Made by a program: the position numbers and the translations under genes. Below, in pieces: positions 1 to 64,000 of a DNA stretch of 64,000 bases (its first letter is position 1; each line of letters begins with the position of its first letter). The DNA is from Desulforhabdus amnigena (lineage in GTDB: Bacteria > Desulfobacterota > Syntrophobacteria > Syntrophobacterales > Syntrophobacteraceae), in the NCBI RefSeq assembly GCF_027925305.1, contig NZ_BSDR01000001.1, positions 3,437,001-3,501,000 on the forward strand, in the 5' to 3' direction. Below the pieces are notes generated by a model. The model saw only the letters and a list, made by a program, of their open reading frames with translations. It was not told the origin of the DNA and did no database searches.

Positions 1-171
1 GGGACATCGGGGGCGGAAATCGGAGGAGCCTTCGGCGGCGAGAAGGAAACGGGCGGAGGCCGGGAAGCGGGGTCGGATGTCTGGAAGACATACATGCGGC
101 GTCAGACCACGACCATCAACTGGTCCGGGGAAATGCCCCTGGCACAAGGGGTCCGGTTCGATGTGGAATAG
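1..171 (+). CDS. C-terminal end of an unidentified protein (partial)
   Basis: An open frame runs from the first base to a TAG at 169-171 and reads as plausible protein (ending ...[18 protein letters not shown]). Its beginning lies outside the window. The Gly-rich stretch followed by a polar tail does not identify a family. It is followed by about 110 bases without an obvious gene before the YgiQ gene. The call as coding rests only on frame continuity and residue composition. Confidence 0.5.
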
Positions 172-281
172 TGGAAAATATCCTCAATGATAAAGAGGCT
201 TAGGCAGAATGGGCAAAAGCGGAGCTTCGCCCATGAGAAGAAGCCCCGCCATAATTCAATTTCTTCAGGATAGCTCGCTAA

Positions 282-2063
282 ATGAAAGTGATTAAAAACA
301 AGTTCTTGCCCACCACGCGGGAAGAGGTGTTCCAGCGTGGTTGGGATGCGGTGGATGTGATCCTCGTGACGGGAGATGCCTACGTAGACCATCCATCTTT
401 TGGCATTGCCTTGATCGGGCGCTGGCTGGAGGCTCACGGCTACCGGGTGGCGATCCTCGCTCAACCCCGCTACGATTCCCCCGAGGATTTCCAACGCTTT
501 GGGCGTCCGCGCCTTTTTTTCGGTATTTCGGCGGGAAACCTCGATTCCATTGTGGCCAACTATACCGGCAATGCGAAGGTGAGAGACCGGGACGACTATT
601 CCCCCGGCGGCAATCCCTATTTCGGAGAAGAAAAGGTTAAGGTTGCCAAGCGCAGACCCGACCGGGCGACGCTCATCTATTCCAACCTGGCGCGTGCCGC
701 CTACGGGAATGTGCCTGTAATTCTAGGCGGGATCGAGGCTTCCCTGAGGCGGTTTGTACATTTCGATTATCAGCAGGCAAAACTTCGCACTTCGCTTTTG
801 ACCGATGCCAAGGCGGATCTCCTGGTATTTGGCATGGGAGAACGTGCGGTGCTCGAAATCGCGCGGCGACTGGAACTCGGAGAGGATCTGACCGGCATAC
901 CGGGGACCTGCGAACGGCTCAGCGACAAGGAGCGGGAGGCACGAACCTTCGACGAGCCGCCTCTCGTGCTGGAATCCTGGGATGTGCTCCGAACCGATGT
1001 GAGCCGGTTCATGACGGTGGAACTGGCGGTAGACAGCCATGCCAGGGCGCTTTCCCGGGTTCCGCTCCTCCAGCGCCAGCAGGCCATGTGGGTGCTTCAG
1101 AACCGGCCGGCGGAACCCTTGAGTGTGACAGAACTGGATGCGCTCTACACTCTTCCCTTTGCCCGTGCCCCGCACCCGTCGGCGGGAGATGTCCCCGCGT
1201 ATCGCATGATCCGCCATTCTGTGACCATCGTGCGGGGATGTTCCGGGAATTGTTCCTTTTGCGCCATTGCCAGGCACCAGGGCCCGCAGGTGACCAGCCG
1301 CAGCTGTGAATCGATCCTGGAGGAAGTGCGGTGCATCACCCAAATGCCCGACTTCAAAGGCACCATCAGTGATCTGGGAGGCCCTACCGCAAATCTGTAC
1401 GGTACCTCCTGCGCCAAACCGTCTCCCTGTAGCCGGCACGACTGCTTCTATCCAAAAGTTTGCCCTCACCTGCGGGTGGAAGAAAACGCTTTTCTGGAAC
1501 TGCTGGAAAAGGTCTCCCTTGTCCATGGGGTCACGCATGTGCATGTCTCTTCGGGCCTTCGAATGGAACTGCTGCTGCGCACCCCCGGGCTGCTGATACG
1601 GCTGCTGACCCATCACATTCCCGGCGCCATGAAGATTGCTCCCGAACACACCGAGCCTGAAATCCTGCGGCTGATGCACAAGAGCGGGTCCGAGTGCCTG
1701 CCGGATTTTCTGAAAAAATGCAGGGATATCGCAGCAAAGAGGGGCCGAAAAATCCTCTTTACGCCTTACTTCATATCGGCGCACCCCGGATGCACTCTTG
1801 AAGACATGGAAATGTTGGCCCGAAAGATCAGGAAAATGGGGCTTTCCGTCCGTCAATTCCAGGATTTTACGCCGACCCCAGGAACCCTTTCCACGGCCAT
1901 GTATGTGACGGGCCTCGACCGGGACACGCTCAAACCCATTCATGTTCCCCGGGGAGGCAAGGAACGCAGGACACAAAGGTTGCTTCTCGAAGAAATGCGG
2001 CCTTGGGAACAAGGCAAAAAGGCGAAACCAGGCAGACGATCGTCAAGGGTTCCTTCGATGTAG
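282..2063 (+). CDS. ygiQ: YgiQ family radical SAM protein
   Basis: A 593-residue protein that matches the YgiQ (UPF0313) family over its whole length. An N-terminal Rossmann-like region (residues about 20-200, with the VDHPSFG motif) precedes the radical SAM core. The cluster-binding cysteines are C320, C324 and C327 in CSGNCSFC, followed by the family's AIARHQG segment. The family binds a 4Fe-4S cluster and cleaves S-adenosylmethionine; its physiological substrate is not known to me. It ends 45 bases from the convergent acyl-CoA dehydrogenase gene, with no clear terminator hairpin between. The assignment to family is secure, the function is not. Confidence 0.93.
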   Translation: MKVIKNKFLPTTREEVFQRGWDAVDVILVTGDAYVDHPSFGIALIGRWLEAHGYRVAILAQPRYDSPEDFQRFGRPRLFFGISAGNLDSIVANYTGNAKVRDRDDYSPGGNPYFGEEKVKVAKRRPDRATLIYSNLARAAYGNVPVILGGIEASLRRFVHFDYQQAKLRTSLLTDAKADLLVFGMGERAVLEIARRLELGEDLTGIPGTCERLSDKEREARTFDEPPLVLESWDVLRTDVSRFMTVELAVDSHARALSRVPLLQRQQAMWVLQNRPAEPLSVTELDALYTLPFARAPHPSAGDVPAYRMIRHSVTIVRGCSGNCSFCAIARHQGPQVTSRSCESILEEVRCITQMPDFKGTISDLGGPTANLYGTSCAKPSPCSRHDCFYPKVCPHLRVEENAFLELLEKVSLVHGVTHVHVSSGLRMELLLRTPGLLIRLLTHHIPGAMKIAPEHTEPEILRLMHKSGSECLPDFLKKCRDIAAKRGRKILFTPYFISAHPGCTLEDMEMLARKIRKMGLSVRQFQDFTPTPGTLSTAMYVTGLDRDTLKPIHVPRGGKERRTQRLLLEEMRPWEQGKKAKPGRRSSRVPSM

Positions 2064-2108
2064 AGTCCGGTAACACCCTTTTTCCCTCCTCAATTGTATC
2101 CAGCTGTT

Positions 2109-3287
2109 TCACGTGGCCTCGGGGGCGAATGCCTGAATTCCCGTGATGTCGTGCCCGAGGACCAGTGTGTGAATGTCCTGCGTTCCCTCGTAAGTGTTTA
2201 CCGTTTCCAGGTTCAGGAGATGCCGGATGACGGGATATCCCAGGCTGATGCCGTTTGCGGCCAGGATGTCACGGGCAGCGCGGGCGATCTTGAGCGCTTC
2301 GGATGCATTGTTCATCTTGGCCATGGAAATGTGAGTGTGGCGGGCTTTGCCTTCGTCCTTCATGCGTCCGAGATGCATGCAGAGCAGTTGAGCCTTGGTG
2401 ATCTCGGTCAGCATTTTGACCAGTTTGCTCTGTACGAGCTGGAAGGAGGCTATGGGCACCTGGAACTGAATGCGGGTTTTGGCGTAATTGAGAGCGGTTT
2501 CATAGCAGGCCATGGCGGCACCCACCGTTCCCCATGCGATGCCGTACCGCGCTTCGTTGAGGCAGCTCAGGGCCGATCGGAGCCCCGTTGTGCCGGGCAG
2601 GAGGTTTTCTGCAGGGATGTGCACGTCATCCAAAACAAGAGCGGAAGTCACCGACGCGCGCATGGAAAATTTGCGCTTAATAGGATGCGCTTTGAAGCCG
2701 GGAGTCCCCCGCTCCACCAGAAATCCGCGGATGCCTTCTCCGGTTTGAGCCCAAATGAGGGCGACGTCGGCGATATTGCCGTTGGTGATCCACATCTTCC
2801 GGCCTTTCAGGATATACTCATCCCCTTCCCTTTGCGCCCGTGTCTGCATGTGTTGAGGATCTGAGCCGGCTTCGGGTTCGGTCATGCCGAAGCAGCCGAT
2901 CTTTTCTCCGCGGATCATGGCGGGGAGCCAGCGATTTTTTTGTTCTTCCGTCCCGAAGGCGGCTATGGGGTGCATGACGAGAGAATTCATTACGGAAACG
3001 AACGAGCGCAGACCGCTGTCCCCTCGCTCCAGTTCCTGACAGGCCAGTCCGTACATCACATTGTTTGCGCCCCCGCCTCCGAATTCTTTGAGTTTGATTC
3101 CCAAGAGGCCCAGTTGCGCCATTTCGGGAATGAGCTTCTCAGGGAAGATCCCTTCTTCGAAATAATCGGCTGCGTGTGGCATATACCGGCTTTCAACCCA
3201 ATCCCGGACCTTATCGCGCAGGTGACGCTCTTTTTCCGAGAGCAGGTCATCCACATGATAGTAATCCACTCCCTGGAATGCTTTCAT
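2109..3287 (-). CDS. Acyl-CoA dehydrogenase, glutaryl-CoA dehydrogenase type
   Basis: A 392-residue flavoprotein of the acyl-CoA dehydrogenase fold. The segment around residues 86-107 (ELERGDSGLRS, then SLVMHP) is typical of glutaryl-CoA dehydrogenase, with R94 in the place of the substrate-binding arginine. The FAD/substrate signature FGMTEPEAGSD is at about 134-143. The likely catalytic base is E367 in NTYEGTQDIH. It would oxidise glutaryl-CoA (to glutaconyl- or crotonyl-CoA) or a related acyl-CoA, passing electrons to an electron-transfer flavoprotein. The start was chosen at 3287 because GGAGGAG lies just upstream; the frame is open 43 codons further without a better site. Substrate is inferred from family resemblance. 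Confidence 0.88.
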   Translation of the reverse strand: MKAFQGVDYYHVDDLLSEKERHLRDKVRDWVESRYMPHAADYFEEGIFPEKLIPEMAQLGLLGIKLKEFGGGGANNVMYGLACQELERGDSGLRSFVSVMNSLVMHPIAAFGTEEQKNRWLPAMIRGEKIGCFGMTEPEAGSDPQHMQTRAQREGDEYILKGRKMWITNGNIADVALIWAQTGEGIRGFLVERGTPGFKAHPIKRKFSMRASVTSALVLDDVHIPAENLLPGTTGLRSALSCLNEARYGIAWGTVGAAMACYETALNYAKTRIQFQVPIASFQLVQSKLVKMLTEITKAQLLCMHLGRMKDEGKARHTHISMAKMNNASEALKIARAARDILAANGISLGYPVIRHLLNLETVNTYEGTQDIHTLVLGHDITGIQAFAPEAT

Positions 3288-3683
3288 TTCGTTTTCTCCT
3301 CCGGAGGTGCCAAGAGTGATCGTCTCACGTTGAACCATTGCCCTGCCCGTCTCCAGCCTGTCCGGCCTTATAAATTTAAAAAATAAGCACTTGGCGCTCT
3401 CATGGCTACCACGCAAAGTGGTTCGGGGCTGTATTGGGTCTCTCTACCAGGGTACGTTGACAGTCGATTTTTGTAATGTAAGTTATCTATGGAAAAGAAT
3501 CGCTTGATGCTTAAATTGAGCTATAATGTTTTTAAAAAGTGTCGATGCGATTCAATTTTCATGTCTTGGTGGCCTCTTCTTGATCGGAGCGTTCTCCAGG
3601 AAAGAGAGGGGACGAACAGAGATTCAGCGAGGCCGACTCAAAGAATCCAAGACGGTTCCTTCCGAGGTTCAGAGGTACAATCC
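3288..3683. other. Divergent intergenic region, no gene seen
   Basis: About 400 bases separate the divergent acyl-CoA dehydrogenase and histidine kinase genes. It holds an AT-rich stretch near 3370-3395 and presumably both promoters. The histidine kinase frame is open back to 3489, but that extension lacks a ribosome-binding site and has unusual composition, so I treat it as untranslated. Confidence 0.5.
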
Positions 3684-5264
3684 ATGACAGAAAGAACTCA
3701 GACCCGAGAACAGCTGATGTGCGAGTTGGACCGACTGCGCCGGAAGATTGCGCGACTGGAGGCAAATGAAAAAAAGCATCCGATGGGTACAGCTTGGGAA
3801 AAGTTCTACAATGACTCTTTTCTCGAGAGTGTGGAGCGCTGCCGCATGCTGTATGAAGCGGCTCCCATCATGCTGCATTCCATTGACTCCAACGACAGGA
3901 TCATCCATGTGAGCAATCACTGGCTGAAGACCCTGGGCTACGAAGCATCCGAAGTTCTTGGTCGAAAATCTACAGATTTTTTGACGGAGGCTTCGCGCCG
4001 GTACGCCGAAGAGGTGGTTCTTCCGGAGTTCTTTGAAAAAGGGTTTTGCCGGGATGTGGAGTACGAATACGTCAAGAAGAATAAAGAAATTCTGAAAGTA
4101 CTCCTTTCAGCTGTTGCGGAAAAGGATGAGACCGGCAAGGTGGTGCGATCCATGGTCATTTTGACCGACATCACCGCGCGGAAACGGGCCGAAGAGGAAA
4201 TCATCCGGCAGAACAAGTTTCTGAACAATATTCTGGAAGCCCTGACCTATCCCTTTTATGTCCTCGATGCCAATGATTATACAATTCAAATGGCCAATTC
4301 CGCGGCGGTTCACGGTCCCATACCACCCGCCATGACCTGCTATGCCCTGACTCACAGGAGGTCCGCTCCTTGCGATGGTTCCGAACACAGGTGTCCCCTG
4401 GAGACGGTCAAAGCGACAAAGAGGCCGGTCACCGTGGAGCACCTCCATTACGACCGGCATGGAAATCTCAGGAATGTGGAAGTGCATGCCTACCCCATTT
4501 TTGATGAGAAGGGAGAGGTCTTTCAGATCATTGAATATTCTCTCGATATCACCGAGCGGGAGCGGATGGAGCGGGCCCTTCGGGAGAATGCGGAAAAGAT
4601 CAAGCGGTTTGCTTATTCCGTATCTCACGATATCAAGAGTCCTGCCGTCGGCATCAACGGATTGACGCGTCTTCTCTATAAAAAGTATGCGAATATTCTG
4701 GATGAGAAGGGAAAGAAATACTGTGAACAGATCCTGAAGGCTTCTGAACAGGTGGTTGCTCTTGTAGAGGAAATCAACGTTTTCATCAGAACCAAAGAGA
4801 CGCCTCTCAATTTTGAAAGGATCCAGCCGACGGAAGTGATCGAGATGGTAAGGGACGAGTTTTGTGCCCTTCTTGGAGTTCGGCAGATCCAATGGGTGCA
4901 TCAGGAAAGAATCCCACCCATAAAGGCCGACAGGCTTTCCCTCTTGCGGGTGTTCCGGAACCTGGTGGACAACGCTTTGAAATATGGCGGGCCGGCTATG
5001 AGCGAAATCCGTATCGGATACCGAGATGACGGCAAGTTTCATGTTTTTTCCGTGAGTGACGATGGGGTGGGAATCAGGAGGGAAGAATGTGAAGGAATTT
5101 TCGAGCTCTTTCGCCGGAATGAAACGTCCAAGGGGGTTGAGGGGACCGGCCTCGGATTGGCCATCGTAAAGGAAGTGGTGGAAAAACATCGTGGAAAGGT
5201 TTGGGTCGATACGGAAATCGGGAGGGGAGCGACCTTCTATTTTTCCATCAGCAAAGAGCTGTGA
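3684..5264 (+). CDS. PAS-domain sensor histidine kinase
   Basis: A 526-residue kinase with no membrane segment, so probably cytoplasmic. A short coiled coil (about 8-30) is followed by two PAS domains (about 51-165 and 185-290), the second with a Cys-containing insert (CDGSEHRCP). The HisKA helix has the phospho-acceptor H315 in FAYSVSHDIKSP, and the HATPase domain shows an N box (RNLVDNALKYGG), DDGVG and GTGLGLAI. No response regulator lies next to it. The kinase core is closely similar to the gene at 26075-27370, so the two are paralogues. Start chosen at 3684 with AGAGG upstream; an earlier ATG at 3489 is possible. Confidence 0.88.
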   Translation: MTERTQTREQLMCELDRLRRKIARLEANEKKHPMGTAWEKFYNDSFLESVERCRMLYEAAPIMLHSIDSNDRIIHVSNHWLKTLGYEASEVLGRKSTDFLTEASRRYAEEVVLPEFFEKGFCRDVEYEYVKKNKEILKVLLSAVAEKDETGKVVRSMVILTDITARKRAEEEIIRQNKFLNNILEALTYPFYVLDANDYTIQMANSAAVHGPIPPAMTCYALTHRRSAPCDGSEHRCPLETVKATKRPVTVEHLHYDRHGNLRNVEVHAYPIFDEKGEVFQIIEYSLDITERERMERALRENAEKIKRFAYSVSHDIKSPAVGINGLTRLLYKKYANILDEKGKKYCEQILKASEQVVALVEEINVFIRTKETPLNFERIQPTEVIEMVRDEFCALLGVRQIQWVHQERIPPIKADRLSLLRVFRNLVDNALKYGGPAMSEIRIGYRDDGKFHVFSVSDDGVGIRREECEGIFELFRRNETSKGVEGTGLGLAIVKEVVEKHRGKVWVDTEIGRGATFYFSISKEL

Positions 5265-5525
5265 CATTGGATGAGCATGAATGCATCTTCTTATTTTGAT
5301 TCGCAAAGGTTGCAGCCGGGAAATTCCGTTTTCTCCTCCAGGCATGGGGACAACGCTTGCGTTGGGAAGTCCGTGGCGCTACATATGGGGGCGTCGACAA
5401 GAGGGGACTCGAATCGGGTTCGAAGAGTGGATTTCTATTTCGAGCATGGACCTGTTAACCTGTAATTTTGGAGAACGTTTCCCGAGTCCCGGAGAAAACT
5501 CTACTCTTTCCAACGAGGATTTGTC

Positions 5526-6284
5526 ATGAAAAACGTATGGATCTTCGGAGTGATCTTGCTGAATTTTATCGCCGGTTGCGCAGTTTCTAAGATGGCACCC
5601 GGGCCTCCCGAAATTCCCATTGCAAAGGAGGCGGAGGTGAAGGACAGGAACCAGCTTCTTGTGGGAATTTGGACGCGTGAGATCCGGGACGGTGTGAAGG
5701 GAACGGAAGGATTGAACATCCGGAAGGACGGCGCACTGGAACTGGTCAACATATACAGCTTGAGGGGGCTGAACTGGCGGCGCGATGGTGAGACGTTGGT
5801 GCTCACGACCAACACTGAGAAGTATCCCGAGCCCTATGAAAGCAGGTTCAAAATCGAGGAACTGACGGACTCGGTTTTGACATTGAGTGCTCCCGAGGAT
5901 TACCTTGCCGGGACCTACAGCAGGCAGCGGGGAATGGGACGTCAGTCGGAACGGGGAAAGGTGGCGGGAACGGTCACCTTTTCGCAGCGGACGGTCCTTC
6001 CGCCCCAGGCGGTGCTTCAGGTCAGCCTGGTGGATGTTACCCGGCGTGAGGTGCCGGCCGTGCCCATTGGAACTCAGACCGTCGCTCATACCAGGCATGT
6101 GCCCATTTCCTTCGAAGTTTCTTATGACCCGGCAGACATCCAGCCGAATCACCGGTATGAAATCGAGGCCCGTATTACGGTGGGCGGGAAGACCCTTTTC
6201 ACCAACACATCGCCCCATCCTGTCCTCACGCAGGGGAACCCCGATACGGTGGAAGTTGTAGTGGAATCAGGGGTCAGCCCTTGA
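5526..6284 (+). CDS. Lipoprotein with YbaY/YscW-like C-terminal domain
   Basis: A 252-residue exported lipoprotein. A short signal peptide ends in the lipobox IAGC with the acylated cysteine at C18. Residues about 45-130 resemble a small lipocalin-like beta domain (LLVGIWTRE start). Residues about 140-245 match the YbaY/YscW type (VAGTVTFSQR, then LPPQAVLQVSLVDVT). Such proteins are thought to work in the cell envelope, but the role is undefined. The last codons (SGVSP and stop) are formed by a dispersed repeat beginning at 6270, so the natural C-terminus may have been altered. Confidence 0.8.
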   Translation: MKNVWIFGVILLNFIAGCAVSKMAPGPPEIPIAKEAEVKDRNQLLVGIWTREIRDGVKGTEGLNIRKDGALELVNIYSLRGLNWRRDGETLVLTTNTEKYPEPYESRFKIEELTDSVLTLSAPEDYLAGTYSRQRGMGRQSERGKVAGTVTFSQRTVLPPQAVLQVSLVDVTRREVPAVPIGTQTVAHTRHVPISFEVSYDPADIQPNHRYEIEARITVGGKTLFTNTSPHPVLTQGNPDTVEVVVESGVSP

Positions 6285-6366
6285 ATCTTGAAATCTGCCA
6301 AAAAAGTGATCTGGGCTGCGTTTGACCTTTACCAATGGTTGGCATGAGCCAAAGGAGGCTCTCATC
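6270..6366 (+). repeat. Dispersed GGGGTCAGCCCTTGA repeat, copy 1 (half element)
   Basis: The 15-base core GGGGTCAGCCCTTGA lies at 6270-6284 and supplies the stop codon of the lipoprotein gene. Similarity to the copy at 10975 continues through TTGAAATC and the hairpin TTGGCATGAGCCAA to about 6366. The eight bases before the core (TGGAATCA) are also shared. No inverted closing copy was found, so this is a half element. Confidence 0.75.
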
Positions 6367-6560
6367 AAAGGTCGTTATCTTGTCGAGAAACCCTTCCGAG
6401 ATGCCTTCCTTCAGAATTTCCTCCATCAGATCTCCGACGGCCCGTCATGTTTATGGCATAAGTGGCTGCGGTGGGAAAAGCCACAATGCTGTAGCCGGTT
6501 TCTTCCAATGATCTCATCACGGAAAGCGAGCTCCAGGATTATTTTCTGCATAGAAAGAAC
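6366..6560 (-). pseudogene. Possible decayed coding remnant
   Basis: Read on the minus strand, about 195 bases give two protein-like stretches in different frames: EETGYSIVAFPTAATYAIN followed after a frame change by DLMEEILKEGISEGF. The order and composition suggest an old gene fragment with at least one frameshift. I do not recognise the family. The rest of 6285-6813 shows no convincing gene. Confidence 0.35.
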
Positions 6561-6813
6561 ACCGACAGGGAAACGATCCTTTTTTTCAACTCCCGGGTAC
6601 TCATTTATCGGATGAACCGGAAATATTTGCAAGAAGCTCCTGCGATCGTTCCGTTCCATAATTATATTCAGACTCGAAATATCGATCGGAAAGGCAAAGA
6701 GACTCCGGCTCGTAACTTCTTTGGACAGAACAAAAACTGCAGTCAATTAATGCCTGCAACATCTCCCATAAAGGATGAAGGCTTTTGTCATCACCATATG
6801 ATCCGTACGACAA

Positions 6814-8130
6814 ATGATGCCACGGGAATCTGAATCAAAATCCAAACCCCGCTTACTGACCGACGACAGGGCACTGGAGGCCGCGTCGGAGATTTTGTCC
6901 GGGGAGTACAGGAAGCGTGGCCCGGCGCGCTTGTTGCCTTTCCTGGGGCCGGCTTTTATCGCCAGTGTGGCTTATGTCGACCCGGGAAATTTTGCTACCA
7001 ATATCCAGGGCGGAGCTCAATTCGGCTACACGTTGCTGTGGGTGGTCGTTGCCAGCAACCTGATGGCAATGTTGATCCAGGTCCTTTCAGCCAAGCTGGG
7101 CATCGGCACCGGCCAAAACCTGGCTGAACTGTGCCGTTGCAACTTCTCTCGCCCAACGGTGATTGGAATGTGGCTATTAATGGAGGTCGTCGCCATGGCG
7201 ACCGACCTTGCTGAATTCATAGGGGCTGCCGTAGGCTTTAACCTGTTGTTGGGTCTTCCATTGTGGATCGCCGGTTTTCTAACCGCTTTCGCCACTACTC
7301 TCATTCTGGGGTTGGAACGGTACGGCTTTCGTCCTCTGGAGGCGGTGATCACCTCCCTGGTCGGCGTTATTTCCATAAGTTACTTGATTGAAACCATCCT
7401 GGACAAGCCAGATTGGGGACAGGTGATGTACCATGCAGTGGTGCCACATTTTGCCGGGAATGAGAGTGTGTTGCTGGCAACGGGCATCTTGGGCGCTACG
7501 GTAATGCCACACGTAATTTTCCTGCATTCTGCACTGACGCAGGGCCGCATCGTAACGCGCGATCCGGTCCAGATGAAAAGGTTGTTCAGTTTCGAAGTAG
7601 CTGATGTCACTATCGCCATGGGAGTGGCAGGATTGATTAACGCCGCCATGCTCCTGATGGCAGCTTCAACCTTTCACGGCCACGATGTGACTAATGTGGC
7701 TACCATTGAAGAAGCCTACCTGACCCTGAACCCGCTGCTGGGATCAGCAGCAAGCTCGATTTTTGCCATCTCCTTGCTGGCCTCCGGGCTTTCGTCCTCT
7801 TCGGTGGGAACCATGTCGGGCCAGGTGGTCATGCAGGGTTTCCTCCGCCAGCAGATCCCGGTCTGGATCCGCCGTCTGGTGACTATGGTGCCTTCCTTGA
7901 TAGTAATTTTGATCGGACTGGATCCTACCCGTACTCTGATTATCAGCCAGGTTATTCTCAGTTTTGGGTTGCCATTTGCCATTATCCCGTTGATCCTCTT
8001 CACTACCCGCAAGAACCTCATGGGAGTGCTGGTCAACCGTTGGTATACGAACGTTTTGATTTCAATCGTAGCTGCCTTGATCATTTTGCTTAACCTATTC
8101 TTGCTGTATCAGACGTTCTTCGGAGGCTGA
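6814..8130 (+). CDS. mntH: NRAMP family divalent metal (Mn/Fe) transporter
   Basis: A 438-residue inner-membrane protein with about eleven hydrophobic helices. The two NRAMP metal-site motifs are present: DPGN at residues 56-59 in the first helix and MPH at 231-233 in the sixth. The family couples proton movement to import of Mn2+ or Fe2+. Two ATG codons are adjacent at 6814 and 6817, and no strong ribosome-binding site is seen. The tandem Usp gene begins five bases after its stop, so the two are probably one transcript. Confidence 0.9.
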   Translation: MMPRESESKSKPRLLTDDRALEAASEILSGEYRKRGPARLLPFLGPAFIASVAYVDPGNFATNIQGGAQFGYTLLWVVVASNLMAMLIQVLSAKLGIGTGQNLAELCRCNFSRPTVIGMWLLMEVVAMATDLAEFIGAAVGFNLLLGLPLWIAGFLTAFATTLILGLERYGFRPLEAVITSLVGVISISYLIETILDKPDWGQVMYHAVVPHFAGNESVLLATGILGATVMPHVIFLHSALTQGRIVTRDPVQMKRLFSFEVADVTIAMGVAGLINAAMLLMAASTFHGHDVTNVATIEEAYLTLNPLLGSAASSIFAISLLASGLSSSSVGTMSGQVVMQGFLRQQIPVWIRRLVTMVPSLIVILIGLDPTRTLIISQVILSFGLPFAIIPLILFTTRKNLMGVLVNRWYTNVLISIVAALIILLNLFLLYQTFFGG

Positions 8131-8134
8131 GGCC

Positions 8135-9076
8135 GTGTACAAACACATGATCGTGCCGCTGGACGGATCGGCGTGGGCCGAAGCGATTTTGCCCCTGGTG
8201 GTTCAATTGTCGCGCTACATGCGGGCGCGGGTGACGCTCTTGCACATCATCGAACAAAACGCGCCACAGAAGATCCACGGAGAGCGCCATCTGACTACTG
8301 CGGCAGAGGCGGTGGTTTATTTGGAACAGGTGAAGGAAAAATTCTTCCCGTTCTCCATCGAAGTAAGAGCGCATGTCCATGAAACCGCTGTAGATGACGT
8401 CGCCCCAAGCATTGTCGCCCATGGCGCCGAGTTCGATGGAGATCTGATTGCCATCTGCACCCACGGTCGCGGCGGTCTGCCGCGATTCATTTTTGGAAGT
8501 CTCGCCCAACAGGTATTAAATTTGGGGCGCAAGCCGGTGCTGATGCTTTATCCTGGCAAGTTGGAAAAGCCGGAAAAATTCGACCCGCTGAATATACTGG
8601 TACCCCTGGATGGCAATCCGGAACACGAACAGGGTTTTCATGTGGCCTTGCAACTGGCCCAAATCGGTTCCGCTTCCCTCCATCTGGTGATGGTGGTTCA
8701 CACCATTTCCACTCTTCCCGGGGAGCAGACCGCCAGCGCTATCCGCCTGCCAAGCACCGTCAACACCATGTTGGAGATCCACCAGGCGCTGGGTTTGTAC
8801 TACTTGCAAGGCTTGATTCGCTCCGCCAACGAAACGGGGATAAAAATTACCATGGAAGCGCGCCGCGGCGACCCGGCGCGCGTTATTGTAAAAGCTGCCC
8901 GGCGGGCTGGCAGTAATTTGATTGTGATGGCCACACACGGCAAAACCAGCACGGAATCATTTTGGTTTGGTAGCCTGACTCCCAAAGTTGCAAGAAGGTC
9001 ACATATTCCGCTGCTCTTGGTGCCGGTAGGCGAGAGGTCGAACACCGGTCGGGACGAGCAGCAGGGCGGGAAATAA
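8135..9076 (+). CDS. Universal stress protein, tandem Usp domains
   Basis: A 313-residue protein with two UspA folds. The first (about 1-145) starts YKHMIVPLDGS and carries the ATP-type G-x2-G loop in THGRGGLPRFIFGS. The second (about 155-305) starts NILVPLDGN and ends with the similar THGKTSTESFWFGS and LLLVPVG. It probably starts at GTG 8135, with GGAGG in the 3' end of the NRAMP gene as ribosome-binding site. Coupling to a metal transporter suggests a role in metal or redox stress; that is inference. Confidence 0.88.
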   Translation: MYKHMIVPLDGSAWAEAILPLVVQLSRYMRARVTLLHIIEQNAPQKIHGERHLTTAAEAVVYLEQVKEKFFPFSIEVRAHVHETAVDDVAPSIVAHGAEFDGDLIAICTHGRGGLPRFIFGSLAQQVLNLGRKPVLMLYPGKLEKPEKFDPLNILVPLDGNPEHEQGFHVALQLAQIGSASLHLVMVVHTISTLPGEQTASAIRLPSTVNTMLEIHQALGLYYLQGLIRSANETGIKITMEARRGDPARVIVKAARRAGSNLIVMATHGKTSTESFWFGSLTPKVARRSHIPLLLVPVGERSNTGRDEQQGGK

Positions 9077-9158
9077 CGCCCTGACCCCAATGCTCTCAAA
9101 TCCGGATATTTTCAATGATAGACAGGTGATCGTGGAGACTGAAACCCTGACGGGATAT

Positions 9159-9314
9159 CCGCCACAGACTGAAATCATTGAAAACTTTTGGCTCAAGCGC
9201 CGCAAAAGGGAAGTCTGCAGTTGGACGGAGCATCGCGGCATAAACATGGTTATGCTCGCAACAGGCTTGGCCTTGTCGCGGCAGGATGCCACTCCTACGA
9301 AAAAGTATGGGTAA
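9159..9314 (+). pseudogene. 3' fragment of a gene like that at 45488-46660
   Basis: About 45 codons read EIIENFWLK, then SWTEHRGINMVMLATGL, closely matching the C-terminus of the 390-residue protein at 45488-46660 (DIIEKFWLE and SWTEHRDINMVMLATSL). The DNA is also similar. Nothing upstream matches the rest of that protein, so this is a truncated copy left by duplication or rearrangement. Confidence 0.75.
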
Positions 9315-9345
9315 ACAGCTGCGTGATTACGAAGACCGGTACTTA

Positions 9346-9454
9346 GAACCTATCCAGAAACCACCTGTGGACTTTGCGACACCCCCCTTGGTCTCCCCTT
9401 GAGGGGGGAATTAAAGGGGGTGTCCGCTGCCGAGGTAGGTTTTTGGATAGGCTC
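9346..9454. repeat. Small inverted-repeat (MITE-like) element
   Basis: The ends are inverted copies: GAACCTATCCAGAAACC at 9346-9362 and the complement of GAGCCTATCCAAAAACC at 9438-9454. Inside is a second palindrome (CACCCCC...GGGGGTG). TTA precedes the left end. The outer GAGCCT resembles the GAGCCTG end of the IS5-family element at 14749, so it may be moved by such a transposase. No coding capacity. Confidence 0.6.
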
Positions 9455-9665
9455 TTTAGAGAGGGAAGGGAAATCGCTACCCTGACGGCTGTCTCTATCC
9501 ATCCAAGCTCTTGGACATGCGCAACCGACAGGATCAGATTTTCCCGGGTGACTTTTGCGCTATTGTGTTTTTTTTCGTATTTCGGACAATACTTCATTGT
9601 CATCTGTACCCCTGCAGTCCATCGGCGGATCCCTTACATAGAACAACAACCGATATGAGAGCCCC

Positions 9666-11018
9666 ATGGTAACAGACGGACGCGACCACGATTACTTTCC
9701 AGCATTGAATTGGATCTTCGGATACCACAAAAAATGGGTCCGATTGGATGTAATTGCCGGTCTGACCACCGCAGCAGTGGTCATTCCCAAGGCGATGGCC
9801 TATGCAACCATTGCCGGCTTGCCGGTGGAAATAGGACTGTATACGGCATTCCTGCCGATGCTCGTCTATGCGCTGTTCGGGACATCTCGGCCGCTCAGCG
9901 TGAGCACCAGCACCACGATCGCTATCCTGACGGCGACGCAGCTGGGTCAGGTCGTTCCAGAAGGTGATCCGGTGTCTCTTCTGAGTGCTTTGGCCGCACT
10001 GACGCTCCTCGTGGGAGTCATTCTCGTGCTGGCCTCATTCTTACGGCTGGGCTTCATCGCCAACTTCATCTCCGAACCGGTACTGGTAGGTTTTAAAGCA
10101 GGAATTGGGTTCGTGATTGTTTTGGACCAAGTCCCGAAATTGTTGGGCATTCACCTCCCCAAGGGTTCCTTCTTCTACAATTTATTCAACATTCTTCAAG
10201 GCCTCCCAAACACATCGATGGCAACGCTGGCTGTTGGAACCTTGATGGTGGCCATTCTGGTGCTTTTGGAGTGGCGTTTTCCGAAGGCTCCGGCTCCATT
10301 GATCACTGTCGCAGCCGGGATTGCCGGCATGTGGTTGTTCGGATTGCAGGAATATAGTGTTGCTTCTGTCGGCCACATTCCCAAGGGATTACCACCGTTC
10401 ATCGTGCCCGATTTCTCCCTGATCGAACGGCTCTGGCCTGGAGCCTTGGGCATTGCACTGATGAGCTTCACCGAGACAATCGCTGCCGGGCGTGCCTTTG
10501 GCAGGAGTGACGAGCCTCCTGTTCGAGCGAACCAGGAATTGCTGGCAACCGGGCTTGCCAATGTGGGCGGTGCCTTGCTGGGATCCATGCCTGCCGGGGG
10601 TGGAACTTCCCAGACCGCTGTGAACCGCCTTGCCGGTGCACAGACACAGTTCGCCGCCTTGGTCACCGCAGGAGCGACTTTGGTGACGATGCTCCTGTTA
10701 GCCCCTCTCATCGGGCTGATGCCGCAAACTACGCTGGCGGCGGTGGTTATCGTCTACTCCATTGGGTTGATCAAGCCCTTGGAGTTCCGAGATATCCTGA
10801 AGGTTCGACGAATGGAGTTCCTTTGGGCTTTCACCGCTTTTGCCGGGGTGGTCGTGCTGGGGACCCTGAAGGGAATCCTTGTTGCCATCATAGTTTCTCT
10901 GGTCTCCATCGCTTACCAGACGGCCAATCCAGCGGTCTATGTGCTGGGACGTAAACCGGGATCGAATGGAATCAGGGGTCAGCCCTTGAATCTTGAAATC
11001 CGGCAAAAATGCGTTTGA
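9666..11018 (+). CDS. SulP family anion permease, C-terminally truncated
   Basis: A 450-residue membrane protein of the SulP/SLC26 type. The N-terminal signature is intact (DVIAGLTTAAVVIPKAMAYA, then IGLYTAFLPM), as are the core helices up to FRDILKVRRMEFLWAF. Family members are usually near 550-600 residues and end in a cytoplasmic STAS domain. Here the conserved linker VLGRKPGSN is followed by residues encoded by a dispersed repeat (from about 10966) and a stop, so the STAS domain is absent. Substrate (sulfate, bicarbonate or another anion) cannot be told. It may be non-functional or unregulated. Confidence 0.88.
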   Translation: MVTDGRDHDYFPALNWIFGYHKKWVRLDVIAGLTTAAVVIPKAMAYATIAGLPVEIGLYTAFLPMLVYALFGTSRPLSVSTSTTIAILTATQLGQVVPEGDPVSLLSALAALTLLVGVILVLASFLRLGFIANFISEPVLVGFKAGIGFVIVLDQVPKLLGIHLPKGSFFYNLFNILQGLPNTSMATLAVGTLMVAILVLLEWRFPKAPAPLITVAAGIAGMWLFGLQEYSVASVGHIPKGLPPFIVPDFSLIERLWPGALGIALMSFTETIAAGRAFGRSDEPPVRANQELLATGLANVGGALLGSMPAGGGTSQTAVNRLAGAQTQFAALVTAGATLVTMLLLAPLIGLMPQTTLAAVVIVYSIGLIKPLEFRDILKVRRMEFLWAFTAFAGVVVLGTLKGILVAIIVSLVSIAYQTANPAVYVLGRKPGSNGIRGQPLNLEIRQKCV

Positions 11019-11114
11019 TCTTTACTCTTGGTTGGCATGAGCCAAGGAGGACTTCACCTCCTTTTAAAGCAGAACTTTTCTCCTTGATTTTTTCCTATGT
11101 CAAGGGCTGACCCC
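10975..11114. repeat. Complete GGGGTCAGCCCTTGA inverted-repeat element
   Basis: A 140-base element bounded by perfect 15-base inverted repeats: GGGGTCAGCCCTTGA at 10975-10989 and its complement at 11100-11114. The interior holds two hairpins, TTGGCATGAGCCAA and GGAGGacttcaCCTCC. It lies between two convergent genes and forms the 3' ends of both: SulP is terminated inside it, and the MocR regulator ends NGVSP-stop within the right arm. Related sequences lie at 6270, 44816 and 45416. The arrangement resembles REP pairs mobilised by REP-associated tyrosine transposases; none is encoded here. Confidence 0.8.
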
Positions 11115-12590
11115 GTTCTTTCCAGCAAGTTTCCCTAGCTTCCGGATTCCCGCTTCGATTTCTTCGCTCCAGGTCCCGTTGCAGGTCAGCCGTATGAAAT
11201 TCTTGTACTTGTCCTGAGAAGAAAAAATCAGTCCCGGCACCACTCCGATGCCTTCCGCTCTGGCTTGATAGAAATAGTCCCTGGAATCGGCATACTGGGG
11301 CAATTCAATCCACAGGGCCAATCCACCCCGAGGCCGTGTGACCTTCGTTTCCGGGGGAAAATATCGGCTCACGCACAGCTGCATGGCCTGCATTTGCTTT
11401 TCTATGGCGGCTCGAAGCCTCCGCAGGTGCCGGTCATACTTGCCGGTTCTCAGGAATTCGGCGATGGCCATCTGTGAGGGGCTGGCCGTGCAAATGCTGG
11501 AAGTGGTCTTGATGTCCTGGGCCTTCTCGTAGAATTTTCCGGGCACCAGCCACCCCACACGGTATCCCGGGGATATGGTCTTGGAAAAGGAGGAACAGAG
11601 CATCACAAGGCCCCTCTTGTCGAATTTCTTGCAAACCTGTGGGCGATCGGGGCCGAAGTAAAGGTCTCCCGAGACATCGTCTTCGATGAGGGGAATGGAT
11701 TTTTCCGCCAGCAGATCCACAATCTCCTTTTTTGCTTCGACGGGGAGAAGGCTTCCATCCGGGTTGCTGAAGTTGAAATTGAAAATGCAGGCCCGCACGT
11801 CGAACTGGTTGATGACGCCGGCGACATCAGCGGGCAGAATACCGCCTTCAGGGCGTGAGGGGATTTCAATGGCTCTGAGCCCGAGGGTGTCCAGGAGCTG
11901 CAGGAAACAATAGAATGTGGGGGATTGGATCAGGACGATATCGCCCGGCCGGGTGATGCAGCGGATGGCTGTGGATATGGCTTCCATGGCTCCAGACGTG
12001 ATGATGATGTCGTCCGGCATGACCGTGGCTCCGGCGTCCATGCAGTGCAAGGCAATTTGCTTTCTCAGTTCCGCGTTGCCGCGAACGGTCTCGTAGCCGA
12101 TGGCGCAGCTGGGGGAATCCCTCAGGACCGATGCCATGATCTTGCTGAGTTCTCGCACGGGAAGCAACGAGTCGTCCGGGCAGGCCACACTGAAGGGCAG
12201 CATATCCCTTCGGCCCACCAGCTCTTTTACGGTCCGGATGAGTTCGCTCCGGTTCACTTCCCTCGGTTCGATGCGGGAGCCTTGCCGGAGATCCGGCAGC
12301 GGAAGCCTCTTGAAATTGGACCGCACATAAAAGCCGGACTTGGGTTTGGATTCGATCACTCCCTGGCTTTCCAGGTCCACATAGGCCTGGGAAACCGTGG
12401 CGATGCTCACCCGCATTTTGGTGCTCATGTGCCTGAGTGAAGGGATTTTATCTCCCGGTTTCAGCGTTCCCGACTCGATGAGTTCCAGAATGCTTTTCCC
12501 CACCAGAGTGTAGCGATAGGGTTCCGCTACCGCCTTTCGATCCAACATGTCTTCCCCCTCTACGAAATAACTGTACTGGTCGTCTTTCAT
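11100..12590 (-). CDS. MocR-type regulator (GntR helix-turn-helix fused to aminotransferase domain)
   Basis: A 496-residue protein. Residues about 23-90 form a GntR winged helix (IPSLRHMSTKMRVSIATVSQ). Residues about 130-490 form a class I aminotransferase fold with D304 (IEDDVSGDLYF) and the likely PLP lysine K337 (SSFSKTISPGYRVGW). Such proteins bind PLP and an amine ligand to control a neighbouring gene. The divergent DUF2917 gene is the obvious candidate target. The C-terminal NGVSP lies in a repeat element, so the last residues may be non-native. An alternative start is Met15. Confidence 0.88.
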   Translation of the reverse strand: MKDDQYSYFVEGEDMLDRKAVAEPYRYTLVGKSILELIESGTLKPGDKIPSLRHMSTKMRVSIATVSQAYVDLESQGVIESKPKSGFYVRSNFKRLPLPDLRQGSRIEPREVNRSELIRTVKELVGRRDMLPFSVACPDDSLLPVRELSKIMASVLRDSPSCAIGYETVRGNAELRKQIALHCMDAGATVMPDDIIITSGAMEAISTAIRCITRPGDIVLIQSPTFYCFLQLLDTLGLRAIEIPSRPEGGILPADVAGVINQFDVRACIFNFNFSNPDGSLLPVEAKKEIVDLLAEKSIPLIEDDVSGDLYFGPDRPQVCKKFDKRGLVMLCSSFSKTISPGYRVGWLVPGKFYEKAQDIKTTSSICTASPSQMAIAEFLRTGKYDRHLRRLRAAIEKQMQAMQLCVSRYFPPETKVTRPRGGLALWIELPQYADSRDYFYQARAEGIGVVPGLIFSSQDKYKNFIRLTCNGTWSEEIEAGIRKLGKLAGKNGVSP

Positions 12591-12685
12591 GGAAACTGCA
12601 TCTGTACCTGTAACAGATAAGCTGCTTTACTGCAACCATGATGGAGGAGTCGTTCAGCACAAAGCAAAATCAAGAAGGAGAAGCC

Positions 12686-13045
12686 ATGTGGACAGCTTGG
12701 ACACCTGAAAACCGTATCGTCAATGACCTGGAAACCGGATTTCTGGAAAGGCTGTTTCGAAAGATTCGCGCGGTCGCTCAGCGCCTGACCGCCTCGGATG
12801 CATCGGACCTTTCAAGAATACCCCTGCGCAAAACGGTTGAACTTCAGCCGGGTGAACATTTTGCCATGGTAGTCTCCTCTCAGTGCAGGATTGCCTGTAC
12901 GGCGGGAGCTGTGTGGGTGACCCATCAAAAACGCACTTGTGATTACATCCTGGAAGCGGGCGAAAGCCTCCAGTTGCAGCGAAGCGGCAAGGTCATCGTT
13001 TCGGGAGGTCGGAAGGACACTTTGATTCGCATATGGTGCAGTTGA
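12686..13045 (+). CDS. DUF2917 domain protein
   Basis: A 119-residue protein; the second half (about 45-115) shows the DUF2917 pattern: a short beta fold with GEHFAMVVSSQCRIACTAG, VWVTHQ, and DYILEAGESLQL. The first 45 residues are a polar helix. The start was set at 12686 because AAGGAGAAGCC precedes that ATG; the frame opens at 12638. It is divergent from the MocR-type regulator by about 95 bases, which suggests control by it. Function unknown. A cupin-like ligand-binding fold is a guess from the beta pattern. Confidence 0.75.
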   Translation: MWTAWTPENRIVNDLETGFLERLFRKIRAVAQRLTASDASDLSRIPLRKTVELQPGEHFAMVVSSQCRIACTAGAVWVTHQKRTCDYILEAGESLQLQRSGKVIVSGGRKDTLIRIWCS

Positions 13046-13121
13046 GTCATCCCCCCTTTTCCTTCAAAGTTCCCTGGTCCCTATTGCGACATTGTTACAT
13101 TAACTCCTATGACCGGAGTGC

Positions 13122-13212
13122 TCACAACAACAGCTTCACCGGCCGCGCACCCAAAACTCCCAATGATCCAAACAGCTGGTCCCGCGCGGTCCGGTGGAAG
13201 CAAAAGTTCGGC
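13122..13212 (-). other. attC site of the hicAB cassette
   Basis: On the minus strand the outer box is GCCGAAC (13212-13206). Then GCTTcCACCGGaCCGCGC pairs with GCGCGGCCGGTGAAGC across a long loop, leaving the lower-case c and a unpaired, the extrahelical bases typical of attC. The inner box is GTTGTGA (13128-13122). GCCGAAC is the complement of GTTCGGC, the sequence that begins the hicAB cassette at 13736. This is the last attC of the array. Confidence 0.85.
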
Positions 13213-13224
13213 AATTGAAAGGCT

Positions 13225-13437
13225 TCATGCGTACATCAGACGACGTCCTTTAGGCTCCGGCACCGGATCTCCAAATTCCCGAGCTATATCGATCCATAAC
13301 CGGATAGCATCCTTGATATTTTTGAGTGCCAATTCCTCGGTTTCTCCATGAGCCACACAGCCGGGCAGTTCTGGTGCTTCTGCCACAAAAACCTGATCCT
13401 CATTGCTCCAATATATGATGATTTCATACTTATTCAT
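13225..13437 (-). CDS. hicB: HicB-like antitoxin
   Basis: A 70-residue protein with the HicB partial RNase H-like fold: YEIIIYWSNEDQVFVAEAPE, then LPGCVAHGETEELALKN. It would neutralise the adjacent HicA toxin and probably repress the pair. No separate DNA-binding C-terminal domain is visible. It overlaps hicA by eight bases (its ATG lies inside the end of hicA). With hicA it forms a two-gene integron cassette; toxin-antitoxin cassettes are known to stabilise such arrays. Confidence 0.88.
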   Translation of the reverse strand: MNKYEIIIYWSNEDQVFVAEAPELPGCVAHGETEELALKNIKDAIRLWIDIAREFGDPVPEPKGRRLMYA

Positions 13438-13693
13438 TTTCCAGCTCGCCTCCCAGCTTATACTTTAATATCACTGCCCGTACTTGGCGCACCTGATAAG
13501 CTTTGGCTTTGCCATCGTCCCATTGCAGGTTGATTTTCTCTTCAATCCGCTCTCTTCTGAAAATGTGGTGACTGCCCCGCCTACGTTCTTCAAAACCCAA
13601 TCGCAGCAAAAGTTGGCGCAGGTCGTCAAACGCGATGTTCGCATCTGATGTGCCCCTCAGAATCCGGAACAACAGCTTCTCGTATTTTCCCAT
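13430..13693 (-). CDS. hicA: HicA-like mRNA interferase toxin
   Basis: An 87-residue protein with the HicA double-stranded-RNA-binding fold. The first helix (DDLRQLLLRLGFEERRR) leads to GSHHIFRRE, where the histidine after GS (H42) is the expected catalytic residue. It is somewhat longer than the usual 60-80 residues. The start codon lies 43 bases inside the cassette boundary at 13735/13736. It would cleave mRNA when HicB is lost. Confidence 0.88.
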   Translation of the reverse strand: MGKYEKLLFRILRGTSDANIAFDDLRQLLLRLGFEERRRGSHHIFRRERIEEKINLQWDDGKAKAYQVRQVRAVILKYKLGGELENE

Positions 13694-13729
13694 ATCATTT
13701 CTCTTGGTGATCGGACATATGCCTGGCGT

Positions 13730-13799
13730 GCCGAACGTGAAAGCTCACCTGCAACTTTGGAGCGCAGCGGAAAAGCGGTAAGGTGCAGCACCGTTAGGC
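13730..13799 (-). other. attC site upstream of hicA
   Basis: Minus strand: outer box GCCTAAC (13799-13793), then GCTgCACCT pairing with AGGTGAGC with one extrahelical g, and inner box GTTCGGC (13736-13730). It belongs to the preceding cassette, whose gene is no longer recognisable. The loop shares CCGCTGCGCTCC with the attC at 21156-21226, pointing to a common family of attC sites in this integron. Confidence 0.85.
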
Positions 13800-14129
13800 G
13801 ATGCTATTGGTATTTCTTTCTTTTTTGTATTCATCCCACCTTGATCCGAGAAGTTCCAATGGAACGAGGCTTAGAAAAAGGTTGAACACATCGCTTACTT
13901 CATTGGCGATGTCTATAAATCGCCAAGATTTAGTTTCCTGCGTCACTTCCTGACGTGCATAGGTTCAAGTAAGCCGCTACGCGGCAGGTTTACCCGACGC
14001 TCCTAATCCTTGTCATCTCGTCAACATCCCTGCTTTGCCAGCCAATTTGCAGTAACCCTGATGGATTCATGGTAACCTTCCTACACGCAGTTCTTCGTCC
14101 AAATCCACATCAAAATAAGGAGAGTTACC
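13800..14129. other. Degenerate array segment, no gene seen
   Basis: No open frame with convincing composition. A hairpin-rich stretch near 13905-13990 (CGCCAAGAT, GTAAGCCGCTACGCGGC) precedes the integrase fragment and may be the left end of the element that carried it. It presumably once held the cassette that owns the attC at 13730-13799. Confidence 0.4.
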
Positions 14130-14378
14130 ATGAAAGACTATTACGAGAAGTCCATCAGAGCCCTTCAGCTCGCAGGAATGAGCGAGCGCACTCAAGAGTG
14201 CTACACGCGCGCGGTACGTCTGCTTGTAGACTTCTACAAGAAGACCCCCGATCAGATCAGCGAGCCCGAACTGGAAGACTACTTTCTCCACCGCAGAAAC
14301 ACCGACAAATGGTCTGCCGCCACACTTCGTATCGCATACAGTGGCATCAAGTTCTTTTTTGTCAACGTGCTTCAACGG
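14130..14378 (+). pseudogene. N-terminal fragment of a tyrosine recombinase
   Basis: About 83 codons read as the SAM-like core-binding domain of a phage-type integrase: YYEKSIRALQLAGMSERTQE, then LEDYFLHRRN and ATLRIAYSGIKFFFVNVL. The frame runs into the left end of the IS256-family element at 14379 and the catalytic domain is missing. It reads opposite to the cassettes. Proteins of this kind often accompany IS91-like transposases; none is left here. Confidence 0.8.
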
Positions 14379-14748
14379 TACTGTCAACTGAATTGTGTAA
14401 ATTCTTTAAGCCTCCAATTGCTTCCAAAGAGGCAAATTCTTTCGCACTTTTCCAAGAGGGTTTGACCACCAGTGCAGCTCCATTTTAAGAGCAATGAAAG
14501 CAAGTAGCGTATAACAGGACCGCTCTCCCGCCAGGACTTCCATCGGTTTGGTTCTTCGCCTGAATTCCTTATTAAGTCTCTCGATGATATTTGTTGTCCT
14601 TAAAGAGATCCATTCATCTTCAGGAAAGTTAAAAAAAGGTCAGGCATGCCTCAAGGCTTTTTTCCAGACATTTGACCGCCGAGGGAAGGGAAGATCCTTT
14701 TCCCATTTTGCCTTGAACTCCGTGAAAAGTTCTTTCGATTTCTCCTTA

Positions 14749-15674
14749 GAGCCTGTTTTGGAACTACAAGCCCGTGAGTAATTCACTCTCCACTGGACAT
14801 CGGCGTTCCAGCGGGGCAAGGTACGGTGGCAACAGACCACCCAACCTTGGAGGCTTACTATGGAACGGCGCCGATATGACACGGATCTTACCGACAAGCA
14901 GTGGGAAACACTTTTGGCATTGTTGATGGAACACGTTTTCACCAAACGCTTGGGCCGACCACGCGTGATCTGCCTGCGGGAGATTTTCGATGCAATCCTC
15001 TACGTTGTCCGGACTGGTTGCCAATGGCGCATGCTGCCCCATGACTTTCCGAAATGGCAGACCGTCTACTACCACCTTCGGCAGTTCCGAATCCGAGGCA
15101 CGTGGGAACAAATATCGGATCTCTTGCGCGTTGGGGTACGAGTCAGCGTGGGGAGGGACGCCTGCCCAAGCGCTGCGATCATTGACAGTCAAAGCGTGAA
15201 GACCACCGAAGCGGGTGGCCCTCACGGTTATGACGCCGGGAAAAAGATCAACGGTCGCAAGCGTCACATCGTGGTCGATACGATGGGGCTCCTGCTCGCA
15301 GTGGTCGTACACGTAGCAGCCATTCAAGACAGAGATGGCGCAAAGCTGGTCATGATGAGAATCGCCGGACGCTTTTCTCGACTCAAACTCATCTGGGCAG
15401 ACGGCGGTTACGCCAGAAAGCTGGTTGATTGGGCGCAAGCCTTTGGAAGCTGGATTCTCGAAATCGTCAAGCGTCCAGAAGGCCAAAAGGGTTTTGTTGT
15501 TCTTCCTCGCAGGTGGGTCGTCGAACGCACGTTCGGGTGGATTGGCCGTTCCCGGCGGCTCAGCAAAGACTACGAGGAATTGGAGAAGACCAGCGAGGCC
15601 ATGGTTCATATCAGTATGATCCACTTGATGATCAAGCGATTGTCGCCGTCATGAATTCATTCCAAAACAGGCTC
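14749..15674 (+). mobile_element. IS5-family (IS427-like) insertion sequence
   Basis: A 926-base element with terminal inverted repeats GAGCCTGTTTTGGAA, flanked on both sides by TTA (14746-14748 and 15675-15677), a typical short target duplication. It carries one intact transposase gene on the plus strand and sits inside the IS256-family transposase, so it is the younger insertion. Confidence 0.9.
14860..15654 (+). CDS. IS5-family transposase
   Basis: A 264-residue DDE transposase, apparently intact. The N-terminus has YDTDLTDKQWETLLALL and the GCQWRMLPHDFPKWQTVYYH signature. The catalytic acidic residues fall in AAIIDSQSVKTTE, LIWADGGYA and WVVERTFGWIGR. One gene without a programmed frameshift, as in the IS427 group. 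Nothing suggests damage, so the element may still be mobile. Confidence 0.92.
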   Translation: MERRRYDTDLTDKQWETLLALLMEHVFTKRLGRPRVICLREIFDAILYVVRTGCQWRMLPHDFPKWQTVYYHLRQFRIRGTWEQISDLLRVGVRVSVGRDACPSAAIIDSQSVKTTEAGGPHGYDAGKKINGRKRHIVVDTMGLLLAVVVHVAAIQDRDGAKLVMMRIAGRFSRLKLIWADGGYARKLVDWAQAFGSWILEIVKRPEGQKGFVVLPRRWVVERTFGWIGRSRRLSKDYEELEKTSEAMVHISMIHLMIKRLSPS

Positions 15675-16665
15675 TTAGAGGAGGCATAGAAGATGGAGCG
15701 CATCCCGTCGGCTACGTCCTGCTTGAATTTTTGAGGGACCTTGGCCAGGACGTTTCTTGCAACATGCACCTGGCAGCGTTGCACTCGGGCTCTGGGAAAC
15801 TCCTCTTTAAAGACCTTCTCAAGGCCGGGAAGTCCGTCCATTACTCCGAGGGTGATTTTTTCGGGATCAAGACCCCTTCTTTTAAGATCCTTAAAAAACT
15901 CCCTCCAATTTGGCGCCGACTCCTTGTCTCCGGCCTGAAGCCCCACTACCAGCCTGTGTCTCTCCTCGGTAACTCCGATGGCAACGAGTACGGAAACCTG
16001 CTCGATGGAGTCCCCCATCCGCATCTCAAAATTGACACCATCTATAAAGAAATATTTCACCGGCTCATTTGAAAGATCCCTATTTCTCCATCGCTCAACC
16101 GAATCAATCAGCTCCCGGCTGGCCTCGCTGATCTCGGTGTGGGAGATCTTTCGGCCAATGAGCCTCTGGCTCATAATAGAGAGCGTTCGTGTGCTCACTC
16201 CTCCAAGGAACGTCAAACAAAGATCCCGCCCGATCTCGGTCTCATACTGCTTGCTTCGGGGAAGCACCTGGGTCTGGAACTCACCGTTTCTGTCTCGTGG
16301 GACTTTCACCGAAACTTCGCCGATGCTTTTTAGAGTGTATCTGCGGTCATAAGAGCCATTCCGGTAGTTGTCTGCGTCGCTTTTTCTCTCGTAAGGGTCT
16401 CTTCCAAAAAAATGAGTGAGTTCGGTCGTCATCATCTCGCTCAGATAGCGTCCGACCGCCTCCCGAACATCCAGCCGGATCATCTCGAAAATCTTTTCCG
16501 GGCTTTGCTGAATCTCTTTGAAAATAGAAATTACCTCGGATACATTGAGCTCGATCTTCATTTGGCGCTTCTTCTTTTTGTTTGGAAGGTTTTGGTCGAC
16601 CCCCATTTAAAGGAAAAGCGCCTTTTTTGTCACCCAAAAGAATTTACACAAAAGATCTTACACTA

Positions 16666-17059
16666 CCCTGTGATCAAGCCTGGATAGGCTCCAGTCGCCG
16701 CATCACAAGACATCTACATGATCTTTGAATCTTCGCTTCAAACAGATCCTTGAAGCGACACACTTGAGGTACGCCCAATCAATGAAGATTACTCAAATAA
16801 ATCCCTATCGTGAAGGCTCTCTGATGCGCTGAATGAGTCTGGCTTGACCACAATCACGGCAATCTGCTTGCTTATCTTCCCCCAAATTGGCTGGAAACCG
16901 TGAACCTTTCATTGCTTCCAGTCAATCGACTCTCCTGCAAATCGAACCAATACCCTATACCAGAATCCATGCCAGTCCGGGCTTCTTGAACAATGGTTAG
17001 GCGGAACCCGCGTGCTCCTAAGACGTCCACTTTCAGCCAAAAGCAGTCAAGCGACGGCT
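16666..17059. other. Array segment with one core-box-like site, no clear gene
   Basis: On the minus strand a GCCTAAC box lies at 17002-16996, about 60 bases after the membrane-protein gene, where an attC outer box is expected. I could not find a convincing paired stem; GTTCGAT about 60 bases on is a weak inner-box candidate. A 35-codon minus-strand frame with a CxxC (near 16800-16905) is too short to support as a gene. Confidence 0.4.
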
Positions 17060-17875
17060 TCAGTCAACGCTGGTCCAGACTTCAAGATGACCCACTGGAA
17101 CTCTGGATTCGTGTCCAGCTACGAATGCGACTGCTAGCTGATCGAATCCTTTCCATTTAGCGAGTTCGTTGTACTCTCTTGCTAAGCGCTTGGCGAGAGC
17201 TTCATCTTCTTTATGAAAATAGCGTACCTGATCGATACCGACAGCTTGGGCGGTGCGCTCGCCACCTTGCTCTGCGCCCTGAACATTCCAGCCATTATCT
17301 TTCAACTTCTTTGAAACAGTTGTGACGTCCGGTCGCGACAATGCTCCAGCGAATTGAACATACACTCTGTTGCGTGGGTCCGGCCGCGTCAAATCTTGCG
17401 GTGGTCCGGTCGGGAGAGGCACCACCTCGACTTTCTGCGCCATGGGTATTCCTAGGGGGCAGCCCTGCGACCAGGGATCGACGAAGCATCGAGCTTCGAT
17501 CAGAAATGGTGTGGGTGTACGAAGAACTGCCTGAACCCAGAAGGCCGAAACGGTGAGCAGCAAAAGGGAGGTGAAATACCATACGATGATCTGCGGTAGG
17601 ATACTGCCATCGATTACCTTAAAGAAAATGACAAAGCTGGTAGCTAGGAGCAGAAACACGCCGAAGGCGCGGATTAAACCAGAGATGGCCCCCTCAGAAA
17701 GACCGCCATAGGCGTTGCTAAACCAGACAAAGATTAGCAGAAAAAGAAGAAAGACAGACAGGACAAGTCCCAACCGGGCATCGCGGTCTTGTATGAAATT
17801 GAGGAGCTTTTCAATTGTAGGCATCTCTATCCTCGACTTCCGCAGCTCAGCAGCTTCGGGTTCATCAGTCGCCAT
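17060..17875 (-). CDS. Membrane protein with SPOR-like C-terminal region
   Basis: A 271-residue protein of unknown function. Three hydrophobic helices lie at about 34-55, 65-87 and 91-116 (LVLSVFLLFLLIFVWF starts the first). The C-terminal 110 residues look soluble (NRVYVQFAGALSRPDVTTVS, KKLKDNGWNVQGAE), with the beta-alpha-beta pattern of SPOR/LytR_C-like domains, a tentative resemblance. GGAG precedes the ATG. A GCCTAAC box follows it on the same strand, so it is probably a cassette gene although its boundaries are not both visible. It may act in the envelope. Confidence 0.7.
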   Translation of the reverse strand: MATDEPEAAELRKSRIEMPTIEKLLNFIQDRDARLGLVLSVFLLFLLIFVWFSNAYGGLSEGAISGLIRAFGVFLLLATSFVIFFKVIDGSILPQIIVWYFTSLLLLTVSAFWVQAVLRTPTPFLIEARCFVDPWSQGCPLGIPMAQKVEVVPLPTGPPQDLTRPDPRNRVYVQFAGALSRPDVTTVSKKLKDNGWNVQGAEQGGERTAQAVGIDQVRYFHKEDEALAKRLAREYNELAKWKGFDQLAVAFVAGHESRVPVGHLEVWTSVD

Positions 17876-18033
17876 CTATTACTCCTTCTACGCTTGTTTG
17901 AAACCCACTTAATCACAAGGTCCACGCGTGTCATCCGAAAGGGGCGCCATGCCTTACAGATCACTGTCCCCCGCTTGCCTGGTTTCGGTACGATCGGGTA
18001 GGTTAGGGGCCTCTCGGCCCCTTTCCCCCCTTG

Positions 18034-18067
18034 GAACCGTACGTGACAGTTTCCCGTCATACGGCTC
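18034..18067 (-). ncRNA. Group II intron domain V hairpin
   Basis: A 34-nucleotide hairpin beginning GAGCCGTATG, with a GAAA loop, and ending ACGTACGGTTC. It contains the AGC catalytic triad near its 5' end and has the length and bulge expected of domain V. It lies about 50 bases after the end of the intron protein gene, as usual. Confidence 0.85.
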
Positions 18068-18116
18068 AAGCATCTCAAAAGGCAGCCCTTGTGGGGCGGC
18101 CCGGCTATGTTACCTC

Positions 18117-19605
18117 CTAAGCCGAAGCCATCGCCCGCAATTCCCGGGCTGACATGGCCGGCAGCAGCTTGCTATCCTTCTTGTTCCGTCGACGCCAGAA
18201 GTAGGCAGCGTACTCGGGAAGATAAGGATTAGCATCCGCTTTGATCTTCATAGATCTCCGAATACCCATAGCGCTCACTCGCATGACCCGGTAGAGTTTC
18301 TTTGCGGTCTTGGCCAGAACGGCGAATACATTCTTTTCGGCGGCCGACCAGTATTGCTTGATCAGCCATTGCGCGGACTTCCCTGAATGCCGTCGGCGTA
18401 CCATGCGCCAGAGTTGTTCATGAACATACGTGTCGATACGACTGAAGGCTTCCGACGCCACCACGTGGCGGTGGTAGTTGGCCCAACCCCGAAGCGTTGT
18501 ATTGAGCTTCTTGATCAAGGCCGGCATCGGCGCGCCGACGTGTTCACGGATCATTGTTCCCACCTTATGCATGAGGGCGTGAACTCCCTCAGTGGATGGC
18601 GTGATGTGCAGCACCCGGCCATGCTTTCGAAAGGTTTGCCCGAGGAACGTAAATCCGTCTTTTATGTGCGTGATCACGGTCTTCTCTGGTGAGAGCTCGA
18701 GGCCACACTCGGCAAGGAAGCCTTTAACCACCGGCTGGATGGCATCTTCCAGGATGCTTTTGGATTTTCCTGTGATGATGAAAAATCATCCGCGTAGCGG
18801 TCAAAGTTGGTACGGCACCTGCGGGGGACTGCACAGCGGACGGCTTCCTCAATCCGTCAAGCACCATATTCGAGATGGTGGGAGAAATGATCCCACCTTG
18901 GGGAACTCCCTTGCGTGTGGGATAGTGTATGCCGTTTTCCACGTATCCCGCCCTTAACCACTTATAAAGAACGGCTTTGTCCATGGGGATGTTCTTCAAC
19001 ATCCATTCAAAAGAGATGTTGTCGAAGCAGCCACGGATGTCTCCTTCGAGCACCCATGGAGCCGAATTAGGCTTCGAGAGCGCATTAAAGGCACAGGCTA
19101 CGGCATCGGCACACGATCTGCCTTCCCGAAAGCCGTAGGAGTTCTTGTCGGCTGTCGTTTCGGCTACGGGCGCCAGGCCCAGCTTATGAAGTGCTTGTTG
19201 CGCCCTGTCATACATGGTGGGAATCGATAGGGGCCGGAGTTTTCCGTTCTTCTTTTCGATATAAATCCTCCTCAAGGGCTGAGGATGATAGGCACGTCTG
19301 CGCAGGCTGCAAACAGCCCGCCATTTGGTTCGAGCGCCTTGCCACAGGACGCCGTCAACACCGGGGGTCTTGTTCCCCTTGTTGGAGGTCACTCGTTTTA
19401 CAGCCAGTAGCTTGGCGTTGAACGAATGGGTTAACAGATATTGTAGTGATCAAGCCTTATTCCATCTGTTTTCCTTCACAGCCTTTGCGATACGAACCTG
19501 CAACCTTCCGACTTCCCGCCGGGCTTCCTTCCAGTCAATGGAGCTCCACTTGTCGGCGTCATCTTTGAGTGCACCAGCCTTTTGAGCCGTCATTTGCTTT
19601 CTCAT
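18117..19605 (-). pseudogene. ltrA: Group II intron reverse transcriptase/maturase, disrupted
   Basis: The N-terminus (QMTAQKAGALKD, ARREVGRLQVRIAKAVKENR) is separated from the reverse transcriptase domain by an in-frame TGA near 19450, where the sequence continues LQYLLTHSFNAKLLAVKRV in the same frame. The RT core follows (NKGNKTPGVDGV, FREGRSCADAV, GVPQGGIISPTISN). About 18850 a base is lost, and at 18781-18785 the A run (Ts in the gene) has extra bases, so the catalytic RYADDF lies in a third frame. The maturase region resumes at KGFLAECGLELSPEKT and runs to the stop at 18117. Three lesions make it inactive. Confidence 0.88.
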
Positions 19606-20249
19606 CTTCAAAGGTTCTACCTGTTCTCTCGCAAAGAGACACCAGTTGGACGTCTGCACGCTCGTTCACCGGGGCTGAAGCCTGCCGGTTTTGGCGTTGA
19701 GCCATGTTTCATGCCCTATCTTTCGGCTTTCCCGAAAGCCTTCGCTTCTTCCAACCTCTTCCTCCCGCCTCTCCATCGGCATGCCTTGCGGTTTGCTTGC
19801 CTGGACTTGCTCCAGGCGAAGGACGGGGTTACCACGTTCCTCACAGTTGATCCTATGGATGACTTAGGTGTGCCCTCTACGCCGGAGGTCCAACGGTTCC
19901 GTGCAGGCAGTTAGGAGACCTGCATCCTGACCTCTTGCCGCAAACTCTGGGAAGCGGCCTTAGACCTGGTACCACTTCTTGTTAATCCTCGTAGGTCCGT
20001 AGCTCGTTGACGACGCTTGAGAGTATTCAATTACTTTCACCATATCACCCGACCCTAGCCCTTAACCGGGGAGGATTCCCGGAGGGGCTCGCCTGTCACC
20101 ATTTGAGCCCGATTCGGTACATTGTCCGCAGGGCTTCGCACCCCGTCATCAGCGCGACGGTAGCACGCCTGCGTAGGGTCCGGCAGGAACATGCCGGGTA
20201 CTCCAGGTAACTACCTGAGTACACTCAACTATGCGACATCGTGTCGCAC

Positions 20250-20266
20250 CATAACGCCGTTAGGGC
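20250..20266 (-). other. 5' remnant of the DUF6883-DUF4926 cassette attC
   Basis: Minus strand GCCCTAAC at 20266-20259, then GGCGTTATG up to the intron. The complement GTTAGGGC agrees in its last seven bases with the start of the DUF6883 cassette (TTAGGGC at 20979-20973), the match expected of a cassette's own attC. The other half of the site is not recognisable beyond the intron. Confidence 0.65.
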
Positions 20267-20335
20267 AGGGCGACCCCATGATAAGCCAAGGAAATCTAAA
20301 GCTAAAAAGACTACGGGGCATTCCCAGAACTGATT

Positions 20336-20566
20336 CTACGCAGCTCTGATCTCTCGAGCATGAAGGATCTCATTGGAATGCATTGGCCGAACGTCTTTTG
20401 AGTCCAGTGTAGCAACTGCCACTGTCTCGCCTTTACCGGTGACAAATTCAACCTCGAAGGCTACACTACCCTTGTAGCAGTGTACTACAACACCAATATC
20501 CCCACGGCTCAGTCCATACTCGGGGAGATCCCGGGTGAGTACCACAGTATCTAACTCTCTAATCAC
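20336..20566 (-). CDS. DUF4926 domain protein
   Basis: A 76-residue protein matching DUF4926: ELDTVVLTRDLPEYGLSRGD, then IGVVVHCYKGSVAFEVEFV. It looks like a small SH3-like beta barrel of the KOW type. Its start overlaps the end of the DUF6883 gene by eight bases, so the two are translationally coupled. Such paired small proteins in cassettes suggest a toxin-antitoxin-like or defence module, but no activity is known to me. Confidence 0.8.
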   Translation of the reverse strand: MIRELDTVVLTRDLPEYGLSRGDIGVVVHCYKGSVAFEVEFVTGKGETVAVATLDSKDVRPMHSNEILHAREIRAA

Positions 20567-20921
20567 TTTCTACTCCTCTATTCTCTTCCTCTCTCGGGTA
20601 TGCCGTGACGAAGCGGGAAATATCTTCTCCTGCTTCCACTATCCACACTGTACGCACTCGTGCTTTGATTCCGCCTGGTGTAGCCAACGCTCCATCTACA
20701 ACATACTTCCTTCCAAAAGGAGTGTCGATCATTTCAGTGACTTCGTAGGTGACAGCTATCGCTGTAAGGTCTTCCTTCAGTTGTGAGGCATTTCTCTCGC
20801 TATAACCCAACGCTCTGAAGTACCTGGCTTTGGCCTTACCCACTGGATGGCTCTCGGAGAGAAGATACTCAGTGATCTTCCTCTCTGGAACGATAGCTTC
20901 CCGATTCCTTGGTAGCTTCAT
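20559..20921 (-). CDS. DUF6883-like protein, partner of DUF4926
   Basis: A 120-residue protein: LPRNREAIVPERKITEYLLS, then SHPVGKAKARYFRALGYSE and TPFGRKYVVDGALATPGG. This fits the DUF6883 type, small proteins usually encoded next to DUF4926 or immunity-like genes. H/K-rich helix and beta strands with KYVVDG are the conserved parts. The start codon lies 58 bases inside the cassette boundary. It may be the effector of the pair; that is inference from gene order alone. Confidence 0.75.
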   Translation of the reverse strand: MKLPRNREAIVPERKITEYLLSESHPVGKAKARYFRALGYSERNASQLKEDLTAIAVTYEVTEMIDTPFGRKYVVDGALATPGGIKARVRTVWIVEAGEDISRFVTAYPREEENRGVESD

Positions 20922-20972
20922 GGTTCTTGATAATCTCTTTCTTGATATGCCACTGGATCGGCAGGATCTGGA

Positions 20973-21143
20973 GCCCTAATGGGGAGTTGAGCGGAACCCC
21001 TTGGCCACGAGGGCTGCAATTTATTGCAGGCCCGAGTGCCAAGGGGGGCGGAGCCGCCGAAGGCGGTTTCCGCTCGAACGTTGGTTCGAGACGCCGCAGG
21101 CGGCGAGAACCATCGTGAGAGTCGCGCAACTCCCCATTCGCGC
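20973..21143 (-). other. Long attC-like site of an ORF-less cassette
   Basis: A perfect 12-base inverted repeat (CAACTCCCCATT at 21127-21138, complement at 20978-20989) forms the base of a long foldback. The outer box reads GCGCGAAT and the inner box ATTAGGG; both deviate from the usual AAC/GTT at the matching position. Inside are nested hairpins (CTCGAACCAACGTTCGAG; CCGCCttcGGCGG; a large stem with TGCAATaaATTGCA). The cassette from 21161 to about 20980 is almost entirely this site and has no gene. Confidence 0.6.
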
Positions 21144-21155
21144 CGCCGGAGGCGG

Positions 21156-21226
21156 CGCGAACGCAAAGCTCACTGGCGGGGATGGAGCGCAGCGGAATCC
21201 CCGTCCAGTGCAGCGCCTTGTTATGC
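21156..21226 (-). other. attC site of the DUF262 cassette
   Basis: Minus strand: outer box GCATAAC (21226-21220). GCTgCACTGGaCGGGGAT pairs with ATCCCCGCCAGTGAGC, leaving g and a extrahelical. Inner box is GTTCGCG (21162-21156). The outer box with its preceding bases, GGCATAAC, is the exact complement of GTTATGCC, where the cassette begins at 22961. This is a textbook-like attC and sets the cassette at about 21162-22960. Confidence 0.9.
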
Positions 21227-21229
21227 CAT

Positions 21230-22921
21230 TTAGCATTTATCCATGAGCACTTTAATGATTTTCTCTTTTCGTTCTTGAATGAGACTTCTTGTCCAATTCA
21301 AGTTGTCCTTGGTCATTTCTTGAACCTCTCTTTGCTGTTCTGAATGTTTGTAACTTGCTCGTTTGTCTGCAAATGGCTTGTTGCCAACTGAGCAATTATG
21401 AGACTTAGAAATCAGCAAATAGTTTCCAAGACAGTTGATGTATTGATTTACAAACTCTTCGTCATAGGTGTCATAACCAGTTTCCGGGTTCTCTGTCTCG
21501 GGTGCAATATGCTCCAACTCTGGATTGATTATTTTATCAAATCTGGTTATTGAGTAACCACTTTTTCCTTGTGATTCAAGATGAGTCTCGTATTTCCAAA
21601 GCAAGAATTTAGCAATCGAGTGGTTAATTCCGCCTTGTAAGGCTCTTTCCAATGCCTGATTGTTCCAATATGCCCACCACCAAGAGTCAGAACCCACATT
21701 TTTCATCCATTCAATTTTGTCAATTATTGGCCTGATATCGGAATTGTCCTCTTTGAATTTTTGATAAACATCATTAAGTCTGGAAGTTATATCGGCTCTT
21801 GTTCCTATTAGTCTGTGTCTGATTACCAATGATTCAAGGCTTGAACAAAGCTGGGATAATTGTCTTTGTTGAAGTCCGAATTTGTAGGCCTTAATAATGA
21901 ATGGGATGGCAATAGCAATCCCACCAAGCGAAATTAACGAATGAATTTCAAGGTTTTCTTTCTCATCTTTACCGAAGAATGTCGTTAAATGCTCAAAGCT
22001 AACGGCAAGAGATTGGGTAAATAACTTGATAAATGAAATCGAATTTTCCCCTGAAAGCAGTTTATTTATTTTCTCAATTGCGTTTGATTCCCAAAGAGAG
22101 TTGAAATGCACTCTCAATGTGTAAACCAAAACGTCATCCTCATCAATATTGTATTCAATAGACGAAATTGATTTATAAATTTTCTCAAACCTTGACTTGA
22201 TTTCTTCGATTAAAGATTCCTTTTCATCCCCTCCGTAAAGATGAACAATGAACATAAATTGTGCTTTGATTATCTCCAAGTTTGAAGGCTTTTTGCCCCT
22301 ATTGTTTTGAAAAATAAACATCTGAATAGCTTCTGATTCATCTGTTACTGGATGTGTTGTGCAAGATGAACCTTGAACAGTTTCAAGCATTTTTAATAGA
22401 TATACCTCGTCTTTATCTGCAAGCTTTTGAGAAAAGAAATCAAATGCATCTACTATTCGTTTAGCTGATTCCGTTTCAAGCCCATTTTTATCTTTCTTGA
22501 TTTGGTCAATCACATAATCTTTGAAAAGCTGGTTGTCGTAACCAACAGTCGCAAAACGATAAGTTGATTTTCTTTTTATTAAATCCTCAAAAGATTCATC
22601 TTCGTCTTCTGACAATGGGCGAATAGCTTTCAGACGGAGAAAAAGAGCCGATAAAAAAATTGATATTGTTGTAAGACGTTGCTGGCCGTCAATTACTCCA
22701 AACTCATTTTCCGATTTTTCTTCAAAAAGGAAATGTCCGAAATAGAATTTAGATTTTGTTGAGCTTCGGTTGTAGTCCTCCAAGTCAGATAAAAAGGTGT
22801 TTACTTGTTTTGGCGCTTTGCTACTTTCAAATTCTGTATCCCAAGAGTAGGCACGTTGGTAAGCCGGCACAAAGATTCTGTTTCCTGCCAACATTTGTTT
22901 GATTGTTGTTGAAGCTTCCAT
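21230..22921 (-). CDS. DUF262-DUF1524 protein, GmrSD-like modification-dependent nuclease
   Basis: A 563-residue protein. The N-terminal DUF262 domain has the ParB-like signature FVPAYQRAYSWD (17-28) and DGQQRLTT (78-85). The C-terminal DUF1524 region has an HNH-type nuclease pattern: ELEHIAPETENP, then NCLGNYLLISKSHNCSVGNK and FADKRASY. GmrSD-type proteins use DUF262 for nucleotide hydrolysis and DUF1524 for cleaving modified phage DNA. Here both are in one chain. It is the first cassette next to attI, where expression from a cassette promoter would be highest. The gene is strongly AT-rich. Start 22921 is chosen for AAAGGAG upstream; 22963 is the longer alternative. Confidence 0.85.
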   Translation of the reverse strand: MEASTTIKQMLAGNRIFVPAYQRAYSWDTEFESSKAPKQVNTFLSDLEDYNRSSTKSKFYFGHFLFEEKSENEFGVIDGQQRLTTISIFLSALFLRLKAIRPLSEDEDESFEDLIKRKSTYRFATVGYDNQLFKDYVIDQIKKDKNGLETESAKRIVDAFDFFSQKLADKDEVYLLKMLETVQGSSCTTHPVTDESEAIQMFIFQNNRGKKPSNLEIIKAQFMFIVHLYGGDEKESLIEEIKSRFEKIYKSISSIEYNIDEDDVLVYTLRVHFNSLWESNAIEKINKLLSGENSISFIKLFTQSLAVSFEHLTTFFGKDEKENLEIHSLISLGGIAIAIPFIIKAYKFGLQQRQLSQLCSSLESLVIRHRLIGTRADITSRLNDVYQKFKEDNSDIRPIIDKIEWMKNVGSDSWWWAYWNNQALERALQGGINHSIAKFLLWKYETHLESQGKSGYSITRFDKIINPELEHIAPETENPETGYDTYDEEFVNQYINCLGNYLLISKSHNCSVGNKPFADKRASYKHSEQQREVQEMTKDNLNWTRSLIQERKEKIIKVLMDKC

Positions 22922-23601
22922 AACTTCATTTCTCCTTTGGATTGTGATTTGGGGGCATAACATGAATTAGACACCAAATATTGAATCAAAAAATTCCGAC
23001 AAATACACCAAATCAGGTGTCTAATCCGGGCACTGAATTTTTAACAGGTCGAAATTACAATGAATCCTAAAGCCGATTCCGGATTATACACCTTTTTATT
23101 TTTTCCTCCGAAAAACGGATTAGACACACAAGCAGCAATTCCCGGAGGAAAAAAGCTTAACCGGTTGAGTTTCTTGTATTTACTTACACAAAGTTTACGA
23201 AAGGCTTTGCTTATTTTCATAAGCAAATCAGTATATTAAACTATCCCCGGGAATTGCTGACACACAAGTGATTTGAGATCAATTACTTTGGCTGATCAAC
23301 ATGAAGGTCAATAGTTCACCCTGACACGGGTTTCCAGGACATGCAACAGACTCGGATTGTATCGAATACCTTTCTTGAAGCGATGGCATTATGTGTTCGT
23401 TTCTTCTTAATATTTCAAGATATTCAGAGGGTAAATCAACCGACGCGTTTTATTTTGTGTAGATTATTCATGATTCGTTTGCCGGTCAAGTATTTTCCGT
23501 GATCAGCCGATTATTTCTCACGGCATCATTCGGAGCCTCAAGGGCTATGTTGCACCACCGCGGTTTGCCAGGCAACAACCAGAACGCAAGAGCCAAACGA
23601 T
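22922..23601. promoter_or_regulatory. attI region and presumed cassette promoter
   Basis: The inner core box GTTATGC lies at 22961-22955 (minus strand) at the junction with the first cassette. To its right the motif ATTAGACAC recurs: 22967-22974 (forward), 23016-23025 (inverted) and 23119-23127 (forward), spacing suggestive of integrase-binding sites. Two further inverted repeats follow: TTCCTCCG at 23103 with its complement at 23143, and AGCAATTCCCGG at 23133 with its complement at 23247. A leftward cassette promoter and the integrase promoter should lie here, but I cannot place either with confidence. Confidence 0.6.
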
Positions 23602-24591
23602 ATGAACGAAAAGCCAAAGGAACCAAAGCTTCTTGACCGATTGCGCAATAAAATCCGGCTCAAGAATTACAGCATCCGCACTGAAAAGGCCTATGTGAAT
23701 TGGAATAAACGTTACATTCTTTTCCATAAGAAAAGACACCCCCGTGAAATGGGGGCGAGGGAGGTGGAGGAGTTTCTCACGCACCTGGCTGTTGAGAAGA
23801 ATGTTTCTGCCAGCACACAAAACCAGGCGCTCAGTGCAATCCTGTTCCTTTATAAAGAAGTGCTCGGCATTGAGCTTCCATGGCTGGAAAACGTCCAGCG
23901 GGCCAAGAGACCGGAGAGAATTCCTGTCGTCTTTACAAAAACCGAAGTCACTGCTCTGCTTGCCCGACTTGATGGTATCCATTGGCTCATGGGCAATATT
24001 CTTTACGGAGCAGGATTGCGACTCATGGAATGCGTGCGACTCCGCGTCAAGGATATTGACTTCGAATACGGCCAAATCGCTGTTCGTGAGGGAAAGGGTC
24101 AGAAGGACAGAATCACCATGCTCCCAAACAGCATAAGGACCGAGCTGCAGCGGCATCTCGACAGAGTCCGACTTATTCACGAAAGCGATCTAATAGATGG
24201 ATTCGGAGAGGTGTATCTCCCTTATGCACTGGAGAGAAAATATCCCGGCGCGGGGAAAGAGTGGGGCTGGCAGTATGTGTTTCCAGCCGGGAGCAGGTCG
24301 TTGGATCCGCGGAGCGGTAAAATCAGAAGGCACCACCTGGACGAGAAATTGCTCCAAAGGGCGGTCAAAAAAGCCATCCAAGCTGCGGGGATACACAAAC
24401 AGGGAAGCTGTCACACCCTAAGGCACAGCTTTGCCACGCATCTTCTTGAAGCAGGCTATGACATCCGCACTGTTCAGGAACTCCTGGGGCACAAAGACGT
24501 CAGCACCACCATGATTTACACGCATGTTTTGAACAGGGGCGGGAAGGGGGTCATCAGTCCCGCAGATATCCTGGCGCCAAGGCAGCGATAG
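23602..24591 (+). CDS. intI: Integron integrase IntI
   Basis: A 329-residue tyrosine recombinase, apparently intact. Catalytic residues: R140 ([13 protein letters not shown]), H271 and R274 ([18 protein letters not shown]), H297 ([10 protein letters not shown]) and the nucleophile Y306. The IntI-specific insertion is present at about 196-230 ([30 protein letters not shown]), separating it from XerC/XerD. It recombines attI and folded single-stranded attC sites. The gene faces away from the cassettes, the normal integron geometry. No strong ribosome-binding site is seen before the ATG. Confidence 0.95.
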
Positions 24592-24829
24592 AAATTTGGC
24601 AATGCCTCAAAATTCAAGCTGTTATACCTCCTTTGCAGTCAATGTTGACAAACCGCGAAGAACAGGGAAAGGTGACTCTTGCGCTGTTGTCTTGAATCTT
24701 ATAAAGTTTTTTAATAGATCGTAAGTACTTGACTGTTGATCGATAATTTTCATCGGCATATGAACCTTTGAAGTCGCCTGTCAAACCCTCTGCAAAAAGA
24801 ACAATTCCAAGGGAAGGTGAACAGGGAAA

Positions 24830-26017
24830 GTGTATCTCACCTCTTTTGCGCATCGCGAAGACTTGTTTCAGATTGCCGAACGCTGGTTCTGCGGGCGGCC
24901 CGAAAAGCGGGATGCTCTGCGCCTCACGGAAATTCTCATTTGCGACGGTTTTATTTTGGGCGAAACGCTGGACACTCTGGCGGTCTCCGCTCTCGCAGCC
25001 GTTCATGACAAGCCGTTTCACAAAAAACGCATCAACCTCAAGGGGGAACTGCGGGATGCCATTTGTGCCGGAAACGTCGAAATGACGCCGAGAGCCGAGG
25101 AATTGATTCGCCTCTACAGGAAAAATCCCGATTATTATTACAGGGAAACTCCCATCAATGGGGTCATGTGCCTCGATGAAAAGGAGCGGCTCCTGGGGCT
25201 TTACCGAATCAAGCGGCCACGCAGAATTGCTGAAAAGGCCAATCGCAAGATCGCTAACTGGATCTTTCGGCTGGTGCAGAACCGGGCGCAGGAGATGGCT
25301 CAAAATCGAGCCAGGGAGGCGGGGATACCTCTTGAGCACCTTGTGAGCCCTCAGGAGGTCATGAGGCGGGAATTCATGGATGCCGAAGCAGACATCGCGC
25401 GGGCCTTCAGTGAAGGTCTCATCCGGTTTGACAGGGATTCCATCACGTTGAACGATGTGGGCGGCATGAAGATCATCGCGACGCAGGAGAAATTGTCTCG
25501 CCTGGAATCGGCCCTGGCCGTAAATCCAAAAGTGAGGATCATCGAAAAAGAAACGTTTCACGGGCGCTACCAGGCCACCAACCTGCTCCTCGATGTACTT
25601 TGGGATGTGGACCGGGTGTGCAGAAGGTACGAGGAATCGAGGGGCTGGGAAAAATACCGGAACAGGGGGATTCCCGAGGATCGGTTGAAGAAGGAATTTC
25701 CTTCCTTCCTCCAGGGGGGGGACCCCACTGTATGCATCGAAGTCATTCTCTCCACTTATCCCGATATGGTGGAATCGGAACTGGGAAACTGCATTCACGA
25801 AAAAAGGATGATGGCTCAGAGGGAAAACTGGCTCTATAAGGGGAATATATCCATGAATGTGGAGTTCCTGCTGGAATACCTCTTTGCGGTGGGCTTCAGC
25901 CCCAGGGTGGACATCGACCGGATTCCCTTCAAGCTGTGGGGGCGCTATCTGCCGGATTCTCTTGCTTACCAGATTCGAAGGCTCTACGGCCTCAGCGGGT
26001 TGGATCTCTTTTATTAG
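24830..26017 (+). CDS. Unrecognised conserved-looking protein, 395 residues
   Basis: Probably begins at GTG 24830. No signal peptide or membrane segment. The middle (about 195-265) contains ITLNDVGGMKIIATQEKLSR, then a HGRYQATNLLLDVLWD segment, faintly like RelA/SpoT-type folds (a conserved D/GG-I-I strand then a later hydrophobic helix); this is only an impression. Charged helices rich in Arg and Glu surround it. It follows intI by about 240 bases but has the base composition of the host chromosome and is probably outside the integron. Codon usage and length argue it is a real gene. Confidence 0.7.
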   Translation: MYLTSFAHREDLFQIAERWFCGRPEKRDALRLTEILICDGFILGETLDTLAVSALAAVHDKPFHKKRINLKGELRDAICAGNVEMTPRAEELIRLYRKNPDYYYRETPINGVMCLDEKERLLGLYRIKRPRRIAEKANRKIANWIFRLVQNRAQEMAQNRAREAGIPLEHLVSPQEVMRREFMDAEADIARAFSEGLIRFDRDSITLNDVGGMKIIATQEKLSRLESALAVNPKVRIIEKETFHGRYQATNLLLDVLWDVDRVCRRYEESRGWEKYRNRGIPEDRLKKEFPSFLQGGDPTVCIEVILSTYPDMVESELGNCIHEKRMMAQRENWLYKGNISMNVEFLLEYLFAVGFSPRVDIDRIPFKLWGRYLPDSLAYQIRRLYGLSGLDLFY

Positions 26018-26074
26018 AAGCGAAAGTAGCCGTCTTTGCCGTGAGAGTCCGCCCTCTTAAAGAGTTGCAGGATT

Positions 26075-27370
26075 TCACAGGAGTTTGGAAATGGAAATGT
26101 AAAAAGTGCTCCCCCTGCCCTTCCTCGGTTCCACCCACACCCTTCCCTGGTGGCGTTCCGCGATTTCCTTGACGATTGCCAGCCCGAGCCCCGTTCCCGG
26201 AGTCCCTCTTGACGTATCGTTGCGCTGAAAGAGCTCAAAGATCGACTCGGAATCTTCGGTTTTGACCCCCACTCCATCGTCGCTCACGGAAAAAATGTGA
26301 TGCTCTCCAGTTTCTTCATAAGCGATCTCGATGCGGGTGAGACCCTCTCCTCCATACTTCAATGCATTGTCTACAAAATTTCTAAAGACTCTGAATATGG
26401 AAAGCCGGTCGGCCTTGATTTCGGGCAGTTGTTCGGGTTCAGCCCATTCGATGCAACGGAGGCTCAACTGCGCGGAAAATTCATCCTTCAGCATTTGGAA
26501 GATCTCCTTGGTGCTGACTGCCTCGATATTCAAGAGGGTCTCTTTGGCCGCGGCATAGATGTTGATTTTTTCAACAAGGGCCACGACGAGTTCTGAAGCT
26601 TTCAGAATTTGTTCGCAGAGATGTTTCCCCTTTTCATCGAGAAGGTCCCCGTATTTCTTGTGGAGAAGGTTGGTGAGGCCATAGATGCCGATGGTTGGGC
26701 TCTTGAGGTCGTGAGCGACGGAATAGGCGAAGAATTTTAGCTTTTCCGCACTCTTCTGCAGGGCTTCCTCGGCCTTTTTACGTTCCCTGATCTCGGTTTT
26801 GAGCTCCTCGTTGGCCTTTGCAAGTTCCTCCGTTCTTCGCGCCACCCGCATTTCCAGTTCATCGTGGGCTCTTTGAAGTGCCTCTTCGGCTTTTTTTCGC
26901 TCGGTGATGTCCACGGTAACGCCTACAAGCCCCGAGAGATCCCCCTCTGCATTGGTGAACGTCCCCTTGTTGAGTATGATATCGTGCTTGACGCCATTGG
27001 GATAAACGATGCTGCTTTCATAGATCTGTATGCCCGGCCGGCGCAAAAGAGCCACATCCATTTCGTCATATCTGGCGGCCAGGTCTTCCGGGAACAGGTC
27101 ATTTGCGGATTTACCGACAATTTCTTCCCGCGTCATCCCGAGACGCTCCTCGAAGGCCTTGTTGCAGCCGAGGTAGAATCCCCGGGTGTCCTTATAAAAG
27201 ATGGGGTTCGGGATGGTATCGATCAGTGTCTGCAGGAAATGCAGTTGATCCTGCAATGCGTCCTTCGCCCGTTTCCCTTCCGCCGCGCACTCTTGCAGCA
27301 ATGCGCATTTACGGCGCAGGTCGGCGATTTCTTCCAAAAGCTCTTCCCTGGTTTTTTCTGTATCTTGCAT
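26075..27370 (-). CDS. PAS-domain sensor histidine kinase (paralogue of 3684-5264)
   Basis: A 431-residue soluble kinase. A coiled coil (about 1-40) precedes one PAS domain (about 45-160: FLQTLIDTIPNPIFYKDTRG) and a second coiled coil (about 160-205). HisKA has H220 in FAYSVAHDLKSP, followed by an HATPase domain with NFVDNALKYGG, DDGVG and GTGLGLAIVKEIAE. From the HisKA helix to the end it aligns without gaps to the kinase at 3684-5264, so the two share a recent ancestor with different sensor halves. No regulator gene is adjacent. Confidence 0.88.
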   Translation of the reverse strand: MQDTEKTREELLEEIADLRRKCALLQECAAEGKRAKDALQDQLHFLQTLIDTIPNPIFYKDTRGFYLGCNKAFEERLGMTREEIVGKSANDLFPEDLAARYDEMDVALLRRPGIQIYESSIVYPNGVKHDIILNKGTFTNAEGDLSGLVGVTVDITERKKAEEALQRAHDELEMRVARRTEELAKANEELKTEIRERKKAEEALQKSAEKLKFFAYSVAHDLKSPTIGIYGLTNLLHKKYGDLLDEKGKHLCEQILKASELVVALVEKINIYAAAKETLLNIEAVSTKEIFQMLKDEFSAQLSLRCIEWAEPEQLPEIKADRLSIFRVFRNFVDNALKYGGEGLTRIEIAYEETGEHHIFSVSDDGVGVKTEDSESIFELFQRNDTSRGTPGTGLGLAIVKEIAERHQGRVWVEPRKGRGSTFYISISKLL

Positions 27371-27764
27371 GGCCCGTGTTTCCCAAAGTGTTCAGGATGT
27401 CTTAAGCACCTGATCTTGATCCGTTCCGACAGATTTGACTTGCCCGGAAGAATATCATTTTGCATGCCATGATATTCAACATTTCGTTATTATAAATTAA
27501 TTTCTATTGGTTTGAAAATTGTTCAAACCTGTTGTGCAACATAAATGTAGCATTCCGTATTTCTGGAGGAACCATCTATCCTGGCCCAAACAATTTTGTA
27601 ACGTTGGAATCGCACCTCCAAATCGCACTCCCGGCTATCAAAATGCAGTGATTGAAATGAGCATAAGGATGTGGGAGGGGCCGTGCATGATTAGCTTAAA
27701 CTTGGGTTTCCAGTCGAAGAACACCGCCTTCGCCTTTGAGAGAGCCAGGGGAGGAAATAGAGCA
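27371..27764. other. AT-rich intergenic region upstream of cobO
   Basis: About 390 bases between the divergent kinase and cobO. The motif TTAAGCACCTGATC near 27402 matches the ends of the repeat at 54872-55035. I looked for a cobalamin riboswitch ahead of cobO and did not find its conserved blocks. The open frame from 27519 in phase with cobO has poor composition. Confidence 0.45.
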
Positions 27765-28358
27765 ATGGATATCAAAAAATTGGAACGTTTACACCCGGAG
27801 CTGAAAATCACTTATATGAAACCCGAAAAGAGAGTCGGGTTGACTGTGGTGTTGACGGGATACGGCAAGGGAAAGAGTTCTTCCGCTCTGGGCATGGTGC
27901 TGCGTGCCTGTGGACACGGCATGAAGGTTTCCATCATTCAGTTCATGAAGGGCGATATTTATACGGGGGAATGGGATGGAATCCGCAAGCTGGATTGCGA
28001 TGTGGAATTGATCCCCTCAGGGATGGGTTTTTGCGGCATTCAAGGGAATCCCTATTCCCATCCCGTACACCGTGAAGCGGCTCAGAGGGCGATAAAGATG
28101 GCCAAGGAAAAAATCGAATCGGGAAAGTACGATCTGGTGGTTCTGGATGAAATCAACAATGCCCTGCAACTGAAACTGGTGGACCTGGAACAGGTTCTGG
28201 AACTGATTCGCGGCAAGCCGCATCTCATGCACCTCATTCTGACCGGCCGGGACGCCCATCCCGAAATCATTGATCTGGCGGATACCGTCAGTGAAGTAAA
28301 GGAGATCAAGCATGCGTACCGCAAAGACATAGAACCGCAGCCGGGCATCGACTACTGA
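27765..28358 (+). CDS. cobO: Cob(I)alamin adenosyltransferase (CobO/BtuR type)
   Basis: A 197-residue protein that adenosylates the corrinoid, making coenzyme B12. The P-loop GYGKGKSSSALGM is at about 32-44, followed by IIQFMKGDIYTGEW, the LVVLDEINNAL strand (Walker B-like) and LILTGRDAHPEIIDLAD, all characteristic of the family. The start at 27765 has GGAGG at the right distance; upstream in-frame ATGs lack one. It stands alone, but fits with the cobalamin riboswitch at 36205-36378. Confidence 0.9.
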   Translation: MDIKKLERLHPELKITYMKPEKRVGLTVVLTGYGKGKSSSALGMVLRACGHGMKVSIIQFMKGDIYTGEWDGIRKLDCDVELIPSGMGFCGIQGNPYSHPVHREAAQRAIKMAKEKIESGKYDLVVLDEINNALQLKLVDLEQVLELIRGKPHLMHLILTGRDAHPEIIDLADTVSEVKEIKHAYRKDIEPQPGIDY

Positions 28359-28414
28359 AAAGGGGCAGTAAAACTTTTTCATCCGCAGATTACGCAGATT
28401 TTCGCAGAACCAGG

Positions 28415-28500
28415 TTTCATCTGAACCATGGAGATACGGAGTCATTTATAAGGTCTTTCTCTGCGCCCTCCGTGTCTCCTTGGTGAATACGACAATGTTA
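28415..28500. repeat. Dispersed repeat containing CTCCGTGTCTCC, copy 1
   Basis: The stretch from TTTCATCTGAACCATGGAG to ACGACAATGT is similar, in inverted orientation, to 54757-54858 (shared AAGGTCTTTCTC and CCCTCCGTGTCTCC). An imperfect palindrome (GGAGATACGGAG...CTCCGTGTCTCC) spans it. Function unknown. Confidence 0.6.
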
Positions 28501-28524
28501 GATGGAGAGGCTTTCTTTTATTTT

Positions 28525-29727
28525 TTATGGAATTTTATCCAGGGCCTGCTCCAGGTCTTCCCTGAGGTCTTCGAAATCTTCGCAGCCTACGGAGAGCCTG
28601 ACCAGTTCATCCAATATTCCGGCCTCCTCTCGTTCCTCGCGGGGAATGGATGTGTGCGTCATGGATGCGGGATGCTCGATGAGGGATTCCACTCCTCCCA
28701 GGGAGACGGCGAGCGTGATGAGCCGAACGTTGTTCATGAGGGTCACTCCGCCCTGAAGTCCGTTTTTGACGCCGAAGCAGATCATGGAACCGAATCCGTC
28801 CATCTGTTTTTTTGCCAGGGGGTGTTGGGGATGGTTGGGAAGGCCCGGGTACCTCACCCAGGCCACCTTGGGGTGGCGGCTGAGAAACTGGGCAATCTGC
28901 ATGGCGTTTTGCTGGGCCCTTTCCACCCGAAGCGGCAGGGTGCGGACGCCTCTCAGTATGAGCCATGCCTGATGAGGGTCCATGGTACCTCCGAAAAGAT
29001 TGAGTACTCTCCGGATTTTCTTGAAGGTATCATCCTTTTTCGTAATGATCATTCCTCCGACCACGTCGCTGTGGCCGTTGATGAATTTCGTAAGGCTGTG
29101 AACAACAATATCCGCGCCATATTCCAGGGGGCGCTGCAGGTAGGGGCTTGCAAAAGTGTTGTCCACCACGAGAAGGGCCCCGTGATCGTGAGCGATCTTT
29201 GCCGCAGCTCCCAGGTCTGTGAGGATCATGGTGGGATTGGTGGGGGTTTCTACGTAAACCATGCGGGTCTCAGGCTGCAGGGCCTTTTTGATCTTTTCGG
29301 GGTCGGAAGTATCTACAAAGGTGGATTTCACTCCGAACCGGGGCATTTCCGATTCCAACAGGACGCGTGTCGCGCCGTAGACCGAGTCCGTTGAGAGCAC
29401 ATGGGTGTTCCGGTCGAGAAGGGCCATGAATACGGTGCTGATGGCGGCCATTCCCGTGGCCGTGGCCATTCCCCCAAAGCCATTTTCAAGGGATGCCACG
29501 TTCTCCTCCAGAGCGTGAACCGTGGGGTTTTTCAACCGGGTGTAAATATATCCCGGTTGCTCTCCCGCAAAGCGCGCCGCGCCTTCTTCCGCACTGGGAA
29601 AAGCGAAGGTGGAGCTCTGAAAAATGGGAACGGAAACCTCCCCGTATATTGAATCCTCCAGAATTCCCATGTGAATCGCTTTGGTGGCTTTGTGCATGGA
29701 GTGAGGGTGACTCTCTCTTTTCTTCAT
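28525..29727 (-). CDS. Cys/Met metabolism PLP enzyme (methionine gamma-lyase or cystathionine gamma-synthase type)
   Basis: A 400-residue fold-type I PLP enzyme of the trans-sulfuration family. Markers: YTRLKNPTVHALEENVASLE (phosphate-binding arginine region), TDSVYGATRVLLE, ETPTNPTM, VVDNTFASPYLQRPLEYGAD and the PLP lysine in HSLTKFINGHSDVVGG. The C-terminal SLGGVESLIEHPASMTH is typical of gamma-family members. Overall it looks most like methionine gamma-lyase, which splits methionine to methanethiol, 2-oxobutyrate and ammonia. The usual active-site cysteine (YGCT) is alanine here, so cystathionine or homocysteine chemistry is possible. Confidence 0.87.
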   Translation of the reverse strand: MKKRESHPHSMHKATKAIHMGILEDSIYGEVSVPIFQSSTFAFPSAEEGAARFAGEQPGYIYTRLKNPTVHALEENVASLENGFGGMATATGMAAISTVFMALLDRNTHVLSTDSVYGATRVLLESEMPRFGVKSTFVDTSDPEKIKKALQPETRMVYVETPTNPTMILTDLGAAAKIAHDHGALLVVDNTFASPYLQRPLEYGADIVVHSLTKFINGHSDVVGGMIITKKDDTFKKIRRVLNLFGGTMDPHQAWLILRGVRTLPLRVERAQQNAMQIAQFLSRHPKVAWVRYPGLPNHPQHPLAKKQMDGFGSMICFGVKNGLQGGVTLMNNVRLITLAVSLGGVESLIEHPASMTHTSIPREEREEAGILDELVRLSVGCEDFEDLREDLEQALDKIP

Positions 29728-30052
29728 ATCCTGGCTCCTGGTTTGTGAGATGAACGGTTTGGTCTTTTGCGTCTATATTTTTTGTGGCTTCTGCTGCGAA
29801 CGGTTACCTTCTTCCCAACACTTTACTTATAAGAACATGGGGAGTCCTTTTGCAATGGGAACCGAAGCGGAAAGAACATAAAACGGTCCTTCCCCGGGCA
29901 TTTGCCTTGAAGAGGAGGAATTGCCGTGTTGGCCCTTGTGATTCTTGACAAACCTTATTTCAGCAAATAAGTAGTAAAATTGCATTTGCATTGAAGACGT
30001 CCGATGAAAAGATTGATTGCAACCTCCCCCTTCTGCAAGGAATTGAAATCCA
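29728..30052. promoter_or_regulatory. Intergenic region with a possible promoter for the TRAP operon
   Basis: TTGACA at 29945-29950 is followed 17 bases later by TAAGTAGTAAAAT, a weak -10-like stretch, about 80 bases ahead of the TatT start. It is the only good -35-like hexamer in this gap. No hairpins or other features stand out. Confidence 0.35.
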
Positions 30053-30955
30053 ATGCCGCGGATATTTGCTTCAGCGAAGAATCGTGTTGTGGTTGGTGTG
30101 GGAATCGTGCTCTTGGCTTCAACCGGATGTATTCCCATGAAACAGACCAGGGTGGCTGCCGTCGCTCTCACTGTTGAGGATGTCGCCAGGGCGGCTTCCA
30201 AACAATCCAGCCCGACCATTGTCAAGCAGGGAACGCCGGCCTATCTCATGCTCATGGATGGTCTCATCGAAGCCTACCCGAAGAACAAAGACCTTCTCAC
30301 CGCAGGCTGTCAGGGGTATGCTACCTACGCTGGCTCGTTTCTGACAGATGAGGAAAAAAAAGAAGCGGAAGCGCTCTACGACAAAGCAAAGCATTATGGA
30401 TTTCGAGCCCTTTCCCATCGCGGGGATTTTGCCGGGGCGGCCTCGGGCAATATTCAGGAATTCGATCGGTTCCTGCAAAAGTACGATAAGAGGGATGTCC
30501 CCGAACTCTTTTGGACGGCCAATGCCTGGGCTGGATGGATCGGTATGAATATCAGCAGTGTTGAAGCCATGGCGGATCTCCCGGCGCTGGAAGCTGTCAT
30601 GAAACGCCTTCTGGAACTGGATGAATCTTACTACCACGGAGGGCCTCACCTTTTGATGGGAATTTATCTGGCTGCAAAACCCGCCGCTCTTGGGGGGAAT
30701 CTTCCTGAGGCCAAAGAACATTTTCAGAAAGCCTTTGCGTTGGGAAGCGACAAGACTTTGATGGCAAAGGTTCTCTATGCGCAGTACTATGCGCTGGGAG
30801 CCAGAGACCGTGATCTTTTCGTGAACACTTTGAAGGAAGTATTGGCTGCTTCCCCCGGTGAAATACCGAACCTGACGTTGAGCAATGTGATGGCCCAGGA
30901 AAAAGCCGAGAAGCTTCTGGCCAGGACGGAGGAATATTTTGAAGAACAACCGTGA
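30053..30955 (+). CDS. tatT: TRAP transporter TatT component lipoprotein
   Basis: A 300-residue lipoprotein. The signal peptide ends LLASTGC with C26 acylated. The rest is alpha-helical with TPR-like repeats (LMLMDGLIEAYPKNKDLLTA; GGNLPEAKEHFQKAFALG), as in the TatT (TRAP-associated TPR, Tp0956-like) family. TatT proteins associate with the solute-binding DctP in the periplasm, perhaps shuttling ligand from the outer membrane. It overlaps the dctP gene by 17 bases, so the four TRAP genes form one operon. Confidence 0.85.
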   Translation: MPRIFASAKNRVVVGVGIVLLASTGCIPMKQTRVAAVALTVEDVARAASKQSSPTIVKQGTPAYLMLMDGLIEAYPKNKDLLTAGCQGYATYAGSFLTDEEKKEAEALYDKAKHYGFRALSHRGDFAGAASGNIQEFDRFLQKYDKRDVPELFWTANAWAGWIGMNISSVEAMADLPALEAVMKRLLELDESYYHGGPHLLMGIYLAAKPAALGGNLPEAKEHFQKAFALGSDKTLMAKVLYAQYYALGARDRDLFVNTLKEVLAASPGEIPNLTLSNVMAQEKAEKLLARTEEYFEEQP

Positions 30956-32006
30956 ATCGTTTCTGTCCGAATCGAGATCTCCCATCGCGAAATACGTGTT
31001 TTGGGGGATATGTTTTTGCTTCGCCTATTGTCTCATGACGCCCCACCATGCCTTGGGAGCAGGAACGCCGGAGTTCGAAATCAAGCTCGCCACACTGGCT
31101 CCCGACAACAGTTCGCTCATGCAAATTTTCAAGGAAATGAACGACGAATTGCTTCAGAAAACGGGAGGCAAGGTCGGTTTCAAGATGTTTTCGGGGTTTG
31201 TCCTCGGCGACGAGGAGGATGTGTTGAGGAAGCTGCGCGTTGGACTTGTCCATGCCGCAGTCTTTACGGCCACGGCTCTTACCGACATGGATCCGACTCT
31301 GCGTGCGATGCAGGTCCCTTTCCTCTTCCACAATTATGGGGAAGTCGATTACGTTATGGGAAAAATGGAACCGGATTTCAGGAAGAACTTCCTGCAATGC
31401 GGCTATGAAATCCTGGGCTGGCCTGAACTGGGTTTTCTCTATTTCATGTCCACTTCCCCCATTGCCGGCCTGGAGGATTTGAAAGGCAAGAAGGTCTGGG
31501 CCAAGGCGAATATGCCCATGTCCCAGGCGTTGATCGACAGAGCCGATGTTTCGACGGTGGCCATAGGCATCCCGGACGTGCTGGTCGCTCTACAGACGCA
31601 CCTCCTGGATGTGGTCTATAATTCGCCTTATTATGCGCTGGTGACTCAGTGGAATACCCAGATCAAGTACTTCACGGATCTTCCTCTTTCCTATATTGGT
31701 GGAGCCCTCCTCATCGATAAGAAAGTGATGGCGAAGATCCCCGAGCCTCTCCGCCAGACGATGCGGGAAGTATGTGCAAAACATTTGAAGCGGCTCAATG
31801 AGAAGACCCGCCAGGATAATGATGAGGCCATCCAGGTCATCCTCAAGCGAGGCGTTCAGAAGGTGACTCCCAATGCGGCCCAGGTAAAAGGGTTTATCGA
31901 TCTGCGTGACAAAGCCATGGCCAGTCTCGATCCAAAGTTTCTGCCGCCTGATGCGGTCGCAAGGGTCAAAAGCGCCCTTGCCGAATACAGGGCCGAGCAT
32001 CCCTAG
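30939..32006 (+). CDS. dctP: TRAP transporter solute-binding protein, DctP type
   Basis: A 355-residue periplasmic binding protein. A signal peptide covers about 1-41 (hydrophobic YVFWGICFCFAYCLM). The mature part begins FEIKLATLAPDNSSLMQ and shows DLKGKKVWAKANMPMSQALI, where the arginine usually binding a carboxylate is replaced by a lysine or other residue, so the ligand may not be a simple organic acid. Later VVYNSPYYALVTQWNTQIKY closes the fold. Feeds the DctQ/DctM permease that follows seven bases downstream. Confidence 0.88.
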   Translation: MKNNRESFLSESRSPIAKYVFWGICFCFAYCLMTPHHALGAGTPEFEIKLATLAPDNSSLMQIFKEMNDELLQKTGGKVGFKMFSGFVLGDEEDVLRKLRVGLVHAAVFTATALTDMDPTLRAMQVPFLFHNYGEVDYVMGKMEPDFRKNFLQCGYEILGWPELGFLYFMSTSPIAGLEDLKGKKVWAKANMPMSQALIDRADVSTVAIGIPDVLVALQTHLLDVVYNSPYYALVTQWNTQIKYFTDLPLSYIGGALLIDKKVMAKIPEPLRQTMREVCAKHLKRLNEKTRQDNDEAIQVILKRGVQKVTPNAAQVKGFIDLRDKAMASLDPKFLPPDAVARVKSALAEYRAEHP

Positions 32007-32012
32007 AAACTA

Positions 32013-32522
32013 ATGGCTTCCTCCATACTCAACAGCATTGTGGTTGTGACCCGGTGTTATGGAGTGGTCGAAAAGTGGATTCTGGTGGCGCTGGTCCTTT
32101 TTCTCACCGGTTTTTCTCTCTTTCAGATCATTCTCCGGAATTTCTTTTCCACGGGGATTGTCTGGGGGGATACGCTGCTCAGGCATATCGTGCTCTGGGT
32201 AAGCCTGCTTGGAACCGCGCGGGCCACGGCAGAGAACAAGCATATTCGCATCGATTTTCTTCCCCGCCTGCTCAATCCCAAAGGCAATTTTGTCGTTACG
32301 CTCGCAAGCGATCTGTTCTCCTGTCTTGTGGGAAGCCTGCTTTTCTACGCATCCTGGACCTTTCTTGTCAACGAGAAGGCGATGGGGGATTTTGCGTTTG
32401 CTGCCGTCCCCTACTGGTGGCTCGAAACCATCTTTCCTTTCAGCTTCGCCGTCATGTCCCTCCGGTGTGCATACCGGTTCATCATCAGTCTGAAGCAGGG
32501 TCCAAACGGTAGCGAAACATGA
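32013..32522 (+). CDS. dctQ: TRAP transporter small permease, DctQ type
   Basis: A 169-residue inner-membrane protein with four predicted helices. The segment RNFFSTGIVWGDTLLRHIVLW and TARATAENKHIRIDFLPRLL are the typical DctQ signatures. It forms the transport unit with DctM; the last codons overlap the dctM start (ATGA), giving translational coupling. Confidence 0.9.
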   Translation: MASSILNSIVVVTRCYGVVEKWILVALVLFLTGFSLFQIILRNFFSTGIVWGDTLLRHIVLWVSLLGTARATAENKHIRIDFLPRLLNPKGNFVVTLASDLFSCLVGSLLFYASWTFLVNEKAMGDFAFAAVPYWWLETIFPFSFAVMSLRCAYRFIISLKQGPNGSET

Positions 32523-33784
32523 AAATGTTCCTGAGCCTGATTTTGAGCTTGCTGGCCATCTCCGGAATGCCGCTCTTCATCGTCATTTCTGCGGCGGCCT
32601 TGCTCTGTTTTTATTTTCTGGATGTAGATCTCTCCGTTGTCATCATTGAAATGTACCGGCTGGCGGCCAATCCCATGCTCATCGCCCTGCTCCTGTTCGC
32701 TTTCGCCGGCTATGTCCTTGCCGAAAGCGGAGCCAGCAAGAGGCTTGTCCGGTTTTCTTCAGCCATTCTGGGGCGGACTCCCGGTGGTCTGGCCGTTGTT
32801 TCCCTGCTTTCCTGCGCCTTTTTCACCGCCCTCACCGGGGCTTCCGGAGTGACCATCGTGGCTCTGGGCGGACTCCTCTATCCGGCCCTTATCGAGGATG
32901 GCTATGAAGAAAATTTCTCCCTGGGCCTCCTCACGACATCGGGAAGCCTGGGACTCCTGTTCCCGCCGAGCCTCCCCCTCATCATTTACGGGGTGGTTTC
33001 GGACACCAAGATTTCAGACCTTTTTCTGGCAGGCGTTGCGCCGGGATTCCTCATGCTGATCCTGCTCTCCCTTTACAGCATGTATTCAGCGGTCCGCTGC
33101 GGTTGCACAGGGATGCATTCCCGGTTCAACTTTTCCGAACTGGCGGCGGCGGGCCGGGAAGCCATTTGGGAAATCCTTTTGCCTCTGGTGGTCCTGGGAG
33201 GAATTTTCGGCGGTTTTCTCGTACTGAGCGAGGCTGCCGCCGTTACGGTCTTCTATGTGCTCCTGGTGGAAATGGTCATCCACCGGGAAGTGAAACTGCG
33301 AGACATTCCTTCCATCATACTGAAAACCTCCATGATGGTGGGGGGAATCATCATCATTCTTGGGGCCTCCCTCGCCTTCAACGCATTTCTCATCGACCAG
33401 CAGGTGCCCAACAAAATTCTCGAATTGATGCAAACCTATGTGAGCAACAAGTATCTCTTTCTCCTGATCTTGAATTTCTTTTTGCTTCTCGTGGGGTGCG
33501 TGCTGGATGTTTTCTCCGCCCTGGTCATCGTGGTTCCCCTTATCGTTCCCCTTGCCATGAGCTACGAGGTCAATCTGATTCATCTGGGGATCATTTTTCT
33601 GACCAACCTGCAGATCGGCTATTCCACGCCTCCCATCGGAATGAACCTTTTTATCGCAAGCCTTCGCTTCGAAAAGTCCATCGTGCATCTGTACCGGGCA
33701 TCTTTGTCTTTCCTGGCCATTCTCCTGATCACCCTTGGAATCATTACCTTTTTCCCAGCCTTGAGCCTCCTCTGGATGAAATGA
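32519..33784 (+). CDS. dctM: TRAP transporter large permease, DctM type
   Basis: A 421-residue inner-membrane transporter with about 12 helices, slightly short of the typical 425-430. Motifs: GRTPGGLAVVSLLSCAFFTA, LTGASGVTIVALGGLLYPAL, LGLLFPPSLPLIIYG and YSTPPIGMNLFIAS. It uses a sodium gradient to import the substrate delivered by DctP. Last gene of the tatT-dctPQM set; a 148-base gap follows before the acyl-CoA dehydrogenase. Confidence 0.9.
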   Translation: MKMFLSLILSLLAISGMPLFIVISAAALLCFYFLDVDLSVVIIEMYRLAANPMLIALLLFAFAGYVLAESGASKRLVRFSSAILGRTPGGLAVVSLLSCAFFTALTGASGVTIVALGGLLYPALIEDGYEENFSLGLLTTSGSLGLLFPPSLPLIIYGVVSDTKISDLFLAGVAPGFLMLILLSLYSMYSAVRCGCTGMHSRFNFSELAAAGREAIWEILLPLVVLGGIFGGFLVLSEAAAVTVFYVLLVEMVIHREVKLRDIPSIILKTSMMVGGIIIILGASLAFNAFLIDQQVPNKILELMQTYVSNKYLFLLILNFFLLLVGCVLDVFSALVIVVPLIVPLAMSYEVNLIHLGIIFLTNLQIGYSTPPIGMNLFIASLRFEKSIVHLYRASLSFLAILLITLGIITFFPALSLLWMK

Positions 33785-33932
33785 GTTTTGGGTGATGCAC
33801 CTCTCTCGTTTTTGATTTTTCCACTTCCTTTTTTCATGGTTATCTTTGATTTTATTCTTTCGATAGATGAAATCGGAAATCAAACGATGTTCATGAAGAA
33901 ATGCGGTTGAACATCTGAAAGGAGGAGAATCC

Positions 33933-35078
33933 ATGGATTTTCTGCTTCCTGCTGAAATAATGGAAGAGCGAAAACGTTTTGAGGATTTTCTCAGGGAGCG
34001 TCTGGCGCCCCATGTTGCCGGATGGTATCGGGAAAGGATGGTGCCGCGGAGCTTTTTCCAGGAACTGGGGAAAGAGGGGTGGCTCGCGTTTGACCAGGGG
34101 AAGGAGGGTCCCGTGGAGCAACCCGTCCTCAAACAATCGGTGCTCATGGAGGAGCTGGCCAGGATTTCCCCGGGAGTGGCGGTCGCCGTATTGGTGCAGA
34201 TTTCTCTTGGAACCAAAGGGTTGACCCTGTTTGGTTCCGAGGCGCAGAAAAAAGCTCATCTGGAATCCGCCATCCTCGGGAATACGCTCATATGCCTTGG
34301 AAATACGGAACCCACAGCTGGAAGTGACGTGGCAAACATCTCCCTCAATGCCGAAAAGGTGGACGGCGGATGGGTGCTCAACGGGACGAAAGGCTATGTT
34401 ACTAACGGCAATATCAGTGATATTGCCATCATCACAGCTGTTACCGGCCCTCGGGCGGAGAGAAGCCGGCGCATGTCCATGTTTCTGGTGGACCTGTCGT
34501 CGAAGGGAATCAGCAGAAAAAAGCTCAACAAGCAGGTTTGGATCCCTTCAGATCTTACCCGACTTCAGTTCAAAGACGTTTTTGTCCCCGATGAGAATCT
34601 CCTGGGGGAGCATGGACGCGGGTTGCAGCAGGTTTTGGAGATTTTCACCAACAGCCGGGTGACCATCAGTGCGCTCGCTCTGGGAACTGCGGTGGGAGCC
34701 TTTGAACTGGGTGTGGATCATGCCCGGAAGCGGGAAGTCTTTGGGAGAAAGATAGCTGATTACCAGGCGAAATCTTTTGAAATTGCCGATTTCTACAGCA
34801 GGATCGAAGCGGCGAGGCTCGTGCTGTGGAAAACGTGCTGGAATAAAGACCGCGGCGGAGACTTTCGGTTGGATTCGTCCATGGCCAAGTATCTTACGGT
34901 AGAGATTGCCCGCGAGGTGGGAATGTGGGCGGCCGACCTGTTTGGAGCCGCCTCCGTGATTTTCGAGCACCCCATCCACAAGTTTCCCATGGATGCCTGG
35001 GCGGCTTCTCTGGGGGAAGGAACACAGGATATACAAAAACTGATTATTTTCAGGGAAGTGATGAAGCGGTTGTCTTGA
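33933..35078 (+). CDS. Acyl-CoA dehydrogenase
   Basis: A 381-residue flavoenzyme. The FAD loop is CLGNTEPTAGSDVANI, then WVLNGTKGYVTNG; the dimer-contact RKREVFGRKIADYQ and the C-terminal SLGEGTQDIQ, where E362 is the expected catalytic base, are all present. It differs clearly from the glutaryl-CoA-type enzyme at 2109-3287. Position after the TRAP operon suggests that the imported compound may be activated and beta-oxidised, but no ligase is adjacent. GGAGGAG precedes the ATG. Confidence 0.88.
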   Translation: MDFLLPAEIMEERKRFEDFLRERLAPHVAGWYRERMVPRSFFQELGKEGWLAFDQGKEGPVEQPVLKQSVLMEELARISPGVAVAVLVQISLGTKGLTLFGSEAQKKAHLESAILGNTLICLGNTEPTAGSDVANISLNAEKVDGGWVLNGTKGYVTNGNISDIAIITAVTGPRAERSRRMSMFLVDLSSKGISRKKLNKQVWIPSDLTRLQFKDVFVPDENLLGEHGRGLQQVLEIFTNSRVTISALALGTAVGAFELGVDHARKREVFGRKIADYQAKSFEIADFYSRIEAARLVLWKTCWNKDRGGDFRLDSSMAKYLTVEIAREVGMWAADLFGAASVIFEHPIHKFPMDAWAASLGEGTQDIQKLIIFREVMKRLS

Positions 35079-35183
35079 GTTCAATATTGGGGGTTGAGCA
35101 GATCGAGTTTTTTGGGTATCTCCTTTGGGTGATGAGTATGATGTATGGTACATAAATTTCAAACGTATGGGAAAAAAGAAAGA

Positions 35184-35627
35184 ATGGGGTATCCAGTCAT
35201 GCAAGAATCTTCTGACATTCTTATGGGCACTGTTCGGGAATATGCGGAGGCTGAGAAAGAAGAGGTTTACGGAGAAAAGCTTTTCGATCTGAATCGGGAA
35301 CCCACTCTCATGGGAAGAATGGAAAATCCGACTTCGTCGGGTATCATCACGGGTCACTGTGGTGAAACCATGGAAATATATCTGCGCATTGAAGGAGAAC
35401 GTATCGAGGAAATAAGCTTTTTCTCTGACGGGTGTGCTTCCAGCCTGGCGTGTGGTTCCGTGGCGGCGGAACTGGCAAGAGGAAAAAACATAGACGATGC
35501 TGCGGCGATAGAGGGAGATACAATCCTCATGGTGCTCAAGGGACTGACCGAAGAAGAGACCCACTGCGCTTATCTGGCTGCAGAGGCATTGCATGCTGCC
35601 ATCCACAACTGGATGTTGAGGCAGTAA
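35184..35627 (+). CDS. IscU/NifU-like iron-sulfur cluster scaffold
   Basis: About 147 residues. The three cluster-binding cysteines of the IscU fold are recognisable in GHCGETMEIYLRI, FSDGCASSLACGSVAAELA and EETHCAYLAAEALHAAI. The first motif lacks the usual aspartate (GxCGD becomes GHCGE). Such proteins assemble Fe-S clusters; no cysteine desulfurase lies nearby. The start is uncertain: ATGs at 35145, 35184 and 35199 all lack a strong ribosome-binding site. A terminator follows. Confidence 0.82.
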   Translation: MGYPVMQESSDILMGTVREYAEAEKEEVYGEKLFDLNREPTLMGRMENPTSSGIITGHCGETMEIYLRIEGERIEEISFFSDGCASSLACGSVAAELARGKNIDDAAAIEGDTILMVLKGLTEEETHCAYLAAEALHAAIHNWMLRQ

Positions 35628-35640
35628 CGTAGCCAAGTGA

Positions 35641-35664
35641 GGGGACCGGAGGGTCCCCTTTTTC
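35641..35664 (+). terminator. Intrinsic terminator after the IscU-like gene
   Basis: GGGGACC-ggag-GGTCCCC (35641-35658) followed by TTTTT. It stands 14 bases after the stop codon and touches the stop of the convergent small ORF. Confidence 0.85.
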
Positions 35665-35915
35665 TATCCGCAGAGTCTCAAAGGGGTTCCCTGGATTTCG
35701 AAGGCGTCCTGGGCTTCGCTGTATGCAGCCCTGACACAAAAGACCGTGTGAACTCCCTGAGTCATCATCTTCCACCAACCGTAGGCGATATCCGATTCGG
35801 AGGTTGCAAGACACACCCGGTCCGCTCCCAACCGGTTCCGCGTCTCGTCCAAGTCCATTGTATCCTGCAATGCGTTTTTCCCTTCCGTCACGTAAAGAAT
35901 GAAGCCTTTTTTCAT
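35664..35915 (-). CDS. Orphan 83-residue protein under a cobalamin riboswitch
   Basis: A small soluble protein starting MKKGFILYVTEGKNALQD, with DRVCLATSESDIAYGWWKMM in the middle and FCVRAAYSEAQDAFEIQG near the end. Three cysteines (in VCLAT, FCVRA and the terminal LCG) but no paired motif. I do not recognise the family. GGAGG stands at a good distance from the ATG at 35915. Upstream on the same strand are a stable hairpin (35942-35967), an intrinsic terminator (36012-36046) and a cobalamin riboswitch (36205-36378); it is the only gene between these and the convergent IscU gene, so B12 should repress it. A role in corrinoid uptake, synthesis or B12-sparing is inference. Confidence 0.78.
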   Translation of the reverse strand: MKKGFILYVTEGKNALQDTMDLDETRNRLGADRVCLATSESDIAYGWWKMMTQGVHTVFCVRAAYSEAQDAFEIQGTPLRLCG

Positions 35916-35941
35916 CCTGGACCTCCATGAACGTTGAAGAG

Positions 35942-35967
35942 TCCCTGGAAGCACGAGTGCTTCCAGG
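35942..35967 (-). promoter_or_regulatory. Stable hairpin just upstream of the small ORF
   Basis: A perfect 11-base stem with a 4-base loop (CCCTGGAAGCA-CGAG-TGCTTCCAGGG) lies between the attenuator and the ribosome-binding site of the 83-residue ORF, with no U tract after it. It may protect or process the mRNA. Confidence 0.6.
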
Positions 35968-36011
35968 GGGTAAGAGGTTAGTGTGTGTTGAGGTAGGGCT
36001 GGTGCTGAAGC

Positions 36012-36046
36012 AAAAAAAAATCCTTAGAGCCGAAGCTCTAAGGATT
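36012..36046 (-). terminator. Intrinsic terminator in the riboswitch leader (attenuator)
   Basis: On the minus strand AATCCTTAGAGC-ttcg-GCTCTAAGGATT is a perfect 12-base stem with a UUCG loop followed by a run of Ts. It lies about 160 bases after the cobalamin aptamer and about 100 bases before the small ORF, the position of an expression platform that stops transcription when cobalamin binds. Confidence 0.85.
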
Positions 36047-36204
36047 GCACCCTGTTTAAACTTGATCCTTAGGGAAGACTATACGGGCATTGCAGACATT
36101 TTGCATATGAAAGGCATCGCTTTCGTAGAGTAGAATTCCCGGCCTGTAAAGCCGATGAGGTCTGCACTCCGTATTCGAGGTCCTTCAGTATTCTACCGTA
36201 CCGA

Positions 36205-36378
36205 GTCCTCAAGTGGTCAGGCTGGTCTTCTGGCTCTCGGATCTCTCTACTCACCGCACCTTCCCATCACATCCCGAATGTGACAGTGGCTTTAAAGGCG
36301 GCTTTCGTCCCCGATCACAGCGGCGGGACCGCTCCCGATTGTCACGGGATTCCCTTTTAAGCTTTGCAGCACCTGATC
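36205..36378 (-). ncRNA. Cobalamin riboswitch (aptamer)
   Basis: Minus-strand reading gives the conserved blocks of the B12 aptamer in order: TTAAAAGGGAA, CCGTGACAATCGGG, AGCGGTCCCGCCGCTGTGA, GCCACTG, GATGGGAAGG and GAGCCAGAAGACCAGCC. Paired arms around them (CACATTCGGGATGTG; GGTGC near the 5' end) agree with the known fold. It points away from the quinone oxidoreductase gene, which ends at 36454, and toward the terminator and the 83-residue ORF. Ligand is expected to be adenosylcobalamin or another cobalamin. Confidence 0.93.
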
Positions 36379-36453
36379 ACTATGCAATTATATCGAGTAT
36401 TCCTCTACTACAAGGGGGGATGGCTGTCAAGTCTCATTTACAAATATTTCTAT

Positions 36454-37482
36454 CTACGGTTCGAGGACGATCTTTCCAAACTGGTCGCCCTTTTCCATGA
36501 TTTCGAAAGCCCGGCGCCCTTCTTTGAGGGGCATGATCCGATGGATGACAGGTTTCAGTTTTCCCGCCCAGAGGAGAGAGGTCACTTCTCTGAAGTCCTG
36601 ATGTGTGCCCATTGTGCTTCCTATGAGACTGATCTGCTTGCTGAAGATGAAGCGGATATCGATTTCGGCCTGAGGGCCGCTCGTGTTTCCCACTATGACG
36701 ATGCGGCCTCCACGCGCCACCGCTCTCATGCTCTTGTGGATGGTGGCGGCTCCCACGTTGTCCACTACGACATCCACGCCGCGTTTGTCCGTGAGCTTTA
36801 ACACTTCCCTTTCCCAGTCGCATTTGGAACGATCCAGAACGATATCGGCTCCCAGCTCCCGTGCGCCGGCTGCCTTTTCTTCATTGCCTGCCACCACGTA
36901 AACGGTTGCCCCTGCAAGCTTTGCAATTTGGATGGCCATGCTGTTCACTCCGCCTCCGGCCCCCACTACCAGAACCGATTCTCCAACACGCAGTTTGGCT
37001 CGGTGGATGAGCATGCGCCAGGCTGTGAGGGTAACCAGGAGAGGGGCCGCTGCTGACGGAAAATCCATATCCTGCGGCATGGCCATGAGACTCTCCGCCG
37101 GGACGACCACATATTCCGCCAACCCTCCGCGTACCTGTTCGCCAAGAATGTGGTAACCGGGACTCAGGCTATGTTCTCCGCGCCGGGTGAATTCATCCTC
37201 TACGGAGTTTGAACCCGGATCCACCACCACACGGCTTCCCAGGCTCCAACCGGTGACTCCCGGCCCCAGTCCCGCCACAATACCGGCAACATCCGAGCCG
37301 CCCCAGTGGGGCATCGGCAACTTAAGTCCCGGCCAGCCCCGCCGTACCCAAATGTCCAAATGATTGAGGGCGCAGGCTTTGACCTGGATGAGAACCTCAC
37401 CCGGTGCCGGTTGAAGATCCGGAACATCGCAGTACCGTATGACTTCAGGCCCCCCGTGTTCGTGGAAACAGAGTGCTTTCAT
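36454..37482 (-). CDS. Zinc-less quinone oxidoreductase/alcohol dehydrogenase (MDR superfamily)
   Basis: A 342-residue medium-chain dehydrogenase. The N-terminal catalytic domain starts MKALCFHEHGGPEVIRY, has CALNHLDIWVRRGWPG and the HWGGSDVAGIVAGLGPGV stretch. The nucleotide-binding loop is VLVVGAGGGVNSMAIQIAK. No four-cysteine structural zinc lobe is seen, which points to the quinone oxidoreductase or enoyl-reductase branch. It would reduce a quinone or activated alkene with NAD(P)H. AAGGAGG precedes the ATG. The riboswitch starts 76 bases after its stop and is a separate unit. Confidence 0.83.
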   Translation of the reverse strand: MKALCFHEHGGPEVIRYCDVPDLQPAPGEVLIQVKACALNHLDIWVRRGWPGLKLPMPHWGGSDVAGIVAGLGPGVTGWSLGSRVVVDPGSNSVEDEFTRRGEHSLSPGYHILGEQVRGGLAEYVVVPAESLMAMPQDMDFPSAAAPLLVTLTAWRMLIHRAKLRVGESVLVVGAGGGVNSMAIQIAKLAGATVYVVAGNEEKAAGARELGADIVLDRSKCDWEREVLKLTDKRGVDVVVDNVGAATIHKSMRAVARGGRIVIVGNTSGPQAEIDIRFIFSKQISLIGSTMGTHQDFREVTSLLWAGKLKPVIHRIMPLKEGRRAFEIMEKGDQFGKIVLEP

Positions 37483-37740
37483 GGTCCTGGTTTCCTCCTT
37501 TCACGACGTAATGCAGGATCGACCGCCGTTACATCAATGAGGCGGAATGTCAAAGATTCGTTGCTATTGCTTCAGTGCTTAAGCTAAAATCCCCACATCG
37601 AACATTCAAGCCTGCCTTTCGATGGTATTTCTTGGAGTTTCTTTCCTTGGCATTGTGATTATGTTAAAAAGGTTGGAATTTTTCTGATTTTGCCTCAAAA
37701 TAAAAAATTTTAAATTTCTCTTGCTTATGAGGTGATATAG

Positions 37741-40152
37741 ATGAAACACTTAGGTTTTTTCAGGCGGAGGCAGGAAATGAGCCTTCTTCGCTGGCTGTTG
37801 TTCACTTTTTTGGGGTTCATCGCTTGTGTCGTCGCCATAGCGGGTATTGCGGCTTTCGCCTTTTATATTCAGCTGGATCGGTCTCTGCCCAGTGCTCGCG
37901 CTCTCAAGAACTATCATCCGTCTCTGGTTTCGAGTGTCTATGCTTCCGATGGTTCTCTCATTGGGGAATTTTATACGGAACGCAGGTTTCTGGTTCCTCT
38001 GGATCGGGTACCGCCCTATTTGATAAAAGCCTTTCTTGCGGCCGAAGACAGCCGGTTCTATGAACACGGAGGGGTCGATCTTCCCGGCATTTTTCGGGCC
38101 TTTATGAAAAATCTTCAGGCGGGGGAAATTGTTCAGGGAGGAAGCACCATCACGCAGCAAGTAGTGAAATCTCTCCTTCTTACGCCGGAACGCACGGTTA
38201 TCCGTAAACTCAAAGAAGCCCTCCTTGCCTACCGTATCGATCACACGCTGAGCAAAGACGAAATTCTCTATCTCTATCTCAACCAGATTTATTTTGGTTC
38301 GGGGGCCTATGGCGTGGAAGCTGCGGCACAAACTTATTTTGACAAGCATGTCGAAGATCTCGATCTTGCCGAAGCTTCTCTCCTTGCAGGGCTGCCCAAA
38401 GCTCCCACCCGGTTTTCTCCGCATCAGAACTATGCTTCCGCCAAGGATCGCCAGAGGTATGTGCTGGATCGTATGGTCGAAGTGGGATTCATTACTCAGG
38501 AAGAAAGGGATAAAGCCTTTGTGGAACCCTTGAACCTGGCCAGGCCGAAGCGCTGGAGGCTCAAAGAGTTCAATCACTTCACGGAAGAGGTGCGGCGGCA
38601 GGTGGAGGCCAAATACGGCCGGGACGGACTCTATAAAGAAGGCCTGAAGATCTATACCACTCTGGATCTGAGAGCTCAGGAAATGGCCGAAAAGGCCCTG
38701 GACCAGGGATTGCGCCAGCTGGACAAGCGCCACAGTCGTTACCGGGGGATAAACCTCAATGTACCGAGGGAAGATTGGCCGAGTGCTCTGAGAGTGCTCA
38801 ACAGCACCAATGGAGAACTGCAGCCCGAAAAAATCGTGGCTGCTCTGGTGATGGATTATGATCCTCAAAGCAGATCCTGCAGGTTGCAGATAGGGGATGC
38901 ACAGGGGATTTTACCCTCTTCGGGGTGGCAATGGGCAAAGATTTCAGACAAACGGGCGAGTAAGATGTTCCGGGTGGGTGATTTGGTTCGAGTTCGTCTG
39001 GAAAATCTTCAAAGTGACAAGACCTGGACGACCGTCCTGGAGCAGGATCCTGGAATGGAGGGCGCTTTCATGGCTATGGTTCCTCAAACGGGAAGAGTCC
39101 TTTGCCTTGTCGGTGGAAGAAATTTCGCTCAGAGCCAGTTCAATCGCGCAACACAGGCTATTCGACAGCCTGGTTCGGCCTTTAAGCCCATCATCTATTC
39201 CGCCGCTCTCGATAAGGGCTACACGGAGGCATCCATCCTGATCGATTCACCCATCGTCCTGAACGATCACAGCCTCAGGGGGCTTTGGAAACCCGCCAAC
39301 TACGACCATCAGTTCTGGGGACCCATCCTGTTGCGGAAAGCACTGATCCATTCTCGCAATGTTGTGACCGTCAAGCTCCTGAATGCCATTGGAGTGGACT
39401 ATGCGATTCAATATGCCAGAAACTTGGGAATTACCTCCCCCCTCACGCCCACCCTGGCCCTCGCTCTCGGGGCGTCTGGCGTGTCTCTCTGGGAGCTGCT
39501 CACGGCGTATACTCCTTTCGCCAACCAGGGAAAACGGGTTGATCCCTATATGATCGAAAAGATAGAGGATCGGGACGGCAATATTCTGGAGGAGCACCGG
39601 GTCGCACCCGAAGATGTGATTTCGCCTGAAACGGCTTATGTTATGACCGACCTGCTGGCGGGTGTCGTGCAGGAAGGTACGGCGAAAAAGGCCAAAGAGC
39701 TGGACCGGCCCGCAGCGGGAAAAACGGGAACCACCAATGAAATGAGAGATGCCTGGTTTATCGGTTATACTCCGGATGTTTTGGCGGGTGTGTGGGTGGG
39801 CTACGACGATCACAATGTTTCTCTGGGGAAGGGAGAAACGGGAGGTCGGGCCGCTTGCCCCATCTGGGTTTCTTTCATGAAAGAATGGCTGAAAGAAAAG
39901 CCTGTGGAAAGTTTCCCCATTCCTTCCGGCGTTGTTTTTGCGAAAATCAACGGTCATACGGGGGCTCTTGCTCGATCCAATGATCCTTCGGCGGTCTCTG
40001 CCGCATTTGTGGGGGAGGTGCCCGTCAGATCGCAGCGCTATTCAGCTCCTTCACAAAAATCCGGAAATTCTTCTCCTGCTTCTTCTGATACTGCTTCTGC
40101 CACGGTTTCTTCCTCGCCGGCGGAATCTTTTTTCAAATCCGATCTGTTTTGA
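37741..40152 (+). CDS. mrcA: Penicillin-binding protein 1A
   Basis: An 803-residue bifunctional peptidoglycan synthase. One transmembrane anchor lies at about 16-44. The glycosyltransferase (GT51) domain has E102 in AAEDSRFYEHGGVD, GGSTITQQVVKSLLL and a long LYLNQIYFGSGAYGVEAAAQ. The transpeptidase has the active serine S479 (QPGSAFKP), an SRN motif, and KTG at 661 (GKTGTTNE). An OB-like domain lies between. The C-terminal 40 residues are Ser/Pro/Ala-rich and variable. GAGGTGAT precedes the ATG. It polymerises and cross-links the cell wall in the periplasm. Confidence 0.94.
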   Translation: MKHLGFFRRRQEMSLLRWLLFTFLGFIACVVAIAGIAAFAFYIQLDRSLPSARALKNYHPSLVSSVYASDGSLIGEFYTERRFLVPLDRVPPYLIKAFLAAEDSRFYEHGGVDLPGIFRAFMKNLQAGEIVQGGSTITQQVVKSLLLTPERTVIRKLKEALLAYRIDHTLSKDEILYLYLNQIYFGSGAYGVEAAAQTYFDKHVEDLDLAEASLLAGLPKAPTRFSPHQNYASAKDRQRYVLDRMVEVGFITQEERDKAFVEPLNLARPKRWRLKEFNHFTEEVRRQVEAKYGRDGLYKEGLKIYTTLDLRAQEMAEKALDQGLRQLDKRHSRYRGINLNVPREDWPSALRVLNSTNGELQPEKIVAALVMDYDPQSRSCRLQIGDAQGILPSSGWQWAKISDKRASKMFRVGDLVRVRLENLQSDKTWTTVLEQDPGMEGAFMAMVPQTGRVLCLVGGRNFAQSQFNRATQAIRQPGSAFKPIIYSAALDKGYTEASILIDSPIVLNDHSLRGLWKPANYDHQFWGPILLRKALIHSRNVVTVKLLNAIGVDYAIQYARNLGITSPLTPTLALALGASGVSLWELLTAYTPFANQGKRVDPYMIEKIEDRDGNILEEHRVAPEDVISPETAYVMTDLLAGVVQEGTAKKAKELDRPAAGKTGTTNEMRDAWFIGYTPDVLAGVWVGYDDHNVSLGKGETGGRAACPIWVSFMKEWLKEKPVESFPIPSGVVFAKINGHTGALARSNDPSAVSAAFVGEVPVRSQRYSAPSQKSGNSSPASSDTASATVSSSPAESFFKSDLF

Positions 40153-40238
40153 GGCAAGAACTCAGCGGTTGGCCGATGGGCTTTCGGACCGGTTTCTATA
40201 CGGTCGACCGCTGAAAACCACTCATTGGGACCCGATAC

Positions 40239-42224
40239 ATGCAGCGCTACTTCGGCCCTCAGGGGCTTTTGGCTCAAAAAGTAAAATCTTTCGATTTTCG
40301 TGCCTCCCAACTGGAGATGGCCCAGGGGGTTTTTGAATGTCTCGGCAGCGAAGTGCCTCTGCTGGTGGAAGCGGGGACAGGGACGGGGAAAACCTGGGCC
40401 TATCTCATTCCCGCCATTTTGAGTGGAAAAAAGGTGGTCGTTTCCACAGGCACTAAAACACTCCAGGACCAGATCCTCGACCACGATATCCCTTTCCTCA
40501 AGAGATTGCTCTCTCCAAATCTTCATGCGGTGTGTCTCAAGGGGCGCAGAAACTATCTTTGCCGCCGTCGCTTCAGGGACTTTTCCTACCAACCCACTTT
40601 GTGGAGCAAGGAAGAAGCCAGGCTCTTCAAACGGTTTCAAAACTGGGCCGTGAGGACTCAGAGCGGGGACCGGGCGGAGATAGACTGGCTTCCCGATTCT
40701 TTTCAGACCTGGAATGAAGTGAGTTCCGGAAGTGAGGATTGTCTGGGGCAGCAATGCGAGGATTATTCCCGCTGTTTTATCACGCGCCTGCGCCTGGAAG
40801 CCTCAAGGGCTCATCTGCTGGTGGTCAACCATCATCTCTTTTTTGCGGACCTGGCATTGCGCGGAAAGGGACCGGGCGAAGTCCTTCCCGATTATGATGC
40901 CGTGATCTTTGATGAAGCCCATCAGCTGGAAGATACCATCGGTCTTTATTTCGGCCTTCAATTCAGCAATCTGAAGATCAACGATCTGGTCCACGGCCTG
41001 CTGAAAGAGACAAGGAAGGATGTCAAAAAGATTGAAAAGTTCCAGGAAATGAATCGGATCGTCCAGCAACTGGATATCCTCGGCCGCCTTCTCTATCAGC
41101 ATCTTTCTCCTTCTCCCGGAGCTCAGGGGCGTTTCCTCCTGGATCTCCAGACTGTGGGCAAAAGCTTCGTCTCCACCTGCCGGGAACTCCTGCATGCACT
41201 GGAACAGTTGAACGCCTTGCTGACGCCGGCCGGAGAAAGTCCCGATAGCCTGGAACCCTTTTTCAAGAGAACTCATGAAATGGCGCTGGAGGTTCGGGGA
41301 ATCCTGGAGCAGAGTGATCCCTCGCTGGTTTACTGGTATGAACTGACGCCCAAGGCGGTTTTCATCTACGGAACCCCTATCGATGTGGCTTCGGTCTTTC
41401 GGGAACGACTCCTTTCCCGCAAGTCTTCCGTGGTGTTGACTTCCGCCACCCTTTCCATCGCGGGTTCTTTCGATTTCATCAAAAACTCTCTTGGAATGCC
41501 CCCGGAAACGCGAGAACTCCTTCTGCCCTCCCCTTTTGCTTATGAAAAACAGGCGATCCTTTATATTCCTTCCCTCTTCCCCGCTCCCTACGAACCGGGA
41601 TTTTGCGCAGATCTTGCCGAAGAAGCTCTGAAAATTCTCACCAAGACAGAGGGCAGAGCACTTTTCCTCTTTACCAGCTATCGCAATATGAGGGAAACCT
41701 ACCAGTTTTTGAAGGGTCGCCTTCCCTATCCTCTCTTGGTACAGGGCCAGAAGCCCAAAAGAATCCTGCTGGCTGAATTCAAGGAAAAGATCCATTCCAT
41801 TCTTTTCGCCACCAGTTCCTTCTGGCAGGGAATCGATGTTCCGGGCGAAGCTTTGAGCTGCCTGCTCATTGACAAACTTCCCTTCGAAGTGCCCGATGAT
41901 CCCCTCATCGCCGCTCGCATGGAACACCTTTCCAGCATGGGAAAGAGTTCGTTCTTCCACTATCAGGTCCCCAGGGCCGTCATCCAGTTGAAGCAGGGCG
42001 TGGGGCGCCTGATCCGTTCTTCCTGCGACCGGGGTATCATTGCCATTTTTGATGTTCGCCTGCTCACGAAAAATTACGGCCGCATTTTCATCAAGAGTCT
42101 GCCTCCATGCAAGCTGGTGCACAGCCTTGAAGAAATCGATAGGAGCTTTCTGATTTCAAAGGGTGTTTCCGAAGATAGTGTTTGTGGAGGCAATAAGGAT
42201 ATAAGTGAACCTTCGGTCTGTTAA
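40239..42224 (+). CDS. dinG: DinG/YoaA-type ATP-dependent helicase with Fe-S cluster
   Basis: A 661-residue superfamily 2 helicase of the XPD/DinG group. Walker A is EAGTGTGKT (44-52) and the DEAH box starts at D225 (VIFDEAHQLED). The four cluster cysteines are C108 (NYLCRR), C168, C173 and C179 (EDCLGQQCEDYSRC). Later motifs: SSVVLTSATLS, ALFLFTSYRNM, FATSSFWQGIDVPGEAL and the QGVGRLIRS motif VI. It unwinds DNA, probably in repair. It follows the PBP gene by 86 bases on the same strand. Confidence 0.92.
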   Translation: MQRYFGPQGLLAQKVKSFDFRASQLEMAQGVFECLGSEVPLLVEAGTGTGKTWAYLIPAILSGKKVVVSTGTKTLQDQILDHDIPFLKRLLSPNLHAVCLKGRRNYLCRRRFRDFSYQPTLWSKEEARLFKRFQNWAVRTQSGDRAEIDWLPDSFQTWNEVSSGSEDCLGQQCEDYSRCFITRLRLEASRAHLLVVNHHLFFADLALRGKGPGEVLPDYDAVIFDEAHQLEDTIGLYFGLQFSNLKINDLVHGLLKETRKDVKKIEKFQEMNRIVQQLDILGRLLYQHLSPSPGAQGRFLLDLQTVGKSFVSTCRELLHALEQLNALLTPAGESPDSLEPFFKRTHEMALEVRGILEQSDPSLVYWYELTPKAVFIYGTPIDVASVFRERLLSRKSSVVLTSATLSIAGSFDFIKNSLGMPPETRELLLPSPFAYEKQAILYIPSLFPAPYEPGFCADLAEEALKILTKTEGRALFLFTSYRNMRETYQFLKGRLPYPLLVQGQKPKRILLAEFKEKIHSILFATSSFWQGIDVPGEALSCLLIDKLPFEVPDDPLIAARMEHLSSMGKSSFFHYQVPRAVIQLKQGVGRLIRSSCDRGIIAIFDVRLLTKNYGRIFIKSLPPCKLVHSLEEIDRSFLISKGVSEDSVCGGNKDISEPSVC

Positions 42225-42358
42225 AGACGGTTCTTGAATGGACCAAAAGAGAAAAAAAGTAGTATATTAATACAGTAAAATGAATAAATATCGGAAGGAT
42301 CTTTTTGAAGCATAGTCTTTAAACCAAACCGGTCATCACTCATTGAGGGAGGAGAGCC

Positions 42359-43315
42359 ATGGAGAAAAAGATTCTTTTCGCAGTGGATGGTTCGGAAAAG
42401 GGATTCAAGGCGTTGTCCATCGTGGGAGACCTCGTGAAGGATCAGTCGGATGTCCGCTTGATTCTTTTCCATTGTGTACAACAGCTGGCGGGGCTCTCTC
42501 CGGGAGAGGTCTGCACAGATGTGGATGAATCCTGCAAGCTTCCCTATGCCACCCAGGAAAAAGTCGGGAATGCCGTTCTGGATGAAGCGAAACGCCATCT
42601 CTTTGCCACCGGGTTTCCCAAAGAAAGAGTTGAGACCAAACTGAAAATCAACAGCACAGACCCAGCGGGGGATATTCTTGCCGAAGCGAACGAAGCGAAT
42701 ATCGAAACGATTGCGGTCGGGCGGCGTGGAAGAAGCCAGTTGGAAACTCTGCTCATAGGCAGTGTTTCCGGCAAGGTGGCTCAGTATGCTCAGCACCGTA
42801 CCGTATGGGTGGTGGATACTCCTGTTCATGCATCGAGAAAAGTCATGATTGCCATGGAAGGGGCTTCCGATGCCGACGAATTGACTCGTTACACATCGGA
42901 ATTTGTCGCTTCGAATCCGAACCTGAAGTTCACTTTCGTTCACTTGATGCCCCCCGTTCCGCCTACTTTTTGGGATGACGGTCATATTCTGGGATCTGCC
43001 GAACAGAAAGACCGGGAGTCCCGCATTGAAAAATGGCGTAGAGAATGGAAGGAGCGTGTGGATGGGTTGATGGCTCAAGCCCGGAATAAGCTCGTGAGCA
43101 AAGGCGTTTCCGAGAGCAACATCGAAACTTTCATCCTTCCCACCAAGCAGGGCGTTGCACGGGATCTTCTCAACGAAATAGACGAACACGAATTTCAGAT
43201 GGTATTGATGGGCAAAAAGAGCCTCAGAGAAAGAAAACCCTTTCTCATGGGAAGTCATGCCAACAAAATCCTTCAGAATATAAAGGGAGCAATCCTCTGC
43301 CTGGTGGACAACTAA
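42359..43315 (+). CDS. Universal stress protein, tandem Usp domains
   Basis: A 318-residue protein with two Usp folds. The first starts KKILFAVDGSEKG and has AVGRRGRSQLETLLIGSVSGK, a version of the G-x2-G-x9-G nucleotide loop. The second starts KVMIAMEGASDADE, with VLMGKKSLRERKPFLMGSHANK and the end CLVDN, where the loop glycines are degenerate. GGAGGAGAGCC precedes the ATG. One of four tandem Usp proteins in this window, probably cytoplasmic. Partner unknown. Confidence 0.86.
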   Translation: MEKKILFAVDGSEKGFKALSIVGDLVKDQSDVRLILFHCVQQLAGLSPGEVCTDVDESCKLPYATQEKVGNAVLDEAKRHLFATGFPKERVETKLKINSTDPAGDILAEANEANIETIAVGRRGRSQLETLLIGSVSGKVAQYAQHRTVWVVDTPVHASRKVMIAMEGASDADELTRYTSEFVASNPNLKFTFVHLMPPVPPTFWDDGHILGSAEQKDRESRIEKWRREWKERVDGLMAQARNKLVSKGVSESNIETFILPTKQGVARDLLNEIDEHEFQMVLMGKKSLRERKPFLMGSHANKILQNIKGAILCLVDN

Positions 43316-43679
43316 GAAACTGTCTCAAAACGGTCCGAATATCCTTGATCGTCATTCCGGTGAAAAAAAGTTTTCACTGCCTTGAACGGTTCGATTCCCC
43401 CTCGAAGGGATTGACGTCAGGTTAAGCCTAAAATTGCTCAATTGAAGGTTCAAATCCCCCCTTTGAGGGGGGGGATGGAGGAAGAGCAAATACACATCCC
43501 CTTCAAAGATGGACTGCAAGAGCTTCCAGACAAAATCCGTGCGCCCGGTGTGAGTAACGATTCTTTTCCTCCCCATGTCCCGCAGGGCGAAGGGCGGGGA
43601 GGGGCTTCTGGCAGGCCGGTACCCTTCCCTCGTAGGGAAAGATTAGTCATTCGACCGATCAGAGAAGGAACCAACGATT
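43316..43679. repeat. Intergenic region with dispersed repeat fragments
   Basis: The first 50 bases (CTCAAAACGGTCCGAAT, then TGATCGTCATTCC) match, in inverted orientation, the right half of the repeat at 53093-53219. Farther on are C- and G-rich runs (CCCCCCTTTGAGGGGGGGG near 43458) similar to those inside the element at 9346-9454. No gene is seen. Confidence 0.6.
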
Positions 43680-44630
43680 ATGGAATCTCCTATCAGGTTG
43701 GGAATCAGCTCCTGTTTGCTTGGAAATGAAGTGCGCTATGACGGTGGTCACAAACTGGACCGGTTCCTCAGGGATACTCTCGGAAAGTATGTGGAGTACG
43801 TTCCCGTATGTCCTGAGGTGGAGTGTGGTTTAGGGATTCCCCGGGAGGCGATGCGTCTAGTGGGGGATGTGGATGCTCCCCGCCTCCTGACACAGCGCAC
43901 CCATGTGGATCATACCGACAGAATGCTCCAGTGGGCCCGAAGGCGGGTCAAGGAACTGGAATCCGAAGGTTTGTGCGGTTTTATTTTCAAAAGCAAATCG
44001 CCCAGCAGTGGAATGGAGCGGGTCAAGGTTTATAACGAAAGCGGAATGCCCTCTCACAAAGGGGTCGGCCTGTTTGCGCGAGTATTCATGGAACATTTTC
44101 CGCTCCTTCCAGTGGAAGACGAGGGACGGCTTCATGATCCCGTGCTTCGGGAAAATTTTATCGAACGTATTTTTGCCATGAAGCGCTGGCGTGAACTTCT
44201 GAGCCGGGAGGAGAGCATCGGTCGCCTGGTGGAATACCATACACGCCACAAGCTGCTGATGCTCGCTCACAGCCCCGCCCACTACCGTCAGATGGGAAAG
44301 CTGGTCGCGGGAGCCAAAAGCATTCCTCTCGAAGAGCTCTACCGGCAGTACCAGTCCCTCTTGCTGGAAGGCCTTCGTCTGAAGGCCAGCGTTGCCAAGA
44401 ACACCAATGTCTTGCAGCACATGATGGGGTACTTCAAAAAGCAGCTCTCCAGGGATGAGAAGGAGGAACTGCTGGAAATCCTGGCTCAATACAGGCAGGG
44501 ACTGGTGCCTCTCATTGTGCCCGTTACGCTCATCAACCACTATGTGCGCAAGTACGATGAGCCCTATCTGAAGGGGCAGTATTACCTGCACCCCCATCCG
44601 CTGGAACTCAAATTGAGAAATCATGTGTAG
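43680..44630 (+). CDS. DUF523-DUF1722 protein (YbgA-like fusion)
   Basis: A 316-residue protein with two parts. DUF523 (about 1-150) begins LGISSCLLGNEVRYDGGHK, continues VCPEVECGLGIPREAMRL and has conserved cysteines at about 12, 44 and 48. DUF1722 (about 190-310) has HTRHKLLMLAHSPAHYRQMG and KNTNVLQHMMGYFKK, LSRDEKEELLEIL. The fusion is common in proteobacteria. DUF523-type enzymes have been linked to 2-thiouracil or thio-nucleobase handling, but the role of this one is not established. Confidence 0.88.
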   Translation: MESPIRLGISSCLLGNEVRYDGGHKLDRFLRDTLGKYVEYVPVCPEVECGLGIPREAMRLVGDVDAPRLLTQRTHVDHTDRMLQWARRRVKELESEGLCGFIFKSKSPSSGMERVKVYNESGMPSHKGVGLFARVFMEHFPLLPVEDEGRLHDPVLRENFIERIFAMKRWRELLSREESIGRLVEYHTRHKLLMLAHSPAHYRQMGKLVAGAKSIPLEELYRQYQSLLLEGLRLKASVAKNTNVLQHMMGYFKKQLSRDEKEELLEILAQYRQGLVPLIVPVTLINHYVRKYDEPYLKGQYYLHPHPLELKLRNHV

Positions 44631-44815
44631 AGGAGTTGCGGTCGAGACTGCACGGTGTGCGGGTGGGATCGGACCAGGACAACCATGGTCATAAGATGTA
44701 GAAATCCTGCATTTTGCATTGATTTTGGCGAAGAGCCTGTCTCAGTAGTAGGCCGGTACGGGTTGACGATCCAGTGGACATTTTAGATGCTGGTGCCGTA
44801 CCACCCTGTCAAATA

Positions 44816-45430
44816 TCAAGAGCTGACCCCTAATGAGTAGAGACTGACCCATGGATGAAGGTGGGGATCAAAACCATGACATTCCCTCGCCGGCAGAACT
44901 GCTGGTGGCATTTACTCCTCTCTTCCGCCCCGACGTTTTGCCTGGGCCGGTGCTGGATCTGGCTTCAGGTGAGGGACAAAACGGCATCTATCTGGCCCTC
45001 CGGGGGCTGGACGTCACCTGTTGCGACCTGTCTCAACAGGCACTGCATCGAGCCGGGGTGTGGGCGAAGGAGCAGGGGGCGGTCATCCGCACGTGGCAGG
45101 TGGATCTGGAGCAGCCCGAGGTCAATCCGCTCCCGGAAAACCACTATGGCGCGATCCTCGTCTTTCGCTACCTCCACAGACCCCTCATACCCTGTATCCG
45201 GAAGTCGCTCAGAAGCTCCGGGATCCTCCTCTATGAGACCTTCACCCTGGACCAGCGGCAATTCGGCCGCCCCCGGCGGCTCGAACACTTGCTGGAACGG
45301 GGCGAACTGAGAAGCTTCTTCGGGGATTGGGAAATCCTGCATGATTTTGAAGGAGTATTGAAAGATCCCCCACGCGCCGTAGCTCAGCTGGTCTGCAGAA
45401 AACCCTGATAAATAGGGGGTCAGCCCTTGA
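44816..45430. repeat. Inverted GGGGTCAGCCCTTGA repeats flanking a gene
   Basis: TCAAGAGCTGACCCC at 44816-44830 and GGGGTCAGCCCTTGA at 45416-45430 are inverted copies (one mismatch) of the arm of the element at 10975-11114. The methyltransferase gene (44851-45408) fits exactly between them. TTTTGAAAT after the right copy continues the family's interior sequence outward. It may mark a mobilised unit or two independent insertions. Confidence 0.65.
44851..45408 (+). CDS. Class I SAM-dependent methyltransferase
   Basis: A 185-residue protein. Motif I is VLDLASGEGQNGIYLALRG, followed by VTCCDLSQQALHRA (motif II acidic) and AILVFRYLHRPLIPCIRK (motif III and post region), resembling TehB/UbiE-like enzymes; SSGILLYETFT is the usual later strand. 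Substrate unknown; tellurite or a small thiol are possible for relatives. No ribosome-binding site is clear at the ATG. It is flanked closely by inverted repeats. Confidence 0.8.
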   Translation: MDEGGDQNHDIPSPAELLVAFTPLFRPDVLPGPVLDLASGEGQNGIYLALRGLDVTCCDLSQQALHRAGVWAKEQGAVIRTWQVDLEQPEVNPLPENHYGAILVFRYLHRPLIPCIRKSLRSSGILLYETFTLDQRQFGRPRRLEHLLERGELRSFFGDWEILHDFEGVLKDPPRAVAQLVCRKP

Positions 45431-45487
45431 ATTTTGAAATCTATCGAAGAGAACAGGGCTTGAAAGGAAAACTTCCTTGGAGAATGC

Positions 45488-46660
45488 ATGAAAAAAGATC
45501 CCAAACTTTCAATCGCTGAAGAAATCATGCTCGAATTTGCCGGTTTGACCGGGCTTTCACCAGCCAGGGATGATCCACGGCGCTACTTGTGGACTGATGC
45601 ATTTGCCGTGTGCAATTTTCTGGAGCTGTATCGCCGGACGGGTACCGAAAAATACCGGAATCTGGCGGTCGAACTGGTAAATCAGGTTCACAATATTCTC
45701 GGCCGCCACAGAAAGGATGATCCAAGGTCCGGCTGGATCAGTGGCCTTGATGAGCTTGAGGGTAAAGCTCATCCGACAAAGGGCGGCCTCAGAATCGGTA
45801 AGAAATTGAACGAACGTGGACCTGGTGATCGTTTCGATGATCGTTTGGAATGGGACCGTGACGGGCAGTACTACCATTACCTCACCAAATGGATGCATGC
45901 GCTCGCCCGCGTAAGCGCAGTCACCGGAGACTCAACCTACAGCGGGTGGGCGATCGAACTTGCACGCACGGCCCATGCCAGGTTCACTTATGTTCCCTTC
46001 CCCGGAGGTCAGAAGAGGATGTACTGGAAGATGAGGATAGATCTCTCCTCTCCTCTTGTCCCTTCCATGGGACATCACGATCCCCTTGATGGATTCATCA
46101 CATACAGTGAAGTTCAGGCGAGCTCACGTCAGTCTTCGAAAGGCGCCCTGGAATTGGCCGGGGAGATTGCCGACATGGCCCGTATCTGCAAAGGAAAAGA
46201 CTGGACCACGGATGATGCCCTTGGTATTGGCGGCCTTTTATCCGATGCTTATAGGGTGGCGCAGATGATGTCAGCCGGCACTTTTGGAGAGAGAGATCTT
46301 TTAAAGAGTTTGCTGGATGCGTCCAGGGTAGGGTTGGATACCTACGCAAGAACGAATTCCTTGCGTGGACCCGCCGACTATCGCCTCGCGTTTCGCGAGC
46401 TGGGGCTGTCCATCGGATTGCATGCCTTGGAAAGGCTTCAAGGGCTGATCGAAGCGAATCAAGACATTTTGGATAAGAAGCGGCTGCTGCTCACACAGAT
46501 TGCAGGCATGAGGGAATACCTAAAGCTTATTGACATCATTGAAAAATTTTGGCTTGAACCCGCTAACAGAGAAGCCGCCAGTTGGACTGAGCATCGAGAT
46601 ATAAATATGGTTATGCTCGCAACCAGCTTGATTCCCGATGGATTTTTAACTCTTTTTTGA
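45488..46660 (+). CDS. Unrecognised 390-residue protein, all-helical
   Basis: No signal peptide. Helical throughout, with aromatic-rich motifs (RRYLWTDAFAVCNFLELYRR, then WDRDGQYYHYLTKWMHAL and YVPFPGGQKRMYWKM) spaced like an alpha/alpha toroid such as six-hairpin glycosidases; this is a visual impression. Conserved-looking C-terminus SWTEHRDINMVMLA is also found in the fragment at 9159-9314, proving a second copy once existed in this genome. A GGAG lies a few bases before the ATG. Function unknown. Confidence 0.75.
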   Translation: MKKDPKLSIAEEIMLEFAGLTGLSPARDDPRRYLWTDAFAVCNFLELYRRTGTEKYRNLAVELVNQVHNILGRHRKDDPRSGWISGLDELEGKAHPTKGGLRIGKKLNERGPGDRFDDRLEWDRDGQYYHYLTKWMHALARVSAVTGDSTYSGWAIELARTAHARFTYVPFPGGQKRMYWKMRIDLSSPLVPSMGHHDPLDGFITYSEVQASSRQSSKGALELAGEIADMARICKGKDWTTDDALGIGGLLSDAYRVAQMMSAGTFGERDLLKSLLDASRVGLDTYARTNSLRGPADYRLAFRELGLSIGLHALERLQGLIEANQDILDKKRLLLTQIAGMREYLKLIDIIEKFWLEPANREAASWTEHRDINMVMLATSLIPDGFLTLF

Positions 46661-46713
46661 AACCCCAAAATATTTGAAAATTCTCCCTTTCTACAGGTTT
46701 AGCATCCCAATTT

Positions 46714-46872
46714 TTAATGGGTGAAGCCTTTTATAATTCTTCCACCTGAGAAAAGACCTGGTTCAAAATCTACCCATACAAGTACGGAAAAATCTCCACT
46801 TGTGTATTTTAAAGTCTCTCTATCAACCCATTCGACATAACTGCCATTGTCAAAAGTTTTCTTTCTTGACAT
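46714..46872 (-). CDS. Small hypothetical protein
   Basis: A 52-residue protein, start chosen at 46872 because GAGG stands six bases before it. It reads SRKKTFDNGSYVEWVDRETL and VLVWVDFEPGLFSGGRIIK, a short beta-rich chain. It resembles small immunity-like proteins in style, without a firm match. It lies alone between the 390-residue gene and modA, on the opposite strand. Confidence 0.5.
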   Translation of the reverse strand: MSRKKTFDNGSYVEWVDRETLKYTSGDFSVLVWVDFEPGLFSGGRIIKGFTH

Positions 46873-47063
46873 GTAGACCTCACAAGGGCTAACCCTATCG
46901 GCAAATCGACTTTTTTGTGGAGGCTGTGGTCCCATTATTTACAATTTTGTTGACTTTGATTGGAGTTGAGTTGCCAAGTTACTGACAATATATGGATAAT
47001 CGCAACGGTCCATATCTTGCTCTATTGTCAAAGCATTCGACAACTCAATTGATGGAGGATGTG

Positions 47064-47846
47064 ATGCTGAGAGCAAGATTCCTGTTTGCAGCAGCAACTG
47101 CAGTTGTTTTACTTTTGTTTACCGGGACGTCCCATGCCGAAGAGCCGCCTGTTATTGCCGCCGCTGCCGATCTCAAGTTTGCATTGGAAGAAGTCTCCGT
47201 ACTTTTTAAGAAAGAGACCGGCAAAGAGGTCAAACTGTCTTTCGGATCCTCTGGCAATGCCTTCCGACAGATCGTCCAGGGAGCCCCCTTTCAGCTTTTC
47301 CTTTCCGCCGATGAGGAGTACGTCCTGCAGCTTGCCAAAGACGGTCTGGCCATGGACGAAGGGGTACTCTATGCCATTGGACGTATCGTGCTGTTTGCTC
47401 CCCACGGATCGCCGCTGCGGCCGGATGCTGAATTGAATGATCTCAGGGCGGCCATCAATGACGGCAGGTTGAAGAAGCTGGCCATCGCCAATCCGGAACA
47501 CGCACCTTACGGCAGGTGTGCTCGCGAGGTCCTCATCAAAGCAGGCCTTTGGGACAAAGTCCATGACAGGCTCATCTTCGGTGATAACATTATCCAGGCG
47601 ACGCAATTTGCTGCCAACGGGTCGACACAGGGCGGTATTATTGCCTACTCCTTCGCCCTTGCTCCCGAGGTCTCTAAGCTCGGCATCTTTTCCTTGATTC
47701 CGGAGGATTGGCACGAGCCCCTGAGGCAGCGCATGGCTCTGCTCAAAGGAGCCGGCGAAACAGCCAAACGCTTCTACGAATTCGTACAAACACCGCCGGC
47801 ACGCCAGATTTTCATTCGATACGGTTTTGTCCTTCCTGGAGAATAG
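47064..47846 (+). CDS. modA: Molybdate ABC transporter substrate-binding protein
   Basis: A 260-residue periplasmic protein. Signal peptide about 1-24 ending SHAEE. The mature chain has VIAAAADLKFALEEV, LSFGSSGNAFRQIVQGAPF and LFLSADEEYV, the oxyanion-binding serines of ModA, then IANPEHAPYGRCAREVL. Binds molybdate or tungstate. Start set at 47064 with GGAGGATGTG upstream. First gene of modABC; no molybdenum-cofactor riboswitch or clear ModE site was seen upstream. Confidence 0.92.
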   Translation: MLRARFLFAAATAVVLLLFTGTSHAEEPPVIAAAADLKFALEEVSVLFKKETGKEVKLSFGSSGNAFRQIVQGAPFQLFLSADEEYVLQLAKDGLAMDEGVLYAIGRIVLFAPHGSPLRPDAELNDLRAAINDGRLKKLAIANPEHAPYGRCAREVLIKAGLWDKVHDRLIFGDNIIQATQFAANGSTQGGIIAYSFALAPEVSKLGIFSLIPEDWHEPLRQRMALLKGAGETAKRFYEFVQTPPARQIFIRYGFVLPGE

Positions 47847-47857
47847 GAGGTGCCTCC

Positions 47858-48526
47858 ATGGATTGGCCTGCGCTTTCGCTATCTCTGAGACTGGGTGTTC
47901 TTTCGGTTCTGGCGCTTCTCCCGATCGGCATCGTACTGGGGCGATTGCTGGCCTGGCGTCATTTCCTGATAAAGCCTCTCATTGAGGCTGCGCTGGCTCT
48001 CCCCCTGGTCCTGCCGCCGACAGTGCTTGGCTTCTACCTGCTGAGCGCCTTCGGGGGAGGGTCTTCGTTCGGGCGTGCCTACGAAAGCCTGTTTGGGCAT
48101 ACCCTGGTCTTTAACTTCCATGGGTTGTTGGTTGCCTCCATGGTGGCCAATATTCCGTTTGCCGTACAACCCATGCAGCGGGCATTTGCGTCTATTCCTC
48201 CCGAAGTTCGGGAAGCCGCCGCCTGCTCCGGCCTGTCTTCCTGGCAGACGTTGTGGAAGATTGACATTCCCTTGGCTTGGCCCGGAATCGTGACTGCCTT
48301 GGTGCTCATTTTCGCCCATACCCTGGGAGAGTTCGGGGTCGTTCTTATGGTCGGGGGCAATATCCCTGGAGAAACGAAGACCATAGCTATATCCATCTAT
48401 GACAAGGTTCAGGCATTCGATGACCATGCAGCAGGAATCATGTCGGGAGTGTTGCTCGGCCTGTCGCTCTTGATGCTTGCGGTCATCTTTGCCGTATCGA
48501 ACCGCGTAGGACGCAGGTATGATTGA
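47858..48526 (+). CDS. modB: Molybdate ABC transporter permease
   Basis: A 222-residue inner-membrane permease with five to six helices. The EAA-type loop EVREAAACSGLSSWQTLWKID precedes LAWPGIVTALVLIFAHTLGE, as in ModB; FGVVLMVGGNIPGETKTIAI is the family end motif. AGGAGGTGCC precedes the ATG at 47858. It overlaps modC by eight bases. Confidence 0.92.
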   Translation: MDWPALSLSLRLGVLSVLALLPIGIVLGRLLAWRHFLIKPLIEAALALPLVLPPTVLGFYLLSAFGGGSSFGRAYESLFGHTLVFNFHGLLVASMVANIPFAVQPMQRAFASIPPEVREAAACSGLSSWQTLWKIDIPLAWPGIVTALVLIFAHTLGEFGVVLMVGGNIPGETKTIAISIYDKVQAFDDHAAGIMSGVLLGLSLLMLAVIFAVSNRVGRRYD

Positions 48527-49631
48527 TACATCCGTGCTCACGGCGAGACTTTTCGACAGAAACCCGATTCCATTGGAAGCGGAAATATCCTGCAATGCCG
48601 GCGAGATTCTAGCCCTGGTTGGGCCGTCTGGCAGCGGAAAGACAACCGTCCTGCGCTCCATCGCCGGCCTCTGGAAGCCCCGGGACGGCTTCATCCGGTG
48701 CAAGGATGAGATATGGCTTGATACGGCATCAAAATTCCATCTCCCCACGCACCGGCGTCATGTGGGAATGGTCTTTCAGAATTATGCTCTTTTTCCTCAT
48801 ATGAGCGTAGGGCAAAATATCATGATGTCTTTGCGGCATCTTCCCACCGCTTTGCAGCGAAACAAGGTCGCAGACCTTCTCTCCAGCCTCCACCTCGAGG
48901 GATTGGGGGATCGAAAGCCCTGGCAGCTCTCTGGAGGCCAGAAACAGCGCGTGGCCATTGCCAGAGCTCTGGCCCGTGACCCCAAAGTGCTCCTGCTCGA
49001 TGAACCCTTTTCGGCTGTGGACAAAGTGGTTCGAAACCAGCTTTACGAGGAACTGCTGGAATTGCGGCGTTCTCTGGAAGTCCCTATCCTTATCGTCACC
49101 CATGACTTTGAAGAGGCCTTACTGCTCGCGGATAAGGTCGTCGTGCTGCATCACGGGAAGACCCTGCAGAATGGCCCGCCCCGGCAGGTTTTCACCAAGC
49201 CTGAGAGCATCACGGTTGCGGCTTTGCTGGGGGCGAGAAACCTTCTCGGGGGCAAAGTGATCGAGCACCGTCTGCAGGCCCGGAAAACCATTATCGACTG
49301 GGATGGAACATTATTGGCTGTCGCCCTGAGGGAGGATCTCGAGAAGGGGAAAAGAGTTTGGTGGCACGTTCCGCCCGGTGAGTTGAGTATCCACCCCACT
49401 GGACACGAATGCCCCTGGCTGAATGGAAACTCGGTGACGGGCATCATCCGTCAGTCCACCGCTCTGTCTCCTCTCGTTCGTGTCATGCTGCAGGTGGATG
49501 GGAGGAAGGAGAAGGTTCTGTGTATCGAAACGGCTCATCCGTCTTTGAGGCAGAGCCCCCCGGAACCCGGACAGGCCCTGACGGTGAACATTCCGGAAAA
49601 TGCAATTCAATTGATGAAACATGAAGAGTGA
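48519..49631 (+). CDS. modC: Molybdate ABC transporter ATP-binding protein
   Basis: A 370-residue ATPase. Walker A is GPSGSGKTT (35-43), Q-loop VFQNYALFPHM, signature LSGGQKQRVAIARAL, Walker B VLLLDEPFSAVD, and H-loop VTHD. The C-terminal region (about 235-365) has an oligobeta/TOBE-like domain (TIDWDGTLLAVALREDLEKG) that may sense molybdate. It energises uptake by ModB. Confidence 0.92.
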   Translation: MIDTSVLTARLFDRNPIPLEAEISCNAGEILALVGPSGSGKTTVLRSIAGLWKPRDGFIRCKDEIWLDTASKFHLPTHRRHVGMVFQNYALFPHMSVGQNIMMSLRHLPTALQRNKVADLLSSLHLEGLGDRKPWQLSGGQKQRVAIARALARDPKVLLLDEPFSAVDKVVRNQLYEELLELRRSLEVPILIVTHDFEEALLLADKVVVLHHGKTLQNGPPRQVFTKPESITVAALLGARNLLGGKVIEHRLQARKTIIDWDGTLLAVALREDLEKGKRVWWHVPPGELSIHPTGHECPWLNGNSVTGIIRQSTALSPLVRVMLQVDGRKEKVLCIETAHPSLRQSPPEPGQALTVNIPENAIQLMKHEE

Positions 49632-49999
49632 AGCATCAGAAATTCAACTCTGTCCATGGATTTGTCGATTCCAGACGCAACATTCGGGCGGTGTTTTTCA
49701 ATTTCTCGTTGGATGGACAATGAAATGATAATGGGGTATTCTTTTATGTACTGATTCCTTTTTTAATTTTTTCGCTTACTTGTCAAAAGCAACTCTATTG
49801 AATTTAGAGTTGCTTTTCCATGAAAATCCCATAATTTTCAATGTATTGATATCGTCGGTTGCATCGAGAACGTATGCGACACCTCAGAGAGTAAGTGGAG
49901 AGCAAGGAAAGAGGATTTCAAAAAATCTTGATTTCAAGGATAAAATGAAGGAGTTGATGTGCCTGTTTCAAGTAGACTAAACCATCAGGAGAGACTGCC
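49632..49999. other. Intergenic region with one hairpin
   Basis: About 370 bases after modC. Apart from the hairpin at 49785-49817 there is only AT-rich sequence and short frames of poor composition. The promoter of the following Usp gene should lie in the last 150 bases. Confidence 0.45.
49785..49817. terminator. Bidirectional terminator-like hairpin
   Basis: AAAAGCAACTCTA-ttgaatt-TAGAGTTGCTTTT: a perfect 13-base stem with A and T runs at its ends, so it could work on either strand. It probably ends the modABC transcript, about 155 bases after modC. Confidence 0.65.
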
Positions 50000-50893
50000 A
50001 TGTTTGAGAAGATCGTTCTGTCCACGGATCTCTCGTCCGATTGGGACGATATAGTTGCCTGTGCAGAAGAGTTCAAAGTTTTGGGCTGCAAAGAGATTAT
50101 CCTCACCCATGTGCTGGGGGCAAAGGGACTTGACGTGCACGACATGGAAACCTTTTTGTCTCCAGAAGGTCAGGCAAGACTCGAAGCACAAAAGAACCGC
50201 CTCGAATCCCAAGGATTTCGAGTGGCCGTGGAAACGCCGGCTGGGCTCCCTGCCCTGTCATTAAATGAAGTGACCCAGCGTCACTCCGCCTCCCTCATCG
50301 TGATGGGTTCCCACGGTAAATCTCCCTGGCGGGAGGCCATCCTCGGTTCGGTTTCCAACGCCCTTTTGCACCATGCAAGATTTCCCATCCTGCTCATCAA
50401 CGTTAAACGACTCAGAGAAGAGGCGCTCGGCGCCATCTGTCAGTTGCGGACCACGGAGCTTTTGCGCCACGTGCTCTTCCCCACAGATTTTTCCGAAATA
50501 GCCGACGAGGCTGCCAAGGTTCTGGAATCCCTGGTTTCCAAAGGACTTTCAGAAGTTACTGTGCTGCACACCCTGGAGATGGTCGAATCGCATCCCACTG
50601 CGGTCCTGAGGCCCGATGAGGGGCCTCCCCGAAGTCGCTTGAAGATTGAAGAGGAACGGTTCAGGAAAGCCGGGGTTCCACGAGTCAACAGCCATTTTAC
50701 CAAGGGCCATCCCATTTCGAGGATTCTGGAAGCCTTGAGGGAGGGAAATTTTTCCCTTGTCCTCATGGGCGCTCAGGGCAAGGGGCTGGTTTCGGAAATC
50801 TTCCTCGGAAGTGTGGCTTACAACATCGCAAGGCTGGCGCCCTGCCCGGTGCTTTTGATCCCCCGGGCGCAGGAAATGAAGAAGGATTCATGA
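50000..50893 (+). CDS. Universal stress protein, tandem Usp domains
   Basis: A 297-residue protein. The first Usp domain starts FEKIVLSTDLSSDW, ending LIVMGSHGKSPWREAILGSV and SNALLHHARFPILLIN. The second starts HVLFPTDFSEIAD and ends LVLMGAQGKGLVSEIFLGSV and CPVLLIPRA. Both keep the glycine loop for ATP binding. A GGAG lies before the ATG. No neighbour in an operon. Confidence 0.88.
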   Translation: MFEKIVLSTDLSSDWDDIVACAEEFKVLGCKEIILTHVLGAKGLDVHDMETFLSPEGQARLEAQKNRLESQGFRVAVETPAGLPALSLNEVTQRHSASLIVMGSHGKSPWREAILGSVSNALLHHARFPILLINVKRLREEALGAICQLRTTELLRHVLFPTDFSEIADEAAKVLESLVSKGLSEVTVLHTLEMVESHPTAVLRPDEGPPRSRLKIEEERFRKAGVPRVNSHFTKGHPISRILEALREGNFSLVLMGAQGKGLVSEIFLGSVAYNIARLAPCPVLLIPRAQEMKKDS

Positions 50894-50977
50894 GTATTAT
50901 TGAGTTGCCCCTTACGAGGCGAATACGGTTTTCGTCCCATAAACCGTGCCTGATCTGTTTCATCCATTTCCGAGAGG

Positions 50978-51032
50978 GCTGGCCCCTGGCTTCCGCCAGG
51001 GTGACGGTGTGAGCGAATTTTGAGATAATTTC
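50978..51032. repeat. Dispersed repeat, half copy of the 53093 element
   Basis: GGTGTGAGCGAATTTTGAGATAATTTCTTA is the inverted form of the left half of the element at 53093-53219 (AAATTATCTCAAAATTCG). The rest of 50894-51095 shows no gene. Confidence 0.65.
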
Positions 51033-51095
51033 TTAATATTTTCATCTTGATGTGCTCTGGGGTAGCGGTAAAGAGACCTACAGGTCCTTGAGTGC

Positions 51096-51629
51096 CTACC
51101 GGCGTTTTTGATGTTCGTAAACCGTGCCGGCGAATTCTTCATAGACTTTTTCGCAGGCCTTGAGTTTTTCAATGGCTGTCTTGCGCAGAGGTGCTCCCAT
51201 GAGGTCTCTTTTTTCGATCTTCTTGAACCATTGCTGCAGTTTTGTCAGCTCCTCCTCGTTCTCCTCCACCTCCGCAAAGATGAAATTCTTCCGCTCTGTT
51301 TCATGCTCTATTTCTTTGAAATAATCCTCACACTTGTCAATCAGCTCCAGATATTCTTCGTTTCGTGCATCCACGAAGGACCGCAAAATCTGCTCCTCCT
51401 GCTTTCCCTCGAGGACTTTTCCATCAATGAGGAGCCCCTGCCCTCCGAAGCCCTCCACTTCCACGGTGAGCTTCTTGAGTTCCTCCACCCTCTCTTTTGA
51501 AAATGGGAGAACCCAAAACGCCTGACAATTGACCGCTCCCAGCTTTCTGAGCTGGCGCCAGACGTGGACTCTTGGCTTGGATGGTCTGGTTGGCAGAGTG
51601 TAGGAAAAAAAAAGCCATTTTGGTTTCAT
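51096..51629 (-). CDS. ChrB N-terminal domain protein
   Basis: A 177-residue soluble protein matching the ChrB N-terminal region: WLFFSYTLPTRPSKPRVHVW, RQLRKLGAVNCQAFWVLPFS, and a C-terminal helical hairpin. ChrB proteins regulate or support chromate resistance with the ChrA transporter; the longer ChrB C-terminal domain is missing and no chrA is here. It is followed upstream by two MFS transporter genes on the same strand, so an export function for the group is possible. Confidence 0.82.
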   Translation of the reverse strand: MKPKWLFFSYTLPTRPSKPRVHVWRQLRKLGAVNCQAFWVLPFSKERVEELKKLTVEVEGFGGQGLLIDGKVLEGKQEEQILRSFVDARNEEYLELIDKCEDYFKEIEHETERKNFIFAEVEENEEELTKLQQWFKKIEKRDLMGAPLRKTAIEKLKACEKVYEEFAGTVYEHQKRR

Positions 51630-51867
51630 GCTCGAATCACCGTTCCAAAAACCTTGTCAAGAATCTCATCCCATGGCAGGAAGACACCTTCCCATCTCAA
51701 TATTGACAGGTGTACCCCATGATTTCAGCCATTTTCAGCGGCGATCTGCCACGGCCCCGCTTCGGACCTCAGCGAGTCTCTTCTATAAAGTACCGGAAAA
51801 CTCACCATTTGGTTCCTGCCCTCTTGCAACTTTACACCAGAATTCTGTTTTTCCCAAACCATACCGT
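51630..51867. other. Short intergenic stretch, nothing seen
   Basis: About 240 bases between chrB and the first MFS gene on the same strand; no gene or strong hairpin. Confidence 0.4.
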
Positions 51868-53058
51868 TTAAAAGGTTCTTTGCTTTCTCTTGATGAAGAA
51901 GAGAAGGGGCACGGAGACCAATTGGGTCAGAACCGAAAATGCGATGAGAGACGGAACCGAAAAATCGTAGAAAAAGCCCATCAGGGCACTCCCCACAAAC
52001 CAGAACACGCCATAGCCGGTGTTGAAGAAACCGTAAGCGGTTCCGCGCTTATCGATCGAAACCATTCCTGCAATTGCCGCCCTCATGATGGATTCCTGCG
52101 CTCCCATGCCCACACCCCATAATACCATGCCGGCCAGGCTCACGGAAAAGCCTCCAAGAAAGACGAGCGGAGCGAAAAAAGATGAGATCAGGACGGAGAT
52201 GATGAGAATGGACAATCCCTTGCGATCGAACATTCGGCCGAATATCAGCGCTGCAACGGCGTCCACCCCCATGGCGACAGCATAAAAGACTGGGACCCAG
52301 TCTGCTGAAACCGTGGACGTCTTTTGAAAATGGTAGGCAATCAAGGGAAAATCCGCATACCCGGCTGCATTGAGCGCCATCGCCGCTAGATAGAACCAAT
52401 AGAGTCGGGGAAGCCCCTTGGTTTCGAATTCGGGAGCGGTCGACTCGAGATCTCGTGGCTGGGGATAGAGGACCCTCGCCGTCAAAAGCACCCCAAGGGT
52501 CAGGATCGCGGGAATGAGGAGGATGGCGAATCCCGTCTGGTAGGTCCCTTTGAAATAAAGCACCGCCGCAACGATCAAGGGACCAATCATGGCGCCGATC
52601 TGATCCATGGCTTCGTGCAATCCGAAGCCCCAGCCCCGCCCGACTTCCTGTGTGGCGTGGGAGAGCATGGCGTCACGCACGGGGTTTCGAATCCCCTTTC
52701 CGATTCGTTCGGCAACAATGAACAGTGCCGCAATCTCCCAGCGGCCCGCCAGTGCCAGGAGAGGCACCGCCAGCATGTTGATGACGTAGCCAAGGATGGT
52801 TATGGTCCAATACCCTCGTGTCCGGTCGCTGATATAACCAGCGGGAAGACGAAGGACGTAGCCGGCCAGCTCCCCGAATCCGGCAACGATCCCCACGATC
52901 GTGCCGGTTGCTCCGAGAAGAGCCATAAAAGGCCCTGTGACACTGCGCGCCCCCTCGTGAGTCATATCCGCAAAGAGGCTCACCACCCCCATCAGGATGA
53001 CAAACTTCATGGCAGCCCCACTGTTTTTGCCTCTTTCGCGACTCGCGTCTCTGTTCAT
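51868..53058 (-). CDS. MFS transporter
   Basis: A 396-residue transporter with 12 predicted helices. Loop 2-3 reads LPAGYISDRTRGYW, the MFS signature, and the central loop has ERIGKGIRNPVRDAMLSHAT. It is distantly paralogous to the next gene (53235-54398), which has the same RxGKGxRxxxRDA motif. Start set at 53058, preceded by AGGAGG. Substrate unknown. Confidence 0.85.
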   Translation of the reverse strand: MNRDASRERGKNSGAAMKFVILMGVVSLFADMTHEGARSVTGPFMALLGATGTIVGIVAGFGELAGYVLRLPAGYISDRTRGYWTITILGYVINMLAVPLLALAGRWEIAALFIVAERIGKGIRNPVRDAMLSHATQEVGRGWGFGLHEAMDQIGAMIGPLIVAAVLYFKGTYQTGFAILLIPAILTLGVLLTARVLYPQPRDLESTAPEFETKGLPRLYWFYLAAMALNAAGYADFPLIAYHFQKTSTVSADWVPVFYAVAMGVDAVAALIFGRMFDRKGLSILIISVLISSFFAPLVFLGGFSVSLAGMVLWGVGMGAQESIMRAAIAGMVSIDKRGTAYGFFNTGYGVFWFVGSALMGFFYDFSVPSLIAFSVLTQLVSVPLLFFIKRKQRTF

Positions 53059-53092
53059 ATTTGATTTCCTCCTCTTCCTGTCTAGGACCAAG

Positions 53093-53219
53093 AAATTATC
53101 TCAAAATTCGCTCACACCGCCACCCTGGCGGGCCAGAGTCCAACCCTCTCGGGAATGTCTGGATTCCGGTTTTCACAGGAATGACGATCAAGGGTATTCG
53201 GACCGTTTTGAGATAATTT
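53093..53219. repeat. MITE-like inverted-repeat element
   Basis: A 127-base element with 14-base inverted ends (AAATTATCTCAAAA at 53093-53106; complement at 53206-53219). Inside are two hairpins: the left holds CACACCGCCACCCTGGCGG, the right CAGGAATGACGATCAAGGG. Partial copies lie at 43316-43365 and 50978-51032. It sits between the two MFS genes. No coding capacity. Confidence 0.8.
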
Positions 53220-53234
53220 TTAAAAATAAACACC

Positions 53235-54398
53235 TTAGGCGGGACATACATCCGGCTTCAACCTGGGGACGACGAAAAACATGCCCAAGGCAGCCAAAAT
53301 GCCTACCACGCCGCCGAAGTAGAAAGGCGCCCCGGGGCCGATCATTCTCCACAGGAACCCGCCAATCAAGGACGCAGGGAGCAACCCGATCCCCACCAGG
53401 GTCGCATGAACCCCCAGCATCGTGGCCCGGCTCTCACCGGGGCAGAGCTCTGCGACCAGCGCTTTTTCAATTCCCTCCGTCAGTCCGCTGTAAAGTCCGT
53501 AGACACCGAACAGGACCCACACGTGAAGCCTTTGAGAGGCAAAGGCAAAGCCAAGGTATACAAGACCGTAGAAAAGATACCCGAAAACGAGGAGCGTTCG
53601 CCTGCCGATATGGTCCGAAAGCCGCCCGGCGGGATAGGCGCTCACGGCGTAAACGAAATTGCATATCAGATAGGCTAGAATGACGTTAGCCGCATCGAAG
53701 CCGAGGTTGTTGGCCCGAAGGAGCAGGAACTGGTTGGAGGAGTTGCCGAGGGTGAAGAGGAAGGCTACGAGAAAAAATGCCTTGAGGCGCGGGTTGAGTT
53801 TTCGCCACCCTGCCAGCGGATGTATTTTGGCTGCCGCCTTCCGGGGCTTTTTCTCCTTGACGAAGAAGAGCAGAAGAACCCCAAGGATGCCGGGAAGCAA
53901 GGAGAAGAGAAAAATCCTTGTATATTGGCCCTTGGTTGCTGTGAAAAGATAGTAGGCGATGGCGATGCCGAAAACGGCCCCCAAGGTATCCAGTGCTCTA
54001 TGCAAACCGAAAGAGTGTCCCAGTCGGCCCTCTTGAGATGCGTCGGCAATGAGGGCATCCCGCGGGGCAGTTCTCACCCCTTTGCCGAATCGGTCCACGA
54101 CCCGGCCCGCAAGCACCCATCCCCACGAAGTGGAGAGATAGAGAAAGAGTTTGCCCACGGCAGCCGAGCCATATCCTACAATCGCCAGGGGCTTTCGTCT
54201 CTGGATCCTGTCGGAAATATAGCCCGAATAGGTCTTGAGCAGGCTGGCAAGACTTTCCGCAATGCCTTCAATGACACCTACGATAGCTGGAGTTGCGCCC
54301 AGAGAGGTCATCAGGTAAAGGGATAAGAGCGGATAGACCATCTCGCTGCTGACATCGGTAAGAAGGCTCACAAATCCCAAAAGAAGAACCGTATTCAT
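53235..54398 (-). CDS. MFS transporter
   Basis: A 387-residue protein with 12 helices. TYSGYISDRIQRRKPL is the MFS loop signature and VDRFGKGVRTAPRDALIADA the cytoplasmic central motif. LGFVSLLTDVSSEMVYPLLS at the N-terminus resembles the drug or organic-anion exporter groups. AAGGAAATAGAGC precedes the ATG. Adjacent MFS and chrB genes on the same strand may form one transcript despite the element in between. Confidence 0.85.
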   Translation of the reverse strand: MNTVLLLGFVSLLTDVSSEMVYPLLSLYLMTSLGATPAIVGVIEGIAESLASLLKTYSGYISDRIQRRKPLAIVGYGSAAVGKLFLYLSTSWGWVLAGRVVDRFGKGVRTAPRDALIADASQEGRLGHSFGLHRALDTLGAVFGIAIAYYLFTATKGQYTRIFLFSLLPGILGVLLLFFVKEKKPRKAAAKIHPLAGWRKLNPRLKAFFLVAFLFTLGNSSNQFLLLRANNLGFDAANVILAYLICNFVYAVSAYPAGRLSDHIGRRTLLVFGYLFYGLVYLGFAFASQRLHVWVLFGVYGLYSGLTEGIEKALVAELCPGESRATMLGVHATLVGIGLLPASLIGGFLWRMIGPGAPFYFGGVVGILAALGMFFVVPRLKPDVCPA

Positions 54399-54756
54399 TT
54401 GCTCTATTTCCTTTCATGGCAGAATGAAATCCGAAGAGGATGCTGAAAATAATCCGCAAAGCAGTATTGCAGCGATCATGCAATCATTTTTCATCAAGTA
54501 TTCTCCTTTTCAATATGAGCGGCAAGGCTTTAAAACTGTTGATAAAATATTACATAATGTGTAAAGGATTTGTCAAATAAAATGTAATATATGATACAAT
54601 TTATTCTAAAAATATTTTTTAAGAATTTAATGTATGTTAAATCATTTGTGGGGGAACGTATCACCCAAGCCGCCCGGCTGATTGTGAGATCGGTCTCATG
54701 GTTGTGTAAAGGCCAACAGCGCCATTGGAAGCCATGAATATTCATGATGAGTCTTC

Positions 54757-54858
54757 ATGCGACATTGTCACATCAACCACGGAGACACGGAGGGCACGGA
54801 GAAAGACCTTCCCAATGAAATTTCTGTGTTCTCCGTGTCTCCGTGGTTAGATGAAATC
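54757..54858. repeat. Dispersed repeat containing CTCCGTGTCTCC, copy 2
   Basis: CACGGAGACACGGAGGGCACGG pairs with CCGTGTCTCCGTGG across a 30-base spacer, and the whole resembles 28415-28500 inverted. Confidence 0.65.
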
Positions 54859-54871
54859 TGACAGCGTCGAG

Positions 54872-55035
54872 TTAAGCACCTGAGCACATATTTTTTGACA
54901 TTTTCATACCGTCATACCGGCGTAAGCCGGTATCCAGAGAATTTGCCGTGGGGCTGGATTCCGGCTAAAAGCATGCCGGAATGACATAATCAATAAGGAT
55001 CGGGCATGTTAAATAACTTCCGATCAGGTGCTTAA
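54872..55035. repeat. 164-base inverted-repeat element
   Basis: Perfect 12-base ends: TTAAGCACCTGA at 54872-54883 and its complement at 55024-55035. Inside are two GCCGG palindromes (TACCGGCGTAAGCCGGTA; GATTCCGGCTAAAAGCATGCCGG). The end motif alone recurs at 27400-27412. The element precedes the GTPase gene by 44 bases and may carry its promoter. Confidence 0.7.
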
Positions 55036-55079
55036 GTGGATCAATTGTCTTGGGGCATTGAAAAGTGAGGTGAAATAAC

Positions 55080-57701
55080 ATGGCTCTCGCGGATGTGGAT
55101 TCCGATTTTGCCAAATTCAAACAATACTTACAAGTTAAGCAGTCCATCGCCTATGAAATACGCAATCTTTCGGATTTCTTGAAAAAGCATGTTGGAGAAC
55201 GGAAGTCCGAAGAATGCCGGCAATTGATGGTCAAACTGGCGGAAGACCGGTTTACACTGGCGGTCGTGGGCCAGTTCAAACGTGGCAAAAGCTCTCTTAT
55301 GAATGCCATCATCGGGCGGGACCTCCTGCCCACGGGAGTGCTGCCGCTCACCTCTGCAATCACGGTTCTCAAGTACGGCCCCCGAGAGCGGCTCATGATT
55401 CTGAAGGAAGGGGCCTTGTACCCGGAAGAAGCGCCGATTTCAAGTCTTGTCGAATATGTGACGGAAAAGGGAAATCCGGGAAACGTGAAGAAAGTGGAGC
55501 GTGCCGTTCTGGAATTGCCCGTGCAGTTTCTTCGAAGAGGCCTCGAATTTGTCGACACTCCCGGCATTGGGTCCGCCATTGAAGCCAATACGGCCACCAC
55601 CTACGGCTTCCTGCCCCGTAGCGATGCGGTAATCTTCGTGACGAGCGTGGATACACCTCTCACACGGGCGGAAACCGATTTCCTTCAAAGTATTCGAGAA
55701 TACGTGCGCAAGGTTTTCTTTGTCGTGAACAAGATCGATCTTGCCGGCGGCAAGGAGCGCCTGGAAATTCTGAACTTTATCTCGGAAAGGCTGGAGCGGC
55801 AAACAGGAGCCGAAGAAGTCCAAATTTTCCCTGTTTCTTCAGCCATGGCCCTGGAATCGAAGCTTGCCGGGAAAGAAGAGGGATACGAAAAGAGCGGCGT
55901 GAAAGCCCTGCAGGAGGCTTTGGCCAAGTTTCTGTCTAGCGAGAAGAGCCATGGGCTCCTGGTTTCCGTGCTGGACAAGGTGCTTCGCGTGGCAACGGAG
56001 GCGCATCACGAATTGAGTCTGCTCAAACTGGCCGGCGAAACCTCTCGAGAAGAAGTCCAGAAGAAGATGGCGGCCTTGAAGGAACGGTTCCAAGTCCTGC
56101 GAAAAGCGCGCGCAAAATCCCAGCAGGAGGTTCGGGAGCGCATCCTTCCTTGGGCAAGGGAGAAGATTTCTCCAGAAATTGCTGCGTTTCGGGCTGACGA
56201 AGCCGATGTTCTTTTGGGAGAACTCAACGAAGCACTCTCCCAGTCCAACTGGGAGCTTTCCATCCTTGCGGCTCAGGACGTTGCACGACAGATGCTGCCG
56301 CGTTTCAAGCAGGATCTGGAGAAATGGACGAAAGAGAAAGCCGAAAGCCTTGATCCCGCATTCCTGCAGGCACTGCAAATGGAATGGGTAAAGATTGAGC
56401 GGGAACTGCAGGAGATTCCCGCTGCCGCAGTGGAGGTTCTCGGTGGCCTCGGCGAGGAGGCTGCTTCCGAAACGAGTATTGAGCTTCCCACCCATTGGGT
56501 GCTGCAACGCCCAAGCTTTGGGAATGTCGATTGGAACCCTAAACTTCCCATACTTGCGGCCTGTCTGCCCCTCTTTGTGGTCAGACCGCTAGTCAGGGGC
56601 CGTCTTGTCGCGGAGCTCGAAGGCCTTATCGGATTTTACGCCGAGCGCATTGAAGATGCTTTTCTGAAAGGAGTCGATGATGCGTTGAACCGTCTGGGCT
56701 TTGAGATCGAGAAACGAGCCGGTGAAATCGAATCGCGTATTGTGCAGGCCGTCGAGGGTAAAAGGGTCACAAAGAGCATCGATGGACACTGGCAGATCGT
56801 GGAGCTTGACAGGGAGGAGCTTTCTCGTGAGCTCGATACTCTTGAGGCCATCGAAAAGAAGCTCGGTCGGATCCGAACCGCAATGCTCGAAGGAGAACCT
56901 TCCCTCTCAGGGGGGCCTTCTGCTGAGCCAATTTTTCCAGCATTCGAGCCCTCTCCCCCCTCGGTTCCGGAGCAAGAATTATTGTCCGGGGCGGCACTCA
57001 ACAAGGCAACCGGTTCTGAAGTAGAGAAGGACTTGTTACCCGACCTAGCCACACGGGGCTGCCCGGTATGCAACCGAATGATCGATGCCGCCTACCGTTT
57101 CTATGCCGGTCGGCAATACGAACTGGCGACTCAGGAACAGGCGCAGCGTGCACACGCAGCTTCGCTTGGGTTTTGTCCCCTCCACACGTGGCAGCTGGAG
57201 GCGATGTCCTCCCCTCACGGTCTTTCGCAGGGGTTTCCGAGGCTTATGGAGAGGTTGTCGGCCGATCTTTCTCGCCTGGCGCTATCGGAAAACTCGAATC
57301 CGGGTGAATCCGTCCTGACGCTTATTCCAAGCGCGAAAGACTGCGAAGTGTGCCGACTGGTCCAAGACGCGGAGAAAATTTATCTGAACAGTTTTGCCGG
57401 CTTTATTCAAACCCCGGAAGGGCACAAGGCGTACATGAACTCCCAGGGAGTGTGCCTGCACCATCTGGGCCTGCTGATTTCCATTGTCCCATCCAAAGAG
57501 AAAGTCCGGTTCCTGCTCGAGCACGCCGCTCGCCTCTTCGCCCAGATATCCGAGGATATGCAAAATTATGCATTGAAGAGGGATGCTCTGCGCAGAGATA
57601 TCCAGAACCTGGATGAGGAAGACGCCTATCTCCGTGGCCTCATCCACAGTGTCGGGGCGAAGAAGGTCTGCTTTCCATGGGAGATGGATGCCGAAGTGTA
57701 G
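55080..57701 (+). CDS. Dynamin-like GTPase with duplicated Cys/His C-terminal module
   Basis: An 873-residue protein. GTPase motifs: G1 GQFKRGKSS (64-72), G2 T91, G3 DTPG (159-162), G4 NKID (217-220). Residues 300-600 are helical, with a hydrophobic stretch at about 488-505 that may insert in membrane. After a Pro/Ser linker (608-645) comes a repeated C-x2-C/C-x2-H pattern: CPVC (661) with CPLH (699), and CEVC (755) with CLHH (792), resembling DUF6062-type zinc modules. Bacterial dynamin-like proteins remodel or protect membranes. The zinc-like module fused to such a GTPase is unusual in my experience. Confidence 0.85.
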   Translation: MALADVDSDFAKFKQYLQVKQSIAYEIRNLSDFLKKHVGERKSEECRQLMVKLAEDRFTLAVVGQFKRGKSSLMNAIIGRDLLPTGVLPLTSAITVLKYGPRERLMILKEGALYPEEAPISSLVEYVTEKGNPGNVKKVERAVLELPVQFLRRGLEFVDTPGIGSAIEANTATTYGFLPRSDAVIFVTSVDTPLTRAETDFLQSIREYVRKVFFVVNKIDLAGGKERLEILNFISERLERQTGAEEVQIFPVSSAMALESKLAGKEEGYEKSGVKALQEALAKFLSSEKSHGLLVSVLDKVLRVATEAHHELSLLKLAGETSREEVQKKMAALKERFQVLRKARAKSQQEVRERILPWAREKISPEIAAFRADEADVLLGELNEALSQSNWELSILAAQDVARQMLPRFKQDLEKWTKEKAESLDPAFLQALQMEWVKIERELQEIPAAAVEVLGGLGEEAASETSIELPTHWVLQRPSFGNVDWNPKLPILAACLPLFVVRPLVRGRLVAELEGLIGFYAERIEDAFLKGVDDALNRLGFEIEKRAGEIESRIVQAVEGKRVTKSIDGHWQIVELDREELSRELDTLEAIEKKLGRIRTAMLEGEPSLSGGPSAEPIFPAFEPSPPSVPEQELLSGAALNKATGSEVEKDLLPDLATRGCPVCNRMIDAAYRFYAGRQYELATQEQAQRAHAASLGFCPLHTWQLEAMSSPHGLSQGFPRLMERLSADLSRLALSENSNPGESVLTLIPSAKDCEVCRLVQDAEKIYLNSFAGFIQTPEGHKAYMNSQGVCLHHLGLLISIVPSKEKVRFLLEHAARLFAQISEDMQNYALKRDALRRDIQNLDEEDAYLRGLIHSVGAKKVCFPWEMDAEV

Positions 57702-57802
57702 AAGGGCCCGGTGACAATGGCAATCGGCTCCACGATATGGTTTGTCGGGTCGGAAGCTTGGAGCGCCGTGATGGTCCGTCTTGCCCGCGGGACCTGATCA
57801 CT

Positions 57803-58426
57803 TCATGCTGTTTCGAACCGGCGCTGTATTCTCAACAGGGCTCGCAATCGTTCATCCCTTGCGCGCAAGTCTTCAGGCTGCTTGTTTCGTTGTGCAACTT
57901 CACCGGCAATTTCTCCTGCCGATTCATCCTTCAACGCAGTCAGTATATCCTCGATATCTTCCTGCAGGTGCCACGGCGCCAGAGCTACGAGTCCGATGAG
58001 CCTGTGCGAGATAGCCCTCCGATCTTCTCTCGATGCAATGCTCATCCCCAGTTTTGAAGCACCCACCACGAGCTCTTCGTCCGGCTCATCGAGCAGCCTC
58101 CGGAGGGTCTGCCAATGTTGAGGGGCTATTCCGATCCCGTTCAAAAGTCTTATCGCACTGCGGCGCCGCTCCAAGCTGGACGGGCTTTCCACAAAGGGGC
58201 CCGGTCGGAGAGTCACGGCAGAAAGCACCAGCGTGTCGCAAGAGGCTTTGCCTAACTTTTGAAAAGCCTTTTCCGCGGCAGCTCGGTAGAAGTCATCTTC
58301 AAGAGCACGCTCGAAGTAGGGAATGGTCTCGGGGCGTCCGTATTGCGCAAGGGTTTCGATGAGACCATTCAGCATGCGCCGTTCCGAAAGCTTCAACAGG
58401 GAGACGAACATCTCCTCCCCGATCAT
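57803..58426 (-). CDS. HEAT-like repeat protein
   Basis: A 207-residue helical protein with short repeats: ETLAQYGRPETIPYFERALE, AIRLLNGIGIAPQHWQTLRR and the final ILTALKDESAGEIAGEVAQR. GAGGTG lies ten bases before the ATG at 58426. Downstream of the dynamin gene on the opposite strand, convergent. It may act as a scaffold; it could also be a fragment of a longer protein, since a MutS-like remnant lies just upstream. Confidence 0.6.
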   Translation of the reverse strand: MIGEEMFVSLLKLSERRMLNGLIETLAQYGRPETIPYFERALEDDFYRAAAEKAFQKLGKASCDTLVLSAVTLRPGPFVESPSSLERRRSAIRLLNGIGIAPQHWQTLRRLLDEPDEELVVGASKLGMSIASREDRRAISHRLIGLVALAPWHLQEDIEDILTALKDESAGEIAGEVAQRNKQPEDLRARDERLRALLRIQRRFETA

Positions 58427-58475
58427 TCAACCGGTTCACCTCAGCGGCCTGCCGTTTCTTCACTGCCGACAAATA

Positions 58476-58703
58476 TCATTTTATACTACTTAAGTTGTCT
58501 ACGATCTCGCTCATTCTGCTGAGTTCTTCATCAAGTTTCCCGCTTTTCATGGCTGGATCTTCCTCCCGTTTGTAGTGCGTGAAAAGCCCTTCACAGACAT
58601 TGGAGGAGAAAGACTCCGCAGGCACAAACATATCGCATTGCATCATCAATTGTGCCAAACCTATACTGCGCAAAAAAATCGATTTGCCGCCCTGGTCGAT
58701 CAC
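58476..58703 (-). pseudogene. Fragment of a MutS-family ATPase
   Basis: A 75-codon frame reads DQGGKSIFLRSIGLAQLMMQ, then FVPAESFSSNVCEGLFTHYK and SGKLDEELSRMSEIVD, the Walker A and following part of a MutS-type ATPase domain. The frame ends prematurely and the rest of the protein, including the usual Walker B region, is missing. It precedes the HEAT-like gene by 50 bases. Confidence 0.75.
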
Positions 58704-58802
58704 GTTTGCGACCGGGCAAAGCCTCCCTTTTGCAACGTAGCGGGGTGGATCGAGCAGGTTAAAATTTTTATCTTCAGATATTTCAAGAAAATCTTCAAAT
58801 CT

Positions 58803-59735
58803 TCATTTCACCACCAGAACCGGTTTTTCACTGTATTCGACAACCCGTTGAGACACGTTTCCCCAGAGAATTCCTTGCATGAGGCTCTTCCCATAGGAAC
58901 CCATGACGATCATGGAAACGTTTTCCTCCGTGGCGACACGCATGATTTCCCGGTAGGGTTTTCCGCAAAGCAGGCTTGCTTTCACTCTGAAGCCTTCGGC
59001 CTCGAGCTCTCGAGTCAGGCGATCCAAATTGTCCTGGCTATTTCTTGTCGCCACTGCCAACGCCTCAACTTTCATCTCATAGGGGACATCGACAAAATTA
59101 GCGAATTCCTCCAGGACGTGGACAACGACCAATTCCGAAGTTCCCGCGCCACGGAGCATGGGAAGGTACATCTTTGCCCGCTCCGCATTGGGCGACCAGT
59201 CCGTCGTATAGAGAATCTTTCGGAACATGTCGGTACAGAAGCGCTCCTGTACCTCATCTCCCGCCATTCTCAGGGTATGGTATCTGGCGACCAAAATCGG
59301 AGCCTTTGCTTTGCGGATCACTCGGTCGGTCGTCGAGCCGACAAAGATCTCCCCTAGAACATCCCTCTTCTGTCGTCCCGCCACGATGAGCGACACATCA
59401 TTCTCTGTGGCAGTCCTGAGGATCTCTGAAACGACGCGACCTGTGGCGAGCTCCGTTTTCACCTTGATCCCTTCGGAGCAAAGATAATCGGCATAAGCGG
59501 AGAGACGCCTGGATGCGGCTTCCCGCATCAGGTCAATGCTGCTCGTGATGGCTTTCCGGATGGTATCCACGGCGATGGGAATGCCCCCGTCCACTTCGGT
59601 ATAAAGGTTTCCCGGATCGATGACGTGCAACAGAATGACCTCCTCCAGTCCGGCTCTCCTCAGGCAAGTGATGTTCTGGAGAATCGGCAAAGAGAATTCT
59701 TCAAATTTGGTTGGATAGAGTATTTTTTTAAACAT
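58803..59735 (-). CDS. Universal stress protein, tandem Usp domains
   Basis: A 310-residue protein. The first domain starts FKKILYPTKFEEFS and ends SLIVAGRQKRDVLGEIFVGS, TTDRVIRKAKAPILVARY. The second starts FRKILYTTDWSPNAE and ends MIVMGSYGKSLMQGILWGNV and KPVLVVK. AAGGGGGT precedes the ATG at 59735. Fourth tandem Usp protein in this window. Confidence 0.88.
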   Translation of the reverse strand: MFKKILYPTKFEEFSLPILQNITCLRRAGLEEVILLHVIDPGNLYTEVDGGIPIAVDTIRKAITSSIDLMREAASRRLSAYADYLCSEGIKVKTELATGRVVSEILRTATENDVSLIVAGRQKRDVLGEIFVGSTTDRVIRKAKAPILVARYHTLRMAGDEVQERFCTDMFRKILYTTDWSPNAERAKMYLPMLRGAGTSELVVVHVLEEFANFVDVPYEMKVEALAVATRNSQDNLDRLTRELEAEGFRVKASLLCGKPYREIMRVATEENVSMIVMGSYGKSLMQGILWGNVSQRVVEYSEKPVLVVK

Positions 59736-60306
59736 CGTATACCCCCTTTTCAACGAACTCTGTTCAACTCAGTGAAGCTTGAGGGCAAAGGAAAAGATGT
59801 GGTAGAGCACGAAAGAATCAATAAAACGTGTTTCTGAAATTGCTTGAAGAATTCTTGGACGAGCAGCTCGGACGCCCCTGACCTACGGCGGGCCGGTGTT
59901 GGAAGTGAGGATCGACGATGCGAAAAGAGAATAAGGAGAAGGCATATTGCCTTGAGCCGAGGGGATGGCAGTGCTGAAATCTCCCCTTCCACTGCAACCG
60001 GATTGGCTCTGAGTTCCAAGATCGACTGTCTTGTGCGGCGAAAAATTTTTTCGCACTTCAATGAAAGATTCGATGTGACTCGGGAGAACCTTCGAGTTCA
60101 TATCAAAAGATGCCGCCCTTCGAAGGCGCCACGCCCATGGAGGGTAGATAGGCGCCTTGGATGCCTGACCGAGAAGGCCTGGTAAATTTCCATCGCTCCG
60201 GAAGTGTTGTCGAATTTTTGTGTCGAGCGGCCCTGACCTCCGGCTGGGAAAAAGAGGGTAGTGCCGGGAGGACGGATGTTCGGCGCAGCTCGTCAGAAAT
60301 ACCTTC
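59736..60306. other. Intergenic region, no gene supported
   Basis: About 570 bases. Several frames of 100-150 codons exist on both strands, but their composition (many Ser, Arg, Pro) and overlap make them unlikely genes. No strong hairpin was found. Confidence 0.4.
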
Positions 60307-61356
60307 TCAGAAATACCTACGGAGAAAAGTGGCAAGCTTTTCCGGACGTTGGATGATGATCTCGTTTTTGAGGAGTTTCTGGAAATAGTAGTCGTCGGTC
60401 CTGTGGTGCGGCATGGCGTTTTGCCGGTTCACCAATCTCAAAAAGCAGCGGAATTCAGGAGACGAACGATCTACGGGACCGCTGAAACAGGAGAAGTTGT
60501 AGGTGGAAAACTTCATGTCGTGATAGCCGCGCAGCACCCCTGCTATCCCTTCCGCCATCTGCCGAATCTCCGCGGTGCCCCATTCCAGAAAGTGAGAGGT
60601 CTCCGTCCAGACCGCATCGGTTTCGTTGGCGCCGACGGGCGCATAGGCGGTGAACCATGTACTGTCGCTCATCCGGGTGATCATTCGTTCTCCCCGCTCT
60701 ATTTCCTCTTTCGCTAAATCCGTCCAGTAGCATGAGCCGTTGGCCTCGTAATAAGCAAGGCTTTTTTCCAGCAGCAGTTGGTGGTGCGTTCCCGGAAAGG
60801 GTGACCCGAGCAGCTGCAGGTGGGGATGCATGACGCTGGCACCCGCAGGGAGAAGGAAATTGGCGTTGATCGTAAAATAGCGGACCGACGGGTTATAGCG
60901 GTGGCATTCTCTGAAGTATTCTACAGAGATGGCAAAAGCGTCTTCGAGAAGATCCGCGGAAATTTCGTTGGGCAGGCGAAAGTGGCGATCACCCAGTATG
61001 ACGACGGCATGGAATGCCGCCAGTGGAAAGAGATTGGGGAAAAGGACCGCTTCTCCTCGTTGCAATCTGCCCCCGGGAAGGATATCGGTGCTGTAGGTTG
61101 GAGTTGCCGTACGCCAGCGGCCGTCGCACATGAAACATTGCCCTTGAGTCGCCTCCGCCCGCTCTTCCAGGTAGGCATAGTCCGTATCGGGAAAAAGAAT
61201 CGATATCTTCCCTTCCAGCGCCGGATTGAAAGTGCTCTGATGGCCGGTCAGGGGGTCAATGCGTACCTCTATCTCCTGCGTGTCGAGCTGGCCGTTTTTC
61301 AAGGGGTTGTGGAAAATCGCGGTCTGTCGCCATGATTCGAAGCTGATCTTTGCCAT
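60307..61356 (-). CDS. Galactose-1-phosphate uridylyltransferase family protein
   Basis: A 349-residue protein of the HIT superfamily branch containing GalT. Zinc-type cysteines CFMC lie near residue 75, and the HIT motif is VMHPHLQLLG (the usual HPHGQ is HPHLQ). Other parts: FNPALEGKISILFPDTDYAY, LFPNLFPLAAFHAVVILGDR. GalT transfers UMP between UDP-glucose and galactose-1-phosphate; related enzymes act on other nucleotide sugars. A change of the HPHGQ glycine to leucine leaves specificity uncertain. Confidence 0.8.
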   Translation of the reverse strand: MAKISFESWRQTAIFHNPLKNGQLDTQEIEVRIDPLTGHQSTFNPALEGKISILFPDTDYAYLEERAEATQGQCFMCDGRWRTATPTYSTDILPGGRLQRGEAVLFPNLFPLAAFHAVVILGDRHFRLPNEISADLLEDAFAISVEYFRECHRYNPSVRYFTINANFLLPAGASVMHPHLQLLGSPFPGTHHQLLLEKSLAYYEANGSCYWTDLAKEEIERGERMITRMSDSTWFTAYAPVGANETDAVWTETSHFLEWGTAEIRQMAEGIAGVLRGYHDMKFSTYNFSCFSGPVDRSSPEFRCFLRLVNRQNAMPHHRTDDYYFQKLLKNEIIIQRPEKLATFLRRYF

Positions 61357-61875
61357 GAAATGCCTCCTTTATGTGATTTTATGTCATTGAGGAGCAAACA
61401 TCATGGATGTATGCAATCGTCCTGTGGAACCGACATTCACATGAACCACTACATAGCAAATGCGGCGAACCTGTCAAAAGGAATATTGGAACGCAGGATT
61501 CCCGCAGCAAAATGTCGCATACCATTCACAACGGCTTTCCTCCGGTACATGCCTCACGAAACCGGCTCTTCGGATAGAAAAGATCTTGCCTGTTTTCAGG
61601 AGAAGCGTTTTTGAAAGTCACCTCCCAAACAGGAACATTCTTGCATTTGGATGTCAAAGGTGGCATTTATGACTCATATTGCTTTCGATGAGAGTGATGG
61701 AGTCCACTCGAACCGCCGTATGAGGCTGATGACCCCTACTGTGGCGAGCTCGCCGGGTGGGAGATTCATCTGAGCACAATGATCGATTGGAAAAGCTCCT
61801 GCCGGGACGAACTTGAAGGGGCTTTTTTATAACTCAATTCCTATCCTGTCCAAAATGAATGAAGGAGGAAGCCGC
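61357..61875. other. Intergenic region upstream of eno, no gene seen
   Basis: About 520 bases. A weak hairpin (AAAAGCTCC...GGGGCTTTTTT, near 61789-61829) could be a terminator or a leader structure just before the enolase gene. Frames here have poor composition. Confidence 0.4.
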
Positions 61876-63153
61876 ATGAACCGCAAAATCGTATCCATCC
61901 GTGCATTGGAAATCCTGGATTCTCGTGGCAATCCTACGGTCCGCGTCCGTGTGACCCTGGATAATGGTGTAGTCGGCGTGGCCTCCGTCCCGTCAGGGGC
62001 TTCTACCGGTGAAAACGAAGCCGTGGAGTTGCGCGATGGGGACCGGAAAAGGTACGGCGGGAAAGGAGTGTTGAAAGCCATATCAAACGTCAACGAGGTG
62101 ATCGCTCCGCATCTTCTCGGTATGGACCCCCTGCGTCAATCGGAAATCGACCGCATGATGATCGAACTGGACGGCTCCCCCAACAAGGCGAAACTCGGTG
62201 CCAACGCCATCCTGGGAATTTCCATGGCTGTGGCGCGGGCGGCGGCTGTTTCATCGGGGCTTCCGCTTTACCTGTATCTGGGAGGTCCTGGAGCGATTCG
62301 TCTTCCCATGCCCATGATGAATATCCTCAATGGAGGCAAACATGCGGACAACAGTGTCGATTTTCAGGAATTCATGGTGATGCCCGTCGGCGCCCCGACT
62401 TTTGCTGAAGCCCTGCGCTACTGTGCCGAAACTTTTCACGCCCTGAAGAGCATCCTCGGGAAAAAAGGATACGGCACGAGCGTCGGCGACGAAGGCGGCT
62501 TCGCTCCCAATCTCAAGAGCAACGAAGAGGCCTGTGAAGTCATCTTGGAGGCGATGGAAGCCGCAGGTTATCTGCCAGGTAAAGACTTGGCCATAGCCCT
62601 CGATCCGGCGGCAAGTTCCTTCTTCGAGGATGGAAACTATCATTTGAGCAAATCCGGCCAGGGGAGGAAGACCAGTTCTCAGATGACAGAGCTCTACCAA
62701 TCCTGGGTGGACAAATATCCCATTCTTTCCCTGGAGGATGGCCTGGCCGAAAACGACTGGGAAGGCTTCCGCGAACAGACCGCCATTTTGGGCGATAAAA
62801 TCCAGATCGTCGGAGACGACATCTTCGTTACCAATACCCAGTTCATCCAGCGCGGCATTCGGGAAAAGACGAGCAATGCCGTGCTCATCAAGCTCAACCA
62901 GATCGGTACCGTAACGGAAACCATCGAAGCGATCCAACTCTGCCGCAAGGCCGGGTGGGGTTTTGTGATCTCCCACCGTTCGGGTGAGACCGAAGACCCC
63001 TTCATTGCCGACTTTGCCGTGGCCATGGGCGGCGGGCAGCTCAAGACGGGCTCGGTTTGCCGGAGTGAACGGATCGCCAAGTACAATCGCCTCCTCGAGA
63101 TTGAAGATGAGCTGGGAAAGAGCGCGGTGTTCGGGAATCCTTTGGGCGGTTGA
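61876..63153 (+). CDS. eno: Enolase
   Basis: A 425-residue enzyme converting 2-phosphoglycerate to phosphoenolpyruvate. Start set at 61876 behind AAGGAGG, giving [20 protein letters not shown]. Further marks: [86 protein letters not shown] and the active-site [18 protein letters not shown]. Complete and apparently normal. Confidence 0.96.
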
Positions 63154-63266
63154 GGGGGGGGACAGTGCTTGTGGGCGGTCTTTGAACTCTTTGGAGGTGC
63201 TTTCATCCAGCCCGCTTCGGAAAAATCGACGAATTGAATTCACCCCGCCCTTTGGAGACATCGCAT

Positions 63267-63701
63267 ATGGAGAAAAAACACGTCTTCGAGCTCAGCTCCA
63301 AGTACAAGCGTACCATAGGGACGACTCTCACTCATCTGGATCGGGTGGTTTGCGAATTCGAAGAGTGGGCAAAAGGACGGCAGAGGCGTTCGGTTCTTTA
63401 TTTCGAAAGCAACGACCTCAGCAGCTCCCAGTGCGAGGCGTTGCTTGCCCAAGTGGTTGAAATTCGGGAATTGCTCAGTGAACTCAAAAGCGCCTTCGGT
63501 CTCCAAGAGCATGTAGAGAGTGTCACCCAGTCCATCTGGAGCCATTGCTCGAGCTTATGGGCCACGCTATCGGAAATCGACAGCAAACATCTAAAGGGGT
63601 ACGGGGACGCCGTCCCCGGCTTTGCCGAGTACTGGGCCCCCAGGGGGGCTGAAATCGAAGCCCATCTCGATCTGGTTCTGAACATCTTGCGAAAAAGATG
63701 A
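63267..63701 (+). CDS. Hypothetical helical protein
   Basis: A 144-residue soluble protein, probably four helices (RTIGTTLTHLDRVVCEFEEW, QCEALLAQVVEIRELLSELK). GGAG lies upstream of the ATG at 63267. It follows eno by 113 bases on the same strand and may be transcribed with it. I do not recognise the family. Confidence 0.65.
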   Translation: MEKKHVFELSSKYKRTIGTTLTHLDRVVCEFEEWAKGRQRRSVLYFESNDLSSSQCEALLAQVVEIRELLSELKSAFGLQEHVESVTQSIWSHCSSLWATLSEIDSKHLKGYGDAVPGFAEYWAPRGAEIEAHLDLVLNILRKR

Positions 63702-63854
63702 CTCGCCGGCATCACTTTATTGCACTGAGCAATTTTAGCTTGACTTTTCGACCCTTCCCGATGAAACATTTTGATAACGGGAGGAAATTTCTCTCATATG
63801 TTCAGCCATAAGGCAATGAAGTCTGCCGGAACTGCCCGGCCATTCGGGCTAATG

Positions 63855-63882
63855 ACTTCTACCCTTGGAGTAGAAGTTTTTT
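63855..63882 (+). terminator. Intrinsic terminator
   Basis: ACTTCTAC-ccttgga-GTAGAAGT followed by TTTTT (63855-63882) stands about 150 bases after the last gene. The remaining sequence to 64000 has no gene. Confidence 0.75.
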
Positions 63883-64000
63883 ATTTTCTGCTCTGCCGAT
63901 CTCATCGCGCAAAAGCGTCTGTGCTCCTGTGCTCTGTTCCATCCTTCCACTCGCTCTCCCTTGCATCCTCAAGGATCGGCTTGTTTGCTCAACGATCAGG

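Follow-up and report, generated by a model that had tools for sequence, protein, structure and literature searches.

Layout of the locus and predicted attenuation

On the minus strand of the window, by which we mean the whole stretch of 64,000 nucleotides analysed, a cobalamin riboswitch is followed by an intrinsic terminator and by an open reading frame (ORF) for a protein of 83 amino acids. The features of the locus are as follows.

36203-36391, minus strand: cobalamin riboswitch aptamer, RF00174, full length (cmscan of the whole window)
36387-36392, minus strand: TATAAT, candidate -10 element directly 5' of the aptamer, with a weak -35 (read by eye)
36038-36072, minus strand: predicted antiterminator of 8 bp, in which CUAAGGAU (36072-36065) pairs with AUCCUUAG (36045-36038) (folding prediction)
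36010-36046, minus strand: intrinsic terminator with a 12-bp stem and UUCG loop (36046-36019) and a T run (-17.8 kcal/mol)
35943-35968, minus strand: second perfect hairpin, 11 bp, without T run, between terminator and start codon (-19.5 kcal/mol)
35922-35926, minus strand: Shine-Dalgarno sequence GGAGG, 6 nt before the ATG (read in the sequence)
35664-35915, minus strand: ORF of 83 amino acids, member of an undescribed riboswitch-linked family of small alpha/beta proteins (translation and homologues)
35639-35660, plus strand: terminator-like hairpin 3' of a convergent IscU-like gene, with a T run on the plus strand only

The upstream gene on the same strand encodes a zinc-type alcohol dehydrogenase and ends at 36454, and 3' of the 83-residue ORF there is only the convergent NifU_N/IscU-like gene (35145-35627; PF01592, E 1.2e-23). 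A longer ORF in another frame (35536-35928, 130 amino acids) overlaps the small one, but the frame conserved in relatives is that of the 83-residue protein. An earlier note on this DNA had described a complete cobalamin aptamer on the minus strand, a terminator of 12 base pairs with a UUCG loop and a T run, and the ORF at 35664-35915 with its GGAGG and the convergent IscU-like gene behind it; all of these were located where it had put them, the terminator at 36046-36010. The RF00174 search that it had proposed gave a significant match at 36203-36391 (E 4.4e-26), with 108 bits at a gathering score of 31.5 and covering model positions 1-189, and this aptamer is the fourth best of 11 RF00174 matches in the genome. 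The TATAAT at 36387-36392 was not flagged by a consensus promoter scan with 16-18 nt spacing and is listed as a candidate only. Elsewhere in the window, two fluoride riboswitches (RF01734, 45 and 49 bits) lie about 2 kb apart on the plus strand at 61684-61745 and 63803-63868, and a group II intron occupies 17993-20198 on the minus strand (D1-D4-7 match at 20058-20198, Intron_gpII at 17993-18069).

When folding of the growing transcript was simulated, the antiterminator had a probability of 0.97-1.0 until the 3' arm of the terminator was complete, and of 0 thereafter; as isolated hairpins, terminator and antiterminator amount to -17.8 and -7.0 kcal/mol, respectively. The predicted structures therefore place, 3' of the aptamer, a terminator that is mutually exclusive with an antiterminator, an arrangement typical of transcription off-switches. 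By analogy with known cobalamin riboswitches, ligand binding should favour the terminator. An adenosylcobalamin-type riboswitch would control the gene of the 83-residue protein through attenuation of transcription: under B12 scarcity, the antiterminator would form and the gene would be transcribed, and when B12 is bound, the terminator would form and transcription of the gene would stop. Riboswitch and attenuation are in themselves ordinary. The full-length aptamer of 108 bits, followed by a choice between antiterminator and terminator, resembles known RF00174 attenuators and has no unusual features. The distance from aptamer to terminator is about 164 nt here, whereas it is about 60-95 nt in most relatives.

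In the structure predicted for the complete leader, most of the Shine-Dalgarno region is base-paired, so that translational control may contribute in addition to attenuation. That the riboswitch acts mainly on translation, or that a second promoter lies 3' of the terminator, seems improbable to us: this pairing and the strong second hairpin at 35943-35968 would fit such an arrangement, but terminators are conserved among relatives, being found 3' of the riboswitch in 56 of 61 homologue leaders and often in near-identical form (AATCCTTAGAGC-loop-GCTCTAAGGATT), and the consensus scan gave no sigma-70-like site on the same strand between terminator and ORF.

The protein family and its linkage to cobalamin riboswitches

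Homologues of the 83-residue protein, mostly with 33-53% identity, were obtained from 37 of 60 related genomes, and a profile search across the phylum detected the family in 30 of 297 genomes. In the class of G303, 28 of 29 genomes and all 22 of good quality have it, Desulfobacca acetoxidans among the latter, and it is also present in Syntrophobacter fumaroxidans. A scan of a collection of genome contigs with the single protein returned no homologue and a first profile was too diverse, whereas a closer profile gave 8 named loci; named members come from Desulfoferrobacter suflitae and from Syntrophobacteraceae MAGs. Among viral contigs and plasmids no family member was found.

In total, 89 homologous loci from the same bacterial phylum were considered, namely a first set of 70, which includes the locus described here, and a hold-out of 19. 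The proteins are mostly 81-90 amino acids long, start with MK.G and share Tyr8, Trp47, Gly54 and, at the C-terminal end or close to it, Arg-Leu-x-Gly; near-invariant are Gly4, Tyr8, Trp47, Gly54, Arg80, Leu81 and Gly83. Most homologues are preceded by a GGAGG-like site. Judged by length, start and C-terminal RLxG, all kept across the 89 loci, the ORF is a real gene.

RF00174 was found upstream on the same strand in 80 of the 89 loci. In the first set, where a riboswitch on the same strand and at most 3 kb upstream was counted, 61 of 70 loci had one. The hold-out came from the class of G303 and was fetched after the hypothesis had been formed; some genomes of this class were already in the first set, and only new loci were counted. 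All 19 carried RF00174 (108-130 bits) upstream on the same strand. Related genomes have about 5 cobalamin riboswitches each, so that the linkage is far beyond chance: a random gene would have a riboswitch on its own strand at most 500 nt upstream with a probability of roughly 0.03%. Loci of related genomes are not independent events, and the neighbouring genes vary between genomes while the riboswitch stays. Where one genome has several copies of the gene, each has a riboswitch (two copies in G011, three in G323). It is therefore extremely improbable that riboswitch and ORF are chance neighbours, with the riboswitch serving something else and the ORF being incidental. The ORF is indeed short and overlapped by a longer frame, but linkage in 80 of 89 homologues, when related genomes have about five riboswitches each, and the outcome of the hold-out contradict this explanation.

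Among the nine loci of the first set without RF00174, three have at most 410 nt of contig on the upstream side and three are members of a divergent subfamily. The last three, G055, G046 and G058, offer enough upstream sequence, yet no riboswitch was detectable in searches at E up to 1. The divergent subfamily (L111 in G139, L113 in G104, L115 in G067) has a C-terminal extension, lacks the riboswitch and lies near rplM/rpsI-like, argC-like and mutS-like genes; G104 and G139 carry the riboswitch-linked form besides.

We consider it likely, with good confidence, that the 83-residue gene is under riboswitch control and belongs to the B12 regulon. That it is a new member of this regulon, and that homologues might also lie behind cobalamin riboswitches, had been proposed or asked for by the earlier note, and the conserved family with its linkage in 61 of 70 and then 19 of 19 loci bears both out.

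Gene neighbourhood and predicted protein

In 29 of the 70 loci of the first set (28 by clustering and S. fumaroxidans by gene positions), a CbiK-family gene adjoins the small gene, sometimes overlapping it by a few bases. The exemplar of these CbiK proteins matches PF06180 (E 8e-70) and, judged by eye, has an N-terminal signal peptide. In about ten further loci the neighbour encodes a TonB-dependent receptor (exemplar PF00593/PF07715), and the genes often found 3' of these receptors are putatively those for BtuF, BtuC and BtuD. In another group (L067-L072, L075, L076), the genes 3' of the small gene keep a conserved order and encode a protein with the domains PCP_red, NIR_SIR and 4Fe-4S, then an epimerase-like and then a site-2-protease-like protein; in this group the riboswitch score is down at 42-45 bits in two genomes and the riboswitch is undetected in two, as if decaying.

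In G001, a relative from the same genus, the order is riboswitch, small gene and cbiK. In the present genome cbiK lies elsewhere, under a riboswitch of its own (2374877-2375758); a TGA within it was ruled out as an internal stop, the frame being open to its normal end. In about 11 of 60 relatives the small gene occurs without a strong CbiK match and in about 18 of 60 CbiK occurs without the small gene (many of these being draft genomes), a co-occurrence that rules out CbiK as an obligate partner. The earlier note had called the gene a lone one. This holds here and in several relatives. More often, the small gene lies beside cbiK or TonB/B12 uptake genes, and in many genomes it appears to share an operon with the gene for a CbiK-type chelatase or with a TonB receptor/BtuF set, so that being alone is a local state and not a trait of the family.

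Most of the remaining riboswitches in this genome lie before genes that can be recognised as B12 genes; the products encoded 3' of the remaining riboswitches include a Peripla_BP_2 protein, TonB receptors with CobN, a tetrapyrrole methylase, ThiC-family, CobT-like and ExbB proteins. Two of these sites are tandem pairs. At C1:2541078-2541279 and 2541525-2541709 (L120), two cobalamin riboswitches lie about 245 nt apart, and a gene for methylmalonyl-CoA mutase (PF01642), a B12-dependent enzyme, lies about 0.8 kb 3' of them; the second pair (C1:2939346-2939910, L118) precedes a TonB receptor and CobN. At C1:1870230 (L122) a cobalamin riboswitch lies before an ExbB-like gene followed by ExbD/TonB-like ORFs, and at C1:3282086 (L121) one precedes a ThiC-family gene, possibly encoding the anaerobic benzimidazole enzyme BzaF.

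AlphaFold, run with 11 sequences, predicted with confidence a compact fold for the 83-residue protein (pLDDT 92.2, pTM 0.83) with the topology strand-helix-strand-helix-strand-strand. A Foldseek comparison of this fold with PDB and viral structures gave no match at E 0.001. Searches of Pfam, NCBIfam and PDB sequences with the protein and with profiles gave no usable match, the weak ones being to single members with poor E-values, and profile comparison with the neighbouring CbiK, BtuF, TonB receptor, BtuC and BtuD proteins revealed no similarity. Neither a signal peptide nor a membrane segment can be made out in the sequence of the small protein, from which we infer that it is cytosolic. The view of the earlier note that the product resembles none of the known categories of proteins behind B12 riboswitches thus agrees with these searches, in which neither a Pfam, NCBIfam or PDB relative nor a membrane segment was seen. 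The residues conserved in the family are glycine, aromatic residues and arginine, and an alignment of 66 homologues has no conserved cysteine, histidine or acidic residue. The absence of conserved metal ligands favours an organic ligand or a protein partner over cobalt, and the protein probably binds an organic ligand (a corrinoid or other tetrapyrrole) or a partner protein and not a metal ion.

Possible roles and comparison with known B12 regulons

While the regulatory part of our reading is strong, the biochemical role is one that we infer. The role that we favour for the 83-residue protein is that of an intracellular accessory of corrinoid or cobalt acquisition, made when B12 runs short and acting with a TonB/BtuFCD uptake route and a CbiK-type chelatase; we propose such a specific role in uptake or handling tentatively, at somewhat less than even chances. 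The neighbouring CbiK has a signal peptide, so that the mature enzyme would be out of reach of a cytosolic protein; moreover, CbiK is not required and no relative in fold points to a ligand, all of which count against this role. Its main rival is an effector that spares B12, made at low B12 and adjusting B12-dependent metabolism or regulation, for instance by inhibiting or protecting a corrinoid enzyme, and not serving uptake. Such an effector would suit a small gene that has a riboswitch to itself here and in several relatives, has no obligate partner gene and encodes no metal-binding residues, but the recognisable neighbours are acquisition genes (CbiK, TonB receptor, BtuF) and not genes for corrinoid enzymes, and we regard it as unlikely.

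Two further explanations start from the neighbourhood of cbiK. Adjacency in 29 of 70 loci, sometimes with overlap, would be expected of a cobalt metallochaperone serving the CbiK-type chelatase; the lack of any conserved Cys, His, Asp or Glu, the signal peptide that CbiK but not the small protein has in this genome, and the many genomes with the small gene or CbiK alone make this improbable. Still further down, and very improbable, we place a half-domain or relic of a class II chelatase (CbiX/CbiK fold) that would have retained the riboswitch. CbiX-S is a small alpha/beta homodimer (PMC7689651), and both the small alpha/beta protein and the gene adjacency would be in keeping with such an origin. 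Alignment with the neighbouring CbiK proteins by hhalign gave no match (probability 0.5%), which rejects the identity as a chelatase half-domain; no sequence homology to the chelatase was seen, the family has no conserved His, and no chelatase occurs among the PDB fold matches listed. Returning to a role in acquisition, we see a fair possibility, though one that falls short of even, that this undescribed B12-repressed family performs a new step in corrinoid or cobalt acquisition, for example as an intracellular corrinoid-binding carrier with a fold absent from the PDB. In broader terms, the 83-residue protein is very probably an overlooked part of B12 acquisition or handling in sulfate-reducing and syntrophic bacteria.

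The metabolism of Desulfobacca acetoxidans and Syntrophobacter fumaroxidans uses B12 enzymes. The division of B12 regulons into synthesis, transport and isoenzymes is two decades old. A survey of RNA regulons likewise gives, in the portion available, B12 synthesis, B12 or cobalt transport and B12-independent isoenzymes as categories (PMC3766115). Being conserved 3' of cobalamin riboswitches across genomes and falling into no known category, the 83-residue protein owes its place in the B12 regulon to its regulation and not to a known function. A literature search, with limited coverage of subscription journals, gave no description of the family, and a small protein of this kind is not named in the available portions of PMC545781 and PMC3766115, although an earlier mention as a hypothetical gene is possible. 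A periplasmic cobaltochelatase, CbiK-P, under a cobalamin riboswitch is described in PMC11124144, citing Lobo et al. (2017). The gene most often found beside the small gene is a homologue of the one for CbiK-P (PF06180 with signal peptide), and in the present genome this homologue has a riboswitch of its own; the 83-residue protein differs from CbiK-P in being separate, unrelated and apparently cytosolic. According to the portion available of the account of the delta-proteobacterial B12 regulon (Genome Biol 2004, PMC545781), B12 elements precede cbiK-cbiL, btuCDF and nrdDG. Within that scope, riboswitch class and kinds of neighbours (CbiK, B12 transport) are the same as here, whereas the 83-residue protein is not recognisable as a synthesis enzyme, transporter or B12-independent isoenzyme. 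A conserved family tied to riboswitches and outside all three classes suggests that one component of B12 handling is missing from the known set.
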